Shown here one piece after another: positions 1 through 57,408 of a stretch of DNA of 57,408 nt. Numbering within the stretch: position 1 is the first letter of the stretch; each line of letters starts with the position of its first letter. A program made the position numbers and the translations under genes. This DNA comes from Clostridia bacterium (GTDB taxonomy: Bacteria; Bacillota; Clostridia; UBA1381), in contig JAFSXU010000074.1 of assembly GCA_017443895.1 (NCBI GenBank), positions 1 through 57,408 of the forward strand, in the 5' to 3' direction. Under the pieces are notes generated by a model. That model ran no database searches and had not been told where the DNA came from. It worked only from the letters and a program-made list of their open reading frames with translations.

Positions 1-417
1 CGGTAGCGTTTCCTGTAAATAAGAACGCACTTCTTCCTCCGAATGTTCTTCATTTGCCATATGCTTTACGCAGATCTCAATTAAATCATCCAAATTATGA
101 TACATATATTCTCCGTCCGCATAACACCATTTGCAGTATTCCTCATTAAAGAAACCATCTGTTTCCTTACTGATATTAGAATCTTCCAAAGGCATGCCGC
201 AGCATTGGCAGATAAGCTGTCTTGGAGAGCCGAGAAGTGTATTGATAGAAACATCAAAAAGTTTTGAAAGTAGCTTTAATGTTTCGGTATTGGGTACAGT
301 TTCTCCCGTTTCCCATCGTGAAACTGCCTGTCTTGTTACGAATGTCTTTTCTGCAAGTGCTTCTTGTGAAAGCCCGTTTTTAGTTCTCAATTCAAGAATA
401 ATATCTTTTGTTTCCAT
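1..417 (-). CDS. XRE-family HTH regulator with C-terminal zinc ribbon (partial, runs off the left edge)
   Basis: The minus-strand frame is open from ATG at 417 to the window edge (139 codons, no stop). It starts METKDIILELR and carries a classic helix-turn-helix (LSQEALAEK, then TRQAVSRWETG) in residues 5-55, so it should bind DNA as a Cro/CI-type regulator. Residues 68-95 hold four cysteines in two pairs (CQCCGMPL and YCKWCYADG), the pattern of the putative zinc-ribbon domain often fused to such HTH proteins. GAGGTGATAG precedes the start. The regulated target is unknown. The C-terminus lies outside the window. Confidence 0.88.
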   Translation of the reverse strand, partial: METKDIILELRTKNGLSQEALAEKTFVTRQAVSRWETGETVPNTETLKLLSKLFDVSINTLLGSPRQLICQCCGMPLEDSNISKETDGFFNEEYCKWCYADGEYMYHNLDDLIEICVKHMANEEHSEEEVRSYLQETLP

Positions 418-437
418 AAAACTATCACCTCACTATT

Positions 438-466
438 ATTATACTGCGAGAATACACAGTGAACAA
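438..466 (-). promoter_or_regulatory. SigA-type promoter of the XRE gene
   Basis: Minus-strand -35 TTGTTC (461-466) and -10 TATAAT (438-443) are separated by 17 bp and lie just upstream of the XRE start. An inverted repeat AGCAAC-5-GTTGCT (466-482) abuts the -35 and could be an autoregulatory operator; that last point is inference. Confidence 0.6.
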
Positions 467-537
467 GCAACTCGTTGTTGCTATCAGTTCAACAAATTGG
501 AATTTGACACTCTCACAATTTGAAAGCTTACTTCTAT

Positions 538-1134
538 TCACTTTTCTGCACGCCCAATCCAATTATCCAGAAACCGCATTTGTTCCTTTGTATGAAACCA
601 ATGCTCGCCGTTTTTCATTACAGTAAGATGTTCATTATGTTTTCGTGAAAATTCGGCAATTGTTTCGTATGTGGTAAGATTGTCCTTATCGCCATATAAA
701 ATCTCAGTCGGTACCTTCCATTTTATCGGCTGTTCTCTCACATACGACAAGTATTTCCATGATAATTCTTCGCCATCAGTTTGAATGACACCTTTTTCTT
801 GTAGTGCTTATTCCGTAATATTAGCCCGCAGCATCATATCCAAAATCAGTTGTTCCATATCTACAATCGGTGAAATAAAATATGCCCTCCAGACTAACTC
901 ATCAACACCCGCATTCATACAGAAAAATGTTCCGATACTGTTAGCAATTAAGATTATTCTGTCATACCTTGATTTTAAGGATTTAACTGCATCTTTTATT
1001 TCCTTTTTTGTTTCCCAAGGTGTATAACCCTTGTAATCAAGACCAACTACATCACATGAAGGAAACAACGACTTGTAATGTTCCGCCTCCGCCGCAGTGC
1101 CACCTTTTCCGTGAATATATAAAATCACATTCAT
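538..1134 (-). pseudogene. Alpha/beta hydrolase interrupted by an in-frame TAA
   Basis: Residues 1-108 (MNVILYIHGKGG start, nucleophile-elbow-like ANSIGTFF near residue 65) form the N-terminal half of an alpha/beta hydrolase. The frame then meets TAA at 808-810 and stays open after it, through GEELSWKYLSY, a typical ILYGDKD acid segment, and GEHWFH with the expected catalytic-type His, ending at 538. Both halves share one reading frame, so a single nonsense codon splits a gene of about 198 codons. It is last in the minus-strand unit below TetR. It is either a recent pseudogene, a sequencing error, or (less likely) two separate short products. Confidence 0.75.
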
Positions 1135-1155
1135 TATGATTTCACCGCCTCTTAC

Positions 1156-1575
1156 TTAATGTCCTTTGTGCTTTTCTTTGCGTTTTTGCTGTTTTAAATC
1201 AAACCTCCGCTCCCGTTCGGCTTCTTTTTGCTCTTTGCTGATGAGTTTGCGTTCGGTTTTAATTTCCTCATACTGCTTTTTCAAAGCCTGCTGCGACCTT
1301 GTTCCGACGCCTTTGGTTTCAAGAGCTCTTTTTGCGTTTTTCATTCGGCGTTTCGGACTATCCGCTTTTTGCTTATGCTCTGCTTTTATGGGGTTAGTGA
1401 ATTTCAATTTATTATAATTTGAAAGCAAAAAAGCATATATCTGTGCATCTGTAGGCTCGGCTCCGAATATAATCTTACACACAGACAGTCTGCCGTTTTC
1501 AATCCGCTCAAAAACACCTACCCAAAAAGGTTCTTCAAAAAACACTGTAAATTTTGATTTGTTTAACGGTTCCAT
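1156..1575 (-). CDS. YjdF family protein (DUF2992)
   Basis: This 139-residue protein matches the YjdF/DUF2992 family: it opens KFTVFFEEPFWVGVFER, contains CKIIFGAEPTDAQIYAFLL, and ends in a very basic Lys/Arg/Glu-rich tail (residues 85-139) expected to be helical. The biochemical function of the family is unknown. In some Firmicutes yjdF is controlled by a riboswitch; only 25 nt separate this gene from the one upstream, so no riboswitch fits here. It probably shares a transcript with the DUF3795 gene. Confidence 0.85.
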   Translation of the reverse strand: MEPLNKSKFTVFFEEPFWVGVFERIENGRLSVCKIIFGAEPTDAQIYAFLLSNYNKLKFTNPIKAEHKQKADSPKRRMKNAKRALETKGVGTRSQQALKKQYEEIKTERKLISKEQKEAERERRFDLKQQKRKEKHKGH

Positions 1576-1600
1576 TGACTATTTAGGTATTAAACCACAT

Positions 1601-1957
1601 TCATTTTGCTACTTCCCTTTTATCCGCTTGTGCTTTTAAGTTTTGCAGCGCTTGGGGATTGTTTTTGATAATCATTCCGACTTTTTCGCAGGTTTCCATT
1701 TTATCGCAGTCTCCGCAGGTTTCACATTTGTTTATTGCGCACTGTCTTATTGGGCAGAGCGATTCGCAGTACGGTGTTTTTACACCTTTCACCCTGCACC
1801 CTACACAGTTTATCATTTCGGGCGTAATGGTTACGCCGTTCATCGCCGACCACTTTTTTGCAACCTCGTCACGCAGCTTGTCATCATTGTTGATGGTTGC
1901 GATGCGTGCCTCACAAGCCTCGCAATTAAGCCCGCAATATGCTATGTTATTTTTCAT
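1601..1957 (-). CDS. DUF3795 cysteine-rich protein
   Basis: This 118-residue protein begins MKNNIAYCGLNCEACEAR, the hallmark of DUF3795, and has about 14 cysteines, including CVGCRVKG, CPIRQC and CETCGDCDKMETC. That content suggests metal or Fe-S binding. The family has no established role. The gene lies between the small membrane protein and the YjdF gene, all on one strand with gaps under 30 nt, so the four are probably cotranscribed from the TetR promoter. Confidence 0.85.
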   Translation of the reverse strand: MKNNIAYCGLNCEACEARIATINNDDKLRDEVAKKWSAMNGVTITPEMINCVGCRVKGVKTPYCESLCPIRQCAINKCETCGDCDKMETCEKVGMIIKNNPQALQNLKAQADKREVAK

Positions 1958-1984
1958 AATTTTATTCCACCTTTCATTTCAAGA

Positions 1985-2200
1985 TTATTTCTTTGTATCA
2001 GTATTATTCTCATCATTATCATCGCCTGAATTATTATGTCCAAACGCAAGGCCAAGGCACATACCGATTACCATTCCTACGGGCATCCACAGCCCCATGT
2101 TATGTGTTGATGCTCCGATAGCAGTTCCCACGGATATGCCAAGGCACATACCAATTACCAGACCTGATGTGCTTTTATTATTCTTGTTATTATCTTTCAT
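1985..2200 (-). CDS. Small glycine-rich two-helix membrane protein
   Basis: The 71-residue product starts MKDNNKNNKS and has two Gly-rich hydrophobic stretches, each containing VIGMCLG (about residues 14-30 and 41-55), followed by a polar Asp/Asn/Lys tail. It resembles glycine-zipper membrane proteins but I cannot assign a function. The ATG at 2198-2200 lies inside the end of the TetR gene: the two reading frames overlap by 11 nt, implying translational coupling. A longer in-frame start at 2323 would lie wholly within tetR and is unlikely. Confidence 0.65.
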   Translation of the reverse strand: MKDNNKNNKSTSGLVIGMCLGISVGTAIGASTHNMGLWMPVGMVIGMCLGLAFGHNNSGDDNDENNTDTKK

Positions 2201-2831
2201 TGTTCTTACCCTTCCGAACAAGCTCTTTAAAAATCGAATCCTTATCAAAATTCCCGTCAGCCAATCCCGGTATTTCCTTATACGCCTTACAAATTGAAAG
2301 GCTAAACTCCGTAAAAATTGCACTTATCTCATCATCGTTATACGGGCACTCGCCTATTGCAATCATTGTTGTAAAACTGTATGCAACCAGCCATAAATCC
2401 CGAAAATATTTATCAGCCGTGTCGGCATCCATATTGTAAATTTGCATAAGCGATTTACGAGCTAATTCCTGTGATAGCTTCAGTCCCTCCATTACTCCGC
2501 CTTTCACTCCGTCGGGCGGTGTCAGAAACAAATACTTGTAAAGGTTTGGCTCCTCTTTTGCAAAACGCAAATACTGTTGTCCCACACCTAAAAACGGAAT
2601 TTCGGCTTTCAAGCCATTCTCAACATATTCTTTATATAGATTTTTGGCATATATGTATACCTTACTTTTTAGGTCTTTCACCGTGTCAAAGTATGTAAAC
2701 ATAGGCCTTGACGATACGCCAAGCGTTGCCCCTACCTCTCTTGCGGTAACGGCATCTATCCCCTTTTCCCTCGTTATTTTAACGGCTGCTTCAATAATTT
2801 CCCTTGAAGTAAACTTTACTTTCGGTGGCAT
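2190..2831 (-). CDS. TetR/AcrR family transcriptional regulator
   Basis: This is a 213-residue TetR-type repressor. The N-terminal HTH (residues 8-55) reads FTSREIIEAAVKITREKG, then VTAREVGATLGVSSRPMFTYF, the typical recognition helix. The C-terminal two thirds is the ligand-binding helical domain (WLVAYSFTTMIAIGE resembles the common TetR C-terminal type). It is first in a unit with the small membrane protein, DUF3795, YjdF-like and hydrolase genes, and probably represses its own promoter through palindromes at 2853-2877. The ligand is unknown. Confidence 0.9.
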   Translation of the reverse strand: MPPKVKFTSREIIEAAVKITREKGIDAVTAREVGATLGVSSRPMFTYFDTVKDLKSKVYIYAKNLYKEYVENGLKAEIPFLGVGQQYLRFAKEEPNLYKYLFLTPPDGVKGGVMEGLKLSQELARKSLMQIYNMDADTADKYFRDLWLVAYSFTTMIAIGECPYNDDEISAIFTEFSLSICKAYKEIPGLADGNFDKDSIFKELVRKGKNNER

Positions 2832-2852
2832 AAATATCCCCTTTCATTTTAC

Positions 2853-2877
2853 AACAATTGTTATGCAACATATGTTG
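2853..2877. promoter_or_regulatory. Candidate TetR operator: two perfect palindromes
   Basis: AACAATTGTT (2853-2862) and CAACATATGTTG (2866-2877) are perfect palindromes that share the CAAC/GTTG half-site. They sit between the tetR -10 box and its start codon, where a bound repressor would block initiation or elongation. Assignment to this TetR is inference from position and symmetry. Confidence 0.5.
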
Positions 2878-2887
2878 TATATAAATC

Positions 2888-2916
2888 ATTATACTTCTTA
2901 TATTGTAATCTGTCAA
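2888..2916 (-). promoter_or_regulatory. Consensus SigA promoter of the TetR unit
   Basis: On the minus strand a perfect TTGACA (2911-2916) and a perfect TATAAT (2888-2893) are separated by exactly 17 bp. The expected start of transcription falls about 8 bp downstream of the -10, next to the palindromic operator candidate. Confidence 0.8.
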
Positions 2917-2932
2917 TATCTGTTTTTTTGTT

Positions 2933-2961
2933 TTGCAAATTTTTATATAATATGATACAAT
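2933..2961 (+). promoter_or_regulatory. SigA-type promoter of the D,D-carboxypeptidase gene
   Basis: TTGCAA (2933-2938), a 17-bp spacer and TACAAT (2956-2961) lie 81 bp upstream of the plus-strand start codon at 3042. It is divergent from, and close to, the TetR promoter, so the repressor could affect both. Confidence 0.6.
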
Positions 2962-3041
2962 GTTACCGGTCAAATATATTTATGAAATAAATACTGTCCT
3001 TAGTCATATAAATAGGTATATAAATTTCAAAGGGTGGTAGA

Positions 3042-4130
3042 ATGAAAAAGTTTATAAGTATCATAATTGCCGTATTTATACTGACCAATATCAGCGCAGC
3101 CGCATATGAAACCTCGGCAAAAAGCGCCTGTCTTATTGAGGCAAAATCGGGCGAGGTTGTATATGCCGTCAACGAAAAAGAAAAGTTGCCAATGGCAAGC
3201 ACCACAAAGATAATGACGGCAATTGTTGCACTTACATACTGCAATTTAGACGATGTTGCAACCGTGTCAAATGATGCGGTGCTGACAGAGGGCTCGTCTG
3301 CATACTTAAAAGCAGGCGCACAGATAACAATCCGAGACTTATTGTATGGGCTTATGCTAAACTCAGGTAATGACGCGGCGGTTGCAATAGCGCAATATAT
3401 AAGCGGAAGTGAGAAGGACTTTGCAAAGCTTATGACAAAGACTGCAAAGAAAATCGGCGCAAGGCATACGAATTTTACCAATCCTAACGGTTTAAATGAC
3501 GATATGCACTACACCGCCGCATACGACCTTGCGCTTATTGCAAGATATGCAATGGAAAATGAGGCTTTTCGGGAAATTGTATCAACCACATCCTATACCG
3601 CCGATATTGATAACACGCCTGTCCCCTACACCAACCATAATCGGCTTCTTCGTACATATGACGGCTGTGTCGGGATAAAAACAGGGTTTACAAAGGCGGC
3701 GGGCAGATGCCTTGTAACGGCAGTTACAAGGCAGGGTATGACATTTATTGCGGTTACTCTTAACGACCCAAACGACTGGGCAGACCATAAGGCAATGTAT
3801 GACGAGGTTTTTAACGAATATTCCATGCATACCGTTGCGCACAAGGGCGATGATGTAAAATATTTGGGCGCGGATTTGGTATACGGTGCGGATTTGGATA
3901 TTCCTGCAAGAAACGGCGATACGGACAGCGTTAAGATAAAGGTTAAGGCAGGTAAAATTATACCGCCACTTGATAAGGGCGAAAAGGTCGGGATTGCGCA
4001 GGCTTTAAAAAACGGTCAGGTTATGGCAGAGGTTGATGTTTGCATGAGGGACGCAATTTATCAAAAGCCAAGCTTTATGAGTGAAATTTCCAAACGGTTT
4101 GACAGAATTTTAAGAATGATATTTCTTTGA
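3042..4130 (+). CDS. D-alanyl-D-alanine carboxypeptidase (DacF/PBP5-type, S11 family)
   Basis: A 362-residue secreted peptidase that removes the terminal D-Ala from peptidoglycan stem peptides. A signal peptide covers residues 1-21 (MKKFISIIIAVFILT). All three serine penicillin-binding motifs are present in order: SxxK as STTK at 53-56, SGN at 108-110 and KTG at 213-215. The C-terminal 100 residues fit the PBP5 C-terminal beta domain and end in a hydrophobic/amphipathic helix that could anchor it to the membrane. GGGTGG precedes the ATG. The pseudouridine synthase gene follows directly. Sporulation-specific DacB/DacF cannot be separated from housekeeping DacA by sequence alone. Confidence 0.92.
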   Translation: MKKFISIIIAVFILTNISAAAYETSAKSACLIEAKSGEVVYAVNEKEKLPMASTTKIMTAIVALTYCNLDDVATVSNDAVLTEGSSAYLKAGAQITIRDLLYGLMLNSGNDAAVAIAQYISGSEKDFAKLMTKTAKKIGARHTNFTNPNGLNDDMHYTAAYDLALIARYAMENEAFREIVSTTSYTADIDNTPVPYTNHNRLLRTYDGCVGIKTGFTKAAGRCLVTAVTRQGMTFIAVTLNDPNDWADHKAMYDEVFNEYSMHTVAHKGDDVKYLGADLVYGADLDIPARNGDTDSVKIKVKAGKIIPPLDKGEKVGIAQALKNGQVMAEVDVCMRDAIYQKPSFMSEISKRFDRILRMIFL

Positions 4131-4150
4131 TATACAGAAAGGATAAGATT

Positions 4151-4873
4151 ATGGGCGAAATTGTAAGATTACAAAAATATATTGCCATGAGCGGTGCTGC
4201 ATCAAGGCGCAAGGCAGAGGAGCTTATTTCAGAGGGCAGAGTTAAGGTAAACGGCTCCGTTATATCCGAGCAGGGCGTAAAGGTTGAGATTGGCGCAGAT
4301 AAGGTAACGCTTGATAATAAAGAGCTAAAGGTTAAGGATAAAAAATACTATATAATGCTTAATAAGCCTGTTGGGTATGTAACAACAGTTAAGGATCAGT
4401 TTGACAGACCGACCGTAATTGACCTTGTCGGTGATGAGATAAATGCAAGGCTGTTCCCTGTCGGCAGACTTGACTATGAAACCGAGGGGCTTTTACTGCT
4501 TACAAACGACGGCGATTTTACTTACCGTGTAACACACCCCAAATTCCATACCGATAAAACATATATAGCAGTTATCGGCGGAGGCGTAAGCATACAGGGT
4601 ATGTCGGCACTGAGAAAGGGTGTAAGGATTGATAACTATACCACATCACCTGCCGATGTTACCATGCTTGATGCAAGCGCAGGAAAAACTACTATTAAAA
4701 TAACTATACATGAGGGCAAAAACCGCCAGGTAAGAAAGATGTTTGAGGCGATAGGCTGTAAGGTTATTGCACTTCAACGAATACAAATAGGACAAATTGA
4801 ACTCGGTAATTTGCCTTTGGGCAGATGGCGGCACCTCACCTCACACGAGGTAAACTATTTAATGAACGGCTAA
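4151..4873 (+). CDS. rluB: Ribosomal large-subunit pseudouridine synthase B-like
   Basis: A 240-residue RsuA/RluB-family enzyme that isomerises uridine in rRNA. The N-terminal S4 RNA-binding domain spans about residues 4-60 (RLQKYIAMSGAASRRKAEELI). The catalytic loop is GRLDYETEGLLLLTNDG with the nucleophilic Asp at 108. The C-terminal EGKNRQVRKMFEAIG motif is typical. I chose the ATG at 4151, preceded by AAAGGA, over an upstream in-frame ATG that overlaps the carboxypeptidase stop. RluB (23S) is more likely than RsuA (16S) because this is the common Firmicutes form, but the target base is inferred. Confidence 0.88.
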   Translation: MGEIVRLQKYIAMSGAASRRKAEELISEGRVKVNGSVISEQGVKVEIGADKVTLDNKELKVKDKKYYIMLNKPVGYVTTVKDQFDRPTVIDLVGDEINARLFPVGRLDYETEGLLLLTNDGDFTYRVTHPKFHTDKTYIAVIGGGVSIQGMSALRKGVRIDNYTTSPADVTMLDASAGKTTIKITIHEGKNRQVRKMFEAIGCKVIALQRIQIGQIELGNLPLGRWRHLTSHEVNYLMNG

Positions 4874-4897
4874 CCTCCCGATGTGGGAGGTTTTTTC
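4872..4897 (+). terminator. Rho-independent terminator after rluB
   Basis: CCTCCC (4874-4879) pairs with GGGAGG (4885-4890) over a 5-nt loop and is followed by a run of T. It starts at the rluB stop codon. Confidence 0.85.
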
Positions 4898-5166
4898 CAT
4901 ATTATGTATTTTTTTAATATAAGATATCGTTTTTTGTGCAATATATACTAAATTTTTGTAAAGTTATGTATAACTTAACCAAAGCACAAAAATGCATAAA
5001 ATTGTGTTGCATTTTACATTTTTTTATGTTAATATATATATGTTATAATATGCTGGTGCTATATGTGTGCACCGCATAATCCGATGGAAAATATAACAAA
5101 TCGAATACAGATGTGCAGTGTATTCGGTTTGTAAAAAATTTTTTTAAGGGAAGAGAGGATAAAAAA

Positions 5167-7608
5167 ATGAAATCCAAAAAATTAGTAAGCGCCATAACGG
5201 CTCTTACGCTTATCGCATCCACTTTCTTTTGCGTGAGTTTAAATGTTGAGGCGGCAACAAAAACTGTTTCTGTATACAGCAAAGATTTTAGCACTATGTC
5301 TGCTACTGCTGGCGCAACAGAGAAAGGTAACTGGTCGATTGTCAATCCTAATAACGATGGTGGAACTAAAGCAGTTTCGTTTATCGAAAATTCAGGTATA
5401 CAGTACAAACATAATACGAGAAATAATTCAAGTTATGCAAAATCATCTATCGGTCTTGCCGATGGCATCATAACTCTTACAGGTACTTGGAATACCGGTA
5501 GCAGTAATTCTGCCTACGGAAACGATGTGTATTTATCATTTAATGATGCAGATGGCAATACGGCTTTTGCAATTCTATCACAGTATAATGATAAGGCTCT
5601 CTATTTACAAGTTGGCAATACAACAACTTACACAACATTAGCAAAAAATGATAATATTCGAAATAATGTAACAACAGAAGATGATTTATCTTTCACTGCT
5701 GTATATGACACGGAAACGAAAATTTTATCATCCATTAGCATAGTTACAAATGTAGGAACATACACCAAATCTTCACTTTCATCTGAAGCAGGTGCTATAA
5801 GCGAAGTAAGAATTGGCTGTCTCATGGATGGAACCGACCCCAAAGGCAGAAAAGATATGTATAGTACCATAAAAGCACTAAATGTAACAAAGGAAGTTGA
5901 GATTGTACCTACAAGTATATCAATCAATGGTACGGATTCTGTAACCTCGGGTGGAACAGCAGACTATTCAGCAAAAGTTCTTGATCAGGACGGAGAGGAA
6001 TGTGATGATGCTACATTATCATTGCAAAATACGGTAGAGGGTGTAACATTAACAGGTAATACACTATCTGTTGATAGTACTGTTTCCGCAGGAACTGAAA
6101 TTACATTGGTTGCATCGTATAACGGTTTGACTGATGTTACAAAAACAGTTACGGTTACATCAAATGTAGGTTATATATTAAAAACCACACCGTATTCAAT
6201 TGTAACAGTTGACGGCACTGATTATAATTCAGGCTACACCGGTGCAGTCCAATTCCCTGTCGGCACAACAGGTGAAAAAGTTGTAACTATCACAAAATCG
6301 GGATACTCAGATAGAACTGAATCCGTTACATTTGCAGATAATCAGGACGGTACATATAATCTCACGCCGAGCGAGACAGGGGTAACATATTATGAGGACT
6401 TTACGAATGTAAATGATTCTATGGGCAACACATCAGCGAGTACTACTATTGATAGTACTAACGGGCTGTTAAAATATGTTGTTGCTAATAGTGATATGAC
6501 AGGCGAGATTACACTGCCCGGTACCCAAGATATTGCCGATAAACTGGTAACATTAGATATATCAGCCTACACTGTAAATGGTAATAACCGTTTTACATTT
6601 AGGATACTTGGAAATGGTTTTAATTCTACATTTAACACAGATGGCAAATGCCAGTGGCGTGTACATAATACAGGATTTTATTCGGCTGCTGTCACTAATT
6701 CCAACACCTTGACTGAATACCATAAATTGCAGATGTACTTTGTTTCAACTCGTCAGTCATATGGTGATGCAACTTTGAACGGAAGAGTTCTAATGTATAT
6801 GGACGGCAAATATATCGGATATGTAGGCGGTCTTTACGACTACACAATGTCTGGGTTGCAGTTGTCAGCTAATAATTATAATAGTGGTTATAAAACCAGA
6901 GCTAATATTAAGTCTATAACAATCAGCAGTAAACCTACTGATGTTAATGTAACTATAACAAATGGCTTAGGAGATACAACAACTACAACAGCAACATACA
7001 TTGCAGGTTCAAAAGTAACATTACCGGCTGCAACTACAGTTGAAGGCTATGCATTTGCAGGCTGGTCAGACGGTACAAAGACATATAATGAGGGTGAAAC
7101 AGTAACAGTAGATTCAGATGTTACATACACAGCTCAGTATGAGCAGATCGTTCCAAAGCTTGTTCTTACAGAAAAATCTGCATTTGCAACGGAAACAGGT
7201 GCTACAGGTACAGTTAGATTCAGCACTACTGTTGATAACAAGCTAAACTGGGATAATGAAAATTCGACACTTACAGGTATCGGTTATGCTATAGTTAATG
7301 TAAACGACTGGAGCACCATATCAACAAAGATGTCTGAATTTGCAGGCACTGACTATATAGATAAATCAGGACGCACAAGCATTGAATTAGGCAGTGATAA
7401 GCCGTTCTTCTACGAAATACACGGTATATCCCCCGAAATACATGGTGTTAAATTCTATGCTGTTCCGTATTTGATTTATAATATAAACTCAGCTTCAACA
7501 ACTTTCTGGGGAGCACCTATTACACACGCATCAGAATTTGATTGGAATACAACAAATGCTGCAAAGCTGGATTCTACTATAGAACATACAGCAAAAGGCA
7601 GTAACTAA
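5167..7608 (+). CDS. Large secreted multidomain surface protein (Ig-like and InlB-type repeat modules)
   Basis: An 813-residue exported protein of unknown role. MKSKKLVSAITALTLIAST is a signal peptide with a likely cut after VEA near residue 31. Residues 32-250 look like a LamG/concanavalin-like beta sandwich. About 255-340 is a bacterial Ig-like module (PTSISINGTDSVTSGG), 345-405 a PEGA-like segment, and 408-590 a second beta sandwich beginning YYEDFTN. About 593-665 is a Listeria-Bacteroides (InlB B) repeat containing FAGWSDGTKTYNEGETV. The rest is a unique C-terminal domain. There is no LPXTG or SLH anchor. The start follows GAGAGGA. Carbohydrate or host-surface binding is plausible. A 60-residue gene follows it in the same transcript. 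Confidence 0.75.
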   Translation: MKSKKLVSAITALTLIASTFFCVSLNVEAATKTVSVYSKDFSTMSATAGATEKGNWSIVNPNNDGGTKAVSFIENSGIQYKHNTRNNSSYAKSSIGLADGIITLTGTWNTGSSNSAYGNDVYLSFNDADGNTAFAILSQYNDKALYLQVGNTTTYTTLAKNDNIRNNVTTEDDLSFTAVYDTETKILSSISIVTNVGTYTKSSLSSEAGAISEVRIGCLMDGTDPKGRKDMYSTIKALNVTKEVEIVPTSISINGTDSVTSGGTADYSAKVLDQDGEECDDATLSLQNTVEGVTLTGNTLSVDSTVSAGTEITLVASYNGLTDVTKTVTVTSNVGYILKTTPYSIVTVDGTDYNSGYTGAVQFPVGTTGEKVVTITKSGYSDRTESVTFADNQDGTYNLTPSETGVTYYEDFTNVNDSMGNTSASTTIDSTNGLLKYVVANSDMTGEITLPGTQDIADKLVTLDISAYTVNGNNRFTFRILGNGFNSTFNTDGKCQWRVHNTGFYSAAVTNSNTLTEYHKLQMYFVSTRQSYGDATLNGRVLMYMDGKYIGYVGGLYDYTMSGLQLSANNYNSGYKTRANIKSITISSKPTDVNVTITNGLGDTTTTTATYIAGSKVTLPAATTVEGYAFAGWSDGTKTYNEGETVTVDSDVTYTAQYEQIVPKLVLTEKSAFATETGATGTVRFSTTVDNKLNWDNENSTLTGIGYAIVNVNDWSTISTKMSEFAGTDYIDKSGRTSIELGSDKPFFYEIHGISPEIHGVKFYAVPYLIYNINSASTTFWGAPITHASEFDWNTTNAAKLDSTIEHTAKGSN

Positions 7609-7629
7609 AATTTAAGATAGGAGGAATAG

Positions 7630-7812
7630 ATGATGAGAAAGACATATTTAAAACCTGCTATCGAGGTTACTAACTTTATAGCAGAAGATATTTTAACAGC
7701 AAGCTCTGACTTGTTAAACAATATTTTAGGTTCAGGTAGCGGTACAAGTGAGAGCGCAAGCGATGCCGGATATACAACACAGGACAGCAGATTAGCTGTT
7801 TCGGGGAACTAA
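7630..7812 (+). CDS. Small 60-residue protein paired with the secreted protein
   Basis: The product starts MMRKTYLKPAIEVTNF and continues to a Ser/Gly/Thr/Ala-rich tail (GSGSGTSESASDAGY) with no cysteine and no membrane segment. A perfect AGGAGG stands 7 nt before the tandem ATGs, so it is surely translated. It lies 21 nt after the secreted protein and before a strong terminator. The N-terminal RKxYxKPxIEV pattern recalls short hypothetical proteins of anaerobes and some peptide-precursor leaders; I cannot assign a function. No modification enzyme is encoded beside it on this strand. Confidence 0.7.
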   Translation: MMRKTYLKPAIEVTNFIAEDILTASSDLLNNILGSGSGTSESASDAGYTTQDSRLAVSGN

Positions 7813-7822
7813 TACGGTATTT

Positions 7823-7853
7823 AAAAACGAGGTCTGACGACCTCGTTTTTTTG
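7823..7853. terminator. Bidirectional terminator between the 60-residue gene and asnB
   Basis: ACGAGGTC (7827-7834) and GACCTCGT (7839-7846) form a perfect 8-bp stem with a TGAC loop, flanked by A-run and T-run. It can end transcription of both convergent units. Confidence 0.9.
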
Positions 7854-7855
7854 TG

Positions 7856-9706
7856 TTATATTATCCATACATGGTAATCTTTGAGCAAGTAGTTTAGCTG
7901 CAGGATATAGCCATAGAACTGCGGTAGTGCCATTAGCTGACCGAAGAACGGTTTGCCAAGGTCTACCTTACCCTCCAATGCTTTTACGATATTATCCCTA
8001 TCGCAAAGGCTCAAAATCGGCGCATTACTATCTGAAATTGTATCATAGAGCATACCCTTTACAATTTTCTCATATTCGGGGTTATGCGTTTTGGGGAACG
8101 GGCTTTTCTTTCTCAGTCTTACATCTTCGGGCAATATTCCCTTTGCCGCCTCCCTTAGGACATTCTTTGATACATTATCCTTATTCTTCATACTCCACGG
8201 GATATTCCATACATACTCTACAAGTCTATGGTCGCAAAACGGTACTCTTACCTCCAAGCCCTGTGCCATGGACATTCTATCCTTTCTATCCAGCAGATTT
8301 GTCATAAACCAGTTAATATTAAGATATGCTATCTCTCTCCTTCTCTTTTCCTCCGCATTATCACCCTCATACACAGGTACTTCGTCAATCGACTCAAAAT
8401 AACGCATTTTTGAGTATTCGCTAAGGTTTAGCGTATTCCTTACGGCAGGTCGTAATATACTTTCCCTTAAACTCTGGTCATAGCACCACGGGAATGCATC
8501 TCTTGAAAATGCAGTCTTATCCCTAAACCAAGGATAGCCTCCGAATATCTCATCCGAACACTCGCCCGACAGCACAACCGTATGATTTTTCTTTACCTCA
8601 CCGCAATAATACAAAAGCGACGCATCAACATCCGCCATACCCGGTAAATCTTTGGCAAGCAACGCCTGTTCCAACAAATCTCCCAATGTATGTGTCGGGC
8701 AGACAAGGTTTTTATGCTCGGTATTAAACTCCTCGCACATTCTCGGCACCCATGCACTATCGGAGTCGGGCTGAAACGCTGACGGTTTAAAATACTCGTT
8801 ATTTCCCTCATAATCAAACGAATAAGTGGAGAGCTGTTTATTGTGTTTTTCCATTTCCCTTGCCGCAACTGCGGTTATAATGCTTGAATCAAGTCCGCCC
8901 GACAAAAATGTTGCAATAGGAACATCAGACACAAGCTGCCGCCGTATTGAATCGGTTACAAGCTCCCTTACCCTGTCAATCGTATCTTCATAGCTATCGG
9001 TATGCTCGCCCGATTTTAGCGACCAGTATTTGGTTATCTTTTTACCGTATCTGTTTATAACCATATACCGCGCAGGTCTTAGCTCCCGTACATTATAGAA
9101 CACTCCCTCGCCCTGTGTCCTTGCAGGGCTCATTGCAAACAGCTCGCAAAGTCCTGTTTTATTGAGTTTCGGCACAATTCCCGGATATTCAAACAGTGCT
9201 TTTATCTCCGATGCAAAAACGAGGCTGTTATCAATCTCACTGTAAAACAGCGGTTTTACGCCAAACCTATCCCTGCACATAAACACTTCCTGGCGCATCG
9301 AGTCCCAAATGGCAAAGGCATATATACCGTTTAGCATATTGACACATTCCCTGCCGTACTGGATATATGCATAGAGCAATACCTCCGTATCAGAGGTTGT
9401 GCTAAACTTATAGCCATGAGTTATAAGCCTATCCCGAATTTCATCGGTATTATACAGTTCTCCGTTATATGTAATTACAAATTCGTGCCCCTCAACGGTG
9501 CGCTTCATCGGCTGTTTTCCGCCCTCTATGTCTATTACGGACAATCGTGCATGGGAAAATACCGCATGCTCACACACGCATTCACCACTCGCATCAGGAC
9601 CTCTATGCCTTAGCTTATCAGCCATATTTTTAGCTATTGCTCTATATTTTTCACTGTCATTTATATAATTATTACGAAAATTTATAAATCCGCTTATTCC
9701 GCACAT
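7856..9706 (-). CDS. asnB: Asparagine synthase (glutamine-hydrolysing)
   Basis: A 616-residue enzyme that makes asparagine from aspartate, ATP and glutamine-derived ammonia. Cys2 after the start (MCGISGF) is the class II glutaminase nucleophile. RLSVIDIEGGKQPM and YNGELYN belong to the glutaminase domain (1-205). The C-terminal synthase domain has the PP-loop SGGLDSS and the LSGECSDEIFGGYPW motif. Length and motifs are complete, so it is not a lasso-type cyclase remnant. The RBS (GGGGG) lies inside a hairpin at 9711-9752 formed just upstream. Confidence 0.94.
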   Translation of the reverse strand: MCGISGFINFRNNYINDSEKYRAIAKNMADKLRHRGPDASGECVCEHAVFSHARLSVIDIEGGKQPMKRTVEGHEFVITYNGELYNTDEIRDRLITHGYKFSTTSDTEVLLYAYIQYGRECVNMLNGIYAFAIWDSMRQEVFMCRDRFGVKPLFYSEIDNSLVFASEIKALFEYPGIVPKLNKTGLCELFAMSPARTQGEGVFYNVRELRPARYMVINRYGKKITKYWSLKSGEHTDSYEDTIDRVRELVTDSIRRQLVSDVPIATFLSGGLDSSIITAVAAREMEKHNKQLSTYSFDYEGNNEYFKPSAFQPDSDSAWVPRMCEEFNTEHKNLVCPTHTLGDLLEQALLAKDLPGMADVDASLLYYCGEVKKNHTVVLSGECSDEIFGGYPWFRDKTAFSRDAFPWCYDQSLRESILRPAVRNTLNLSEYSKMRYFESIDEVPVYEGDNAEEKRRREIAYLNINWFMTNLLDRKDRMSMAQGLEVRVPFCDHRLVEYVWNIPWSMKNKDNVSKNVLREAAKGILPEDVRLRKKSPFPKTHNPEYEKIVKGMLYDTISDSNAPILSLCDRDNIVKALEGKVDLGKPFFGQLMALPQFYGYILQLNYLLKDYHVWII

Positions 9707-9710
9707 AAAA

Positions 9711-9752
9711 ATACCCCCATATACTAATACTACATTTAATATATGTGGGTAT
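9711..9752 (-). terminator. Hairpin downstream of the radical SAM gene that overlaps the asnB RBS
   Basis: On the minus strand ATACCCACATATA (9752-9740) pairs with TATATGGGGGTAT (9723-9711), 12 of 13 pairs, followed by TTTT. It can terminate the upstream unit. The 3' arm contains the GGGGG that serves as the asnB ribosome binding site, so it may also attenuate or gate asnB translation (inference). Confidence 0.6.
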
Positions 9753-9773
9753 GGTATAAAAATGTGAATAAAT

Positions 9774-10376
9774 TTAGTCCTCCCAAGGTCTTATACGATA
9801 TGTTGCGCCGATACTCTCGCAGATTTTACGGCATTGTTCCTCTTCCGCCTTTGTAAGCGTGGTATCAACAGTTGTTAAAACCACCTCGCCTACATATTCA
9901 CGGACATTTTTTGCAAATTCAAGCATTGCATCAAACGACTCTATTCCAAACCTTGACCTTGTAAGCTCCAAATACCGTTCCTTATTCGGAGTATTAAGGC
10001 TTATTGAAACTATATCAATCTTATCCTTATACATGGGTGCTGTGTTTTTGCCGTTTACCAAATCGCCAAGTCCGTTAGTATTTACGCGGATTGTTTTATT
10101 ATACTTTTCTTTTACAAACTCCGCAACCGAAAGCATGGTATCAAGGCGCTCTGTCGGCTCGCCAAAACCGCAAAATACTACTTCCCCATACTTTGACATA
10201 TCAAATTTTGAAAACTCGGCTTTTACCTCGTCTGCACTTGGCTCACGCTCCAACCACAGGCTTCCGCTATTCTCCATTTCGTCCCGTGTCTGCCTTAAAC
10301 AGAAGGTACACTGACACGGACATTTATTTGTCAGATTGACATACAGATTATTATGAACCTCATATAAAATTACCAT
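9774..10376 (-). CDS. TatD-family-linked radical SAM protein
   Basis: This 200-residue radical SAM protein starts MVILYEVHNNLYVNLTNKC. The Cx3Cx2C cluster ligands are Cys19, Cys23 and Cys26 (NKCPCQCTFCLRQ), binding the 4Fe-4S/SAM centre. The GFGEPTERLD motif and VRVNTNGLG-type strand match the short family usually found beside or fused to TatD nucleases. No tatD is present in the window. The substrate is unknown. It lies downstream of rsmE and the CbiK-like gene. Confidence 0.85.
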   Translation of the reverse strand: MVILYEVHNNLYVNLTNKCPCQCTFCLRQTRDEMENSGSLWLEREPSADEVKAEFSKFDMSKYGEVVFCGFGEPTERLDTMLSVAEFVKEKYNKTIRVNTNGLGDLVNGKNTAPMYKDKIDIVSISLNTPNKERYLELTRSRFGIESFDAMLEFAKNVREYVGEVVLTTVDTTLTKAEEEQCRKICESIGATYRIRPWED

Positions 10377-10426
10377 TTTTATAACAACTAACTCCTTTGA
10401 TAAACTTAAAACTAATATAAAATCAT

Positions 10427-11347
10427 TTACATAACAGATTTTGTGTGCTCTACTATCAGCCTGCGTATGCCCTTATATGCGCAAAGGCCTTTATAGTAGC
10501 AGCCACAATTAAAGCCTGCCTGTGAAAATGCATTATACCACGATTTTTCGTTATCCCTTGACATAGCAAGCGCAAGTTCTTCGTCTAAGGCTATCTCCAG
10601 CGGGCAGATTATAACATTTTGATAGTTACCCATTTCAATATCCGATATTACCTTATCAAGCCCCGGATAGCTTGTTACGGTACCTACAAACACATTATCT
10701 GTTCCAAGCTGTTTTATACGCTCATTAAGGGCAATATATGACGAGTTTGAATAATGCGTTGTACCCTTACCCAAAAATACCACAGCAGTATCCTCATCGG
10801 TTCCCGATGTACAAGCCGCAAGCGTTTTTGCAACATATGTATAGTCGCTGTCCGATGACAACAGAGCAGGAGCAAATTTTACGCTCTCAAACATATCCTT
10901 TTTATATGCCATAATATTATGTATCTTCTCAAGCTCATATCCGTTTATGACGCTCATAGGCACCAAAACAAGGTCGGTAAATGCTTCGTCTGCCAATCTG
11001 TCTACAAGGGCATCAAGTCCGTCAAGGCCGGTATACTTTACAAGATAGCCGTTAAATCCGCCTGTAGGCATCTCATTCTTGCCCACACCTACCAATATTA
11101 CGGCTTTTTTTGTAATCTTATCCCGTATTACCTTTGCAATGCCAATCCCTGCTATAACTCCGATAATACCTACGCCTATTGAAATAACAGTCGCAACACC
11201 TTTGCCTATCCCCTTCTTTGACTGCTTAGTACGCACCCTTATCTGTTTTGGGATATAGCGCTCAATATTACGCTTTGAAAATTTCGGTTTTTCTTTTAAA
11301 ACAAATTTTCTAAAAGCCGAAACTATGCCCTTTCCAAAATTAAACAT
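10427..11347 (-). CDS. CbiK-like protein with membrane anchor and lost metal ligands
   Basis: Residues about 80-305 follow the anaerobic cobaltochelatase CbiK fold: VINGYELEKI (134-142), VVFLGKGTTH (189-198), VGTVTSYPGLD (221-231), CPLEIALDEE (248-257), SW (269-270) and KGLCAYKGIRRLIVEH (286-301). The residues that hold the metal in CbiK appear replaced: His by Lys194, Glu by Thr225, and His by Glu257. The N-terminus adds a basic region (1-49) and a Gly/Ile-rich transmembrane segment (50-75), absent from ordinary CbiK. Chelatase activity is therefore unlikely. It follows rsmE by 14 nt. The role is unknown. Confidence 0.7.
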   Translation of the reverse strand: MFNFGKGIVSAFRKFVLKEKPKFSKRNIERYIPKQIRVRTKQSKKGIGKGVATVISIGVGIIGVIAGIGIAKVIRDKITKKAVILVGVGKNEMPTGGFNGYLVKYTGLDGLDALVDRLADEAFTDLVLVPMSVINGYELEKIHNIMAYKKDMFESVKFAPALLSSDSDYTYVAKTLAACTSGTDEDTAVVFLGKGTTHYSNSSYIALNERIKQLGTDNVFVGTVTSYPGLDKVISDIEMGNYQNVIICPLEIALDEELALAMSRDNEKSWYNAFSQAGFNCGCYYKGLCAYKGIRRLIVEHTKSVM

Positions 11348-11361
11348 TTCCTATCCTCCCA

Positions 11362-12108
11362 CTACATATTTATATCGCCAATCTCGTACATAAGCATTGC
11401 CAAAACCGCCTCTCCTGCCGTTTCTGTACGCAATATACGCTTACCCAAGGTTACGGTTTGTATTCCGTTTTCTTTTAGCCGTTCAACCTCCAAAAGGTCA
11501 TAACCACCCTCGGGACCTATCATAAATCCAACAGTTTTTACGCCGTTCTTTGATGTCAGCACAGTTCTTAACCCTTGCTGTTCCTCGCACTCATACGGCG
11601 CAAAGTACAGTTCATTCGTCTTTAGCCTTACAATAGCCTCATCAAAGCTTATCGGCTCATGAACGCTTGGTATTATGCCCCTCTGCGACTGTTTCGCCGC
11701 CTCGGCGCAGATTTTATTCCATCTTTCGAGCTTTTTCCTGCCCGACTTATCATTATCCATTTTCGATACGCACCGTTTCATCGCCACAGGCACAATATCG
11801 GAAATTCCAAGCTCCGTTGTCTTTTGGATAATATACTCCATTTTTGTTCCCTTTGGAATACCCTGATACAATGTAACCCTTACGGGCGGTTCTGTTTTAC
11901 TCTGCAGGCGCTCGTTTATATCACAAATTATCTCATTTTTCGTAATCTTGGAAATAGTCGCCTTATAGTCATATCCCTTGCCATCACAGGCGACAATCTC
12001 ATCGCCCTCATTCATTCTGAGTACTTTTATGATATGCCATACATCGTCTGTATCTATAAGTATTTTATTGTCCTTTATATTCTCAATCGGAACAAAAAAT
12101 CTCGGCAT
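11362..12108 (-). CDS. rsmE: 16S rRNA (uracil-1498-N3)-methyltransferase
   Basis: A 248-residue SPOUT methyltransferase of the RsmE family. It begins MPRFFVPIENIKDNKILI, has the PUA-like N-terminal region (HIIKVLRMNEGDEI), and the SAM-binding trefoil-knot signature GPEGGYDLLEVERL and LGKRILRTETAGEAVLAML near the C-terminus. It methylates U1498 in the decoding region of 16S rRNA. It has its own consensus promoter (12161-12189) and leads a unit with the CbiK-like and radical SAM genes. Confidence 0.95.
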   Translation of the reverse strand: MPRFFVPIENIKDNKILIDTDDVWHIIKVLRMNEGDEIVACDGKGYDYKATISKITKNEIICDINERLQSKTEPPVRVTLYQGIPKGTKMEYIIQKTTELGISDIVPVAMKRCVSKMDNDKSGRKKLERWNKICAEAAKQSQRGIIPSVHEPISFDEAIVRLKTNELYFAPYECEEQQGLRTVLTSKNGVKTVGFMIGPEGGYDLLEVERLKENGIQTVTLGKRILRTETAGEAVLAMLMYEIGDINM

Positions 12109-12160
12109 CAGTTTACTCCTTTTACTTTTTGTAATCTAAATGTAATAAATATGTAATATT

Positions 12161-12189
12161 AGTATACCCCATAAATATACCATTGTCAA
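12161..12189 (-). promoter_or_regulatory. SigA promoter of rsmE
   Basis: Perfect TTGACA (12184-12189) and TATACT (12161-12166) with a 17-bp spacer on the minus strand. The -35 overlaps the stop codon of the upstream dipeptidase gene. Confidence 0.75.
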
Positions 12190-13082
12190 CTATTTATGTA
12201 AACTTTTTCAAATAAAGTTTGAAAATTTTTGTGGCTGATTTTTTCCACCTGCGCATCGGTATAGTTTAACTGTAAAAGTCTGTCAAACACCTTATATAAG
12301 TCCTGACAGCCCGATATACCACTCGGCAAATGCCCGTCTACCCCGTCAAAGTCAGAGCCGATACCGACCGAGTTTTCTCCGCCCAGGCTCATAAAATGCT
12401 CTATATGGCGCACAACATCGTCTATTGTTGCCATATGGGTTTTAGTTAAAAACATCGGGTATAGGTTTATTCCGACGCAGCCGCCCGAATTTACGATATG
12501 CAAAAACATATCGTCTGTAATATTTCTCGGATGCATACACTCTGCTCTTGAGCAAGAATGTGATGCGATAATCGGGAGAGTGGCATATTCTATGACATCA
12601 TAAAATGATTTATCGTTAAGATGTGAAACATCTGCAAATATTCCAAGCTCGTTCATACGGTGTATAACCTTTTTCCCAAACTCACTAAGCCCGATATTTT
12701 TGTCCATCTCATGCGCTCCGCCTGAAAGAGCGTTTGTGTTATTCCAGGTTAAGGCAATCATTCTTACGCCCATATCATAAAATTCGTCAAGCGTTTTTAA
12801 ATCCTCTATTCCCTCGCCGCCCTCGATACTCAATATAGTTTTTACATTGGGCAGATTTATATTATCAACCACTCTATAATAAGTTTTTATTAAAGAGATT
12901 GTTCTGTCTTTGGCTTTTTTATAAAATTTGGGCGCGACAAAGCACGCCATAACCTGCGTATAGCTTTTATAGTCCGACATTCGCTTTAGGTCTATCTCAC
13001 AACCGTTTTCATAAAAATCGGCATTGCAATCAAGAATTTTACAAAGCGTGTCGCAATGCGTGTCAAATATGCTATATTCCAT
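12186..13082 (-). CDS. Membrane-dipeptidase family (M19) metallopeptidase
   Basis: A 298-residue zinc dipeptidase of the renal-dipeptidase family. The HxD ligand pair is in FDTHCDTLCK (residues 7-13), the bridging Glu in IEGGEGIED, the His ligands in DVSHLND and ASHSCSRA, and the final Asp in GSDFDGVDG. The family hydrolyses dipeptides, often containing a D-residue. There is no signal peptide, so it is probably cytoplasmic. The ATG directly follows the yraN stop codon (no gap), implying coupling in an rnhB-yraN-dipeptidase operon. Confidence 0.92.
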   Translation of the reverse strand: MEYSIFDTHCDTLCKILDCNADFYENGCEIDLKRMSDYKSYTQVMACFVAPKFYKKAKDRTISLIKTYYRVVDNINLPNVKTILSIEGGEGIEDLKTLDEFYDMGVRMIALTWNNTNALSGGAHEMDKNIGLSEFGKKVIHRMNELGIFADVSHLNDKSFYDVIEYATLPIIASHSCSRAECMHPRNITDDMFLHIVNSGGCVGINLYPMFLTKTHMATIDDVVRHIEHFMSLGGENSVGIGSDFDGVDGHLPSGISGCQDLYKVFDRLLQLNYTDAQVEKISHKNFQTLFEKVYINS

Positions 13083-13439
13083 TTAAAATGCATCCTTTAT
13101 ATGATTTAATGATTTTACTTTTAACTTATCGCCCTCATATGTATAATACACCTCTATTACATCAAACCGTACCGCCTTATCCGAGCTTCCGATATATGAA
13201 AGAGCTGTATTTTTTATATGCTGTATTTTTCTGTAATCGACATACTCCGATGCGTTTGCAAATTTATTGTTCCTGCGTGTTTTTACCTCGATAAATACCG
13301 TATATTCATTGTCCTTGGCAATTATATCAACCTCGCCAAGCTTTATTTTATAGTTTCGGTGTAAAATTTCATAATCATTGTCCTCAAGATAGTGACACGC
13401 CATTTCTTCACCAAAATCCCCTATTTCTTTTGTTGTCAT
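13083..13439 (-). CDS. yraN: YraN family (UPF0102) nuclease-like protein
   Basis: A 118-residue Holliday-junction-resolvase-fold protein. GDFGEEMACHYLEDNDYEILHRNYK and GEVDIIAKDNEYTVFIEVKTRRN carry the Glu/Asp/ExK residues of the restriction-endonuclease-like core. The family usually sits beside rnhB, as here (one nucleotide gap). The substrate is not established; a role in DNA repair or processing is inferred. Confidence 0.93.
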   Translation of the reverse strand: MTTKEIGDFGEEMACHYLEDNDYEILHRNYKIKLGEVDIIAKDNEYTVFIEVKTRRNNKFANASEYVDYRKIQHIKNTALSYIGSSDKAVRFDVIEVYYTYEGDKLKVKSLNHIKDAF

Positions 13440-13440
13440 A

Positions 13441-14085
13441 CTATTCTCCCAATATCTTTTTCAAGAAAGTTATGCGGTGTATCGGGCATGGCCCGTATTT
13501 TTTAAGCGCCTCGGTATGCTCCTTTGTTCCGTAACCGCTGTGCTTTGAAAAGCCGTATTCGGGGTAAAGCTCAGACATCTTATCCATATACCTATCCCTT
13601 GACACCTTTGCAAGGATTGACGCCGCCGCAATAGATGCACTCTTTGCATCGCCCTTTACTATCGTTTCATGAGGTAAGGACATACCCTTTATCCTGTTGC
13701 CGTCTATTAGTACATAATCGGGCGCTGTAGTAAGTCCCGATACTGCGCCGTTCATAGCTTCAAAGGTAGCATTTAGGATATTTATCTCATCAATCCGCTT
13801 TTCATCAACCGAAAATACCGAATATGCAACCGCTCTTTTGCAAATTTCATCAAACAGTGCCTCACGGCGCTTTTTGCTTAGCTTTTTAGAGTCGTTTAGC
13901 CCCTCTATTATATCATTATCCTTTAAAATTACCGCCGCCGCATACACAGGTCCTGCCAAAGGTCCTCTGCCTGCCTCATCAACGCCTGCAATATAGTTTA
14001 GTCCTGTATTTTTCAGCTCGCACTCTCTTCTATACATCTCCAAAACACGAGCCTGTTCCTCTTCTTTTGTGAGTTTTTTTGGCAT
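13441..14085 (-). CDS. rnhB: Ribonuclease HII
   Basis: A 214-residue endonuclease that cleaves RNA in RNA-DNA hybrids and removes misincorporated ribonucleotides. GVDEAGRGPLAGPVYAAAVIL has the first catalytic Asp-Glu, LIDGN and the AAASILAKVSRDRYM block hold the rest, and HSGYGTKEH is the conserved C-terminal motif. I chose the ATG at 14085 because GCGGAGG lies 8 nt upstream; an in-frame TTG at 14112 lacks an RBS. Confidence 0.95.
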   Translation of the reverse strand: MPKKLTKEEEQARVLEMYRRECELKNTGLNYIAGVDEAGRGPLAGPVYAAAVILKDNDIIEGLNDSKKLSKKRREALFDEICKRAVAYSVFSVDEKRIDEINILNATFEAMNGAVSGLTTAPDYVLIDGNRIKGMSLPHETIVKGDAKSASIAAASILAKVSRDRYMDKMSELYPEYGFSKHSGYGTKEHTEALKKYGPCPIHRITFLKKILGE

Positions 14086-14180
14086 TTTTATATCCTCCGC
14101 AATTTTTTTCAAAATTATTATACCATTTTTTTATCTTTTGTGCTATACTTATTACAAATATATTCTAAGGAGAAACGAAA

Positions 14181-14825
14181 TTGATTTATACCCGCGAAAT
14201 TGACGATCCGTTATTGATACAATTTATAATTTTGTTTACGCTCTACTCTTCCGATGAGAGCCTGGCATATCCCGATCTTGTAACCGTTATTATGGATAAC
14301 TGCAACATAAATTACATTGATTTTCAGGTGGCACTTGATAACCTTAAAAAGACAGAACATATCAAAACTCATATGATTGGCGTTAAACTACAGATGTTTG
14401 ATATTACCGACAAGGGTAAAAACCTTTACGATTTCTTTATGCAGGATGTTCCGATATATATTCAAGACCCCATAAGAGAGTCCATAAAACAGCTATTTAT
14501 CGACAAGCGCCGTGCTCATGCTGTTCAGGCAAAGGTTATTCCCATTTCCAAAAAGGAATACCGTATTGAGTGCAAGCTCTATGATGATGATAAGCTCCAG
14601 TTATTGGGACTTAATATGTATGCCGGCGACCGTGACGAGGCGGAGCGGATGGAGAAAAAATTTAAGCGTCACTATGTCGATATTTACAAAGGTATTGTAG
14701 GCGTTATGACACATGACTACGGCGATGAGGATGAGGACAGACCTTATGATATGTTCTACGATGCACCGCCTGTCGAAAAAATTACAAGCGCCGATATTGA
14801 AAATGACAAAAATAATGAGGAATAG
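14181..14825 (+). CDS. DUF4364 family protein
   Basis: This 214-residue protein fits DUF4364, found in Clostridia. It starts at TTG with AAGGAG 10 nt upstream. Residues 1-85 look like a winged-helix domain (LIQFIILFTLYSSDESLAYPDLVTVI, then FDITDKGKNLYDFF). The C-terminal half is mixed alpha/beta with an acidic tail. A DNA-binding regulatory role is plausible but unproven. It is monocistronic, and convergent with the PdaA-like gene. Confidence 0.82.
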   Translation: MIYTREIDDPLLIQFIILFTLYSSDESLAYPDLVTVIMDNCNINYIDFQVALDNLKKTEHIKTHMIGVKLQMFDITDKGKNLYDFFMQDVPIYIQDPIRESIKQLFIDKRRAHAVQAKVIPISKKEYRIECKLYDDDKLQLLGLNMYAGDRDEAERMEKKFKRHYVDIYKGIVGVMTHDYGDEDEDRPYDMFYDAPPVEKITSADIENDKNNEE

Positions 14826-14843
14826 CATATTTTATGCTATTCC
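14819..14843. terminator. Hairpin across the convergent gene ends
   Basis: GGAATAGCATA (14819-14829) and TATGCTATTCC (14833-14843) form a perfect 11-bp stem with a 3-nt loop. It spans both stop codons of the convergent DUF4364 and deacetylase genes. No T-tract follows, so intrinsic termination is uncertain; protection of both 3' ends is possible. Confidence 0.5.
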
Positions 14844-15625
14844 AGCTCACGAAGGCTTCTGAACTGGTAGCCTTCTTTTTTTGCGTATTTTATAATATCG
14901 TCAAGCGCCTGTGCATTATCAGATGATACTGCGTGGAGTAAAATTATTGCACCGTCATGAAGATACGGCACTACGCTGTCATATGCATACTTTGCGCCCT
15001 GCTGTTTATTAACATCCCAGTCGCAATACGCAAAGCTCCAGAGTATTGTTTTATAGCCCATATCCCTTGATACGGCAAGCGATTTTTCGGAAAATGTACC
15101 CTCAGGCGGACGGACATATTCCATTTTTACGCCGTATAGGTCACTGCACATTTTATCAAGGTCTGAAAGCTCCTTTTTAACCGTTTCGGCATCGGAGTGT
15201 GCCATATTTATATGATTTACGGTATGGTTTCCGATTATATGTCCCTCATCACGCATACGGCAGATTAAATCAGTTTGCTTTTCAAGGTACGGACCTGTTA
15301 CAAAAAATGCGGCGCTTACTTTGTTTACCGCAAGCACATCAAGAATTTTTGAGGTATATCCGTTTTCATAGCCCTCGTCAAATGTAAGGTATAATACTTT
15401 CTTCCCCGATGTGTCCATATAGTACCCGTCATATGCGCCAAGCATTGATACCTGCTTTGTATCAACCTCTGGCGCAGTGCCTTTTTTTCGTACAAAGCCC
15501 CAGTTTTGCGCCTCTTGACTCAGCTCATCATACGAGGTATAGCTTACCTCGTTATATGTAGGCACACTGTAACAGCCACTTAACATAGTGCTAATAACAA
15601 GCACGATTAAAAATTTTATTTTCAT
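14837..15625 (-). CDS. PdaA-like polysaccharide deacetylase lipoprotein
   Basis: A 262-residue NodB-fold deacetylase. The lipobox LSGC at 15-18 predicts a lipoprotein on the outer face of the membrane. Motif 1 is TFDEGYENGYT, the variant used by PdaA, which deacetylates N-acetylmuramic acid on the path to spore-cortex muramic delta-lactam. Motif 2 NHTVNH, VRPPEGTFS and ILLHAVSSDN complete the catalytic set. A spore-cortex role is inferred; other peptidoglycan edits are possible. It is divergent from a second deacetylase gene. Confidence 0.88.
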   Translation of the reverse strand: MKIKFLIVLVISTMLSGCYSVPTYNEVSYTSYDELSQEAQNWGFVRKKGTAPEVDTKQVSMLGAYDGYYMDTSGKKVLYLTFDEGYENGYTSKILDVLAVNKVSAAFFVTGPYLEKQTDLICRMRDEGHIIGNHTVNHINMAHSDAETVKKELSDLDKMCSDLYGVKMEYVRPPEGTFSEKSLAVSRDMGYKTILWSFAYCDWDVNKQQGAKYAYDSVVPYLHDGAIILLHAVSSDNAQALDDIIKYAKKEGYQFRSLRELE

Positions 15626-15669
15626 AACAGCCTCCTTAAATTTTTCTATAAATTATTGATAATTTAGTG

Positions 15670-15698
15670 TTGAAATTTTTTAATTATTGGTATATAAT
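15670..15698 (+). promoter_or_regulatory. SigA-type promoter of the second deacetylase
   Basis: TTGAAA (15670-15675), a 17-bp spacer and a perfect TATAAT (15693-15698) stand 44 bp before the ATG at 15742. Confidence 0.7.
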
Positions 15699-15741
15699 TA
15701 TTGTATATTTAGATTTTTGTCAAAAAATGGGGGTTTTTACA

Positions 15742-16914
15742 ATGAGTGAACTGCCAAAAAGCCTTGCAGCAAGACAGGCAGAGCGTCGCAGACGCCAAAG
15801 ACGACGCCAAAAACGAAACAGAGCGATATTCTTACTTGTTTGCTTTATAGCAATCATTGTACTTATAATAGTGGCAATTTCATCATGTATACATAGGCTT
15901 TCAAGTAAGTCAGACAACGATACAGTGGAGGTATCACCAACACCCATAACCTCGATTGAACCGACTGCAGAGCCTCAAGCTCTAAATGGTATTCCCTTAC
16001 CAAGCGAGGAAAACGATTTGTTAAAGATTATCGAGGCGGCTGATGAAAACGGCGGTGTGAAAACCTGCTACCTGACATTTGACGACGGTCCATCATCAGA
16101 GGTTACGGCAAGCATTCTCGATACGCTAAGGCGCTATAATGTTAAAGCTACTTTCTTTGAGGTAGGCTCTATCATTAAATCAAATCCCGATATGGCGCGC
16201 CGTGTATTTGAGGAAGGACACTTGATTGCCAACCACTCGCAAAGTCATAACTATGATAATTTATATGCATCGGAATCGTCATTTATCAATGAAGTTCAAA
16301 AAGCTGAGGATGCAATTACAACTGTTTGCGGTGAGGCGCCTAAAATGAAGCTGTTCAGATTCCCGGGCGGAAGCTACAATGCAGGTGATCATGCTTCAGA
16401 GAAGCAGACCTACAAAAAGACCTTGGCAGATGCAGGATATTACTACATAGACTGGAACTCACTTACAGGCGACGCAGAGGGCAGAACAAAGAACGCCGAG
16501 GAGCTTTTAGGGTATCTCCAAAGCAATATAGATACCGATTATTCGGCAGTTGTGCTTATGCACGATGCATCGACAAAGAAAGCTACGGCAGAGGCACTTG
16601 CATCCGTTATTGAATATCTTATGTCAGAGGGATATACATTTAAACGACTTGACGAGATTGACTATCACCCATCAAGCACATCATCATCGTCATCATCTTC
16701 TTCAACCGAGATTACCGATGAAGAAGAATATTTAACAGACGATGATGAGGATTATATGTCAGAGGACGAGGAGTATTCCGATGAAGAAGAGGACTATGAC
16801 AGCAGTTCATCAAATACATCATCGGGCGGTGCAATTTTAGCAACACAGGCACCGGGGAGTACGACAAGGACATCGGTGGACGGGAAAAGTGTTACACAAC
16901 GATCAACGCAGTAA
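15742..16914 (+). CDS. Membrane-anchored polysaccharide deacetylase with acidic Ser-rich tail
   Basis: A 390-residue protein: a very basic N-terminal cytoplasmic stretch (RQAERRRRQRRRQKRN), one transmembrane helix (about 30-50), then a NodB deacetylase domain with TFDDGPSS (motif 1), NHSQSH (motif 2, metal His), FRFPGGS (motif 3) and VVLMHDAS. The tail from about residue 310 is a Ser run followed by a strongly acidic Glu/Asp/Ser stretch and Thr/Ser-rich end, probably unstructured in the cell wall. It likely deacetylates peptidoglycan GlcNAc. GGGGG before ATG 15742 decides the start over upstream in-frame codons. Confidence 0.87.
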   Translation: MSELPKSLAARQAERRRRQRRRQKRNRAIFLLVCFIAIIVLIIVAISSCIHRLSSKSDNDTVEVSPTPITSIEPTAEPQALNGIPLPSEENDLLKIIEAADENGGVKTCYLTFDDGPSSEVTASILDTLRRYNVKATFFEVGSIIKSNPDMARRVFEEGHLIANHSQSHNYDNLYASESSFINEVQKAEDAITTVCGEAPKMKLFRFPGGSYNAGDHASEKQTYKKTLADAGYYYIDWNSLTGDAEGRTKNAEELLGYLQSNIDTDYSAVVLMHDASTKKATAEALASVIEYLMSEGYTFKRLDEIDYHPSSTSSSSSSSSTEITDEEEYLTDDDEDYMSEDEEYSDEEEDYDSSSSNTSSGGAILATQAPGSTTRTSVDGKSVTQRSTQ

Positions 16915-16950
16915 AAAAAGGCTGGTATCAGCCTTTTTTTACTGCGTTGA
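16903..16950. terminator. Long bidirectional terminator (22-bp perfect stem)
   Basis: Positions 16903-16924 are exactly complementary to 16929-16950, with a GTAT loop. The core GGCTG/CAGCC is flanked by runs of A and T, giving an intrinsic terminator for both convergent genes. The arms include the last codons and stop of the deacetylase gene. Confidence 0.9.
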
Positions 16951-16953
16951 TTT

Positions 16954-17751
16954 TTATATATCGGTATTCAGGCTTCCCGTTCTATACCCCTCAATATCTA
17001 AGGTTATGTACAAAAAGCCTAACTTTTTAAATTCTGCTATTATTTTATCCCTGTTTTCTATGACCTTTATTAAATTATCAGGCACTACCTCAATTCTTGC
17101 AATATCATTATGCACTCTTACACGAAACTGTAAAAAGCCCATATTGAATAACACATCCTCTGCCTTTTCAACACGCTCCAGTTTTTCCTTGGTTATCCTA
17201 TCGCCATACGGTATTCGTGACGCAAGGCAGGCAAACGACGGTTTTTTCCATGTAGGCAGTCCCATTTTTTTTGACAGCTCCCTGATTTCGGATTTTGAAA
17301 AGCCCATATCCTTTAAGGGACTTTTTATACCAAGCTCTTTTACTGCCTGCATACCGGGTCTATAATCGCCCATATCGTCAAGATTTGAACCCTCCATAAC
17401 CTCGCACATACTATATTTATCTGCAATATGTCGTATATGTGTAAGTATATTTTTTTTACAGATATAGCATCGGTTTTTAGGATTTTCACAAAAGCCCTCT
17501 ACCAAAAACGGGTCAACCTCGCATACTACCTGTTTTATACCCTCGTTTTTGCAAAAGCTATTTGCATCATCCATTTCACGGCTTGGGTTCAGGCATGAGC
17601 TTATGGTTACGGCTATTACCTTATCCCCCAAAGCCTCTTTTGAGGCTTTTAGCAAGAATGTTGAGTCAACACCGCCTGAGTATGCAACGACAACACTTTT
17701 TAGTGATTTTATGTAGTCTAAAAGCTTATTATATTTTATATCAAGCTCCAT
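16954..17751 (-). CDS. larE: ATP-dependent sacrificial sulfur transferase LarE
   Basis: A 265-residue PP-loop protein (SGGVDST at 25-31) of the LarE family, which inserts sulfur into the nickel-pincer cofactor used by LarA-type racemases. RCYICKK and PSFACLASRIPYGDRIT carry the conserved cysteines; the latter is the sulfur-donor region. No larA, larB or larC is in the window, so a role in another sulfur-transfer pathway cannot be excluded. It lies 11 nt downstream of the aldo-keto reductase gene. Confidence 0.88.
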   Translation of the reverse strand: MELDIKYNKLLDYIKSLKSVVVAYSGGVDSTFLLKASKEALGDKVIAVTISSCLNPSREMDDANSFCKNEGIKQVVCEVDPFLVEGFCENPKNRCYICKKNILTHIRHIADKYSMCEVMEGSNLDDMGDYRPGMQAVKELGIKSPLKDMGFSKSEIRELSKKMGLPTWKKPSFACLASRIPYGDRITKEKLERVEKAEDVLFNMGFLQFRVRVHNDIARIEVVPDNLIKVIENRDKIIAEFKKLGFLYITLDIEGYRTGSLNTDI

Positions 17752-17762
17752 TTTACTATCCC

Positions 17763-18869
17763 CTATTTTTCAAATTCGTTTGCAACACTTTCAAGCAGTT
17801 TACGGATTTCCAAATGCTGTGGGCATATTTTCTCGCACTTACCGCATTTAATACAATCCGACGCCTTATTATTATCAACGGTTAAAACCGTATTATAATA
17901 ATAGTCCGTATTCCAGTTATTATACATAATCTTTTTATTAAGACACGAGAACAAATCAGGTATTCTTATATGCTTAGGACAGCCGTCAATACAATAACGG
18001 CACGCAGTACAAGGTATGTTCTTTAACTCCTTAAAAATTGTCTGAACCCTTCTAACAGCGTCCATTTCGGTATCTGACAACGGTTTAAAGTCCTTCATAT
18101 AGCTTATATTATCGTTCATTTGCTCCATATTGCTCATGCCCGATAATACCATCATAACGCCCTCAAAGCTTGCCGCAAAGCGGATTGCGTAGCTTGCAGG
18201 TGAGTTGTCCCCTAAAGCGTTGAATACCTCTTTTGCCTTATCGGGGATATTTACAAGATTACCGCCCTTTACAGGCTCCATAATTATAACCGGTTTATTG
18301 TGCTTTCTGCACACCTCATAACACTTACGGCTCTCAATTGCAGGGTCCTCGTAATCGACATAGTTAAACTGGATTTGAACGACCTCAATCTGAGGGTATT
18401 CGTTTAAAATCATATCAAGCACATCCGCCTTATCATGGAACGATATTCCAAAATGCCTTATTTTCCCCTCTGCCTTTAGCTCAAGCGCAGTTTCATATGC
18501 ACGGTGCTTTTTGAAAAATTCAAATATATCCTTATTCTGGGCATGCATAAGATAAAAGTCAAAATAGCTGACACCACAGCTTTTTAACTGATTTTCAAAA
18601 AACGGTCTTATCTCCTCATTTGAATTAAAATATACATTTGTGAGCTTATCGGTAAGCACATAGCTTTCCCTGTCATATCTGCTTGTAAGGCACTCTTTTA
18701 TATATAGCTCACTTTTTGAATCAACATATCCGTGCGCAGTGTCAAAGTAATTAAAGCCGTTTTCGATAAATGTATCAACCATCTTTGAAAACTCGACAGT
18801 ATCTACCTTACCGTTTTGCATTGGCAATCTCATACAGCCAAAGCCTAATTTTTTCTTTACCTTCTCCAT
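17763..18869 (-). CDS. Aldo/keto reductase with C-terminal 4Fe-4S ferredoxin domain
   Basis: A 368-residue oxidoreductase. Residues 1-275 form an aldo/keto-reductase TIM barrel (LGFGCMRLP, FDTAHGYVDSKSE with the catalytic Tyr, and DFYLMHAQNK). The C-terminus has two Cys-rich motifs, CTACRYCIDGCPKHI and CIKCGKCEKICPQHL, fitting two 4Fe-4S clusters. Such proteins are common in anaerobes and may couple NAD(P)H to ferredoxin-level electrons; the substrate is unknown. GGGAGGG upstream of ATG 18869 sets the start. Confidence 0.92.
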   Translation of the reverse strand: MEKVKKKLGFGCMRLPMQNGKVDTVEFSKMVDTFIENGFNYFDTAHGYVDSKSELYIKECLTSRYDRESYVLTDKLTNVYFNSNEEIRPFFENQLKSCGVSYFDFYLMHAQNKDIFEFFKKHRAYETALELKAEGKIRHFGISFHDKADVLDMILNEYPQIEVVQIQFNYVDYEDPAIESRKCYEVCRKHNKPVIIMEPVKGGNLVNIPDKAKEVFNALGDNSPASYAIRFAASFEGVMMVLSGMSNMEQMNDNISYMKDFKPLSDTEMDAVRRVQTIFKELKNIPCTACRYCIDGCPKHIRIPDLFSCLNKKIMYNNWNTDYYYNTVLTVDNNKASDCIKCGKCEKICPQHLEIRKLLESVANEFEK

Positions 18870-18974
18870 TAAAATTTCCCTCCCATTTTTTCTCTGTATA
18901 TATAATAACACATAAACCATATAGTTCGTCAATAGTATATTGATAAAAAAATAATTTTTTTGGGGAGTGTTTAT

Positions 18975-19844
18975 ATGGGATATGATTATTTAAAGCTATG
19001 TAACGATATAAAAGACTTAACAAATAAATATAAATCGCTTGATGTTTTCCATATCGGCAAAAGCGTTATGGGCAGGAGCATATACTGCATAAGGGTAGGA
19101 ATGGGCAAAAGAAAAATCTTTATCGGCGGTGCATATCACGGTCTTGAATATCTTACCTCACTGTTTTTGATACGGTTTATTGATGAGTATATGTTTAGAA
19201 TTATAAATAAATGGTGGTTTGCAGGATTTAATACAGAAGATATATTTAAAGATGTTACCATGTTTATTGTGCCGATGGTAAACCCTGACGGCGTAGACAT
19301 TGCCACAAACGGGCTTGATTTATTAAATATACATCACAGGAATTTAATTGATACTGTAGGCATACACGATTTTCGCCATGTATGGCAGGCAAACGCAAGA
19401 GGGGTTGACCTAAACCACAACTATGACGCCAACTGGAAAATGACCGTCCCCTCGCCCTCTCCCACAAAATACGGCGGTGAAAATCCCGAATCGGAGTGCG
19501 AAACGCAGGCAATTGTGAATTTTATACGCAAAACCGATTTTGATATGCTCCTTGCATTCCATTCACAGGGTAAGGAAATTTATTACAGCTTTGACGGAAC
19601 AAACGAGAAAAAAGCGTTTTTAGCCGCGCAGAAATTGGCGGATATAAGCGGATATACTTTAATACGCCCTACCGGCTCTGACTCATACGGTGGCTGCAAG
19701 GACTGGTTTATAAAGGAATTTGGGAAATTGGGATTTACAATTGAAATAGGCAAAGGTAAAAATCCTCTGCCCATAAGTATGATAGATGATGTGTTTTTGG
19801 ATAATGCACGGATTATATTATGTGCATCTGAAATTATAAGCTAA
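18975..19844 (+). CDS. M14-family zinc carboxypeptidase
   Basis: A 289-residue metallocarboxypeptidase. The zinc site HxxE is GAYHGLE (His55, Glu58), the third ligand His is in LAFHSQGKEIYY, VDLNHNYDANW is the substrate-binding block, and FTIEIGKG near the end supplies the catalytic Glu. No signal peptide is visible, so it probably works in the cytoplasm, like gamma-D-glutamyl-diaminopimelate peptidases that recycle cell-wall peptides (inference). GGGGAG sets the ATG at 18975. Confidence 0.88.
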   Translation: MGYDYLKLCNDIKDLTNKYKSLDVFHIGKSVMGRSIYCIRVGMGKRKIFIGGAYHGLEYLTSLFLIRFIDEYMFRIINKWWFAGFNTEDIFKDVTMFIVPMVNPDGVDIATNGLDLLNIHHRNLIDTVGIHDFRHVWQANARGVDLNHNYDANWKMTVPSPSPTKYGGENPESECETQAIVNFIRKTDFDMLLAFHSQGKEIYYSFDGTNEKKAFLAAQKLADISGYTLIRPTGSDSYGGCKDWFIKEFGKLGFTIEIGKGKNPLPISMIDDVFLDNARIILCASEIIS

Positions 19845-19870
19845 AAATGAGGCAAAATGCCTCATTTTAG
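19841..19870. terminator. Bidirectional terminator after the M14 gene
   Basis: ATGAGGC and GCCTCAT pair over an AAAAT loop, flanked by complementary A and T runs. It lies between the convergent M14 and lipoprotein stop codons. Confidence 0.85.
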
Positions 19871-20467
19871 TTACTCGTCTATGATTTTTGATGTTGTTTC
19901 CCTGTTTGCCTGTTTTTTTGTATCAACTATTTCGCGCACCTCTTTCCACAAGGTGTTTCCATTCACATAATCTGGCAAATTATATCTTTCTTTTAGCTTA
20001 TTGACAGCGTCATCATCGCCGACTACATCAACTATCCTTGCCTCACCTATTGCATAGCCCCAAGGCGTGCTTTGGTCTATTGTATCTGGGAAATTGTAAA
20101 GGCTTTTAAGCTCCTCATAGTCCATTCCGTATACCTGAGCCATTTTTGACACAGGCACGGTATAATTTGCCTCCGTTTCGCTTACAAGCGGTGGTAAATC
20201 AGCAGGCAAATCATATTCGGCAAGGTATTCATCAAGTGTAATACCCATATCCTTTGCAACCTCTTTGACTGTCCGCCTTGTAACATCAACATAACCGCCT
20301 TTTGGCAGATATTTATTGTTCCTTTCATATTCTATAAGCCTTTGTATCTCTTCCTCTGCGTTTCCGTTTTCTCTGAGATATTTAATATACTCCGTATTTG
20401 CTACATCTTTACCGCAACCAACCACAAAAATCAAAAGCGACAAACAACAAACAATAATTTTTTTCAT
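19871..20467 (-). CDS. Lipoprotein with three internal repeats
   Basis: A 198-residue predicted lipoprotein (MKKIIVCCLSLLIFVVGCGK, lipobox VVGC). After a helical region, three related segments of about 40 residues can be seen: GITLDEYLAEYDLPADL, GMDYEELKSLYNFPDTI...TPWGYA and NKLKERYNLPDYV...TLWKEV. The repeat (helix, xYxLPxx, Thr-x-Trp) resembles small helical modules seen in anaerobe redox-membrane proteins, but I cannot name the family. It directly follows the corrinoid-activator gene (2-nt gap) and is probably cotranscribed. Confidence 0.6.
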   Translation of the reverse strand: MKKIIVCCLSLLIFVVGCGKDVANTEYIKYLRENGNAEEEIQRLIEYERNNKYLPKGGYVDVTRRTVKEVAKDMGITLDEYLAEYDLPADLPPLVSETEANYTVPVSKMAQVYGMDYEELKSLYNFPDTIDQSTPWGYAIGEARIVDVVGDDDAVNKLKERYNLPDYVNGNTLWKEVREIVDTKKQANRETTSKIIDE

Positions 20468-20469
20468 AA

Positions 20470-22548
20470 CTACACCTCAAAGTTTAAATGCTTGATAAAT
20501 AATTTTTTAAATTCACCATTCTCTGAAAATGAAACACTTTCACAGTTTTTTATCTTATCGGATACCGTTTTCCTAAGCTCTGTATATCTATGCATATCTA
20601 TTGCCCCCAAAAGTGCGGTATTTGATAAAACTTCTGTCTTATTTAAAAACCGCTCGGGCAGTATCCCAACTCCTGCAAGGCTTTTTGTCCTCACATTTTT
20701 GCCAAACGCTCCCGAAATTATAATACTTGATACATCATCTGCCATAAGCTCTATACCTGAACGGATTGCGCTTTTTGCAAGCTGTAGCTCTCTTATATCG
20801 GACTGTGTAAGGTACACATCATTTGATAGCATAAACGCCCTCTCGCCACAGTATTCACAAAGCCTGCTCCTTAGCCTTGACATACATTCCTCTTTTTTGG
20901 CAAATGTTCCGTCTGCTAAAATTATTCCGTTTTTTAAAAGCCCGTATACTATATCAATAAGCCCTGTACCGCATATTCCTTTGACAGGCTTTTGACCGAT
21001 TGTGGTAATTGATGCAATTGAGTTTACTATATCAAATTTTGAAATTGCACCGTCATATGCACGCATTCCAAATGTTATATTCATGCCCTCAAAGGCAGGT
21101 CCTGCTGATGCTGAGGCAGTATATAATTTACCGTCTTTAAATACTGCCATTTCGCCGTTTGTGCCAATATCCAAAAATAGAGTTCTGTCTCTTTCCCAAA
21201 GCTTTAAATATGCAATACCGCATACTATATCACCTCCGACAAATGCGGATATGTTATCGGGTAAATACACTCTCCCGTCTATGTTAATTCCTATGCTTTT
21301 TGCATCCGTATATTTCCCCGACTTTAAATTAACCGTATATGGATACTCGCCCAATTCTTTTGGATTTTCGCCTTGCAAAATGTATTGCATAACGGTATTG
21401 CCCGTTATAACAGCGTCTTTGATACTTTCTGTATTAAGCTCGGATTTTGCCATTTCTATCATTTTATTTATGCACTCTATAATCTCATTATGCAAAACCT
21501 TGATATTATCCCTTGCAAATTCAATTCTGCCAATTACATCGGCACAGTGTATGGTCTGGGGATTTATTGTTTCCAAATCCAAAACAACCTCATTATCGCA
21601 TAAAACACTCATACACACCGTTGTTGTGCCAATGTCTATGGCAAGGCTGTAGTTTCCTCCCCGAATATCCGATACTCGTTTTAGGATTATCTCATTATCG
21701 GTTTTAGGTAGTATTATCTCTATATCGTTATAAATCTTTGTCCTGCACGCCAAGACTGTTTTTTGTGTCCCTGTATCAATCACATCAACCCTGCATTTTC
21801 CGCATTTTCCCATGCCGCCGCAAGGCTGTTCAAATTTGATACCTGCACGGTTTATGGCATCGGATATTGTAATACCGTATGGAGCAGAAATTTTTATATT
21901 TTCTCTTACAAAATTTACTGTTACTGTTTTTTTATAGTTTTTACAGTATACACAATTTGTATCGCCTGTGCAGTTTATACAGTCTTTTGCATTAAGCTCT
22001 GTATCGGCTACAACAAAAAAGCCTATTGAGCTTTTTTGCGGTTTTAAAAATCCGTTTTCTATACATACTCCTATTTGATTGGCGCCCACACCGTCAAAAA
22101 TAACAGGTATCGTACTTGCACTTATACCGTAAAATCCCGGTCCTATAGGGTCTGACACCTTATGCTTAGGATTTAAGCTCTCCACTCTGTCTTTTAGCAC
22201 CATACAGGCGGCGTCACAAAATGCCGTGCCCCACATATCGCACACTGTTTTTACAAAGGTTTCGCCCTCACACTCTGTGTCATTGACTGTCAACACATAG
22301 GCATATATCTTATAAATATTTGCCGGCTGTTTTAAAACAGGGCATTTTATTTTTGCATTATTAAACAATATATAATCGCCGTCAAATCGAACATTATCGG
22401 TGATAACGGCGCGGATATGTATTTGATGTCTGATTTTTTCATATATCAAATTACACGCATCAATAACTTTCCTATCATAATTTGAGATTTCTCTTATTCT
22501 GCTATCTGCAATTATTTTACATTCCTTTGTATCAAATTCAAATACCAT
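20470..22548 (-). CDS. Corrinoid-activation protein (RACo-like ASKHA ATPase) with N-terminal MetH-activation-like domain
   Basis: A 692-residue four-part protein. Residues 1-185 resemble the vitamin-B12-dependent methionine synthase activation domain. A Cys4 cluster follows (C190, C193, C199, C202). Then a 2Fe-2S ferredoxin domain (C243-x5-C249-x2-C252...C268). Residues 300-692 are the DUF4445/ASKHA domain (AIDIGTTTVCMSVL, LFLDIGTNGEMAV, SGAFGKN), as in RACo, which uses ATP to drive reduction of Co(II) corrinoid to Co(I). No corrinoid methyltransferase is in the window, so the client is unknown. The RBS is AGGAGGTGAT. Confidence 0.85.
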   Translation of the reverse strand: MVFEFDTKECKIIADSRIREISNYDRKVIDACNLIYEKIRHQIHIRAVITDNVRFDGDYILFNNAKIKCPVLKQPANIYKIYAYVLTVNDTECEGETFVKTVCDMWGTAFCDAACMVLKDRVESLNPKHKVSDPIGPGFYGISASTIPVIFDGVGANQIGVCIENGFLKPQKSSIGFFVVADTELNAKDCINCTGDTNCVYCKNYKKTVTVNFVRENIKISAPYGITISDAINRAGIKFEQPCGGMGKCGKCRVDVIDTGTQKTVLACRTKIYNDIEIILPKTDNEIILKRVSDIRGGNYSLAIDIGTTTVCMSVLCDNEVVLDLETINPQTIHCADVIGRIEFARDNIKVLHNEIIECINKMIEMAKSELNTESIKDAVITGNTVMQYILQGENPKELGEYPYTVNLKSGKYTDAKSIGINIDGRVYLPDNISAFVGGDIVCGIAYLKLWERDRTLFLDIGTNGEMAVFKDGKLYTASASAGPAFEGMNITFGMRAYDGAISKFDIVNSIASITTIGQKPVKGICGTGLIDIVYGLLKNGIILADGTFAKKEECMSRLRSRLCEYCGERAFMLSNDVYLTQSDIRELQLAKSAIRSGIELMADDVSSIIISGAFGKNVRTKSLAGVGILPERFLNKTEVLSNTALLGAIDMHRYTELRKTVSDKIKNCESVSFSENGEFKKLFIKHLNFEV

Positions 22549-22640
22549 ACCATATCACCTCCTGTCCTTATTAGTATTGCCAAGCTATCGTATGCTTTGG
22601 GTAACTTGACGGCATTACTGCCTCTGTTATTATACCATAT
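22549..22640 (-). ncRNA. Structured 5' leader of the corrinoid-activation gene (candidate)
   Basis: On the minus strand an extended -10 (TGGTATAAT) precedes a leader with two clear hairpins: GGCA-GTAA-TGCC with a GNRA tetraloop, and CCAAAGC...GCTTGG with an 8-nt loop. I compared it by eye with B12, SAM, THF and c-di-GMP motifs and found no match; in particular, there is no B12 box. It may be an uncharacterised regulatory leader or simply stable RNA structure. Confidence 0.35.
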
Positions 22641-22655
22641 TTTTCTATTTTTTGG

Positions 22656-22684
22656 TTGATAAAATTTATCTGTTATTGTATAAT
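22656..22684 (+). promoter_or_regulatory. SigA promoter of the LtaS-like gene
   Basis: TTGATA (22656-22661), 17-bp spacer, perfect TATAAT (22679-22684). The ATG follows at 22712. Confidence 0.75.
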
Positions 22685-22711
22685 ATACTTCATAATGGGA
22701 GAATAATCAAT

Positions 22712-24574
22712 ATGAAAAATAAAATCAGACAATTAAATCAAAATTTCACCAACTGTAATACCATGCAATCTGCACTGGTAATGATTATATTATCCGTAAT
22801 ATGCGTATTTTTACAGTCCGTTGCACAAATGTCCCTAAACGGCTGGGGCGGATTTTCGTATATTGTATTTCCACTCTTACTATTTTTAAATGCACTGCCC
22901 GTATTTTTGCTTATGACTGTGGTATACTGTTTTACAAACAGGGTATGGATTGCGTTTTTAGTAGCTGTTACAACCATGGATATACTGCTTATTGTAAACT
23001 ATTTTAAGGTGTATTTCAGAGCCGAAACACTGAGCGTTCATGACTTTTCATTGTTTAATGAGGCAACCAATATTATGGGCGGATATGAGTTTCCCATACC
23101 GATACAGTTAATTATGCTTGTGATATTAAGCATTGTACTTATGATATATGTGTGCAGGCACATAAAACAAGGCAACACTGCATTTTTATCAAGGCTTATA
23201 CTGTTACTTGTAACAGTTTCCGTATCTGTCGGCTCGTATTTTACTTTTTATGACAGTAAAAAGGTCTATGCCTCTCTGCCGTCATTTGGCGGACAGTTTA
23301 ACGATATTAACATAAGCGCGCACAAGGGTTTTATCTACACCTTCCTGTCGCATATATCAACCTATTCATACCAAAAACCCGAGGGCTACAGCGATGAGGT
23401 TATAAACTCACTTATGGGTGATGATCCAACGGCGGTAGCTACGCCAAATAACAAGGTAAATATTATTGCAATTATGAGCGAGGCATTTTTTGATATGGAG
23501 TCTGCACCCAATATTGAGTTTAATGACGGACTAAACCCAACGCCAAACTTGAACCGTCTCAAAAATGAAAGCCTTTGGGGACATATATTGGTACCCGGCT
23601 TTGCAGGCAGTACCGCATCTACCGAATTTGAATTTTTAACAGGTCTTAATATTTCACAGATTGATTCTGCAATGCCTGTCGTATATAAAACCCATGTAAA
23701 TACAAAAACCTACGGACTTGTACAAATGCTTGACGATATGGGGTATCAGACATCTGCTTTCCACCCCGGGAATGCATGGTTCTATTCAAGGAAGGCCGTT
23801 TATCCAAGACTGGGATTTAACAGGGCTGAATTTGAGAACGATATAGAATATACTGACGCAGATAAGGTAAATTACTATATAAGCGATGATTTTACGGCAA
23901 ATAAGATACTTGCAAACTACAATGATTATCTTAAATCAGGCTCAAAAGACGGATATATGAGCTTTACGGTTACTATACAAAACCACGGCCCGTATTCATC
24001 AAGTGAGCCACAAATAAAGCGTATAAAAACAACCGATAATATAGACAGCGAGGGGTATAACATACTCTCAAACTATGCAAACGGATTATATGATGCAGAT
24101 GCGCTTTTGGGTAAGGTTTGTGACGGTGTAGAAGATGTGGATGTACCCACTGTAGTGGTATTTTTCGGCGATCATCTCCCCTACTTTGATGCTGACGGTA
24201 AGTATCTTACATGGCTTGGGCTTGATGTTACCTCCGATTCGCCGTATGCTTTGGAGAACAGGTATTCAACGCCGTACATAGTTCATGGAAATAAAGCGTT
24301 CAGGGATTTAAAAAATTCCGATTGTGAAAAGAACATTGAGCATATCTCATCAAGCTTTTTAGCTGTTGAGATGCTAAAATACATTGGAGTTACACCATCG
24401 CCGTATTTTAATGCAATAAGCCATATTGAGCAGAAAATTTCGCATATGTGCGATTATTTCTATATTGAGAACGGTCAGAATGTTGTAAGTCCGTCTAATG
24501 ACGGTATGAAAACCATAAATGATTACAGATGCATTGCATACTGGGCATTACGGGACTATGCAAAAATGAAGTAA
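22712..24574 (+). CDS. LTA synthase family membrane sulfatase
   Basis: A 620-residue protein with about five N-terminal transmembrane helices (residues 20-200) and an extracellular alkaline-phosphatase/sulfatase domain (about 250-600). NIIAIMSEAFFD starts the metal-binding core, GSTASTEFEFLTG holds the candidate Thr nucleophile, and VVFFGDHLPYF supplies metal-binding Asp/His. The family polymerises glycerol phosphate or transfers phosphoglycerol to cell-envelope polymers. Whether this is a true lipoteichoic acid synthase or another phosphoglycerol transferase is not decided. GGGAGA is the RBS for ATG 22712. Confidence 0.87.
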   Translation: MKNKIRQLNQNFTNCNTMQSALVMIILSVICVFLQSVAQMSLNGWGGFSYIVFPLLLFLNALPVFLLMTVVYCFTNRVWIAFLVAVTTMDILLIVNYFKVYFRAETLSVHDFSLFNEATNIMGGYEFPIPIQLIMLVILSIVLMIYVCRHIKQGNTAFLSRLILLLVTVSVSVGSYFTFYDSKKVYASLPSFGGQFNDINISAHKGFIYTFLSHISTYSYQKPEGYSDEVINSLMGDDPTAVATPNNKVNIIAIMSEAFFDMESAPNIEFNDGLNPTPNLNRLKNESLWGHILVPGFAGSTASTEFEFLTGLNISQIDSAMPVVYKTHVNTKTYGLVQMLDDMGYQTSAFHPGNAWFYSRKAVYPRLGFNRAEFENDIEYTDADKVNYYISDDFTANKILANYNDYLKSGSKDGYMSFTVTIQNHGPYSSSEPQIKRIKTTDNIDSEGYNILSNYANGLYDADALLGKVCDGVEDVDVPTVVVFFGDHLPYFDADGKYLTWLGLDVTSDSPYALENRYSTPYIVHGNKAFRDLKNSDCEKNIEHISSSFLAVEMLKYIGVTPSPYFNAISHIEQKISHMCDYFYIENGQNVVSPSNDGMKTINDYRCIAYWALRDYAKMK

Positions 24575-24616
24575 TGTGATAAATTTGGGTTTAAACGGGT
24601 ATTAACCCAATGTATT

Positions 24617-24691
24617 GTAGGGCAGGGGCTTGCTCCTGCCGTGTCCCCGATATCGCATATTGGATGCGGTTGGAGCAAGCCCCAACCCTAC
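24617..24691. repeat. Paired-hairpin inverted repeat
   Basis: The left arm (24617-24641) and right arm (24667-24691) are 25-nt inverted copies sharing GTAGGG and GGGGCTTGCTCC. They differ at two dinucleotides. Each arm is itself a hairpin (GGCAGG/CCTGCC on the left, GGTTGG/CCAACC on the right), and the differences preserve both local stems. This looks like a dispersed repeat of gut Clostridia, between convergent genes. Confidence 0.7.
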
Positions 24692-24761
24692 GACCATACC
24701 AATTTACGATTTTTTAATTGGTACGCTAAACCAAAATTTATTTTATAATCAATAATCATAC

Positions 24762-24797
24762 AAAAAAAGGCTGTTGCGTTTTAATATGCAACAGCCT
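24762..24797 (-). terminator. Terminator of purF
   Basis: On the minus strand AGGCTGTTGC and GCAACAGCCT form a perfect 10-bp stem with a 10-nt AT loop, followed by seven T. It lies 14 bp past the purF stop. Confidence 0.9.
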
Positions 24798-24810
24798 GAA
24801 TTTATATCTA

Positions 24811-26220
24811 TTAGCATTTTGACGGTTTAGCGTCGTCAATATCAACAGGATATTTACCAGTAAAGCAACCCTCACAGAAGCCTGTTTCCTTCGCATCGGG
24901 AATTATATCCTTTAGCTTATCAATACTCAAAAATCCGATTGAGTCCGCACCGATATAGTCACAAATTCCCTGCATATCATATCGGCAGGCAATAAGCTCT
25001 TCTCTTGACGGAACATCTGTACCGAAATAGCAGGGCCACATAAACGGCGGTGCAGATGACCTTACATGCACCTCTTTTGCTCCGCTTTTCCTTAATAGTG
25101 AAACAATACGCTTTGAGGTGGTACCCCTTACAATTGAGTCATCAACCATAACAACCCTCTTACCCTGTATTGCGCTCTTTAGAACATTGAGCTTTATCAT
25201 TACCGCATTTTCACGCATTGCCTGGGACGGCTGAATAAACGATCTGCCGATATATTTATTCTTAATAAATCCCGTGCCGTACGGTATGCCCGACTCCAAC
25301 GAATAGCCCATTGCCGCAGACAAACCGCTGTCGGGAACACCAATTACAATATCTGCATCAACCGCAAAATCCTGTGCAAGGTACTTTCCTGCAAGCATTC
25401 GTGAATCATGTACCGACTGTCCCTCTATAATGCTATCCGGTCTTGCAAAATACAAATACTCAAATATACATGTTGAATGTGGCTTTGTTTTTACATATTT
25501 ATCAATTACCTTTATTTCTCCGCCTTTTACAACCACTATTTCACCCGGGCGCAGTTCTCTTACAAACTCCGCGCCAATTGTGTCAAATGCGCAGGTCTCC
25601 GACGCAAAGACTATCGCATCGCCCTTTTTACCCATTGAAAGAGGTCTGAAGCCCCAAGGGTCACGGGCGGCAATAAGTTTTTGCGGTGACATAACGATAA
25701 GCGAAAATGCGCCCTTTAACTGCTCGATTGTTGCAGTTACCGCATCTTCGACACTGCCTGTATTTAGTCTGTTCTTTGCGATTGCATACGCAATCATTTC
25801 CGTATCGGTTGTCGTCTGGAAAATTGCGCCCGTTCTTGACAAGTCACGGCTTAGCTCGTCCTTGTTTACAAGGTTTCCGTTATGCGCAAGCGCAATATTA
25901 CCCTTTACATATCTTAAAACCAAAGGCTGTGCATTTTCCCGTAAGCTCTCGCCTGTTGTTGAGTATCTGACATGGCCTACCGCCATTGTACCGTTTAATT
26001 TATTTAAAATGTCCTCATCAAATACATCGCTTACCAAGCCCATATCCTTATGGTAGCTTATATCACGGTTATTGTTTACTGCAATACCACAGCTTTCCTG
26101 ACCTCTGTGCTGAAGCGCATACAAGCCGTAATAGGTTGTCCTTGCTGCATCACCCTTAGGGTCATATATGGCAAAAACACCACATTCCTCACCTATACGC
26201 TTATCTAAAGTATCTGACAT
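24811..26220 (-). CDS. purF: Amidophosphoribosyltransferase
   Basis: A 469-residue enzyme for the first step of purine synthesis: PRPP plus glutamine to phosphoribosylamine. A short propeptide precedes Cys13 (EECGVFAIYD), the glutaminase nucleophile exposed on maturation, as in the Bacillus-type enzyme. The PRPP-binding loop is VVMVDDSIVRGTTSK. The C-terminal GFCEGCFTGKYP holds two cysteines of the 4Fe-4S cluster typical of this class. No other pur genes adjoin it. It has its own promoter with an operator-like inverted repeat over the -10. Confidence 0.96.
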   Translation of the reverse strand: MSDTLDKRIGEECGVFAIYDPKGDAARTTYYGLYALQHRGQESCGIAVNNNRDISYHKDMGLVSDVFDEDILNKLNGTMAVGHVRYSTTGESLRENAQPLVLRYVKGNIALAHNGNLVNKDELSRDLSRTGAIFQTTTDTEMIAYAIAKNRLNTGSVEDAVTATIEQLKGAFSLIVMSPQKLIAARDPWGFRPLSMGKKGDAIVFASETCAFDTIGAEFVRELRPGEIVVVKGGEIKVIDKYVKTKPHSTCIFEYLYFARPDSIIEGQSVHDSRMLAGKYLAQDFAVDADIVIGVPDSGLSAAMGYSLESGIPYGTGFIKNKYIGRSFIQPSQAMRENAVMIKLNVLKSAIQGKRVVMVDDSIVRGTTSKRIVSLLRKSGAKEVHVRSSAPPFMWPCYFGTDVPSREELIACRYDMQGICDYIGADSIGFLSIDKLKDIIPDAKETGFCEGCFTGKYPVDIDDAKPSKC

Positions 26221-26242
26221 ATATTATCTTTCCTTTCAGAAG

Positions 26243-26282
26243 AGTGTACAGATATTATACACTTAATTGTATAAAATTTCAA
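26243..26282 (-). promoter_or_regulatory. purF promoter with inverted repeat over the -10
   Basis: Minus-strand TTGAAA (26277-26282), 17-bp spacer, perfect TATAAT (26254-26259). AGTGTA (26243-26248) and TACACT (26258-26263) form an inverted repeat with 9-bp centre, overlapping the -10. It does not resemble the Bacillus PurR box, so the regulator is unknown. Confidence 0.65.
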
Positions 26283-26329
26283 GCACATTTATATTTTTAT
26301 ATAATTCTTATATTTTTCAGTTAATAATC

Positions 26330-26358
26330 TTGCAAAAAACTGTATTCTCTGTTATACT
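26330..26358 (+). promoter_or_regulatory. SigA promoter of the aroF-pheA operon
   Basis: TTGCAA (26330-26335), 17-bp spacer, TATACT (26353-26358), 60 bp before the aroF ATG. There is no T-box or attenuator between them. Confidence 0.7.
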
Positions 26359-26417
26359 TGTTATAGTTTTGGGCATATTTATTTGACATCATTTTATCAA
26401 AGTAGGAAGTGAAATAA

Positions 26418-27437
26418 ATGATTATTATTATGAAAGACAGCGCATCTGCAAGAGATATTGCGGCTGTTGAAAAAACACTTGAAGATTATGGGTTTATGAC
26501 GCACCCCATACAGGGCGAAAAGAAAACCGTAATCGGTGCAATCGGTGACAAGAGACTGCTCAGCATGAACCAAATTCTTATGATGAGCGGTGTTGACAAT
26601 GTTGTGCCGATTATGAAACCGTACAAGCTTGCCTCAAAGGAGCTTCAGCGTGAGCAGAGTGTTATTGATGTGGGCTGCGGTGTTAAGGTTGGCGGCAAGG
26701 AGCTTGCAGTGTTTGCAGGTCCATGCGCTATTGAGTCACAAGAGCAGTTTAGCTCCATTGCAAGGTCTGTAAAGGCATCGGGAGCTAAGATTTTAAGAGG
26801 CGGTGCATTTAAGCCCCGTTCCTCGCCGTATTCGTTCCAGGGGCTTGCAAGTGAAGGGCTCCAGATTATGTATAACAGCGGTAAGGAATGTAATATGCCT
26901 ATCTGTACCGAGGTTGTGGACACAAGAGATGTTGAATTGGTTGCAAAATATTCCGATATTATTCAGATTGGTGCAAGGAATATGCAGAATTTCCAGCTTC
27001 TTTTAGAGGTTGGAAAATGCCAAAAGCCAATCCTTTTAAAGCGCGGCCTTGCAAGCACAATGGAAGAATGGTTAATGGCGGCCGAATATATAATGTCCGA
27101 GGGCAATGAAAATGTTATTCTTTGTGAGCGTGGCATAAGGACATACGAAACCTCAACAAGAAACACCTTCGACATAAGTGCGATACCTGTTTCAAAGGAG
27201 CTTTCGCACCTGCCTATCATTGCCGACCCGTCACATGCTACAGGCTCGTATAAATATGTTGCACCCGTTGCAAAGGGAGCCATTGCAGCAGGCGCCGACG
27301 GACTAATGATTGAGGTTCACAACTGCCCCGAAAAGGCGGCATCTGACGGTCCGCAGTCATTAAAGCCCGAAAAGTTTGACGCACTTATGAGGGAATTAGA
27401 CCCGATAGCTAAGGCAGTCGGCAGGATTTTATTATGA
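26418..27437 (+). CDS. aroF: 3-deoxy-7-phosphoheptulonate synthase (DAHP synthase, type I-beta)
   Basis: A 339-residue enzyme joining PEP and erythrose 4-phosphate at the entry of the shikimate pathway. The N-terminal 70 residues are the ferredoxin-like regulatory domain (ALEKTLEDYGF-type, here VEKTLEDYGF). The barrel has FAGPCAIES, GGAFKPRSSPYSFQGL, IQIGARNMQNF, KPILLKRG and IADPSHATG. The stop overlaps the pheA start (ATGA), so the two are coupled. An alternative start at the fifth codon (ATG) is possible. Confidence 0.95.
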   Translation: MIIIMKDSASARDIAAVEKTLEDYGFMTHPIQGEKKTVIGAIGDKRLLSMNQILMMSGVDNVVPIMKPYKLASKELQREQSVIDVGCGVKVGGKELAVFAGPCAIESQEQFSSIARSVKASGAKILRGGAFKPRSSPYSFQGLASEGLQIMYNSGKECNMPICTEVVDTRDVELVAKYSDIIQIGARNMQNFQLLLEVGKCQKPILLKRGLASTMEEWLMAAEYIMSEGNENVILCERGIRTYETSTRNTFDISAIPVSKELSHLPIIADPSHATGSYKYVAPVAKGAIAAGADGLMIEVHNCPEKAASDGPQSLKPEKFDALMRELDPIAKAVGRILL

Positions 27438-28252
27438 TAGCATATTTAGGTCCAAAGGGCACATTTTCACATCTTGCGGCAATGGAATGTGCCATGGAAA
27501 ATGAAAAACTATGTGAATATAATACCATAAATGCCGTTATTCAAGCTGTCAACAATGAAGATGCAGAGCGTGGAATAGTGCCGATTGAAAATTCAATCGA
27601 GGGTGCTGTAAATACCACGCTTGATATGCTGGCATTTGATGTTGATTTATATATAACAGGCGAGCATGTACTCTGCATTTCGCAAAACATTATGGCAAAG
27701 CCTGATACAACGCCCGATACGGTTAAGGTTATAACCTCTCACCCGCAGGCGATCGGGCAATGCACAAAAATCCTTAATTCAAAATACAAAAATGCAAAAA
27801 TCGAATATGCCGACTCAACCGCACAGGCGGCAAAGGCAAGCCTTAATTCCGACGGCTCCGTTGCCTGTATCGGCTCAAAGGCAAGTGCAAAGCTGTACGG
27901 GCTTCAAATCTTAGACGAAAACTGCGGTGATGACGATACTAATTCCACAAGGTTTGTCATTATTGAAAAAAAACCGTCGCTTAAAGTGTCGCACCACGAT
28001 AAATCATCAATTGCATTTATCATAGACGATACCCCAGGCAGCCTTTACAGTGCCTTGGAGGTGTTTTCAAAATCAGGAATAAATATGACAAAGATTGAGT
28101 CACGACCTGTTAAAACACAGCTTGGCAAATATGTTTTCTTTATTGATATTGACGGAAATATAGATGAGGCAAATATTTATTTTGCGCTTGACAAGGTAAG
28201 GCAAAGCACACAGTTTTACAAGTTTTTGGGATCATATAAAAAAGAGATGTAA
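27434..28252 (+). CDS. pheA: Prephenate dehydratase
   Basis: A 272-residue enzyme that makes phenylpyruvate for phenylalanine synthesis. YLGPKGTFSHLAAM opens the catalytic domain, VPIENSIEGAVNTTLDML is its substrate-binding core, and NSTRFVII has the TRF motif. Residues 190-272 are an ACT domain (SLYSALEVFSKSGINMTKIESRP) that normally binds phenylalanine for feedback inhibition. It overlaps aroF by 4 nt. Confidence 0.96.
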   Translation: MIAYLGPKGTFSHLAAMECAMENEKLCEYNTINAVIQAVNNEDAERGIVPIENSIEGAVNTTLDMLAFDVDLYITGEHVLCISQNIMAKPDTTPDTVKVITSHPQAIGQCTKILNSKYKNAKIEYADSTAQAAKASLNSDGSVACIGSKASAKLYGLQILDENCGDDDTNSTRFVIIEKKPSLKVSHHDKSSIAFIIDDTPGSLYSALEVFSKSGINMTKIESRPVKTQLGKYVFFIDIDGNIDEANIYFALDKVRQSTQFYKFLGSYKKEM

Positions 28253-28315
28253 AATAGAAAATTCAATTTTGAATTTCCGTTCTTCTCTAAGGACTGAATG
28301 AATTTGGATGCAGAA

Positions 28316-28405
28316 CGAACCAAAAACCGAAAAAATAGGATTTAAAATCCCATTTTTCCAAGCCCGACGGCGTATGTGTATACTCCGAGCGGTGAGTTTG
28401 GTTCG
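28316..28405. repeat. Three-way-junction structured element (candidate RNA or dispersed repeat)
   Basis: CGAACCAAA (28316-28324) pairs perfectly with TTTGGTTCG (28397-28405). Inside lie two hairpins: 28329-28358 (GAAAAAAT...ATTTTTC with inner GGATT/AATCC) and 28368-28387 (CGG-c-GTAT, GTGT loop, ATAC-t-CCG). It follows pheA and precedes the terminator. It fills most of the 290-bp gap; I see no gene in it. Confidence 0.5.
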
Positions 28406-28426
28406 TAATAGAAAGGCATAAAACAA

Positions 28427-28457
28427 AGAATTCCGATTTTTTCGGAATTCTTCTTTT
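28427..28457 (+). terminator. Terminator of aroF-pheA
   Basis: AAGAATTCCGA and TCGGAATTCTT form a perfect 11-bp stem with a 4-nt T loop, followed by CTTTTT. Confidence 0.85.
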
Positions 28458-28542
28458 TATATTGTAAATATATTTAAAATCCAAGAAACACCTTTACAAG
28501 AATTAAGCCTTTCTATGTTCTGCGCCAAAAGCAACAGTCCTT

Positions 28543-29607
28543 TTAATACAGTGTTCTTACCAATACCTTATATAAACGGTTTACCGTTATAATTGCCTCA
28601 AGGACAGTATAATTATTCTTTGGCATAAACTTTGATTCACTGCCGTTCATGATACTGCTCTCATTCGCCCAGATTACATAGTATTTTGCCCAAGGCGATA
28701 CGGAATTGGCATCGGTGAAATTCAGATTTCCGTAGGTTTGGATATACATATACTTCTCCGCAACACGGCAAAGCATCGCCGCCGCCTCCTCACGGGTTAA
28801 AAGTCCGTCGGGATCAAACCTGCTGTCACTCTTTCCCGATACAATACCCAGTGCGTGAAGTGCGTTTATGGAGTTATCACGGTTTTGGCAGTCTGCAAAA
28901 TAATTAGCGAAATATATTATACCCTTATCCTCCATGTAATCCTCAATGCTTGCGTAGTTACCTACAACGCACATCAGATTTGCAAGGAGTTTGCAAAACT
29001 GCTCACGAGTGATATTCTTACTGTATTTATCCGTAAACTCATACGGCAGAAGGTTATTTGCCGCCGCCTCTTTTACGGGTGTAATTCCCCATGTTTCTGA
29101 CGGGAGCTTCAAAAAATCATTACCCCTTGCCCGATATAAAAGCTCTGCATAAATCTTATCCTGATTATCACGGTATACCGCATCAATATTTGTCATATAT
29201 GCAGCATCCTCATCACGCGCCACATAGCATACATAGTTACTGTCGCCGTACAGTCCTACCTGAACACCCGATTTTGAGTAGTAGCAGTGCGCTTTTCCGT
29301 CGGTTGTATAGAAATTTAAAACCGTGCCGCGAAATGGGACAGGATTTATTTGTCTGTAAAGGACTATATCCTTCATATTCTGATAAAAATCGTTTATCTG
29401 TGTTCTATTTAAGTCAATATATCTTCTGTCGGCATAGTTAGATATTGTAGCTCTTGAAATGTCCTCGGCAGAGAATATTCCAAACGCCTCATCAAATGTC
29501 ATTGTTTCAGGAAGATTTACAATATTATACGCATAAACAGATGTGCCGAACACAAGCGCTATAGCTGTTAAAATTAAAGTCTTAATAACTCGTTTAATGG
29601 TAATCAC
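28543..29607 (-). CDS. Secreted protein with S-layer homology domains
   Basis: A 354-residue exported protein. Residues 1-26 are a signal peptide (VIKTLILTAIALVFGTSVYA). The middle (40-160) has no family I recognise. The C-terminal half carries S-layer homology modules: ITREQFCKLLANLM, then NSINALHALGIVSGKSDSRFDPDGLLTREEAAAMLCR, then FTDANSVSPWAKYYVIWANESSIMNG. These bind pyruvylated secondary wall polymer and fix the protein to the cell surface. The start is probably GTG at 29607. It is followed closely by pyrE upstream (11-nt gap). Confidence 0.88.
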   Translation of the reverse strand: MITIKRVIKTLILTAIALVFGTSVYAYNIVNLPETMTFDEAFGIFSAEDISRATISNYADRRYIDLNRTQINDFYQNMKDIVLYRQINPVPFRGTVLNFYTTDGKAHCYYSKSGVQVGLYGDSNYVCYVARDEDAAYMTNIDAVYRDNQDKIYAELLYRARGNDFLKLPSETWGITPVKEAAANNLLPYEFTDKYSKNITREQFCKLLANLMCVVGNYASIEDYMEDKGIIYFANYFADCQNRDNSINALHALGIVSGKSDSRFDPDGLLTREEAAAMLCRVAEKYMYIQTYGNLNFTDANSVSPWAKYYVIWANESSIMNGSESKFMPKNNYTVLEAIITVNRLYKVLVRTLY

Positions 29608-29618
29608 CCCAAATCCTG

Positions 29619-30281
29619 TTAAAATATACAGTATGTCTGCATATACTTTTCCATATTTTTAAGTACATCACTGTATTTGCTGTCGGTTTTTAAATACTCA
29701 TAAATATCCTTAACCGTAACGATTGCGTGTACCCTTATGCCAAACTCGTCCATAACCTCCATAACGGCGGTTTTGCCCTCGTTTTGCCCCACCTCGCAGC
29801 GGTTTACGCTGATAAACATATCCGATATATTAACATCGGCGCAAGAAGCAAGGATCGGCATTGTTTCACGGATTGCCGTACCTGCGGTTATAACATCTTC
29901 AATTATTATTACCCTATCACCGTTAACAGGCTTATAGCCTACCAGGGATCCGCCCTCGCCATGGTCCTTTTCCTCTTTACGATTGAAAAAATACGGCTTG
30001 TCTATTCCATATTCGTTATACAGTGCTGCCGATGCAGATGCCGCCAAAGGTATGCCCTTATATGCAGGTCCGAACATACAGTCAAAATTATCCCCACACT
30101 CCTCTTTTATAAGTGCGGCATAGAATTTTGCAAGCGTTGCAATCTGCTTGCCTGTTTTATAATTACCTGTGTTTACAAAATACGGCGTATTTCTTCCGCT
30201 CTTTGTTACAAAGTCGCCAAACCGCAGTACATCCGACTCCATCATAAACTCTATAAATTCCTTTTTCTTCTCTGAAAGCAT
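29619..30281 (-). CDS. pyrE: Orotate phosphoribosyltransferase
   Basis: A 220-residue enzyme converting orotate and PRPP to orotidine 5'-phosphate in pyrimidine synthesis. VITAGTAIRET within VIIIEDVITAGTAI is the PRPP-binding motif; MFGPAYKGIPLAA and YFFNRKEEKDHGEGG are the typical substrate and flexible loops. AGGAGGAG precedes the ATG. The rest of the pyr pathway is not in the window. Confidence 0.95.
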   Translation of the reverse strand: MLSEKKKEFIEFMMESDVLRFGDFVTKSGRNTPYFVNTGNYKTGKQIATLAKFYAALIKEECGDNFDCMFGPAYKGIPLAASASAALYNEYGIDKPYFFNRKEEKDHGEGGSLVGYKPVNGDRVIIIEDVITAGTAIRETMPILASCADVNISDMFISVNRCEVGQNEGKTAVMEVMDEFGIRVHAIVTVKDIYEYLKTDSKYSDVLKNMEKYMQTYCIF

Positions 30282-30311
30282 TTAAAATACTCCTCCTTTT
30301 TGCTTATATGC

Positions 30312-31064
30312 TTAGTCCCGAAAATACAAATCTCTTAGCTTTTTGAGTAATTTCTTCTCCATTCTTGATACCTGCATCTGTGAGATATTAAGCCTTTTTG
30401 CAATTTCTGCCTGAGTCAGCTCCTCATCATAGCGATATTTTATAAACTCACGCTCGGCATCGGTAAGCTCTTTGAGGATACTGTCAATCATATCCCTGTC
30501 CTCAATCATCAAAAACCGCTTATCCTCAATACCCAACACATTTGACAAATTCATTGAGCCATCGGCATACGCCTCCTGCTCAAGCGACTTTATAAACGAG
30601 CCGTCGCCTACCCTTGCCGCCTCATAAACCGTTTTTACAGGCAAATTCAGTATTCTTGCAATTTCCTCATATGTTTCACCCTCGCCGTCAACCACTGCTG
30701 ACGACCTCTTTATCTGCTCGGCTCTATAGAAAATTTCATACAAGCGTCTCGGGATCCGTATGAAAAAGCCCTTGTCTCTGAAATACTTGCGTATCTCGCC
30801 AAAAACAGTCGGCGTTGCAAAGGTTGCAAACCTTACACCGCGCTTAGGGTCAAACCTGTCAACGGCATTTATGATGCCAAGGCATGCAACCTGGTATATA
30901 TCCTCATAGTCAATACCTCGGTTTATAAACCGCCTTGATAATATTTCGGCTATATATGTATATGACTCTATTATTTTTTTCCTTAATTCCTTATCCCCTG
31001 TTCTTTTATATTCAAGGAACAGTTCATATTCATTGTCTGCAATGACAGACTTCTCCAGTGCCAA
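30312..31064 (-). CDS. SigB/SigF/SigG-type RNA polymerase sigma factor
   Basis: A 250-residue group 3 sigma factor. Region 2 is DYEDIYQVACLGIINAVDRFDPKRGVRF then ATPTVFGEIRKYFRD; region 3 covers EEIARILNLPVKTV; region 4 is LTDAEREFIKYRYDEELTQAEIAKRLNISQMQVSRMEKKLLKKL. This pattern fits the SigB/F/G subfamily that directs stress or forespore genes. The start is TTG with AAGGAG upstream. No anti-sigma or anti-anti-sigma gene is beside it, unlike sigF and sigB operons, so its exact type is open; sigG is plausible. Confidence 0.85.
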   Translation of the reverse strand: MALEKSVIADNEYELFLEYKRTGDKELRKKIIESYTYIAEILSRRFINRGIDYEDIYQVACLGIINAVDRFDPKRGVRFATFATPTVFGEIRKYFRDKGFFIRIPRRLYEIFYRAEQIKRSSAVVDGEGETYEEIARILNLPVKTVYEAARVGDGSFIKSLEQEAYADGSMNLSNVLGIEDKRFLMIEDRDMIDSILKELTDAEREFIKYRYDEELTQAEIAKRLNISQMQVSRMEKKLLKKLRDLYFRD

Positions 31065-31162
31065 TTCAGATACACTCCTTAAATATTTTTACTCTCCTAC
31101 AAGTATAATGTAATCACGCTAAGTAAATAAAACCCGTCTGCTAAGCTACCGTAAACACTCGA

Positions 31163-31837
31163 TTACTCCACAACATTTCCTACCAGTGCATTTGCAAGCT
31201 TTATCGCATTTGCATACTTCTTATCCGCATCGGGCTCGTCACTGTAATTTATACGCACTACCAAATACAAATCCTGTGATTTTATGCCCAGTGATTTTAT
31301 AACCTCGTTATCAGCTAACGATACGCCGTATGCAATGCCGTTTTTGGTATACAATTTATCATCGCTTGGCATATCTTTTGCCCATTCCGATACGGGATAA
31401 TATATCATATCCTCATGCTCACGGGCAAGCATTAAATCCATTTCGTCCTTATCGAATATAAACAAAAACGATTTATTTCTCTGAAACTGCAAGTCAAGCT
31501 TCATCTGAAGATTGTAATCCAATTCCTCACTGCCCGGCACATCTCTGAAATTTATCTGATCAAATGATACCAGCGTCTTATCATCGCCGTTTATATCGTC
31601 GCAATATTTTGCCATTCCAAGCGGTATTTCTTTCATCTGATTGTCCGTAAATACCGTATGCCCTGCATATATTACCTCAATATCATACGGGGTGCGGTGT
31701 GTGCACTGATACACTGTTACAAGCGTAAAAAGCAAAATCACAAGAGGTATTAAAATGTGCCATTTATAATATGTCCACACATAATCAAACCACGCCAAAG
31801 TAAATTTCTTTGGTACTACCCCATATTTTTCAGCCAT
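31163..31837 (-). CDS. Hypothetical single-pass membrane protein
   Basis: A 224-residue protein of unknown role. Residues 30-48 (WHILIPLVILLFTLVTVYQC) form one transmembrane helix after a short aromatic N-terminal segment (FTLAWFDYVWTYYKW). The rest is a soluble, probably extracytoplasmic domain of mixed charge. No family is recognised. It precedes the sigma factor gene on the same strand with a 98-bp gap. Confidence 0.65.
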   Translation of the reverse strand: MAEKYGVVPKKFTLAWFDYVWTYYKWHILIPLVILLFTLVTVYQCTHRTPYDIEVIYAGHTVFTDNQMKEIPLGMAKYCDDINGDDKTLVSFDQINFRDVPGSEELDYNLQMKLDLQFQRNKSFLFIFDKDEMDLMLAREHEDMIYYPVSEWAKDMPSDDKLYTKNGIAYGVSLADNEVIKSLGIKSQDLYLVVRINYSDEPDADKKYANAIKLANALVGNVVE

Positions 31838-31937
31838 GATCCTACCTCCATAAACCTACTATACTAACTTATATTTTATCATATATGCCAAAACATTGCA
31901 AGCTGTTTTTTAAGGTGTAAAACTTGGAGGAATTTTA

Positions 31938-31966
31938 TTGCAAATTCTCTCATACAATGATACAAT
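31938..31966 (+). promoter_or_regulatory. SigA-type promoter of the lipoprotein gene
   Basis: TTGCAA (31938-31943), 17-bp spacer, TACAAT (31961-31966). The boxes are the same as those before the D,D-carboxypeptidase gene at 2933. Confidence 0.65.
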
Positions 31967-31998
31967 ATGTGTATAAATACAGACGAGGAGTGATTGTT

Positions 31999-32466
31999 AT
32001 GAAAAAAATTATTGTCCCTATACTGCTGACAGGCACGCTTTTACTATCCGCCTGCAATGCTGAAAAAACAGCAATGAACCATGCTACAACTTCACCAAAG
32101 GCTACTGTTGGCACTACCGCATCGCCTACGGACACACCAAAGACTGATACTCAGGCAAAGGAAGAGACTCCCACTCAGGATGCGCAGACCTTATACATTA
32201 TAAACGGCATGTCCGCTCCTATATACGGGCTATACCTTACTGCAAGCAAGGAGGGAAATCCGGGCGAGAATATCTTGGGCGATACACCCTTGGGAGAGGG
32301 CGAAGAGATAGGAATACCGTATGTTTATGACAAGTCAGATAAACTCTATATTATAATTGAGGACGAGGTTGGAAACACAACCGCTACCGATGCGTTCACA
32401 TTAGAGGACGGCTTGAATATAGAGCTAAGAGATGTTGACGGAAAATTGGAGGCAGTAGTGCAATAA
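31999..32466 (+). CDS. Small secreted lipoprotein
   Basis: A 155-residue lipoprotein with lipobox LSAC at 15-18 (MKKIIVPILLTGTLLLSAC). A Thr/Pro/Ser-rich linker (about 25-65) leads to a compact beta-rich domain (TLYIINGMSAPIYGLYLTAS, then GEEIGIPYVYD). No family is recognised with confidence; the C-terminal domain resembles small surface domains of gut Clostridia. GAGGAG decides the ATG at 31999. Confidence 0.7.
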   Translation: MKKIIVPILLTGTLLLSACNAEKTAMNHATTSPKATVGTTASPTDTPKTDTQAKEETPTQDAQTLYIINGMSAPIYGLYLTASKEGNPGENILGDTPLGEGEEIGIPYVYDKSDKLYIIIEDEVGNTTATDAFTLEDGLNIELRDVDGKLEAVVQ

Positions 32467-32494
32467 TTCGGGTAAAATTCGGGTACGCCACACC

Positions 32495-32540
32495 CAAAAC
32501 AAAAAGAAACCGCCAAATTAGGCGGTTTCTTTTTGTTTTG
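32495..32540. terminator. Terminator after the lipoprotein gene (20-bp perfect stem)
   Basis: 32495-32514 pairs exactly with 32521-32540 around an AAATTA loop. The GC core is ACCGCC/GGCGGT and A and T runs flank it, so it can work in both directions. Confidence 0.9.
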
Positions 32541-32554
32541 AATAAACTTTATAA

Positions 32555-32752
32555 TTTAGATGCAAAAGTTTTAGGCTAAATTTTGCACTATCGTGCAAAG
32601 CGAAATATTTGCTCCGCAAATGCAAAATTTAAAACCTGCGGTTTTAAGCTAAATTAAATTCGCCATATTCAGCGTGCGAGGCACATTTAGCTGCCGTTAG
32701 GCAATTTAGCCGAGCTTGCTCAATTTAGCTCGCCGTCAGGCGAATTTAGCTG
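32555..32752 (-). repeat. tRNA-linked hairpin-array element, copy A
   Basis: A 198-bp element that is about 80 percent similar to 51721-51917 by eye. Along it are hairpins with arms at 32582-32588/32593-32599, 32607-32612/32616-32621, 32631-32636/32640-32645, 32674-32677/32681-32684, 32692-32695/32700-32703, 32712-32714/32719-32721 and 32731-32734/32739-32742. The last four are separated by the linker ATTTAGC(T/C). It begins directly after the tRNA-Arg terminator in the minus direction. No protein is encoded. Confidence 0.75.
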
Positions 32753-32787
32753 AAAACGACAGTATTCTATCGAATACTGTCGTTTTC
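32752..32787 (-). terminator. Terminator of tRNA-Arg
   Basis: GAAAACGACAGTATTC (32752-32767) pairs perfectly with GAATACTGTCGTTTTC (32772-32787). In the minus direction it follows the tRNA CCA end by one nucleotide and closes with TTTTC. Confidence 0.85.
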
Positions 32788-32788
32788 A

Positions 32789-32864
32789 TGGTACACCTAA
32801 GCGGATTCGAACCGCTGCACATAGCGTCGGAGGCTATTGCTCTATCCAACTGAGCTATAGGTGC
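32789..32864 (-). tRNA. tRNA-Arg (anticodon CCG)
   Basis: The minus strand folds as a standard cloverleaf. Acceptor GCACCTA pairs with TAGGTGT (G-U at 1:72), the D arm has AGCTCAGTTGG, the anticodon stem ATAGC/GCTAT holds loop CTCCGAC with anticodon CCG, and the T arm has GGTTCGAATCC. The discriminator is A and the 3' CCA is encoded. It decodes CGG. Confidence 0.95.
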
Positions 32865-32880
32865 ATAACATCTGTCCTTA

Positions 32881-32909
32881 ATTTTAACACAAGATAATGA
32901 AAATGTCAA
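32881..32909 (-). promoter_or_regulatory. Promoter of tRNA-Arg
   Basis: Minus-strand TTGACA (32904-32909), 17-bp spacer, TAAAAT (32881-32886), 17 bp before the tRNA 5' end. The -35 lies within one arm of the palindrome at 32901-32938. Confidence 0.7.
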
Positions 32910-32938
32910 ATACTAACATAGGTTAATATTTGACATTT
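32901..32938 (-). terminator. Palindrome serving as likely uvrA terminator
   Basis: AAATGTCAAATA (32901-32912) and TATTTGACATTT (32927-32938) are perfect 12-bp inverted arms, with a further CTAAC/GTTAA partial pairing inside. In the minus direction it follows the uvrA stop by 20 bp and ends in TTTTC. Confidence 0.6.
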
Positions 32939-32958
32939 CATACTTTTTTCAACTTACA

Positions 32959-35781
32959 TTATTTAAGCATCGGCTTTAGGTACTGACCGGTATATGAGCC
33001 TTTTATCTTTGCAACCGCTTCGGGTGTTCCTTTTGCAATCACCTTTCCACCGCCTTCTCCTCCCTCGGGGCCTAAGTCTATAATATAATCGGCAGTCTTT
33101 ATAACATCCAAATTATGCTCTATTACAACAACGGTATTCCCTGCCTCAACAAGCTGATTTAATACCTCGGTAAGTTTATGCACATCTGCGCTGTGCAAGC
33201 CTGTTGTCGGCTCGTCAAGAATATAAATAGTCTTTCCCGTTGAGCGTTTTGAAAGCTCGGTTGCAAGCTTTACTCTCTGCGCCTCTCCGCCCGATAATGT
33301 CGTCGAGGACTGCCCGAGTTTTACATAGCCCAGGCCTACCTGCTGTAAGGTTTCAAGTTTTCGGCTGATTTTGGGGAAATTTTTGAAAAACTCAACGCCC
33401 TCATCAACTGTCATTTCAAGAACATCATATATATTCTTACCCTTATACTTAACCTCTAAGGTTTCACGGTTATACCTATGACCTTTACAAACCTCGCACG
33501 GTACATATACATCGGACAAAAAATGCATTTCAATCTTTTTTATACCGTCACCACTACAAGCCTCGCATCTGCCACCTTTTACATTAAAGCTGAACCTGTT
33601 TGACTTATAACCGCGCATTTTTGACTCGTTGGTATTTGCAAAAACCGAGCGGATATCGGTAAACACATTCGTATATGTGGCAGGGTTAGACCTTGGAGTT
33701 CTGCCAATCGGAGACTGGTCAATATTGATAATCTTATCAAGCTTATCGACGCCCACAATCTCCTTATGCTCGCCTGCTCTTGTCTGCGCGCGGTTTAGAG
33801 TATGGGCAAGGCTCTTATATAAAATTTCGTTTACCAAAGACGATTTTCCCGACCCTGAAACGCCCGTTACGCAGGTCATAACGCCTATCGGGAATTTTAC
33901 ATTGATATTCTTTAAGTTATTCTCCTTTGCGCCCCTTACCTCTAACCAATCAAGAGGTTTTCTGCGTTTCTTTGGTACTTCAATTTTAAGCTCGCCGCTT
34001 AAGTACTTACCCGTCATGGACTCCTTTGAGTTTATTAAATCCTCAACCGTACCCTCGCCTACTACTCTGCCTCCGTTTACGCCTGCACCAGGTCCTATAT
34101 CAACAATATGGTCCGCCGCATACATGGTATCAATATCATGTTCTACCACCAAAACGGTATTGTCAAGATCCCTCAAATGCTTCAAGGTCTTAATAAGCCT
34201 GTCATTGTCCCTTTGATGAAGTCCTATGCTTGGCTCGTCCAGAATGTAGAGCACTCCCATAAGTCCCGACCCTATCTGAGTTGCAAGCCTTATTCTCTGC
34301 GCCTCTCCGCCCGATAATGTGCCCGATGAGCGTGAAAGCGTTAAATATTCAAGTCCTACATCAAGCAAAAATTGCAGTCTTGCTTTTATCTCCTTTAACA
34401 CCTGACTTGCAATCTTTAACTCTACCTCGCTAAGCTCCAGGCGATCGATAAAGTCCCTTTCCTCCCGTATCGGCATACAGGTAAACTCGTAAATATTTTT
34501 ACCGCCTACCGTAACGCCCAAAACCTCGGGATTTAATCTTGCGCCATGGCATTTAGGGCATTTTACAAGGCTTATATATCTATCAAGATCATACCTTGCA
34601 TACTCCGATGTAGGATGCGCATATCTACGCTCCATATTGCCTATTACACCCTCAAACGGCGAATTTATAACTCTGTTTCCGTAGGATTTGGGCATTTTTA
34701 CCTTTATCGGCATATCGCCTGTGCCATATAGCACCGCCTCTTTTGTTGCATCACTCAAATCACGCCACGGAGTATTTATATCCTCTTCAAAATGCTCCAA
34801 GATTGCTTTAAAATACGCCGCTGCAAAGCTGTCGGGCTCTTCAACGCTGTTCCATCCGCTTGCACGCAATGCGCCGTCTAAAAGTCCCACGCTATCATCG
34901 TGTATAATAAGTGCAGGGTCAAACTTTTGCAATGCACCCAAGCCGTCGCAATGCTCGCACGCGCCGTATGGGTTGTTAAACGAGAACATTCTCGGCGTAA
35001 GCTCGGGTATGCTTATTCCGCAGTCGGGGCAGGCATAGCTTTGCGAAAAGTTCATTATCTTATCGCCGATAACATCAATCATTACAAGATCGCCTGTAAG
35101 AGAAATAGCAGTTTCAACAGAGTCACTAAGCCTCTTTGTTATACCGTCACGGATAATAAGTCTGTCAACGATAACCTCGATATTATGCTTAAAGGTCTTT
35201 TTAAGCTTTATTTCCTCCGATAAGTCATACTGCTCGCCGTCTACCTTGACTCTTGCAAAGCCGTTTTTCTTTGCGTCCTCAAAAACCTTTTGGTGCTCAC
35301 CTTTTTTACCGCTTACAACAGGTGCAAGCACCTGGATTTTAGTGCCCTCGGGCAGTTTTAAAACCTGATCGACAATCTGGTCAACTGTCTGCTTGGATAT
35401 TTCCCTGCCACACTTGGGGCAATGCGGAATACCTATCCTTGCATACATCAGCCTTAAATAATCATATATTTCCGTTACCGTACCGACGGTTGAACGGGGG
35501 TTTTTTGATGTTGTTTTCTGGTCAATACTTATTGCAGGGGACAAGCCCTCAATATAATCAACATCTGGTTTTTCCATAAGTCCCAAAAACTGCCTTGCGT
35601 ATGAGGACAGGGACTCCATATACCGCCTCTGTCCCTCTGCGTATATCGTATCAAAAGCAAGCGATGATTTGCCCGAACCCGAAAGTCCTGTTAAAACCAC
35701 CAGCTTATCTCTTGGAATATCAATGGATATGTTTTTTAAATTATGTTCTCTTGCGCCCTTTATTCGTATATATTTTGCCAT
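32959..35781 (-). CDS. uvrA: Excinuclease ABC subunit A
   Basis: A 940-residue DNA damage sensor of nucleotide excision repair, working with UvrB and UvrC. Walker A motifs [14 protein letters not shown] (N-terminal) and [13 protein letters not shown] (about residue 637), two [10 protein letters not shown] signatures, and zinc motifs such as [13 protein letters not shown] and CEACSGDG are all present at full length. The start [14 protein letters not shown] is typical. It is followed by the tRNA-Arg gene. Confidence 0.98.
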
Positions 35782-35878
35782 TTATTTACCTCTTTTTATT
35801 GGAATGTTATTAAACTATAGTATATTCACGGCAATTTAGCCTGTAAGTTTTATCCGTTTAAGTCTGAAACATTATTTT

Positions 35879-36262
35879 TTACTGAAGATAGGGAGTGTTA
35901 AACTCCTTATATCTTTGAAGCATCTTTTCTCTTTTGTCAATCATAATATTAAAATCCTCAAGCATGGACATTGCAAAAATTGATTGCACAAGGTCGCTTG
36001 CCGAATACACAAGCTCCGCAGTATTGACAAAATCAAATCTTTCCCCCTCACTAAACTCTCTGATATCCAGAATTTCAGCCACATAGCCTGTTTCATCATA
36101 TATTGCCTGTGAGGTGCTTAAAATATCATCATCACTGACGGCTCTGTCAAAAAAGCCCACCAACGCAACGCCCCTTTCCGTTTCTACCATAAACAAAACA
36201 GGGGTTAAAATTTTCTCGTTAAAAATTTCAACTATTGTGTCAATTGTTTCACTGTTCATCAC
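35879..36262 (-). CDS. Hypothetical protein translationally coupled to uvrB
   Basis: A 127-residue acidic soluble protein that I cannot assign. It begins [19 protein letters not shown], has a central [16 protein letters not shown] strand-turn-strand region and a helical C-terminus ([18 protein letters not shown]). Its ATG overlaps the uvrB stop (ATGA), so it is translated after uvrB. A link to repair is only positional. Confidence 0.7.
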
Positions 36263-38226
36263 TTTTCCATCTCTTTTTCAAGTTTTCTTATCCTGTCTCT
36301 TAATGCGGCAGCCTCCTCAAATTCAAGGTTTTCAGCCGCATTATACATTTTTGCAGTAAGCTCCTCAATTTCACGCCGATAATCCGAAGCAGTTTTTATC
36401 TCGCCCGGCTTTTTAGCGTCCGTTACCGCCTTTACAGGCTCCAATATCTCACGGATATCCTTCTTTATAGTCTTTGGTATTATGCCGTGCTCTTCATTAT
36501 ACTTTTGCTGTATCTCACGCCGTCTTTTGGTTTCGTCAATCGCCACACGCATTGACCGTGTAATCGTATCGGCATACATTATTACCTGTCCCTCGCTGTT
36601 TCTTGCGGCTCTGCCTATAGTCTGGATAAGCGATGTTTCACCACGCAAAAATCCTTCCTTGTCAGCATCTAAGATTGCAACAAGCGCTACCTCGGGAATA
36701 TCAAGTCCTTCACGAAGCAGATTTATACCGACAAGCACATCAAACTCGCCAAGTCTTAAATCCTTTATAATCTCCGTTCTTTCAATGGTCGTAATATCGG
36801 AGTGCATATATCTTACACGAATACCTATCTCACTCAAATAGTCCGTTAAATCCTCTGCCATTTTCTTTGTAAGCGTTGTAACAAGAGTTCTAAATCCTCT
36901 TTCCGTACGCTTGTTTATCTCCGAGATAAGGTCGTCTATCTGATGCTCTGTAGGCCGTACAAATATTTCGGGATCCAAAAGTCCGGTTGGTCGGATAAGC
37001 TGTTGTGCAATTGTGGTTGAGTGTTCCCTTTCATACTCGCCCGGCGTTGCAGATGTAAATATTACCTGATTTAATCTTTGTTCAAATTCCTCAAATTTTA
37101 AAGGCCTATTATCCCTTGCAGACGGTAATCTAAATCCATATTTAATGAGAGTATCCTTTCTTGCCCTGTCGCCGTTATACATACCCCTTACCTGCGGAAT
37201 TGTAGCATGCGACTCGTCAATAATCATTAAATAATCATCGGGCATATAATCAAGCAAAGCATACGGTGCGCTTCCCTCCTCACGACCCGAAATATGTCTT
37301 GAATAGTTTTCAATGCCCTGACAAAATCCAATCTCCTGGAGCATTTCAAGATCATACATGGTACGCTGTTCAATTCTCTGCGCCTCGATAAGCATATTGC
37401 GCTCCTTAAAATACGCAACCTGCTCCTGCATCTCGGCATAAATTGCGCCTATGGCTACCTTCATTTTATCGCCCGTTGTTACATAATGCGATGCAGGCAT
37501 AATTACAGCGTGTTGCATTGTTCCAACAATCTCGCCCGTAACAACATTTATCTGGGATATTCTGTCAATCTCATCACCTAAAAATTCAACCCTTATGCAA
37601 TGCTCGCCGTTATTTGACGGAAATATCTCCACCACATCGCCACGGACTCTGAATTTATTTCTGACAAAGTTTATATCGTTTCGCTCATACTGCATTTTGG
37701 TAAGCTTCATAAGTATTTCGTCACGGTCCTTTACCATGCCGACTCTAAGTGACAGCATAAGCTCCTTGTAATCCTCGGGATCGCCCAGTCCGTAAATACA
37801 GGACACGCTCGCAACAATTATGGTATCCCGTCTTTCAAACAGGGCAAAGGTTGCGCTATGTCTTAGTTTATCAATATTTTCATTTGTCATTGAGTTTTTT
37901 TCGATATATGTGTCGGTTGACGGAATATATGCCTCGGGCTGATAATAATCATAATACGACACAAAAAATTCAACACAGTTATTCGGGAAAAATTCCTTAA
38001 ATTCCGAACATAACTGCGCCGCAAGCGTTTTATTATGCGCAAGAACAATTGTCGGTTTATTGACCCTTGCAATGATATTTGCCATTGTGAAGGTTTTTCC
38101 CGAGCCTGTAACACCTAAGAGCGTCTGAAACTTCTCACCGTTTTTTACTCCGTTTGCAAGCGTTTCTATCGCCTGTATTTGATCGCCTTTAGGCGTAAAT
38201 TCCGATACCAATTCAAATTTATCCAT
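36259..38226 (-). CDS. uvrB: Excinuclease ABC subunit B
   Basis: A 655-residue helicase-like subunit of the UvrABC nuclease. [16 protein letters not shown] is the Walker [22 protein letters not shown] is the DNA-clamping beta hairpin region, IDESH is motif II and [15 protein letters not shown] motif VI. The C-terminal UVR domain ([31 protein letters not shown]) contacts UvrC. I prefer ATG at 38226 with AGAGG upstream over the TTG six bases earlier. Confidence 0.98.
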
Positions 38227-38304
38227 AACCAAATGCCTCTAAACATATGTTTTATCTTAACCATTATAACAGACACTCAACAAACAGTCAAGCACAATAT
38301 AATA

Positions 38305-38356
38305 CGATTTCTGCAAATGAGCTGTTGCATTGGCAACAGCTCATTTGCAGAAATCG
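38305..38356. repeat. Perfect 24-bp hairpin upstream of uvrB
   Basis: 38305-38328 is exactly complementary to 38333-38356, with loop ATTG. It shares the core GAGCTGTTGC/GCAACAGCTC with the hairpin at 38549-38582. It may terminate the upstream unit or be a repeat. The 349-bp gap holds this, two further hairpins, and no gene I can see. Confidence 0.65.
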
Positions 38357-38433
38357 AAAAACGAAGCAGATTTTGTGAAAATGAACCCGTAGCCCTACAG
38401 TGGTACGGTAGGGTTTATTTGAGCAAAAAGCAC

Positions 38434-38471
38434 ATAATACTGCCGTTTTTGTAAAAGAACGGCAGTATTAT
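38434..38471. repeat. 14-bp hairpin in the uvrB upstream gap
   Basis: ATAATACTGCCGTT (38434-38447) pairs perfectly with AACGGCAGTATTAT (38458-38471). The 10-nt loop has T and A runs, so it could act as a terminator in either direction. Confidence 0.55.
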
Positions 38472-38548
38472 TTATGGTAATAAGTCATATATAGATGCAA
38501 ACTATATTATTTAAGTTTTGTGCGGTCTGGGAAGTTTTTCGACAGTCT

Positions 38549-38582
38549 GAGATGAGCTGCTGCATTAGCAACAGCTCATCTC
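38549..38582. repeat. Hairpin overlapping the end of the P-loop/Asp23 gene
   Basis: 38549-38563 pairs with 38568-38582 (14 of 15 pairs, loop ATTA). The core GAGCTG(C/T)TGC...GCAACAGCTC is the same as at 38305-38356, but the outer pairs differ and still match. It overlaps the stop codon at 38576. Confidence 0.6.
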
Positions 38583-39394
38583 ATTGATATTGATTTTACA
38601 AACATATGCACCCTGCGTACATTCACAGAGGTATATTGTTCGATATTCCTTTTGATATTTGTTTGCGCAAGCCTGCACGCTTTATCAATATTATAACCGA
38701 ATTTCACACCCACAGTCATATCAATATGAACACCGTGACCTGTTTTCCTTACATTCATATTTATTACACGATAAATTGCGCCGACTTTTAATGCTTCATA
38801 CTCGGCAATCTGCATAAGCACGGTGTCTGATATTACATAGTCGCCAAGATATGAAAATGTAGGCCTTACAATTGATCTGTCCGCCTCGCCTGTGTCAATC
38901 TCCTTGTCGAGATTTTTCTGAAAACCACGCAAGGGGTGGAGAAAATAGCCCGAAAAGTTCTTTTTTATCTCAAATGTAGGAACAGGAATAACATGCTTTC
39001 CCTCCTCCATTCGCATACGCTGTGCCATTTCCATTTCACGCTTTGTGGCAACATCCTCAATATGTATGATTTTTTCAATTTCACCCACACCCAGCGATGC
39101 GGCAATTTTTTCTGCCATATTATCAGATGTTCCCAAAATCATAAGGCATTTTATTTTACCGGTACGAAGATATGCCTTTATCTCCCTTGAGTGCTCATCA
39201 TTCATAAACAAGGCATGCTTTACAGAGGCAATTCTTGTTTTTTCACGCTTTGCAGATGTGCCTGCTATTACCTTGCCATGCGATATTAACAAACCGTCGT
39301 CAATTATTCCGTCTGCGCCGTTATCGGTGGCAACGCTTATGCTTCTATAGCTCTTTCCCGTTCCGCTCGGACCTACAAATGCAATAACTCTCAT
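38576..39394 (-). CDS. P-loop protein fused to an Asp23/Gls24-like domain
   Basis: A 272-residue protein. The Walker A GPSGTGKS is at 8-15, followed by DDGLLISHGKVIAG, which looks like a kinase or GTPase-type core up to about residue 130. The C-terminal part (about 180-272: YEALKVGAIYRVINMNVRKTGHGVHIDMTVGVKFGYNI) resembles the Asp23/Gls24 alkaline-shock domain. The role is unknown; such fusions occur in Clostridia. It directly follows rex (11-nt gap), so it is probably in a rpiB-rex unit. Confidence 0.75.
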   Translation of the reverse strand: MRVIAFVGPSGTGKSYRSISVATDNGADGIIDDGLLISHGKVIAGTSAKREKTRIASVKHALFMNDEHSREIKAYLRTGKIKCLMILGTSDNMAEKIAASLGVGEIEKIIHIEDVATKREMEMAQRMRMEEGKHVIPVPTFEIKKNFSGYFLHPLRGFQKNLDKEIDTGEADRSIVRPTFSYLGDYVISDTVLMQIAEYEALKVGAIYRVINMNVRKTGHGVHIDMTVGVKFGYNIDKACRLAQTNIKRNIEQYTSVNVRRVHMFVKSISMR

Positions 39395-39405
39395 AACGCT
39401 ACCTC

Positions 39406-40044
39406 TTATATTTTAGAACGCTTCAGCTTATATGAAAGCGTCATTAACGGGTCTGATAAATGCACATTCTCAACCGATATATCATCGGGCAAATTAAGCT
39501 CGGAGTACGAGAAATTAAGTATCGCCTTTACTCCGCCCTCTACAAGCCTGTATGCAATATTATGCACCGCCTTATTCGGCACTGTAAGAACTCCTATATC
39601 CACCCTGTTATTTAAAAGATAATCCTCAAGCTCCGATATATCGCGTACCTTGATATGGTTTATTTCTTTTCCGATAATATCCTTTGAATTATCAAATATG
39701 GCAACCAATTTAAAGCCACGCTTTTCAAAGCCTGCATGGTTTGCAAGCGCATGACCTAAATTACCTGCGCCTACTATAATCATCGTATTACCGTCGTTTA
39801 ATCCGAGGATTTTGGCTATTTCGCTGTACAAATACTCAATATTATAGCCATAACCCTGTTGTCCGAAACCACCGAAGAAGTTAAAATCCTGACGGATTTG
39901 AGATGCGGTAACACCCATTTTTTTGCTAAGCTCAGTTGATGAAACCTTTGTAATTCCCTGTGATAATAAGTCGCCCAAATACCTATAGTATCTCGGCAGA
40001 CGGTTTATTACAACCTCGGGGACTTTCTTTGAATTTTCCGGCAT
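39406..40044 (-). CDS. rex: Redox-sensing transcriptional repressor Rex
   Basis: A 212-residue repressor that leaves DNA when NADH is high and so controls fermentation genes. The N-terminal winged helix is VINRLPRYYRYLGDL then VSSTELSKKMGVTASQIRQDFNFFG. The Rossmann domain has the nucleotide motif VGAGNLGHALANH. The length is standard. Any local Rex operator is not obvious to me. Confidence 0.96.
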   Translation of the reverse strand: MPENSKKVPEVVINRLPRYYRYLGDLLSQGITKVSSTELSKKMGVTASQIRQDFNFFGGFGQQGYGYNIEYLYSEIAKILGLNDGNTMIIVGAGNLGHALANHAGFEKRGFKLVAIFDNSKDIIGKEINHIKVRDISELEDYLLNNRVDIGVLTVPNKAVHNIAYRLVEGGVKAILNFSYSELNLPDDISVENVHLSDPLMTLSYKLKRSKI

Positions 40045-40069
40045 TGTTTTACCTCTTTATATATAAAAA

Positions 40070-40504
40070 TCAGTTTTCAAGCTCATGTATTTTTGCAACT
40101 CTGTTTGAGTGTCTTCCGCCCAAATGCTCTGCATTTAACCATGTGTCAACTATCATATACGCAAGCTCCTCGCCTATAACCCTGCCGCCTAAGCAGATTA
40201 CATTTGCGTTGTTATGCTCCTTTGCCATTTTTGCACTGTATACATCCGAGCATAGCGCCGCACGAATACCCTTTATCTTATTTGCGGCAATGGATATTCC
40301 TATTCCCGTTCCGCAAACTAAAATTCCTGCATCACAGGTTTTATCATTTACGGCATTGCATACAGGTACGGCACAGTCGGGATAATCGACACTACTGTCA
40401 TTATACACACCAAAGTCATGCACCTCTATACCCTTACTCTCTAAATATTTTACTATGCGGTTCTTTAATTCAAAACCGCCGTGATCACTGCCTATCGCTA
40501 ACAT
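40070..40504 (-). CDS. rpiB: Ribose 5-phosphate isomerase B
   Basis: A 144-residue RpiB/LacAB-family isomerase interconverting ribose 5-phosphate and ribulose 5-phosphate. IGSDHGGFELKNRI holds the phosphate-binding start, DYPDCA and CGTGIGISIAANKIKGIRAAL the active-site Cys and anion hole, and NNANVICLGGRVIG the conserved helix. LacA/LacB are close relatives, but a single gene favours RpiB. Confidence 0.95.
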   Translation of the reverse strand: MLAIGSDHGGFELKNRIVKYLESKGIEVHDFGVYNDSSVDYPDCAVPVCNAVNDKTCDAGILVCGTGIGISIAANKIKGIRAALCSDVYSAKMAKEHNNANVICLGGRVIGEELAYMIVDTWLNAEHLGGRHSNRVAKIHELEN

Positions 40505-40556
40505 TATTTATCCTCCGTTTTATTTAAAAGTCCAAGTTTTTTTATAATATATCTAT

Positions 40557-41516
40557 TTACTTATTTAAGTTTTCCGCTTCTTTTATAAGATTATAATAAT
40601 ATTCAGTATGCCTTAATGATTCAGATGAAATAAGATGATAACCTGTATCCCAAAATTTGTCTCCTGTATTGAACATCCAGTCTGTAGGATAACCCAATAC
40701 CCTATCTCCAAAATTTTTTCTCATTTGTCTATAAAAACTATCTATGTTATCTACATCCGATTCAAAGTCCAAATCCGTATATATAGGGGGAAATACAATA
40801 TATACTTTAGCACCTAATGTTTCATAATGCTCTATGTATCTTTTTATCTCTTTAACTGCTTCTTTATCTAAATTTAAATTATATTGGTATGGATAAGGAT
40901 TTTTGTGATACATGTTTATTTCTATTGAGAGATCTCCATATTTTGTTATATTATCACGCAAATAAGCTTCTTCATCACCTTTGATGCCTTCTGTTAAATT
41001 GGAATAAGCCACCTCATACACCTTTGCATACGAACGCAGAATCTGTTGGTATGTATATTGCGGTCGATGCTTTAGTGTGATTGTTTTGTAATATTCTTTT
41101 GATTCGTGCCCGACTATTAAGCCTACATCATCATATTCATTCCACGCCGTATTGTATGGATAATATTCAAGTGCTAACACCACCTTGTCACCTTGATGTA
41201 TATATGGTTCTATTACCGATAAGTATACATCATATATATCTGCCGCATGAAGTCCCATGTTGATTGATTGTTCACCGCTTATCTTTTCATAATGCTCCGC
41301 ATTTACACCCGTCAAGACAGACGACCCTCCCACAAAAATTGTTCTCCCACCATGAGTAGTCTTTAATGTGTTAAGCTTGTCCTCTATTGAGCCATAGTGC
41401 CTTTTACTATATACAGAATCAGTATACAGGTTGCATAAATATGTTCCTCCAACAAACAGAATAAACAACAGTGTAATCTTTCCATAAAAAATCCAAATAT
41501 TCTTAGAATTTTGCAT
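40557..41516 (-). CDS. SGNH-type acyltransferase partner protein (DltD/AlgJ-like)
   Basis: A 319-residue protein with one N-terminal transmembrane helix and an extracytoplasmic SGNH-like domain: FVGGSSVLTGVNAEH holds the candidate Ser, and FWDTGYHLISSES near the end the candidate Asp/His pair. Such proteins pair with MBOAT acyltransferases to O-acylate surface polymers. It overlaps the end of the MBOAT gene upstream, so the two are coupled. I take ATG at 41516; an in-frame GTG at 41528 is possible. Confidence 0.78.
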   Translation of the reverse strand: MQNSKNIWIFYGKITLLFILFVGGTYLCNLYTDSVYSKRHYGSIEDKLNTLKTTHGGRTIFVGGSSVLTGVNAEHYEKISGEQSINMGLHAADIYDVYLSVIEPYIHQGDKVVLALEYYPYNTAWNEYDDVGLIVGHESKEYYKTITLKHRPQYTYQQILRSYAKVYEVAYSNLTEGIKGDEEAYLRDNITKYGDLSIEINMYHKNPYPYQYNLNLDKEAVKEIKRYIEHYETLGAKVYIVFPPIYTDLDFESDVDNIDSFYRQMRKNFGDRVLGYPTDWMFNTGDKFWDTGYHLISSESLRHTEYYYNLIKEAENLNK

Positions 41517-42924
41517 ATATAAATTCACCGGCCTTTCCCGTTACACCAAATATCAAAATAACAAAGATTAAGGCAATATAAACCGTCCACCTGACTACTG
41601 CCTTTCTACTGTTAAGTAAATATGTAGGTTTATCCTTACGGTCTGCAAAGATTTCAAATACCACAAAGATCATTATTCCAACCAAAGTTGCTACAAACCC
41701 AGATGCTGTTACTCCAAGCTCTGAGACGAGCTCTAATATAGATGCCATTGACCTAAGTCTAATCAAGCCATGAATTGTATCTGTGAGTATTTTTCGTATA
41801 ATTAGAATTGCATCAGGCAAAGTTGCCGCTCTGAAAAATATCCACATTGTATTCGTTAATAGCAATGTCACCATCCAATGTACTATAGTTCTTGTACGAC
41901 CGCTGACCTCCTTATTAAAACCGATCAACTTTTCAATAACAATAATTACACCATTCATAAATCCCCAAGTAATATATGTCCAAGCCGCACCATGCCATAA
42001 TCCGCTTACTGTGAAAGTTATAACAAGATTAACACAAGTCCTTGCTTTAGAGCACCGGCTACCACCAAGTGGAAAATAGACATAATCCCTGAACCATGAA
42101 CTTAATGATATGTGCCACCTTCTCCAAAACTCAGTTACTGAAAGTGAAAAATACGGAGCCTTAAAGTTTTGCACAACATCTATACCTATAATCTTTGACA
42201 ACCCATACGCCATATAACTGTATCCACAAAAATCACAGAAAATTTGTATTGTAAAAAATAAGCTTGCAATCAATAGTGCCAATCCGCTCACTTGCGCCGG
42301 CACATTAAATGGATTTGTTATTGCTTGAGCGAGTCTTGCGGAAACCAAAACCTTAAGTAATATTCCAATCAGCACATATCTGAATCCCTCAGCGCATCTA
42401 TCGTAACAGAATTTTGTCCTGTCATATTCTTTAATCTGCGCCAACAATGACTGTGACCTGTTGATTGGTCCTGAAGTTATGCAAGTGAATAATGACAGGA
42501 ATATAAAATAGTTGATAAAATTTTTTTCCGCACCGCATTTACCTTTATATACATCAACTAAGTATCCTACTCCACTAAAAGTGAAAAATGAAATTCCTAT
42601 TGGAACGGTAACCCCTGTGATTTCTCTCATTCTGAATATTTCATGTACTACAAAGCCGGCATATTTATAAAATAAAAGAGGACATAATGCTAAGACTAAC
42701 ATCACAAAAAAAGTCAGTTTGCTTTTATGTTTTTCCGTTATTACTCCAAATATGTATGTTACAGTTGTAAACAAGGCTAAAACAACAAATCCTGATATCC
42801 CTGATGAAATATAGAATATAAAACAACATACCGCGAGAATATATTTTTTCGCTTTTACTTCAGATAAAAGAAAAATCATTGCTACCGCAAATAATATAAT
42901 GAACTGCCATGATATGAATTGCAT
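41503..42924 (-). CDS. MBOAT-family O-acyltransferase
   Basis: A 473-residue polytopic membrane acyltransferase (about 10-12 helices). SVTEFWRRWHISLSSWFRDYVYFPLGGSR is the MBOAT signature, and SGLWHGAAWTYITWG contains the catalytic His. In DltB/AlgI/PatA systems such proteins pass acyl groups across the membrane to a partner enzyme. The SGNH partner follows at once. The polymer modified is unknown. tsaB lies 3 nt upstream. Confidence 0.92.
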   Translation of the reverse strand: MQFISWQFIILFAVAMIFLLSEVKAKKYILAVCCFIFYISSGISGFVVLALFTTVTYIFGVITEKHKSKLTFFVMLVLALCPLLFYKYAGFVVHEIFRMREITGVTVPIGISFFTFSGVGYLVDVYKGKCGAEKNFINYFIFLSLFTCITSGPINRSQSLLAQIKEYDRTKFCYDRCAEGFRYVLIGILLKVLVSARLAQAITNPFNVPAQVSGLALLIASLFFTIQIFCDFCGYSYMAYGLSKIIGIDVVQNFKAPYFSLSVTEFWRRWHISLSSWFRDYVYFPLGGSRCSKARTCVNLVITFTVSGLWHGAAWTYITWGFMNGVIIVIEKLIGFNKEVSGRTRTIVHWMVTLLLTNTMWIFFRAATLPDAILIIRKILTDTIHGLIRLRSMASILELVSELGVTASGFVATLVGIMIFVVFEIFADRKDKPTYLLNSRKAVVRWTVYIALIFVILIFGVTGKAGEFIYAKF

Positions 42925-42927
42925 TTA

Positions 42928-43605
42928 TTATCCCCTTTTCCTTAACAGTTCCTGTTCCGCCTGAGAAAGCCGTAAATACTCAGGCACAAGGCTGTTATAG
43001 TCACTCAAACAGCCACACTTTGCCATTTGATATGCACACACGCATACAGCAGACGCCTTTGACATTCTCAAATGCACAGGCGCTACCTCAGTTTTTAACA
43101 AATCACAATGCACATTTACACCATCGCCTGTAAATATAGTATCATACCCTGAAACTCTTTCTATACATTCGTGTATATCACAGGCATTTGGCTCTACAAC
43201 CGTTTCCAAAACGCCGTTATTCCATTTATATGCGGCGTTAAATACCTGTCCGCGCCTTGCGTCCATTATCGGTACTATAACCTTATTACTATCGCAAATA
43301 TTATATGCAAGCGCATACAGCGTATTAACGCCGACTGTTGGCTTATTATGGCTGTGTGCAAGCGCCTTTATCGTTGCAACGCCTATCCTAAGTCCTGTAA
43401 ACGACCCCGGACCCGTTGCCACGGCAAAAACATCAATGTCGGACACTTTAAGCTCCAAATCCGTCAGGACTCTGTCTATCATAACCATAATCTTCTGCGA
43501 ATGTGTTTTTTTATGGTTTATAACATATTCACCGACGACGATATTATCCTCAACTACCGCTACGGTTGCCGCATCGGTTGCCGTATCAATCGCTAAAACT
43601 CTCAT
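42928..43605 (-). CDS. tsaB: tRNA threonylcarbamoyladenosine biosynthesis protein TsaB
   Basis: A 225-residue ASKHA-fold protein that scaffolds the TsaBDE complex, which makes t6A37 in ANN-decoding tRNAs. LAIDTATDAATVAVVED opens the fold; FAVATGPGSFTGLRIGVATIKALAH is the diagnostic motif; KVIVPIMDARRGQVFNAAY follows. It overlaps tsaE by 4 nt (ATGA). Confidence 0.95.
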   Translation of the reverse strand: MRVLAIDTATDAATVAVVEDNIVVGEYVINHKKTHSQKIMVMIDRVLTDLELKVSDIDVFAVATGPGSFTGLRIGVATIKALAHSHNKPTVGVNTLYALAYNICDSNKVIVPIMDARRGQVFNAAYKWNNGVLETVVEPNACDIHECIERVSGYDTIFTGDGVNVHCDLLKTEVAPVHLRMSKASAVCVCAYQMAKCGCLSDYNSLVPEYLRLSQAEQELLRKRG

Positions 43606-44039
43606 ACTTTATAAATCTCTATTTCCCTGTAGTTTTCGTCAATATCCATATTTTTAAGGATATTTATTTCGTATCTTGTATCGGGCAGAATATCCTCTAT
43701 AAGCTGTGGCCATTCAATTATGCTTATACCGTCGCCATAGACATATTCCTCATACCCTATTTCATACATTTCGTCACTGTTGCTTATCCTATACACATCA
43801 AAATGGTAGAGTGGTAATCTACCGCTCTCATACACATTTACAATGGTAAAGGTCGGGCTTGTTATATACTCCTCTATTCCAAGACCTCTTGCAAAGCCCT
43901 GAACAAATGCAGTTTTGCCTGCGCCAAGATCACCGCGCAGGCATATAACAGTGCCCGCTTTAATATCTTTTGCCAAATCGTGGGCAAAAGATACAGTATC
44001 TTCATAGCCATACGACTTAAATGTTTTTAAATGCTCCAC
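43602..44039 (-). CDS. tsaE: tRNA threonylcarbamoyladenosine biosynthesis ATPase TsaE
   Basis: A 145-residue P-loop ATPase of the t6A pathway. The Walker A is LRGDLGAGKTAFVQGFARGLG, and YITSPTFTIVNVYESGRLPLYHFDVYR and IIEWPQLIEDILP are the conserved family blocks. It is first in a tsaE-tsaB-MBOAT-SGNH gene run. tsaD is not in the window. Confidence 0.96.
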   Translation of the reverse strand: MEHLKTFKSYGYEDTVSFAHDLAKDIKAGTVICLRGDLGAGKTAFVQGFARGLGIEEYITSPTFTIVNVYESGRLPLYHFDVYRISNSDEMYEIGYEEYVYGDGISIIEWPQLIEDILPDTRYEINILKNMDIDENYREIEIYKV

Positions 44040-44056
44040 TTTTCCACTTTCTCTAA

Positions 44057-45727
44057 TCAGAATAATCCCGAAATTACTCCGTCATTATCAACATCTATAT
44101 TATTTGCTGCAGGCTCTTTTGGAAGCCCCGGCATTACCATAATATTACCTGTTTCCACTACGATAAAGCCTGCGCCGTTTGATACTCTTACCTCGGATAC
44201 ATTGACAGTAAAGCCCTCGGGTCTACCCAGTAATGACGGGTCATCGGACAAGGAATACTGCGTTTTTGCGATACATACAGGCTTTTTATCAAGTCCGAAC
44301 TCTTCTAACTTCTTTATCGCCTTTTTAGCCTTATTTGAGTATGACACGCCCTTACCGCCGTATACCTTAGTAACTATTGCATTTATTTTATTCTCAATGC
44401 TGTCATTTATATCATATACAGGGTTATATGTTGCCGTATTGTTATCAATAGCCTCTAAAACTGCATTGGCAAGCTCTATACCGCCCTCTCCGCCTTTTGC
44501 AAATACCTCTGACATTGCACATTTAGCGCCGAGGCTCTTGCAGGTATTAACAATATAGTCAAGCTCGGCATCTGTATCTGTGTCAAAACGGTTAATTGCA
44601 ACTACAACAGGCGCGCCGAAGCTTACCATATTTTCGATATGCTTGCCTAAGTTTACGATACCTTTTTTGAGTGCGTCAAGGTTCTCTTCTTTTAAATCCG
44701 CCTTTTTAACACCGCCGTTATATTTGAGTGCGCGGACGGTTGCAACGATTACAACCGCATCGGGATGAATATTTGCCATACGGCATTTTATATCCATAAA
44801 CTTTTCTGCGCCGAGGTCTGCGCCAAAGCCTGCCTCGGTAATTGTATAATCAGCCATTTTCATTGCAAGTTTGGTAGCTTGAACACTGTTACAGCCATGC
44901 GCAATATTTGCAAACGGACCGCCGTGAATAAGGCATGGCGTATGCTCAAGAGTCTGCACAAGGTTTGGCTTTATAGCGTCCTTCATCAGCGCCGCCATTG
45001 CACCCTCAGCGTGAAGCTCACGGGCATAAACAGGCTCGCCCGACCTCCTATAGCCTATAATTATCTCACCAAAACGGCGCTTTAAGTCCTCCAAATCACT
45101 TGCAAGACAGAGTATCGCCATAATCTCGGAGGCAACCGTTATCATAAATCCGTCCTCACGAGGTACACCGTTTATGTGTCCGCCAAGGCCTACCATTGTA
45201 TGTCTTAAAGCACGGTCATTGGTATCCATTACCCTTTTCCATACGATGTTTGTAACATCAATATCAAGCTCGTTACCCTGGTGGATATGGTTATCAATCA
45301 TTGCGGATAACAGGTTATTTGCGGCTGTTATTGCGTGCATATCGCCTGTAAAGTGCAGATTTATATCATCCATCGGCACAACCTGGCTGTATCCGCCGCC
45401 GGCGGCACCGCCCTTTACTCCCATAACAGGCCCCAAAGACGGCTCACGAAGGGCAAGCACACATTTTTTGCCAAGACGGTTCATGGCATCGCCAAGACCT
45501 ATGGTTGTTGTTGTTTTACCCTCGCCCGCAGGCGTAGGGTTTATTGCAGTTACCAAAATAAGCTTACCGTCGGGGTTGTCCTTAAACTTATCCCGAACCT
45601 CTGTGCCAAGCTTTGCTTTATACTTTCCGTAAAATTCAAGCTCGTCTTCACTGATATTGAGTTTTTTTGCAACATCTTTAATGTTATCCATTTTTGCTGC
45701 CAATGCAATTTCTATGTCTGATAACAT
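44057..45727 (-). CDS. fhs: Formate-tetrahydrofolate ligase
   Basis: A 556-residue enzyme that makes 10-formyl-THF from formate, ATP and THF; in anaerobes it serves one-carbon metabolism and the Wood-Ljungdahl methyl branch. [18 protein letters not shown] is the P-loop, [24 protein letters not shown] and [11 protein letters not shown] the family signatures. The length is typical. No partner folD or acs genes adjoin it. Confidence 0.97.
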
Positions 45728-45788
45728 AATTTTCCCCCTTATATTTTTGTTCCTTTAGCTAAAACACAAATAGAGCTGAATATATATC

Positions 45789-45815
45789 CAGCTCATTTCA
45801 TGAACGCTTCCGTTC
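45789..45815 (-). terminator. Hairpin between the coiled-coil gene and fhs
   Basis: GAGCTG and CAGCTC pair around an AT-rich loop near 45772-45798 and are followed in the minus direction by a T-rich TTTGTGTTTT stretch. It probably ends the rsmD-coaD-coiled-coil transcript before fhs. Confidence 0.45.
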
Positions 45816-45817
45816 CA

Positions 45818-46285
45818 TTAGTTATTATTGAAGTAACCTCTGTCCTCACGAACCTTACGGAGAAGAAGGTCAAGTCTATGCTCAACATCGTTTAAGATAT
45901 CATCAACATACTGATCTGTATCAGTCTTAATATCCATTGCCTTTGCTGTAGCTGTATTTACAAGCTCGTTTGCCTTATCATAAGCGCACTTTGTAATTTC
46001 ATGCTCATCAATAAGCTGCATCTGAGTTTCCTCAGCACTCTTTCTGATTGATTCCGCTCTTGACTCTGCCTCTGATAAAATTCTCTGACGCTCTTCCTTA
46101 ACCCACTTAGCTTCCTTGAGTTCATCAGGGTATACAAGTCTGATCTCCTGAATATAGTCAAGAAGCTCATCCTTATCAAGCATTACCTTTCCTGTAAGCG
46201 GTACTGCCGATGCCTTGTCAATAGTTTCCTCCATCATATCAATGATTTCCATGATATCCATTTCTGTATCCATTCTTAGACTCAT
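45818..46285 (-). CDS. Coiled-coil protein, F0-b/DivIVA-like
   Basis: A 155-residue, strongly helical and acidic protein with a long heptad region (about 55-130: ELKEAKWVKEERQRILSEAESRAESIRKSAEETQMQL). It looks like the coiled-coil proteins found next to coaD in Clostridia, often labelled ATPase- or cell-division-like; no function is established. The start is uncertain: the first ATG touches AAAGG, and a second ATG four codons in has better spacing (46273). Confidence 0.75.
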   Translation of the reverse strand: MSLRMDTEMDIMEIIDMMEETIDKASAVPLTGKVMLDKDELLDYIQEIRLVYPDELKEAKWVKEERQRILSEAESRAESIRKSAEETQMQLIDEHEITKCAYDKANELVNTATAKAMDIKTDTDQYVDDILNDVEHRLDLLLRKVREDRGYFNNN

Positions 46286-46295
46286 CCTTTCAATC

Positions 46296-46769
46296 TCAAT
46301 ATTTTTCTTTTATTTTTTCTATTATTTGTGTCGGTACAAAACCGTTCAAATCACCTTTAAATGCCGCAAGCTCTTTTACCATGCTGGAACTGATATAAGA
46401 ATACTTGGTATTGGTCATCATAAACATTGTTTCAATGTTTGGGTTTAATGCTTTGTTTAACAGCGCCATTTGAAATTCATATTCAAAATCATTTACCGTT
46501 CTTAGTCCTTTTATTATAACACAAGCATTTTTCTCTTTTGCAAAATCTACCAGCAAGCCCGAAAAGCTGTCTATCTCAACATTGTCTAAATCTGCCGTTA
46601 CCGATTTTAAAAGTTCAACTCTTTCCTCTGCGTCAAACAAGGGTTTTTTTGCACCGTTTATAAGCACGCCGACTATAACCCTGTCATAGATTTTACTTGC
46701 TCGCTCAATAATATCTAAATGACCGTTAGTTACCGGATCAAAGCTACCCGGATAAACTGCTATTTTCAT
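46296..46769 (-). CDS. coaD: Phosphopantetheine adenylyltransferase
   Basis: A 157-residue nucleotidyltransferase for the penultimate step of coenzyme A synthesis. [19 protein letters not shown] carries the TxGH motif, and [19 protein letters not shown] is the C-terminal signature. It directly follows rsmD (46769/46770 adjacent), the usual Firmicutes arrangement. Confidence 0.97.
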
Positions 46770-47318
46770 CTAACTTTCCTTCCCATATCGGTATATGGTA
46801 ATATATGTCCGCCCGTATTTTTTCTGACGGTATATTTGGAGCCCGTCCATCTCGCCGTGAAAATCCGTGCTGTCACTTTCAAGCATTATTATCCCGTCAT
46901 CAGACAAAACACGGTTTTTTACTATCCCCTCCAACGCCGGCTCTATAAGACCTTTGTTATAGGGTGGGTCAAGAAATATTATATCAAATACGGCATTTGT
47001 CCTTTTTATATAGTCAAAGCATGAGCAGTTTATAATTTCACACCTGTCGGTATATGAAAGGTCCTCTGCATTTTTTCTGATAATATCAATTGACCGCTTA
47101 TCGTTATCAAGACACACAGCGCTTTTTGCGCCTCTTGAAATCGCCTCAAAGCTCAACGCTCCGCTACCCGAAAACATATCAAGCACCGACGACATGGAAA
47201 TGAAGGGACTAATAATATTAAAAACAGACTCTTTGACTCTATCTGTAGTAGGTCTTACATCGTCGCCGTCAAATTCACGCAATTTATGTCCGCGACGCTC
47301 ACCTGCAATTATTCTCAT
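46770..47318 (-). CDS. rsmD: 16S rRNA (guanine-966-N2)-methyltransferase
   Basis: A 182-residue Rossmann-fold methyltransferase. RIIAGERRGHKL opens the protein, VLDMFSGSGALSFEAISRGAKSAVCLDND is the SAM-binding region, and IIFLDPPYNKG is the NPPY-type catalytic motif. It methylates G966 in helix 31 of 16S rRNA. It leads the rsmD-coaD-coiled-coil unit. Confidence 0.96.
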   Translation of the reverse strand: MRIIAGERRGHKLREFDGDDVRPTTDRVKESVFNIISPFISMSSVLDMFSGSGALSFEAISRGAKSAVCLDNDKRSIDIIRKNAEDLSYTDRCEIINCSCFDYIKRTNAVFDIIFLDPPYNKGLIEPALEGIVKNRVLSDDGIIMLESDSTDFHGEMDGLQIYRQKKYGRTYITIYRYGKES

Positions 47319-47478
47319 CAGGCAATCCTCCGTTATCCAGTTAATATTCTAACCCAAAATATTCAAAAGGTCAACCTTGTTTTTGTCTTTTTGCATATTT
47401 TCAATATTTTGCACACATTTTTGTAACTCTTTTGATATATTATGTATATTTTTTTACACATAACGGTTTTTTTTGCGT

Positions 47479-50292
47479 TTATTCGTCAATATCCTCGCTA
47501 AACTCAGGTAAAATTTCACCTCTTACATAATCATGCTCGGGTACAGGTATCTCACCCATATCAGGACCGATATAAAATCCTGTCTGCGGACACTGGTTAT
47601 ATGCGGTATTTTGCCATGCAATAGAGAGTCTGTACACGCTATCGTGCATAAGAGTATACATTCTGTGCTCGGTTAAATCTGTCGTTGTGTAAATGCGAAG
47701 CTCGGTGTCATCCTCGTTACGCCATACCACATCCTCACGCCAGTCGCCAAAGATACATGCCTGTATGCAGGGCGTACCCTTGGTTGAGTTGTTTGATAAA
47801 ACACCCTGAGGTGAAAGGATAGTTACAAGCTTATTATTCTCATAATCCCATTTATAGATTTTTGGATAGCCCCACTTTAAATCCTCGTCAAATTCGTGGT
47901 CTAAAAGCTCTCTTATAAGGTCGCCGTCCCACCAAATCGCAAAGTTTATGGATTTTGGCCCGACCTCGTTTATTACCTCGCCGTCCATGGTGTATATGCT
48001 ATCATCCATTACCCAGCACTGGTTACCCTTATATCTTGGATCAATCTTTGCGCACAAGCCTCTTGTTGTATCTCTGCCTGTGTATCTTCCCCATTTAACC
48101 TCGCCGGTTGCAGGGTCATGAACCTCAAAGCCGTATTCTGCCTCTGCCTCCTCATGAATTTGGAAGCAGTCAAGTCCTTTAGTATCGGGTCTAAACTTAC
48201 CCACATTTATACAGTCGCCATGCATAAGACCTGTAGAATACATACCCGTTCCGTTATGGTCAACAGCCATTGAGCCGTATACAATTTCATCCTTTCCGTC
48301 ACCGTCAACATCGCCAACGCCCAAGTTATGGTTGCCCTGGAAGGTATATTCGATATTCGTCGTACTGTCGGCCCTAAAGTGCCAGCGCTTAACAAGCTTA
48401 TTATCTATTACATCCCATGCCACAAGATGTGTCGGTCTGCCATGGTCATAGTAGCCTCTGCACATTACAACGCTTGGATTTATACCGTCAAGATATGCAA
48501 CACAGGCAAGGTAACGGTCACATCTGTTACCCCAGCTATCGCCCCACTGCGCAACATGTCCGCGCGGAGGATCGTATTCAACCGTATCTATAGCCATTCC
48601 GTTATCGCCTCTGAATATGGTTAAATACTCGCTTCCCTCAAGGATAAATCCGTCTGCATTCCTGTAATCGGCATTCGGGTTACCGATAACATTTCCTACG
48701 CCGTCAACTGTACCGTCGGCAGTTTTGCACACCAGCTCCGCCTTGCCGTCATTGTTAAAGTCATACACCATAAACTGTGTATAGTGCGAACCTGCGCGGA
48801 TATTCTTGCCCAGGTCAATCCTCCACATATGTGTGCCGTTTAACTTGTATGCGTCAAGTATACAGTTACCCGTTGTACCCTTATGCGAATTATCCTTACC
48901 GTTTGCGTCCCAGCGCAATACTATTTCGTATTCGCCGTCACCGTCAAGATCGGCAACGGAGGCATCATTTGCAGTATACTCATACACCCTATCATGCGGA
49001 GATATGAAATCGGCAGGCTTTTGAAGCGGAATTGACCAATACTCCTTTTCCCAAACGGTAGTCGTATATCCGTCCTTTTCCATTTTACCGTTTAATACAG
49101 CTTTTACGGTATAGCTATATCCCGGTCTTCCCTCTTTATCAAGGTAGTTTGTTGCGCCGTTTAGCACTCCCGTTATTTTTTCGCCGTTTCTGAACAGCAC
49201 AAAGCCCATACCAAGCTTATATTCATACGCCTGTAATCTCCACGCCAGAAACACGCCGTCCTTTGTAGGCACTGCAATCAATGCACGGTCTAATGTCTCC
49301 ATTTTACGCTTTGGCTTTGGGCACTGTATTTCACTCTTAATCTCATACATCGGCGAAAAACCATGCGGAGTTACAGCCTGTATGGCATATGTAAATTCCA
49401 CATTCGTGTCCACATCAACATCTATGTATTTAAACTGGTTTGAGCGCGCGGTGTCAATAAGCGTCATTTTACCGTACGGCGCTTTTTTGTATATGTTATA
49501 GAACGCCGCATCATATGTGCTCTCCCACATCAAAATTACAGAATGTGCCTTTGACACAACCTCAAGGTTCTTTATTTCCCCCGACATCTCTTTTCCGTCA
49601 ACAACCTCTGCCTCAACTGTGGAATGGTGAGAGCCTCGGAACTTGTTTGAATATAACGGATATACGCTGTACTCATATTTTTTACATAAATGCACAGTTG
49701 TGTCGGTATACTCTTCACCGTACACATTATGTACGATATCACGCTCGTTATTTCTATAGTTAATCCTTGTAATCTGATATCCGTGCGCACCCTCTACAGG
49801 ATCCCATGAAAGTGTTATCGACGGGCACTCCGGTCTTGCATCAACACTGTATTTTACCTCAGACATTTTTAGCCACCGCTTTTGCGCAATATCTATAGCA
49901 TTTAATGCAGGACGCTTACCCGAAAACTCAAATAAAATCTCGCCGTTTGTTACCTCCACCTCATGGAAACGCTCAATAACCGTTGAATCGCTTACCCATG
50001 TATGCTGTTCCTCGCCGTTAATTGAGAACACCGTAGTAACATCGCCCTCGTCTTCATAGTCGCCGAGCGCAATTCTTATTTTATACATGCCGTTTGGGAT
50101 TTTTACCTTAAACGCATTGTTATCCATAATCAAAAAGTCACGCATTACAGATTTCTCGCCCGTTCTTCGCAGCATTGCCTGAGCTTTTTTGATTATACCA
50201 TAGCCTCTTTCTTCATTATAAATAGTTCTGCCCGTAACCTTTATGTATCCGGGTTCAACCTCTTTACTTCCAAAATCAAAACTAATATCCAT
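47479..50292 (-). CDS. Rhamnogalacturonan lyase, family PL11
   Basis: A 937-residue enzyme that cleaves the rhamnogalacturonan I backbone of pectin. Residues 1-135 form a galactose-binding-like beta sandwich (FDFGSKEVEPGYIKVTG). About 150-420 contains fibronectin-III-like modules (PSITLSWDPVEGAHGYQITR). About 430-937 is the PL11 beta-propeller, with calcium-binding repeats such as ADLDGDGEYEIVLRWD, YDFNNDGKAELVCKTADGT and GDVDGDGKDEIVYGS. No signal peptide is visible, so it may act inside the cell on imported oligosaccharides or be exported by another route. Confidence 0.9.
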   Translation of the reverse strand: MDISFDFGSKEVEPGYIKVTGRTIYNEERGYGIIKKAQAMLRRTGEKSVMRDFLIMDNNAFKVKIPNGMYKIRIALGDYEDEGDVTTVFSINGEEQHTWVSDSTVIERFHEVEVTNGEILFEFSGKRPALNAIDIAQKRWLKMSEVKYSVDARPECPSITLSWDPVEGAHGYQITRINYRNNERDIVHNVYGEEYTDTTVHLCKKYEYSVYPLYSNKFRGSHHSTVEAEVVDGKEMSGEIKNLEVVSKAHSVILMWESTYDAAFYNIYKKAPYGKMTLIDTARSNQFKYIDVDVDTNVEFTYAIQAVTPHGFSPMYEIKSEIQCPKPKRKMETLDRALIAVPTKDGVFLAWRLQAYEYKLGMGFVLFRNGEKITGVLNGATNYLDKEGRPGYSYTVKAVLNGKMEKDGYTTTVWEKEYWSIPLQKPADFISPHDRVYEYTANDASVADLDGDGEYEIVLRWDANGKDNSHKGTTGNCILDAYKLNGTHMWRIDLGKNIRAGSHYTQFMVYDFNNDGKAELVCKTADGTVDGVGNVIGNPNADYRNADGFILEGSEYLTIFRGDNGMAIDTVEYDPPRGHVAQWGDSWGNRCDRYLACVAYLDGINPSVVMCRGYYDHGRPTHLVAWDVIDNKLVKRWHFRADSTTNIEYTFQGNHNLGVGDVDGDGKDEIVYGSMAVDHNGTGMYSTGLMHGDCINVGKFRPDTKGLDCFQIHEEAEAEYGFEVHDPATGEVKWGRYTGRDTTRGLCAKIDPRYKGNQCWVMDDSIYTMDGEVINEVGPKSINFAIWWDGDLIRELLDHEFDEDLKWGYPKIYKWDYENNKLVTILSPQGVLSNNSTKGTPCIQACIFGDWREDVVWRNEDDTELRIYTTTDLTEHRMYTLMHDSVYRLSIAWQNTAYNQCPQTGFYIGPDMGEIPVPEHDYVRGEILPEFSEDIDE

Positions 50293-50403
50293 AATTTATC
50301 CCCTCAATTGTCTATAGATATTTTCATTATACACCAATATCAAAAAAAAAGAAAGGTCTATATACTATTTTTTATAAAATTTAGCATATAAACCTTTTAT
50401 TTA

Positions 50404-51522
50404 CTATCCTATAGCAAGGTACAAGCCTGTAAGAACAACCAAAAAGACTATATTCACTATTGAAAAATACAATAAATATTTTCCGCGCAAGGACTTATTC
50501 TCTTTTGCAACAAATTTAAACGATATAAGGCTTGCCATTGATGCTATCAGCGTTCCCAAGCCGCCCAGGTTTACACCGACAATAAGCGGTTTTAAATTAT
50601 CCGTAAACCCCGACAGTAAAAGCGCCGCAGGTACATTGCTTATCAACTGACTTGACAGTATACCCGTTATGCACTCATGCCCCTCTATAACCGAGTTTAG
50701 ATAAGACGAAAACATATGCACCCTTCCCATATTACCGATAAATATAAAAAATGCGATGAAGGTAAGTAAAAGTGTATAATCAACGCTTTTAAATATCTTA
50801 TAATCGGTTATAGCCATAACCATAATCACGACTGTAAGCGTTATTCTGTAATCAAGCATATGTCCGACTGTTGCCAGGCACAGCAAGAACAGTATTGCAT
50901 AAATTACTACTTTCGGTTTTTGAGTTATATGTTGTGCATTATCAAATTTGATTTTTATATCGGTATTTTTGTTTCTTAATACTATCCACAACGATAAAAG
51001 AAGAAATGATACCGCTGTATATGGGAGCATCAAAGCTAAAAACTCGCCCACACCCATTTTTGATATACCGTGAAGGTAGAGATTTTGCGGATTACCTATA
51101 GGTGTCAGCATACTGCCAAGGTTTGCCGCAACCGTCTGCATAACAACTGTTTTTATAAGCAGCCTGTCCTCAGCCTCTGTCATATCAAGAATTACAAAAG
51201 CAAACGGCACAAAGGTTATAAGCGCCACATCATTTGTTACAAGCATACTGAAGAAAAAGCACAGCATTATCAGTATAAATAACAGGCCCCTGAGACTATG
51301 TATTCTTTTTAGCAGACTTTGAGCCATGATCTTGAAAATGTGCGTTTTTTGAAACCCTGCCATTACCGCCATAAGACAAAACAGTAATGACAATGTTCTA
51401 AAATCTATGTAGCTAACATATTTTATATCGGGCTTTATAAAAAATGCCGATATAACGGCAATAACCGTCGCCACACTCAAAACTGTTTCGTTTTTTATAA
51501 TTTTAAAAATTTTGTTTACCAT
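50404..51522 (-). CDS. SLC13/ArsB-type anion permease
   Basis: A 372-residue polytopic membrane protein (about 10 helices). FRTLSLLFCLMAVMAGF, MLVTNDVALITFVPFA and NLGSMLTPIGNPQNLYL match the ion-transporter superfamily that carries sulfate, dicarboxylates, citrate or arsenite. The substrate is not clear. It is next to the PL11 lyase, but 111 bp separates them. I take ATG at 51522 with GGAG close by; GTG at 51531 is an alternative. Confidence 0.82.
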   Translation of the reverse strand: MVNKIFKIIKNETVLSVATVIAVISAFFIKPDIKYVSYIDFRTLSLLFCLMAVMAGFQKTHIFKIMAQSLLKRIHSLRGLLFILIMLCFFFSMLVTNDVALITFVPFAFVILDMTEAEDRLLIKTVVMQTVAANLGSMLTPIGNPQNLYLHGISKMGVGEFLALMLPYTAVSFLLLSLWIVLRNKNTDIKIKFDNAQHITQKPKVVIYAILFLLCLATVGHMLDYRITLTVVIMVMAITDYKIFKSVDYTLLLTFIAFFIFIGNMGRVHMFSSYLNSVIEGHECITGILSSQLISNVPAALLLSGFTDNLKPLIVGVNLGGLGTLIASMASLISFKFVAKENKSLRGKYLLYFSIVNIVFLVVLTGLYLAIG

Positions 51523-51531
51523 AAGCTCCAC

Positions 51532-51720
51532 ACTTTACTGATACTTAACATTCCGTTCTGCACTTTTTACGATGATAAAATACATTTACTTAATTAAACT
51601 TCTTAATACAAAATTCTTACGCTGCAAATGAATAATGAAAAACAAAAGATAAAAATAAATACACTTTCAGTTTTAGGAGATAGTGAATAGCGAAGAAGTA
51701 ATAAGTAAAAATCGGCACGG
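51532..51720. other. AT-rich gap without a gene
   Basis: I see no open frame, structured element or clear promoter in this stretch between the permease gene and the hairpin-array element. Confidence 0.5.
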
Positions 51721-51917
51721 TTTAGATGCAAGCTTTTTAGCTAAATTTTGTGCTGACGCACAAAGTGAAATATTTGCTTTAAGCAAATGTGAAATTTAAA
51801 ACCTGCGGTTTTAAGCTAAATTAAATTCGCTTATTTAGCGTGCGAAGCACATTTAGCTCGCGAGGCGTATTTAGCTGACGAAGTCAATTTAGCTCGCTCA
51901 AAGAGCGAATTTAGCTG
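51721..51917 (-). repeat. tRNA-linked hairpin-array element, copy B
   Basis: A 197-bp copy of the element at 32555. Hairpin arms lie at 51747-51753/51758-51764, 51772-51777/51783-51788, 51798-51803/51807-51812, 51841-equivalent GTGC/GCAC, 51859-51861/51865-51867, 51877-51879/51883-51885 and 51895-51899/51903-51907. Linkers read ATTTAGCT. Several stems differ from copy A in sequence yet still pair. It lies immediately past the terminator of tRNA-Ser(GCU). Confidence 0.75.
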
Positions 51918-51950
51918 AAAAAACGACTTGTCTAAACAAGTCGTTTTTTC
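51917..51950 (-). terminator. Terminator of tRNA-Ser(GCU)
   Basis: GAAAAAACGACTTGT (51917-51931) pairs perfectly with ACAAGTCGTTTTTTC (51936-51950). In the minus direction it starts directly after the encoded CCA. Confidence 0.88.
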
Positions 51951-52041
51951 TGGCGGAGAAGGAGAGATTTGAACTCTCGCGCCGGTTACCCGACCTACAC
52001 CCTTAGCAGGGGCGCCTCTTCGGCCTCTTGAGTACTTCTCC
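51951..52041 (-). tRNA. tRNA-Ser (anticodon GCT)
   Basis: The minus strand gives a 91-nt cloverleaf with a long variable arm, as expected of serine tRNA. Acceptor GGAGAAG pairs with CTTCTCC, anticodon stem CGCCC/GGGTG encloses loop CTGCTAA with anticodon GCU, the T arm has AGTTCAAATCT, and CCA is encoded. It decodes AGC and AGU. Confidence 0.95.
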
Positions 52042-52080
52042 TTATGCTACAGGTCATATAAGACCTTTACATATCTTAGA

Positions 52081-52141
52081 AAAAAATTGCATACATTCCA
52101 CTGACTGCGGCCGTTCTAATCGGCAGCCTGTTTTGTATGCA
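52081..52141 (-). terminator. Terminator of tRNA-Ser(UGA)
   Basis: TGCATACA (52088-52095) and TGTATGCA (52134-52141) close a hairpin with an inner CTGC/GCAG pairing, followed in the minus direction by seven T. Confidence 0.8.
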
Positions 52142-52164
52142 GTACCATGATATTAGGTTTTAAA

Positions 52165-52252
52165 TGGAGGAGAGAGCGGGATTCGAACCCGCGGATGCTC
52201 GCACATCACCGGTTTTCAAGACCGGCTCTTTCAACCACTCAGACATCTCTCC
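52165..52252 (-). tRNA. tRNA-Ser (anticodon TGA)
   Basis: The minus strand gives an 88-nt serine-type cloverleaf. Acceptor GGAGAGA pairs with TCTCTCC, anticodon stem CCGGT/ACCGG encloses loop CTTGAAA with anticodon UGA, a long variable arm follows, the T arm has GGTTCGAATCC, and CCA is encoded. It decodes UCA and, by wobble, other UCN codons. Confidence 0.95.
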
Positions 52253-52282
52253 GTATTCTCTTTTGTCTCACTGACGAAGTAT

Positions 52283-52311
52283 ATTATAGCAAAACAAAAC
52301 CTGTTTGTCAA
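52283..52311 (-). promoter_or_regulatory. Consensus promoter of the tRNA-Ser genes
   Basis: Perfect TTGACA (52306-52311), 17-bp spacer and perfect TATAAT (52283-52288) on the minus strand, 30 bp before the tRNA-Ser(UGA) 5' end. A terminator lies between the two tRNA genes. Confidence 0.85.
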
Positions 52312-52580
52312 CAGTTTTTTTGATTTTTTTCAAAAAACTGTTATAGGGCAAGATTTTATAACATCCATAAATTTGTTTTTATTTATTAACGCATATAAAG
52401 ACTGTTGGTTAAACACTCAAACGAAAAATACGCAATTGTGTAAACCGACCTCCCAAATGTCAGACTATAAATCTAACAATTGGAAGATCGGTTTTTATGG
52501 CAAAGTATAGAATTTGAAACAAGAGCTATGCAGACATACTTATACAGTCAGGGTAGGCATTTCCAAATTAAAGTAAACAT
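52312..52580. other. Gap with one imperfect hairpin; no gene seen
   Basis: The only structure I see is ACCGACCTCCCAA (52444-52456) pairing with TTGGAAGATCGGT (52480-52492), 11 of 13 pairs, followed by TTTTT. It may be a terminator or the degenerate end of an insertion sequence. The rest is AT-rich without a supported reading frame. Confidence 0.45.
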
Positions 52581-52961
52581 TTAAACATCTTCTGAACAAA
52601 TAACGATCTCCAAATCATCGTTATGTATTATCTCTCCTTTTAGTTTAGCCGTCTCTAACCATTTGAGTGAGCTACTGTCCGTATACACTACCGGTTTTGT
52701 TCCCTCTCCGTTATGCACTGTGTTATTTTCGATATATAGCCTGCAACTGTCTCCCTCTCTATCAACACCTTCAAGCATATACCGTGCCGACAAAAGCTCC
52801 TCAGCGCCTATAATCTGCGTGTCAACGGCTCCTTCAAGAATTTTACCTTTAAAAATATCGCTGTTACAAAAGCCGTCGAATAAAACCATACGGACAGTAT
52901 TATCACTTGATTTTAGTTCAATCGTTTTCTTTACATTGATATGCAATCTCAGAAGCTCCAT
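52581..52961 (-). CDS. DUF3237-like small protein
   Basis: A 126-residue cytoplasmic protein. The pattern GKILEGAVDTQ...LSARYMLEGVDREGDSCRLYIENN followed by PVVYTDSSSLKWLETAKLKGEI resembles DUF3237 beta-barrel proteins, whose function is not established. It lies 67 bp downstream of the GH43 gene on the same strand and may belong to the same pectin or arabinogalactan utilisation locus. Confidence 0.65.
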   Translation of the reverse strand: MELLRLHINVKKTIELKSSDNTVRMVLFDGFCNSDIFKGKILEGAVDTQIIGAEELLSARYMLEGVDREGDSCRLYIENNTVHNGEGTKPVVYTDSSSLKWLETAKLKGEIIHNDDLEIVICSEDV

Positions 52962-53028
52962 AATACCCTCATTTCGTGTAAGCGCAGTTATTTGCCGAAT
53001 CTTGACTTGTACTTTTTACCGACACACC

Positions 53029-56000
53029 TCAATAAATACCGTTATACATTGCAATCGGTTTCTGTTCACTATCCCATACAAATAACTTAATCTGTATTTT
53101 GTCGGCATTATCTCCCAGCACTACACTGTTTGTTTCTATACTTTTACCGCCATTGCTGTCTGCTTTTCTTATATCTGTCAACACAAAGTCCTCATTATAC
53201 ACTGCCATATATAATGTTGCCGTATCGGTATATTCTCCATTAAATACAGCATGTACTGCAACGCCCGGTTCAAGCGACTTGACTGTATTACCGTCAGCAT
53301 CAACAACTCTTAGCATATCTTTCGTCGAGGTATCGCTGTTCTTTGTAAGATACATATCGTCAAAGTATACATAATTGCCCGCATTTGCATCCGAACGAAC
53401 ACCTATCTCACACTCACCGTTTTTGACCTCAATATTCTTTATAACAACATCCTTCCAACCATTTGTTGATGCTTTTAGCGACTCGCTGTATTCCATTTCG
53501 CCATTATTTATGTACAGTACACACTCGTTCTGACCTCCGCTTGACATTACACTTGCACGAAGCGTATAAATGCCATCCGGTAAGTCCTTAACATTCTGAT
53601 TTGTTACTGCTTTATAATCCTCTGCACCATCGTGTTTTGCTGCATAAGTTCCGTAATAACGATGTGTCTTTACATTTCCGCACGCTGTTCCCGTTGTACT
53701 GCGGCATTCCCAGCCTGTAAGATTTTGGACAAGTATTCTGTCCGCATCAAATTCATTATTTGCGATATAGTTATTGCCCTCTCCAACACTCCATTCGCCC
53801 GTTTCCTCGTCTAAACGCCACTGGCTGAGATCATTGAACACAGGTGTATCATTTTCACCCTCAAATGACAACGGTACCCATTCGTTATATCCTATACCAT
53901 GACCGCCAAAATCACACCAGCGATCACCGCAGTAGATTACGGTTTCCTTCTTACTTCCATGCAGAGTATAGTAAAATCCCGTCTGTGAGTTGTGCGCATA
54001 GCTGTTCTTTGCATTTTTCATTATATACGGGAATCGGTTGCTTTTATCCCTGTCTGATATATTGTAGTTTGGCTTTATATTATAGTCGCCGTCTATGCTG
54101 TCAGCTTGGAATACATATACTCTTGACCCGTGCCAGCCGTAAAGATCGGAGCCTGTAAAGTAATATTTGCCGTTGTATTTGAACATACAGTCGCCTTCGA
54201 TACCGCCCTTATCCTTTGTTTTGATAGTGCCGTCCTCATCAAAATACTTGCTTGTGGAGCCGTTGATTTCAATAATGTTTTCAGTGTCAAAGTCACAGTA
54301 GCCCTTTGCATCGTCCATTGGTACTATGTAAAGATGTCCTCTGCCGTTTGAAGACGAACAAATCATGTATGCCTTGCCGTCATCGTCTTGGAACATAGTC
54401 TGGTCTCCGGTCTGCCCCGTTTCAACACCCGGTATTGATGTTTGGTCTCCAAACCAGAAATAGCCGTTTTCCTTCTTAAATGGACCGAGTGGACTGTACG
54501 CACTGGCTATAATTGTGCCGTTAAACTGTGAACAGAGAATATATTTTCCTGTACGCTCATGATACACAACACCCATTCTGCCTGCCCAGCCACACCAGCT
54601 TTCACCAAGCGTTTCAAGCGTTGCAACATCACCTCGATAATCCCAGTTTACAAGATCCTTTGATGTATAGCAGGTAAACGCCTCAAATGCCGGATGTTCC
54701 ACGCTTACCGGTCTTGGATTTTCCGCATATGTAGCAGATTCTACATATCGGACTCCGTACCAATAGTAGGTATCACCAAATTTGAATATACCTCCGCCCT
54801 GTGAATATAGATTATTACCGTCCGTATCCTCATAAAAGCGATCGTTTGTTATAAGCTGCCTGTCATCACTTACCGTGACAACACATTCTGCCCTGAGTCC
54901 ATTTGAGGTAATTGCGGTTATTGTAGCTGTACCCGGATTCTGTGAGATTACTGCCCCGTCAACGACTTTTGCAACCGTTTCATCGCTTGATATCCATGTG
55001 ATTATGCCGTCTGTATTGTCAGGCTTAACGGTTGCGTTAAGCACTGCGGTTGAGCCAAGCTTCACAAGGGATACTCTATCCTTATCAAGAGATATTTCCT
55101 CAGCCTCCGCGGCCGCTATAACCGTAACGGCACACTTTGCCGTCAGTTCTCCGTCTGTTTGGGCAGTAATGATAGTACTGCCCTTTGATTTCGGTATCAC
55201 TATTCCGTTTGCCGAAACTGTCGCAACTGACGCATTGTTGCTTTTCCATGTAACCTTTGACACACTGTTTTCCGGGCTTACCCTCGCTGTAAGCTCACCG
55301 TTTTTACCGCCTAATACCAGTGTCATTGATGTTTTGTCAACCGATATACTCTCAGCAGATTGTAAAACACTCACCTCACACGAATCCGCATATTCACCGT
55401 TTGCTGTTTTTACGGTAATTGTAACGGTGCCTGCCTTGTGCGGAGTTATCACTCCGTCCGATACAGATGCAATAGCTGTATTACTGCTTTCCCACACGAG
55501 CTCGCTTTCTTGCACACCCTCAACAAATATTCTCGCTCCAAGCTCTATGAATCTATCGGCAGTGGTCATCGTAAGCTTGTTTTTTTCAAGCGCTATACCG
55601 CCGCCATAGGTGGTGATGTTTATTGTTGCAGTTTTGGGGTCGATGTTCAGTGTCTGGGCTGAATTTGAAAAAGCGAATTGTACCTTTGAAGTATTAGTTG
55701 CATTTGTCCTGCTCTTTATATAGTCTACTACCGTGTTTGTTGAAATGCTGTCTGTGCGTGATTTTCCGTAAGGCACCGCCGCTCCTGAATACAGACTGCT
55801 TGAGAACGATATTGTGTTTAAATCCGCAATCGTCGTTTCGTTTCCTATAGCAATATCGGACGCATACATATCGTATGTTCTGTCACCCTTCCTGTTTGTA
55901 GACGGATTGCTGACTGTTATATTCAGTGAGACTGATTTTATCTGTTCGGCGTCTATCGCCGGCAGCTCAAATTCCAGGACCGCAACACCCTTATACTGTC

Positions 56001-56196
56001 CTGACTTGTTGAGCCATGAAACATTTGACACAGTTTCGCTGTCTTTTGTATTAAGAACAATACTGCCGCCTGTGATATATGATGCACTCTGTGTGCAAGC
56101 AATGGCATCAATTTCCTCATCAGCGTGTACTGTAAGCAGAGTCAAAGATGATACCGCTATCGACAGAGCAGTAAATAAACCTACAATTTTTTTCAT
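53029..56196 (-). CDS. Secreted multidomain glycoside hydrolase family 43 protein
   Basis: A 1055-residue exported enzyme. Residues 1-26 are a signal peptide (MKKIVGLFTALSIAVSSLT). About 30-200 is a DNRLRE/CBM-like binding module. About 205-448 holds three Big_2 Ig-like domains (repeated pattern: W-S-S-N/D-x-x-V/I-A-x-V). About 450-800 is a GH43 propeller: FYEDTDGNNLYSQGGGIFKFGDTYYWYG (catalytic Asp region), MFQDDDGKAYMIC and GIEGDCMFKYNGKYYF (acid Glu). It ends with a galactose-binding-like domain. The N-terminal DTDGN pattern recalls exo-beta-1,3-galactanases (GH43_24). ATG 56196 follows GGAAGGGAA. Confidence 0.85.
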   Translation of the reverse strand: MKKIVGLFTALSIAVSSLTLLTVHADEEIDAIACTQSASYITGGSIVLNTKDSETVSNVSWLNKSGQYKGVAVLEFELPAIDAEQIKSVSLNITVSNPSTNRKGDRTYDMYASDIAIGNETTIADLNTISFSSSLYSGAAVPYGKSRTDSISTNTVVDYIKSRTNATNTSKVQFAFSNSAQTLNIDPKTATINITTYGGGIALEKNKLTMTTADRFIELGARIFVEGVQESELVWESSNTAIASVSDGVITPHKAGTVTITVKTANGEYADSCEVSVLQSAESISVDKTSMTLVLGGKNGELTARVSPENSVSKVTWKSNNASVATVSANGIVIPKSKGSTIITAQTDGELTAKCAVTVIAAAEAEEISLDKDRVSLVKLGSTAVLNATVKPDNTDGIITWISSDETVAKVVDGAVISQNPGTATITAITSNGLRAECVVTVSDDRQLITNDRFYEDTDGNNLYSQGGGIFKFGDTYYWYGVRYVESATYAENPRPVSVEHPAFEAFTCYTSKDLVNWDYRGDVATLETLGESWCGWAGRMGVVYHERTGKYILCSQFNGTIIASAYSPLGPFKKENGYFWFGDQTSIPGVETGQTGDQTMFQDDDGKAYMICSSSNGRGHLYIVPMDDAKGYCDFDTENIIEINGSTSKYFDEDGTIKTKDKGGIEGDCMFKYNGKYYFTGSDLYGWHGSRVYVFQADSIDGDYNIKPNYNISDRDKSNRFPYIMKNAKNSYAHNSQTGFYYTLHGSKKETVIYCGDRWCDFGGHGIGYNEWVPLSFEGENDTPVFNDLSQWRLDEETGEWSVGEGNNYIANNEFDADRILVQNLTGWECRSTTGTACGNVKTHRYYGTYAAKHDGAEDYKAVTNQNVKDLPDGIYTLRASVMSSGGQNECVLYINNGEMEYSESLKASTNGWKDVVIKNIEVKNGECEIGVRSDANAGNYVYFDDMYLTKNSDTSTKDMLRVVDADGNTVKSLEPGVAVHAVFNGEYTDTATLYMAVYNEDFVLTDIRKADSNGGKSIETNSVVLGDNADKIQIKLFVWDSEQKPIAMYNGIY

Positions 56197-56306
56197 ATAC
56201 ATTCCCTTCCGTAACAATATTATTTTCTGATTATATTTTATCACTTTACGCTGATACATAAAAATGAATATTTGCTATAAACTTATCAAAATTTGCTCTG
56301 TTGAGA

Positions 56307-56335
56307 TTGACATGCTATATTTGATATGCTATACT
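56307..56335 (+). promoter_or_regulatory. Promoter of the AraC gene with direct repeat
   Basis: Perfect TTGACA (56307-56312), 17-bp spacer, TATACT (56330-56335). ATGCTATA occurs twice (56312-56319 and 56326-56333), spaced 14 bp, across the spacer and -10. AraC proteins often bind direct repeats, so autoregulation is plausible. Confidence 0.7.
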
Positions 56336-56354
56336 CGGTTTGAGGTGATAGGCT

Positions 56355-57125
56355 ATGCTTATATATGAAAAGGAATGGGCTAATCAGCAAAGCAAATTTT
56401 TATCCTATACTGTAAAAAATTTAAGCTGGCATCTTCATTTTCATGCGGCTTTTGAAATATGCTTTGTGCTGTGCGGCGTGATTGAAATAACGGTTGACGG
56501 TGCACTGTATACGCTAAAAAAAGACGACGCAATCATAATTTTTCCACGCCAGCTTCATAGCTACAAAACGATAGAACACTCCAATATGCGCATAATTACC
56601 TTTATACCTGCGCTGGCACCTGAATTTATGTCACATTATAGCAATAAACTGCCCATAAACAACACAGTTCGGTCTTTTATTAAATACAAGGACTTATTTG
56701 ATGGGAATAATACATTTTTGCAAAAGGGGCTGCTGTATTCTGTGCTCGGCGAGCTTGTTGAAACAACCAAATTCACAGAAGCTCCTGTCAACGAGGATAC
56801 CATTCTTATTAACAAAGCACTCCGGTATATTGAAAAAAATTACAGCACTGATTGTACCCTTGCATCTGCCTCAGAAGAAATATCATACGGGTACAGCTAT
56901 CTTTCCCGTACATTCAAGCGTATAATGGGTATGAGCTTTACAGAGTATCTGAATAGGTTTAGAATAAACCATGCAGTGTATTTACTAAGCTCCGGAAACA
57001 ATTACCCCATTTCACATATAGCGCAGCTGTGCGGCTATGACAGCCTGTGCAGCTTTAACCGAAATTTCAAGCGTATCACCGGCACTACACCACGGAATAT
57101 ACTCTTGGAAATAAAGCCGGATTGA
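56355..57125 (+). CDS. AraC-family transcriptional regulator with cupin sensor
   Basis: A 256-residue regulator. Residues 15-90 form a cupin sugar-sensing domain (WHLHFHAAFEICFVLCGVIEITVDG and DAIIIFPRQLHSYKT). Residues 155-250 are two AraC HTH motifs (CTLASASEEISYGYSYLSRTFKRIMGMSFTEYLNRFR and ISHIAQLCGYDSLCSFNRNFKRITGTTPRN). It is divergent from the GH43 gene across 158 bp and probably controls it in response to a plant sugar. The start ATG follows GAGGTGATAGGC. Confidence 0.9.
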   Translation: MLIYEKEWANQQSKFLSYTVKNLSWHLHFHAAFEICFVLCGVIEITVDGALYTLKKDDAIIIFPRQLHSYKTIEHSNMRIITFIPALAPEFMSHYSNKLPINNTVRSFIKYKDLFDGNNTFLQKGLLYSVLGELVETTKFTEAPVNEDTILINKALRYIEKNYSTDCTLASASEEISYGYSYLSRTFKRIMGMSFTEYLNRFRINHAVYLLSSGNNYPISHIAQLCGYDSLCSFNRNFKRITGTTPRNILLEIKPD

Positions 57126-57273
57126 CATTCAAAATGCGAAAACTCATGTTTTCCTAAAAACGGTTTTCTTCTCATTGAATTTGTATATACAAATGCTCAA
57201 AAATACAAAAAAGATAACTTGCCAATTTTTCTATTGACAAATATAAAAAAAGAAAGGATGTGCTATCATGAAG

Positions 57274-57293
57274 TGAACCCCAAAGTTTAGACA
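57274..57293. repeat. Terminal inverted repeat of an IS3/IS150-type element
   Basis: The sequence TGAACCCCAAAGTTTAGACA matches the ends of IS3-family (IS150 group) elements, which commonly begin TGnACCCC with GTTTGGACA-like interiors. It lies just past the transposase stop codon. The other end is outside the window. Confidence 0.6.
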
Positions 57294-57303
57294 AAATTTA
57301 ATA

Positions 57304-57408
57304 TTAAATTGATTGGTAATGAGTTCGGTATTGCACCGGACTCATTCCTTTTAATTTAAGCGATATTCGTTCGTTGTTGTAATAGTAAATGTATTGTTCT
57401 AACTTCTC
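57304..57408 (-). CDS. IS3-family transposase OrfB, C-terminal fragment (partial)
   Basis: The minus strand encodes the last 34 residues of an IS3-type transposase: YIYYYNNERISLKLKGMSPVQYR is the classic end of the integrase core (the conserved NxxR segment, where YNNERI follows the DDE Glu). The stop is TAA at 57304-57306. The gene extends past the right window edge. Confidence 0.85.
   Translation of the reverse strand, partial: EKLEQYIYYYNNERISLKLKGMSPVQYRTHYQSI

Follow-up and report, generated by a model that had tools for sequence, protein, structure and literature searches.

The window, by which we mean the whole stretch of 57,408 nucleotides of Clostridia bacterium contig JAFSXU010000074.1 analysed here, contains two chains of short hairpins joined by a constant linker, at positions 32555–32750 (copy A) and 51721–51916 (copy B), both read on the minus strand and both situated directly 3' of a tRNA gene, behind the palindrome that terminates it. 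In the sense of the tRNA, each copy begins with a tRNA carrying the CCA end, followed by a perfect palindrome whose ends are rich in A and in T, and then by the short hairpins. The host gene of copy A is tRNA-Arg(CCG) (32789–32864, minus strand; ARAGORN and Rfam tRNA), whose terminator, a perfect 17-bp palindrome at 32751–32788 (minus strand) recognized from the sequence and its folds, is at the same time the 5' hairpin of the element; a hairpin in this position is present in most members of the family. The left half (32647–32750, minus strand), defined by alignment with 28 relatives and by compensatory changes, comprises four hairpins (TTCGCC-TGAC-GGCGA, TTGAGC-AAG-CTC, TTGCC-TAAC-GGCA and TGTGC-CTC-GCAC), each preceded by a AGCTAAAT-type linker, (A/G)GCTAAAT, which are followed by one more linker, the fifth, and by the central sequence GGCGAATTTAATTTAGCT. 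On the plus strand the linkers read ATTTAGC(T/C) and start at 32685, 32704, 32723 and 32744, lying between the hairpins and adjoining the terminator palindrome. The preliminary description had correctly located the array at 32555, past the tRNA-Arg terminator, as well as the first two linkers, while the last two had been placed one nucleotide off, at 32722 and 32743. In the right half (32575–32646, minus strand) an inverted linker (ATTTTGC, ATTTCGC, ATTTAGC) stands behind each of three to four hairpins, and copy A ends with the box TTTTGCATCTAAA (32555–32567, minus strand). Similar boxes are found at other copies devoid of an ORF and are absent after all of the 60 autonomous arrays.

Copy B, which had been noted earlier at 51721 in the equivalent place after another tRNA, indeed lies behind tRNA-Ser(GCT) (51951–52041, minus strand; ARAGORN). 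Judging by sequence and fold, the palindromic terminator at 51917–51950 (minus strand) is again the 5' hairpin; it is followed by the left half with AGCTAAAT linkers, four hairpins and the centre (51814–51916, minus strand; alignment and compensatory changes) and by the right half with ATTTCAC and ATTTAGC linkers (51721–51813, minus strand). The two copies can be aligned over their whole length. The general layout is symmetric: about four linker-hairpin units, a centre, and then three or four further hairpins, whose linker is the reverse complement of the first. The family layout (5' hairpin, hairpins with direct linkers, centre, hairpins with inverted linkers) was recognized in copy A by a strict detector and in copy B by homology. 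Neither array of the window is followed by a gene of the S23 family, and for this reason we refer to both copies as ORF-less derivatives. The inversion of the linker midway, the S23 gene behind full-length arrays and the identity of the first hairpin with the tRNA terminator had not been mentioned in the preliminary description.

The hairpins are maintained by compensatory changes and the linkers by sequence. Compared with shuffled sequences, the RNA folds are markedly stable (z = −7.0 for copy A with its terminator and z = −6.9 for copy B, the terminator hairpin being counted in both). Across 29 left halves, taken from this genome and its relatives, the linkers are nearly invariant and the hairpin stems change on both sides, with 53 double-change cells observed vs. 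16.2 expected; the covariation score reaches 0.331 vs. 0.105 ± 0.015 after shuffling (none of 500 shuffles was as high) and collapses when the partners are slid by one column. Helix 3 is in poor register in this alignment (51% paired). Among 357 inter-linker segments of S23-linked arrays the mean stem is 4.08 bp long vs. 2.82 bp in shuffled segments, and swapping arms between copies, with linker and position matched, shortens the mean stem from 4.10 to 3.12 bp. The 5' arm of hairpin 1 pairs with the centre as well (93.6% of cells paired, four pairs with double changes), with covariation beyond that of most shuffles; in L137 and L140 all three segments involved are changed together. The earlier likening to an inverse CRISPR proved superficial, and a CRISPR-like array was ruled out: the hairpin "spacers" covary between copies of one inherited layout, and the linkers form symmetric inverted repeats. 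As to the background, the strict linker-agnostic detector found a single match in 2.13 Mb of shuffled sequence of this genome, and on the real sequence it returned the family arrays and low-scoring background without family linkers.

About 13 arrays were found in the approximately 78% of the genome that was scanned, with three linker classes among those linked to tRNAs. Besides copies A and B, full arrays follow tRNA-Pro(CGG), Gln(CTG), Ser(CGA), Pro(GGG), Lys(TTT), Ser(GGA) and Tyr(GTA), a truncated array start lies behind tRNA-Lys(CTT), and one array is about 490 bp away from tRNA-Leu(CAG). On contig C36 two arrays (L227 and L228) stand behind a CCA-ending sequence resembling the 3' end of tRNA-Met, and at C4:1-592 there is a full unit, with CCA at its start, then a terminator, an array and an S23 gene. 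The count of copies within 50 bp of a tRNA 3' end, proposed in the preliminary description as a check, gave 9 of about 13, all at intact tRNAs, where about 0.01 would be expected; the corresponding binomial probability (~3e-25) treats the copies as independent, which dispersed copies strictly are not. All nine are without an ORF, and the full unit of this genome belongs to a different dialect. The link to tRNAs postulated earlier is thus strong within this genome, whereas in relatives the arrays also occupy the ends of genes and sites behind promoters; the element favours tRNA ends without being confined to them.

Some further structures of this genome deserve mention. Downstream of tRNA-Leu(CAG), Leu(TAA) and Arg(CCT) (L005, L057 and L047, respectively) there is a different conserved structured repeat of about 200 bp, reading CCGAAAAAGGTC..GCAAGTCGCTC..TTGTAAACGCG; a repeat of this type also adjoins the left end of a truncated hairpin array (L236). 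Near tRNA-Leu(CAA) (L060, C46:20000-23000) tandem repeats of about 100 bp, each consisting of the tRNA 3' end and terminator, look as if several attachment sites had been left by integrases. The sequences preceding the two arrays of C36 (L227, approximately 17950–18082; L228, approximately 1265–1395) are nearly identical over some 130 bp, end with GATG(A/G)CCCACCA and are directly followed by the arrays; they had no match in Rfam, except for Gut-1 in the array, and are possibly a displaced tRNA-Met 3' end or a new RNA gene.

In relatives, whose contigs are mostly metagenome-assembled, the array is located directly upstream of genes of the PF05635/TIGR02436 family (S23, or 23S-rRNA-intervening-sequence protein, IVP). 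Strict arrays precede 60 of 101 non-duplicate PF05635 genes, a share that is no estimate for the whole family, as the genes were partly picked by similarity to array-linked proteins; downstream they occur in 4 of 97 cases, and in shuffled sequences in none of 505. PF05635 was found in all 11 proteins tested, and the one compared with PDB is related to 2rld (E 4e-31), with a weak relationship to 2gsc as well. The linker dialects of these arrays include GTGAAAT, AGTTATAT, GTGATAT, ATGAATTG, ATGAAGC, YCGATAT and others. When mapped onto a tree of 53 S23 proteins, the dialect changes 13 times (minimum 9, shuffled mean 35.7, none of 200 shuffles as low; near-copies contribute to this clustering), i.e., the linker dialect is co-inherited with the S23 protein. 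In a phylum-wide draw, 2 of 30 S23 genes passed the strict array detector, and S23 genes were flanked by short tandem words on one side and inverted copies of these words on the other, with a score of at least 7 in 16 of 30 cases vs. 5 of 300 shuffles and 0 of 29 outer controls. Ruminococcus bromii 5AMG, a cultured gut commensal, carries tRNA-Arg(ACG), a terminator, an array and an S23 gene in a row, and in a fecal phage scaffold (L451) an S23 gene and an array follow tRNA-Arg. A viral reservoir was considered and rejected; among the exact-motif matches read in IMG/VR contigs there was one real array (L429). Tandem words and their inverted copies also enclose S23 genes of other Firmicutes, Nostoc, Treponema and Monoglobus (L337–L366, L450, L452, L453); in the Nostoc, Treponema and Monoglobus plasmids this layout was seen by eye, and the Monoglobus gene is inside a type I restriction operon.

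A full unit is about 620 bp long and consists of the 5' hairpin, the symmetric array, often a promoter, and the S23/IVP gene. Between related units of different genomes the DNA homology ends at about −220 to −270, at the 5' hairpin, and at or just past the end of the ORF or its terminator, and the flanks are unrelated. Of the 60 strict arrays in relatives, 18 are directly behind a tRNA (ARAGORN; several more by eye), 5 behind a promoter whose −35 and −10 boxes are spaced by 17 bp (found by script, a few others being recognized by eye), and the rest behind gene ends or palindromes. The 5' hairpin varies with the site and at times contains host sequence, namely the CCA of a tRNA (L084, L180) or, from the end of a host gene, its final codons with the stop (L130, L182, L187, L202). 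In one pair of diverged species, the genome without the element (G055) reads ...AAATAAGATTTTCAAAAAGTAT and the other (G054) reads ...AAATAATTTTTTCAAAATTATTTGC in the same place, with the array behind it; this would suit a host end that folded back and was copied, which we offer as a hypothesis. An empty site for copy A was sought through uvrA synteny and was not found, uvrA being without a following tRNA in the relatives read; the NUDIX gene behind the G030 unit gave no usable site either, its orthologues being too diverged. Between close strains, neither insertion nor excision of a unit was observed. Mobility is nevertheless a reasonable inference from the dispersed copies. The units L181 and L183 are 99.5% identical in DNA from the array on, over more than 1.1 kb, but their left flanks diverge exactly from AGTTTTATTCGCC and L181 is without a 5' hairpin, which may reflect a deletion or an assembly chimera. 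In L146 (2006–2460) the array has expanded locally to several near-identical AGCTAAATTCGCCTGACGGCG units in tandem.

One of the linker dialects has been met before. Gut-1 RNA (RF01706) was described as a probable non-coding RNA of the human gut only, with unknown function (Weinberg et al., 2010; PMC2864571). Its 77-nt model with three hairpins scores above the gathering score on halves of GTGAAAT arrays (L227, L228, L117), reaching 70 bits with the two copies of this genome (L227 and L228), and matches left and right halves on opposite strands; Gut-1 is a piece of the GTGAAAT dialect. While it was described as a stand-alone human-gut RNA, in the present arrays it makes up one of two halves, occurs on either strand, is linked with tRNA ends and with S23 genes, and represents one dialect among several; this accounts for the larger structure to which Gut-1 belongs. 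In a literature collection covering few subscription journals, no paper was found that connects S23 genes with hairpin arrays or with Gut-1, or that brings Gut-1 together with tRNA ends and S23 genes. The earlier statement that no named element with this layout was known is therefore only partly right, one dialect being catalogued in Rfam; the window copies stay below the gathering score of 50 (14.1 bits for A; 35.9 bits for B, in the antisense of its right half, plus strand, 51738–51831).

We consider copies A and B to be, quite probably, ORF-less derivatives of a family of small selfish S23/IVP elements of gut Clostridia, lodged at tRNA 3' ends; the partnership with S23, the anatomy of the element and the placement at tRNAs are well supported. 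Among the functions proposed in the preliminary description the selfish repeat fits best, and the interpretation given there finds, as a whole, partial support. The unit could operate as follows. Its 5' hairpin lies where a host transcription unit ends, being in the tRNA copies the tRNA's own terminator, and transcription from the tRNA, a host gene or the element's promoter would expose the array as a folded strand. The pentameric S23 protein, a four-helix bundle, could then recognize on this strand its own dialect of the 7–8-nt linker, which runs directly in the left half and in inverted form in the right, and the putative S23-array complex might help the unit to persist or to be copied. Insertion would be harmless, since the 5' hairpin would restore the terminator, and the unit could settle at such sites. 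Binding of the array by S23, RNA rather than single-stranded DNA as the active strand, and the movement itself are what we infer. S23 is not known to have catalytic activity, so some other enzyme must move the element. S23 gains a specific, dialect-coded candidate partner sequence open to binding assays, and R. bromii 5AMG provides an example in a cultured gut commensal.

Other readings were weighed. The strong conserved structure with covariation, the classification of Gut-1 as an RNA in Rfam and the nearly constant location of the arrays of this genome downstream of tRNAs would suit a host-useful, Gut-1-like non-coding RNA, read through from the tRNA and cut from its transcript, with S23 genes borrowing it as a leader. 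This is unlikely, however, as a terminator palindrome stands between the tRNA and the array, each array strand is matched by Gut-1, the tRNAs differ between genomes, one genome harbours three linker classes, and many copies in relatives are away from tRNAs. In many tRNA-linked units a promoter is located between the array and the S23 ORF, so the array need not belong to the S23 mRNA. This argues against a cis-regulatory leader, in which S23 would bind the array of its own mRNA to set its level and the ORF-less tRNA arrays would be orphan decoys; despite the promoter-type units, where the array is the S23 5' UTR, and the switch-like alternative pairing of hairpin 1 with the centre, we regard this reading as rather improbable, all the more as it leaves the dispersal of ORF-less copies unexplained.

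It is very improbable that the arrays are REP/BIME-like repeats moved by a Y1 (TnpA-REP) transposase or MITEs of another classic transposon: the palindrome clusters at transcript ends are BIME-like and the genome has four Y1_Tnp matches, but what constantly accompanies the arrays in relatives is S23 and no transposase, and a REP-type tetranucleotide-hairpin layout was not noticed. Around the strongest Y1_Tnp gene (C6:11880), family arrays are lacking throughout C6:1-20000, and a RAYT-type Y1 gene flanked by repeats was not found there. Integrases target tRNA 3' ends, and this genome contains repeated tRNA-Leu 3' ends and arrays beside a displaced tRNA-Met-like 3' end; still, a landing site of tyrosine integrases, with the array as an attachment-site accessory, is the kind of explanation that we would hardly expect to hold, because most arrays are behind intact tRNAs with 3' ends not duplicated, the copies at promoters and gene ends have no tRNA core, and the constant gene is S23 and not an integrase.

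Our preferred reading, a small S23/IVP element, has a parallel in the intervening sequences (IVS) of 23S rRNA. To our knowledge, S23/IVP proteins and these intervening sequences have for decades been without an assigned function or mode of movement. The 23S rRNA IVS of Coxiella burnetii has an S23p gene, inverted ends and tandem heptads before S23p (PMC4990558). The arrays share with IVS the S23/PF05635 gene, the short repeated words upstream of it, the inverted ends and the harmless lodging in stable-RNA genes. Unlike IVS, they are found not inside 23S rRNA but after tRNA terminators, gene ends or promoters (the window copies after tRNA genes, the autonomous relatives in all three situations), with hairpins between the words and both sets of words upstream of the gene; the S23p ORF, lacking in the window copies, is present in relatives and on contig C4. 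We would put forward, tentatively and as a rather doubtful generalization, that S23/IVP proteins across bacteria mark out a single broad class of minimal mobile elements, each with one protein only, a non-catalytic pentamer that would recognize repeated words on a folded strand. In Clostridia the scaffold would be a hairpin array and insertion would take place at the 3' ends of transcripts, where the terminal hairpin may arise by fold-back copying of the host 3' end. PF05635 reportedly resembles Avd, an accessory protein of diversity-generating retroelements (PMC10053308); unlike in those, no reverse transcriptase was seen beside the arrays. The only RVT_1 match of this genome, a stand-alone reverse-transcriptase-like protein of 322 aa (C5:51283-51825, L367), has no array nearby, and a link to it is not supported. 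BIME, or REP clusters, are mosaics of palindromes at 3' ends of transcription units. The arrays resemble them in the clustering of palindromes at such ends and differ in having one linker word per element, a central inversion, and S23 rather than TnpA-REP as the partner.
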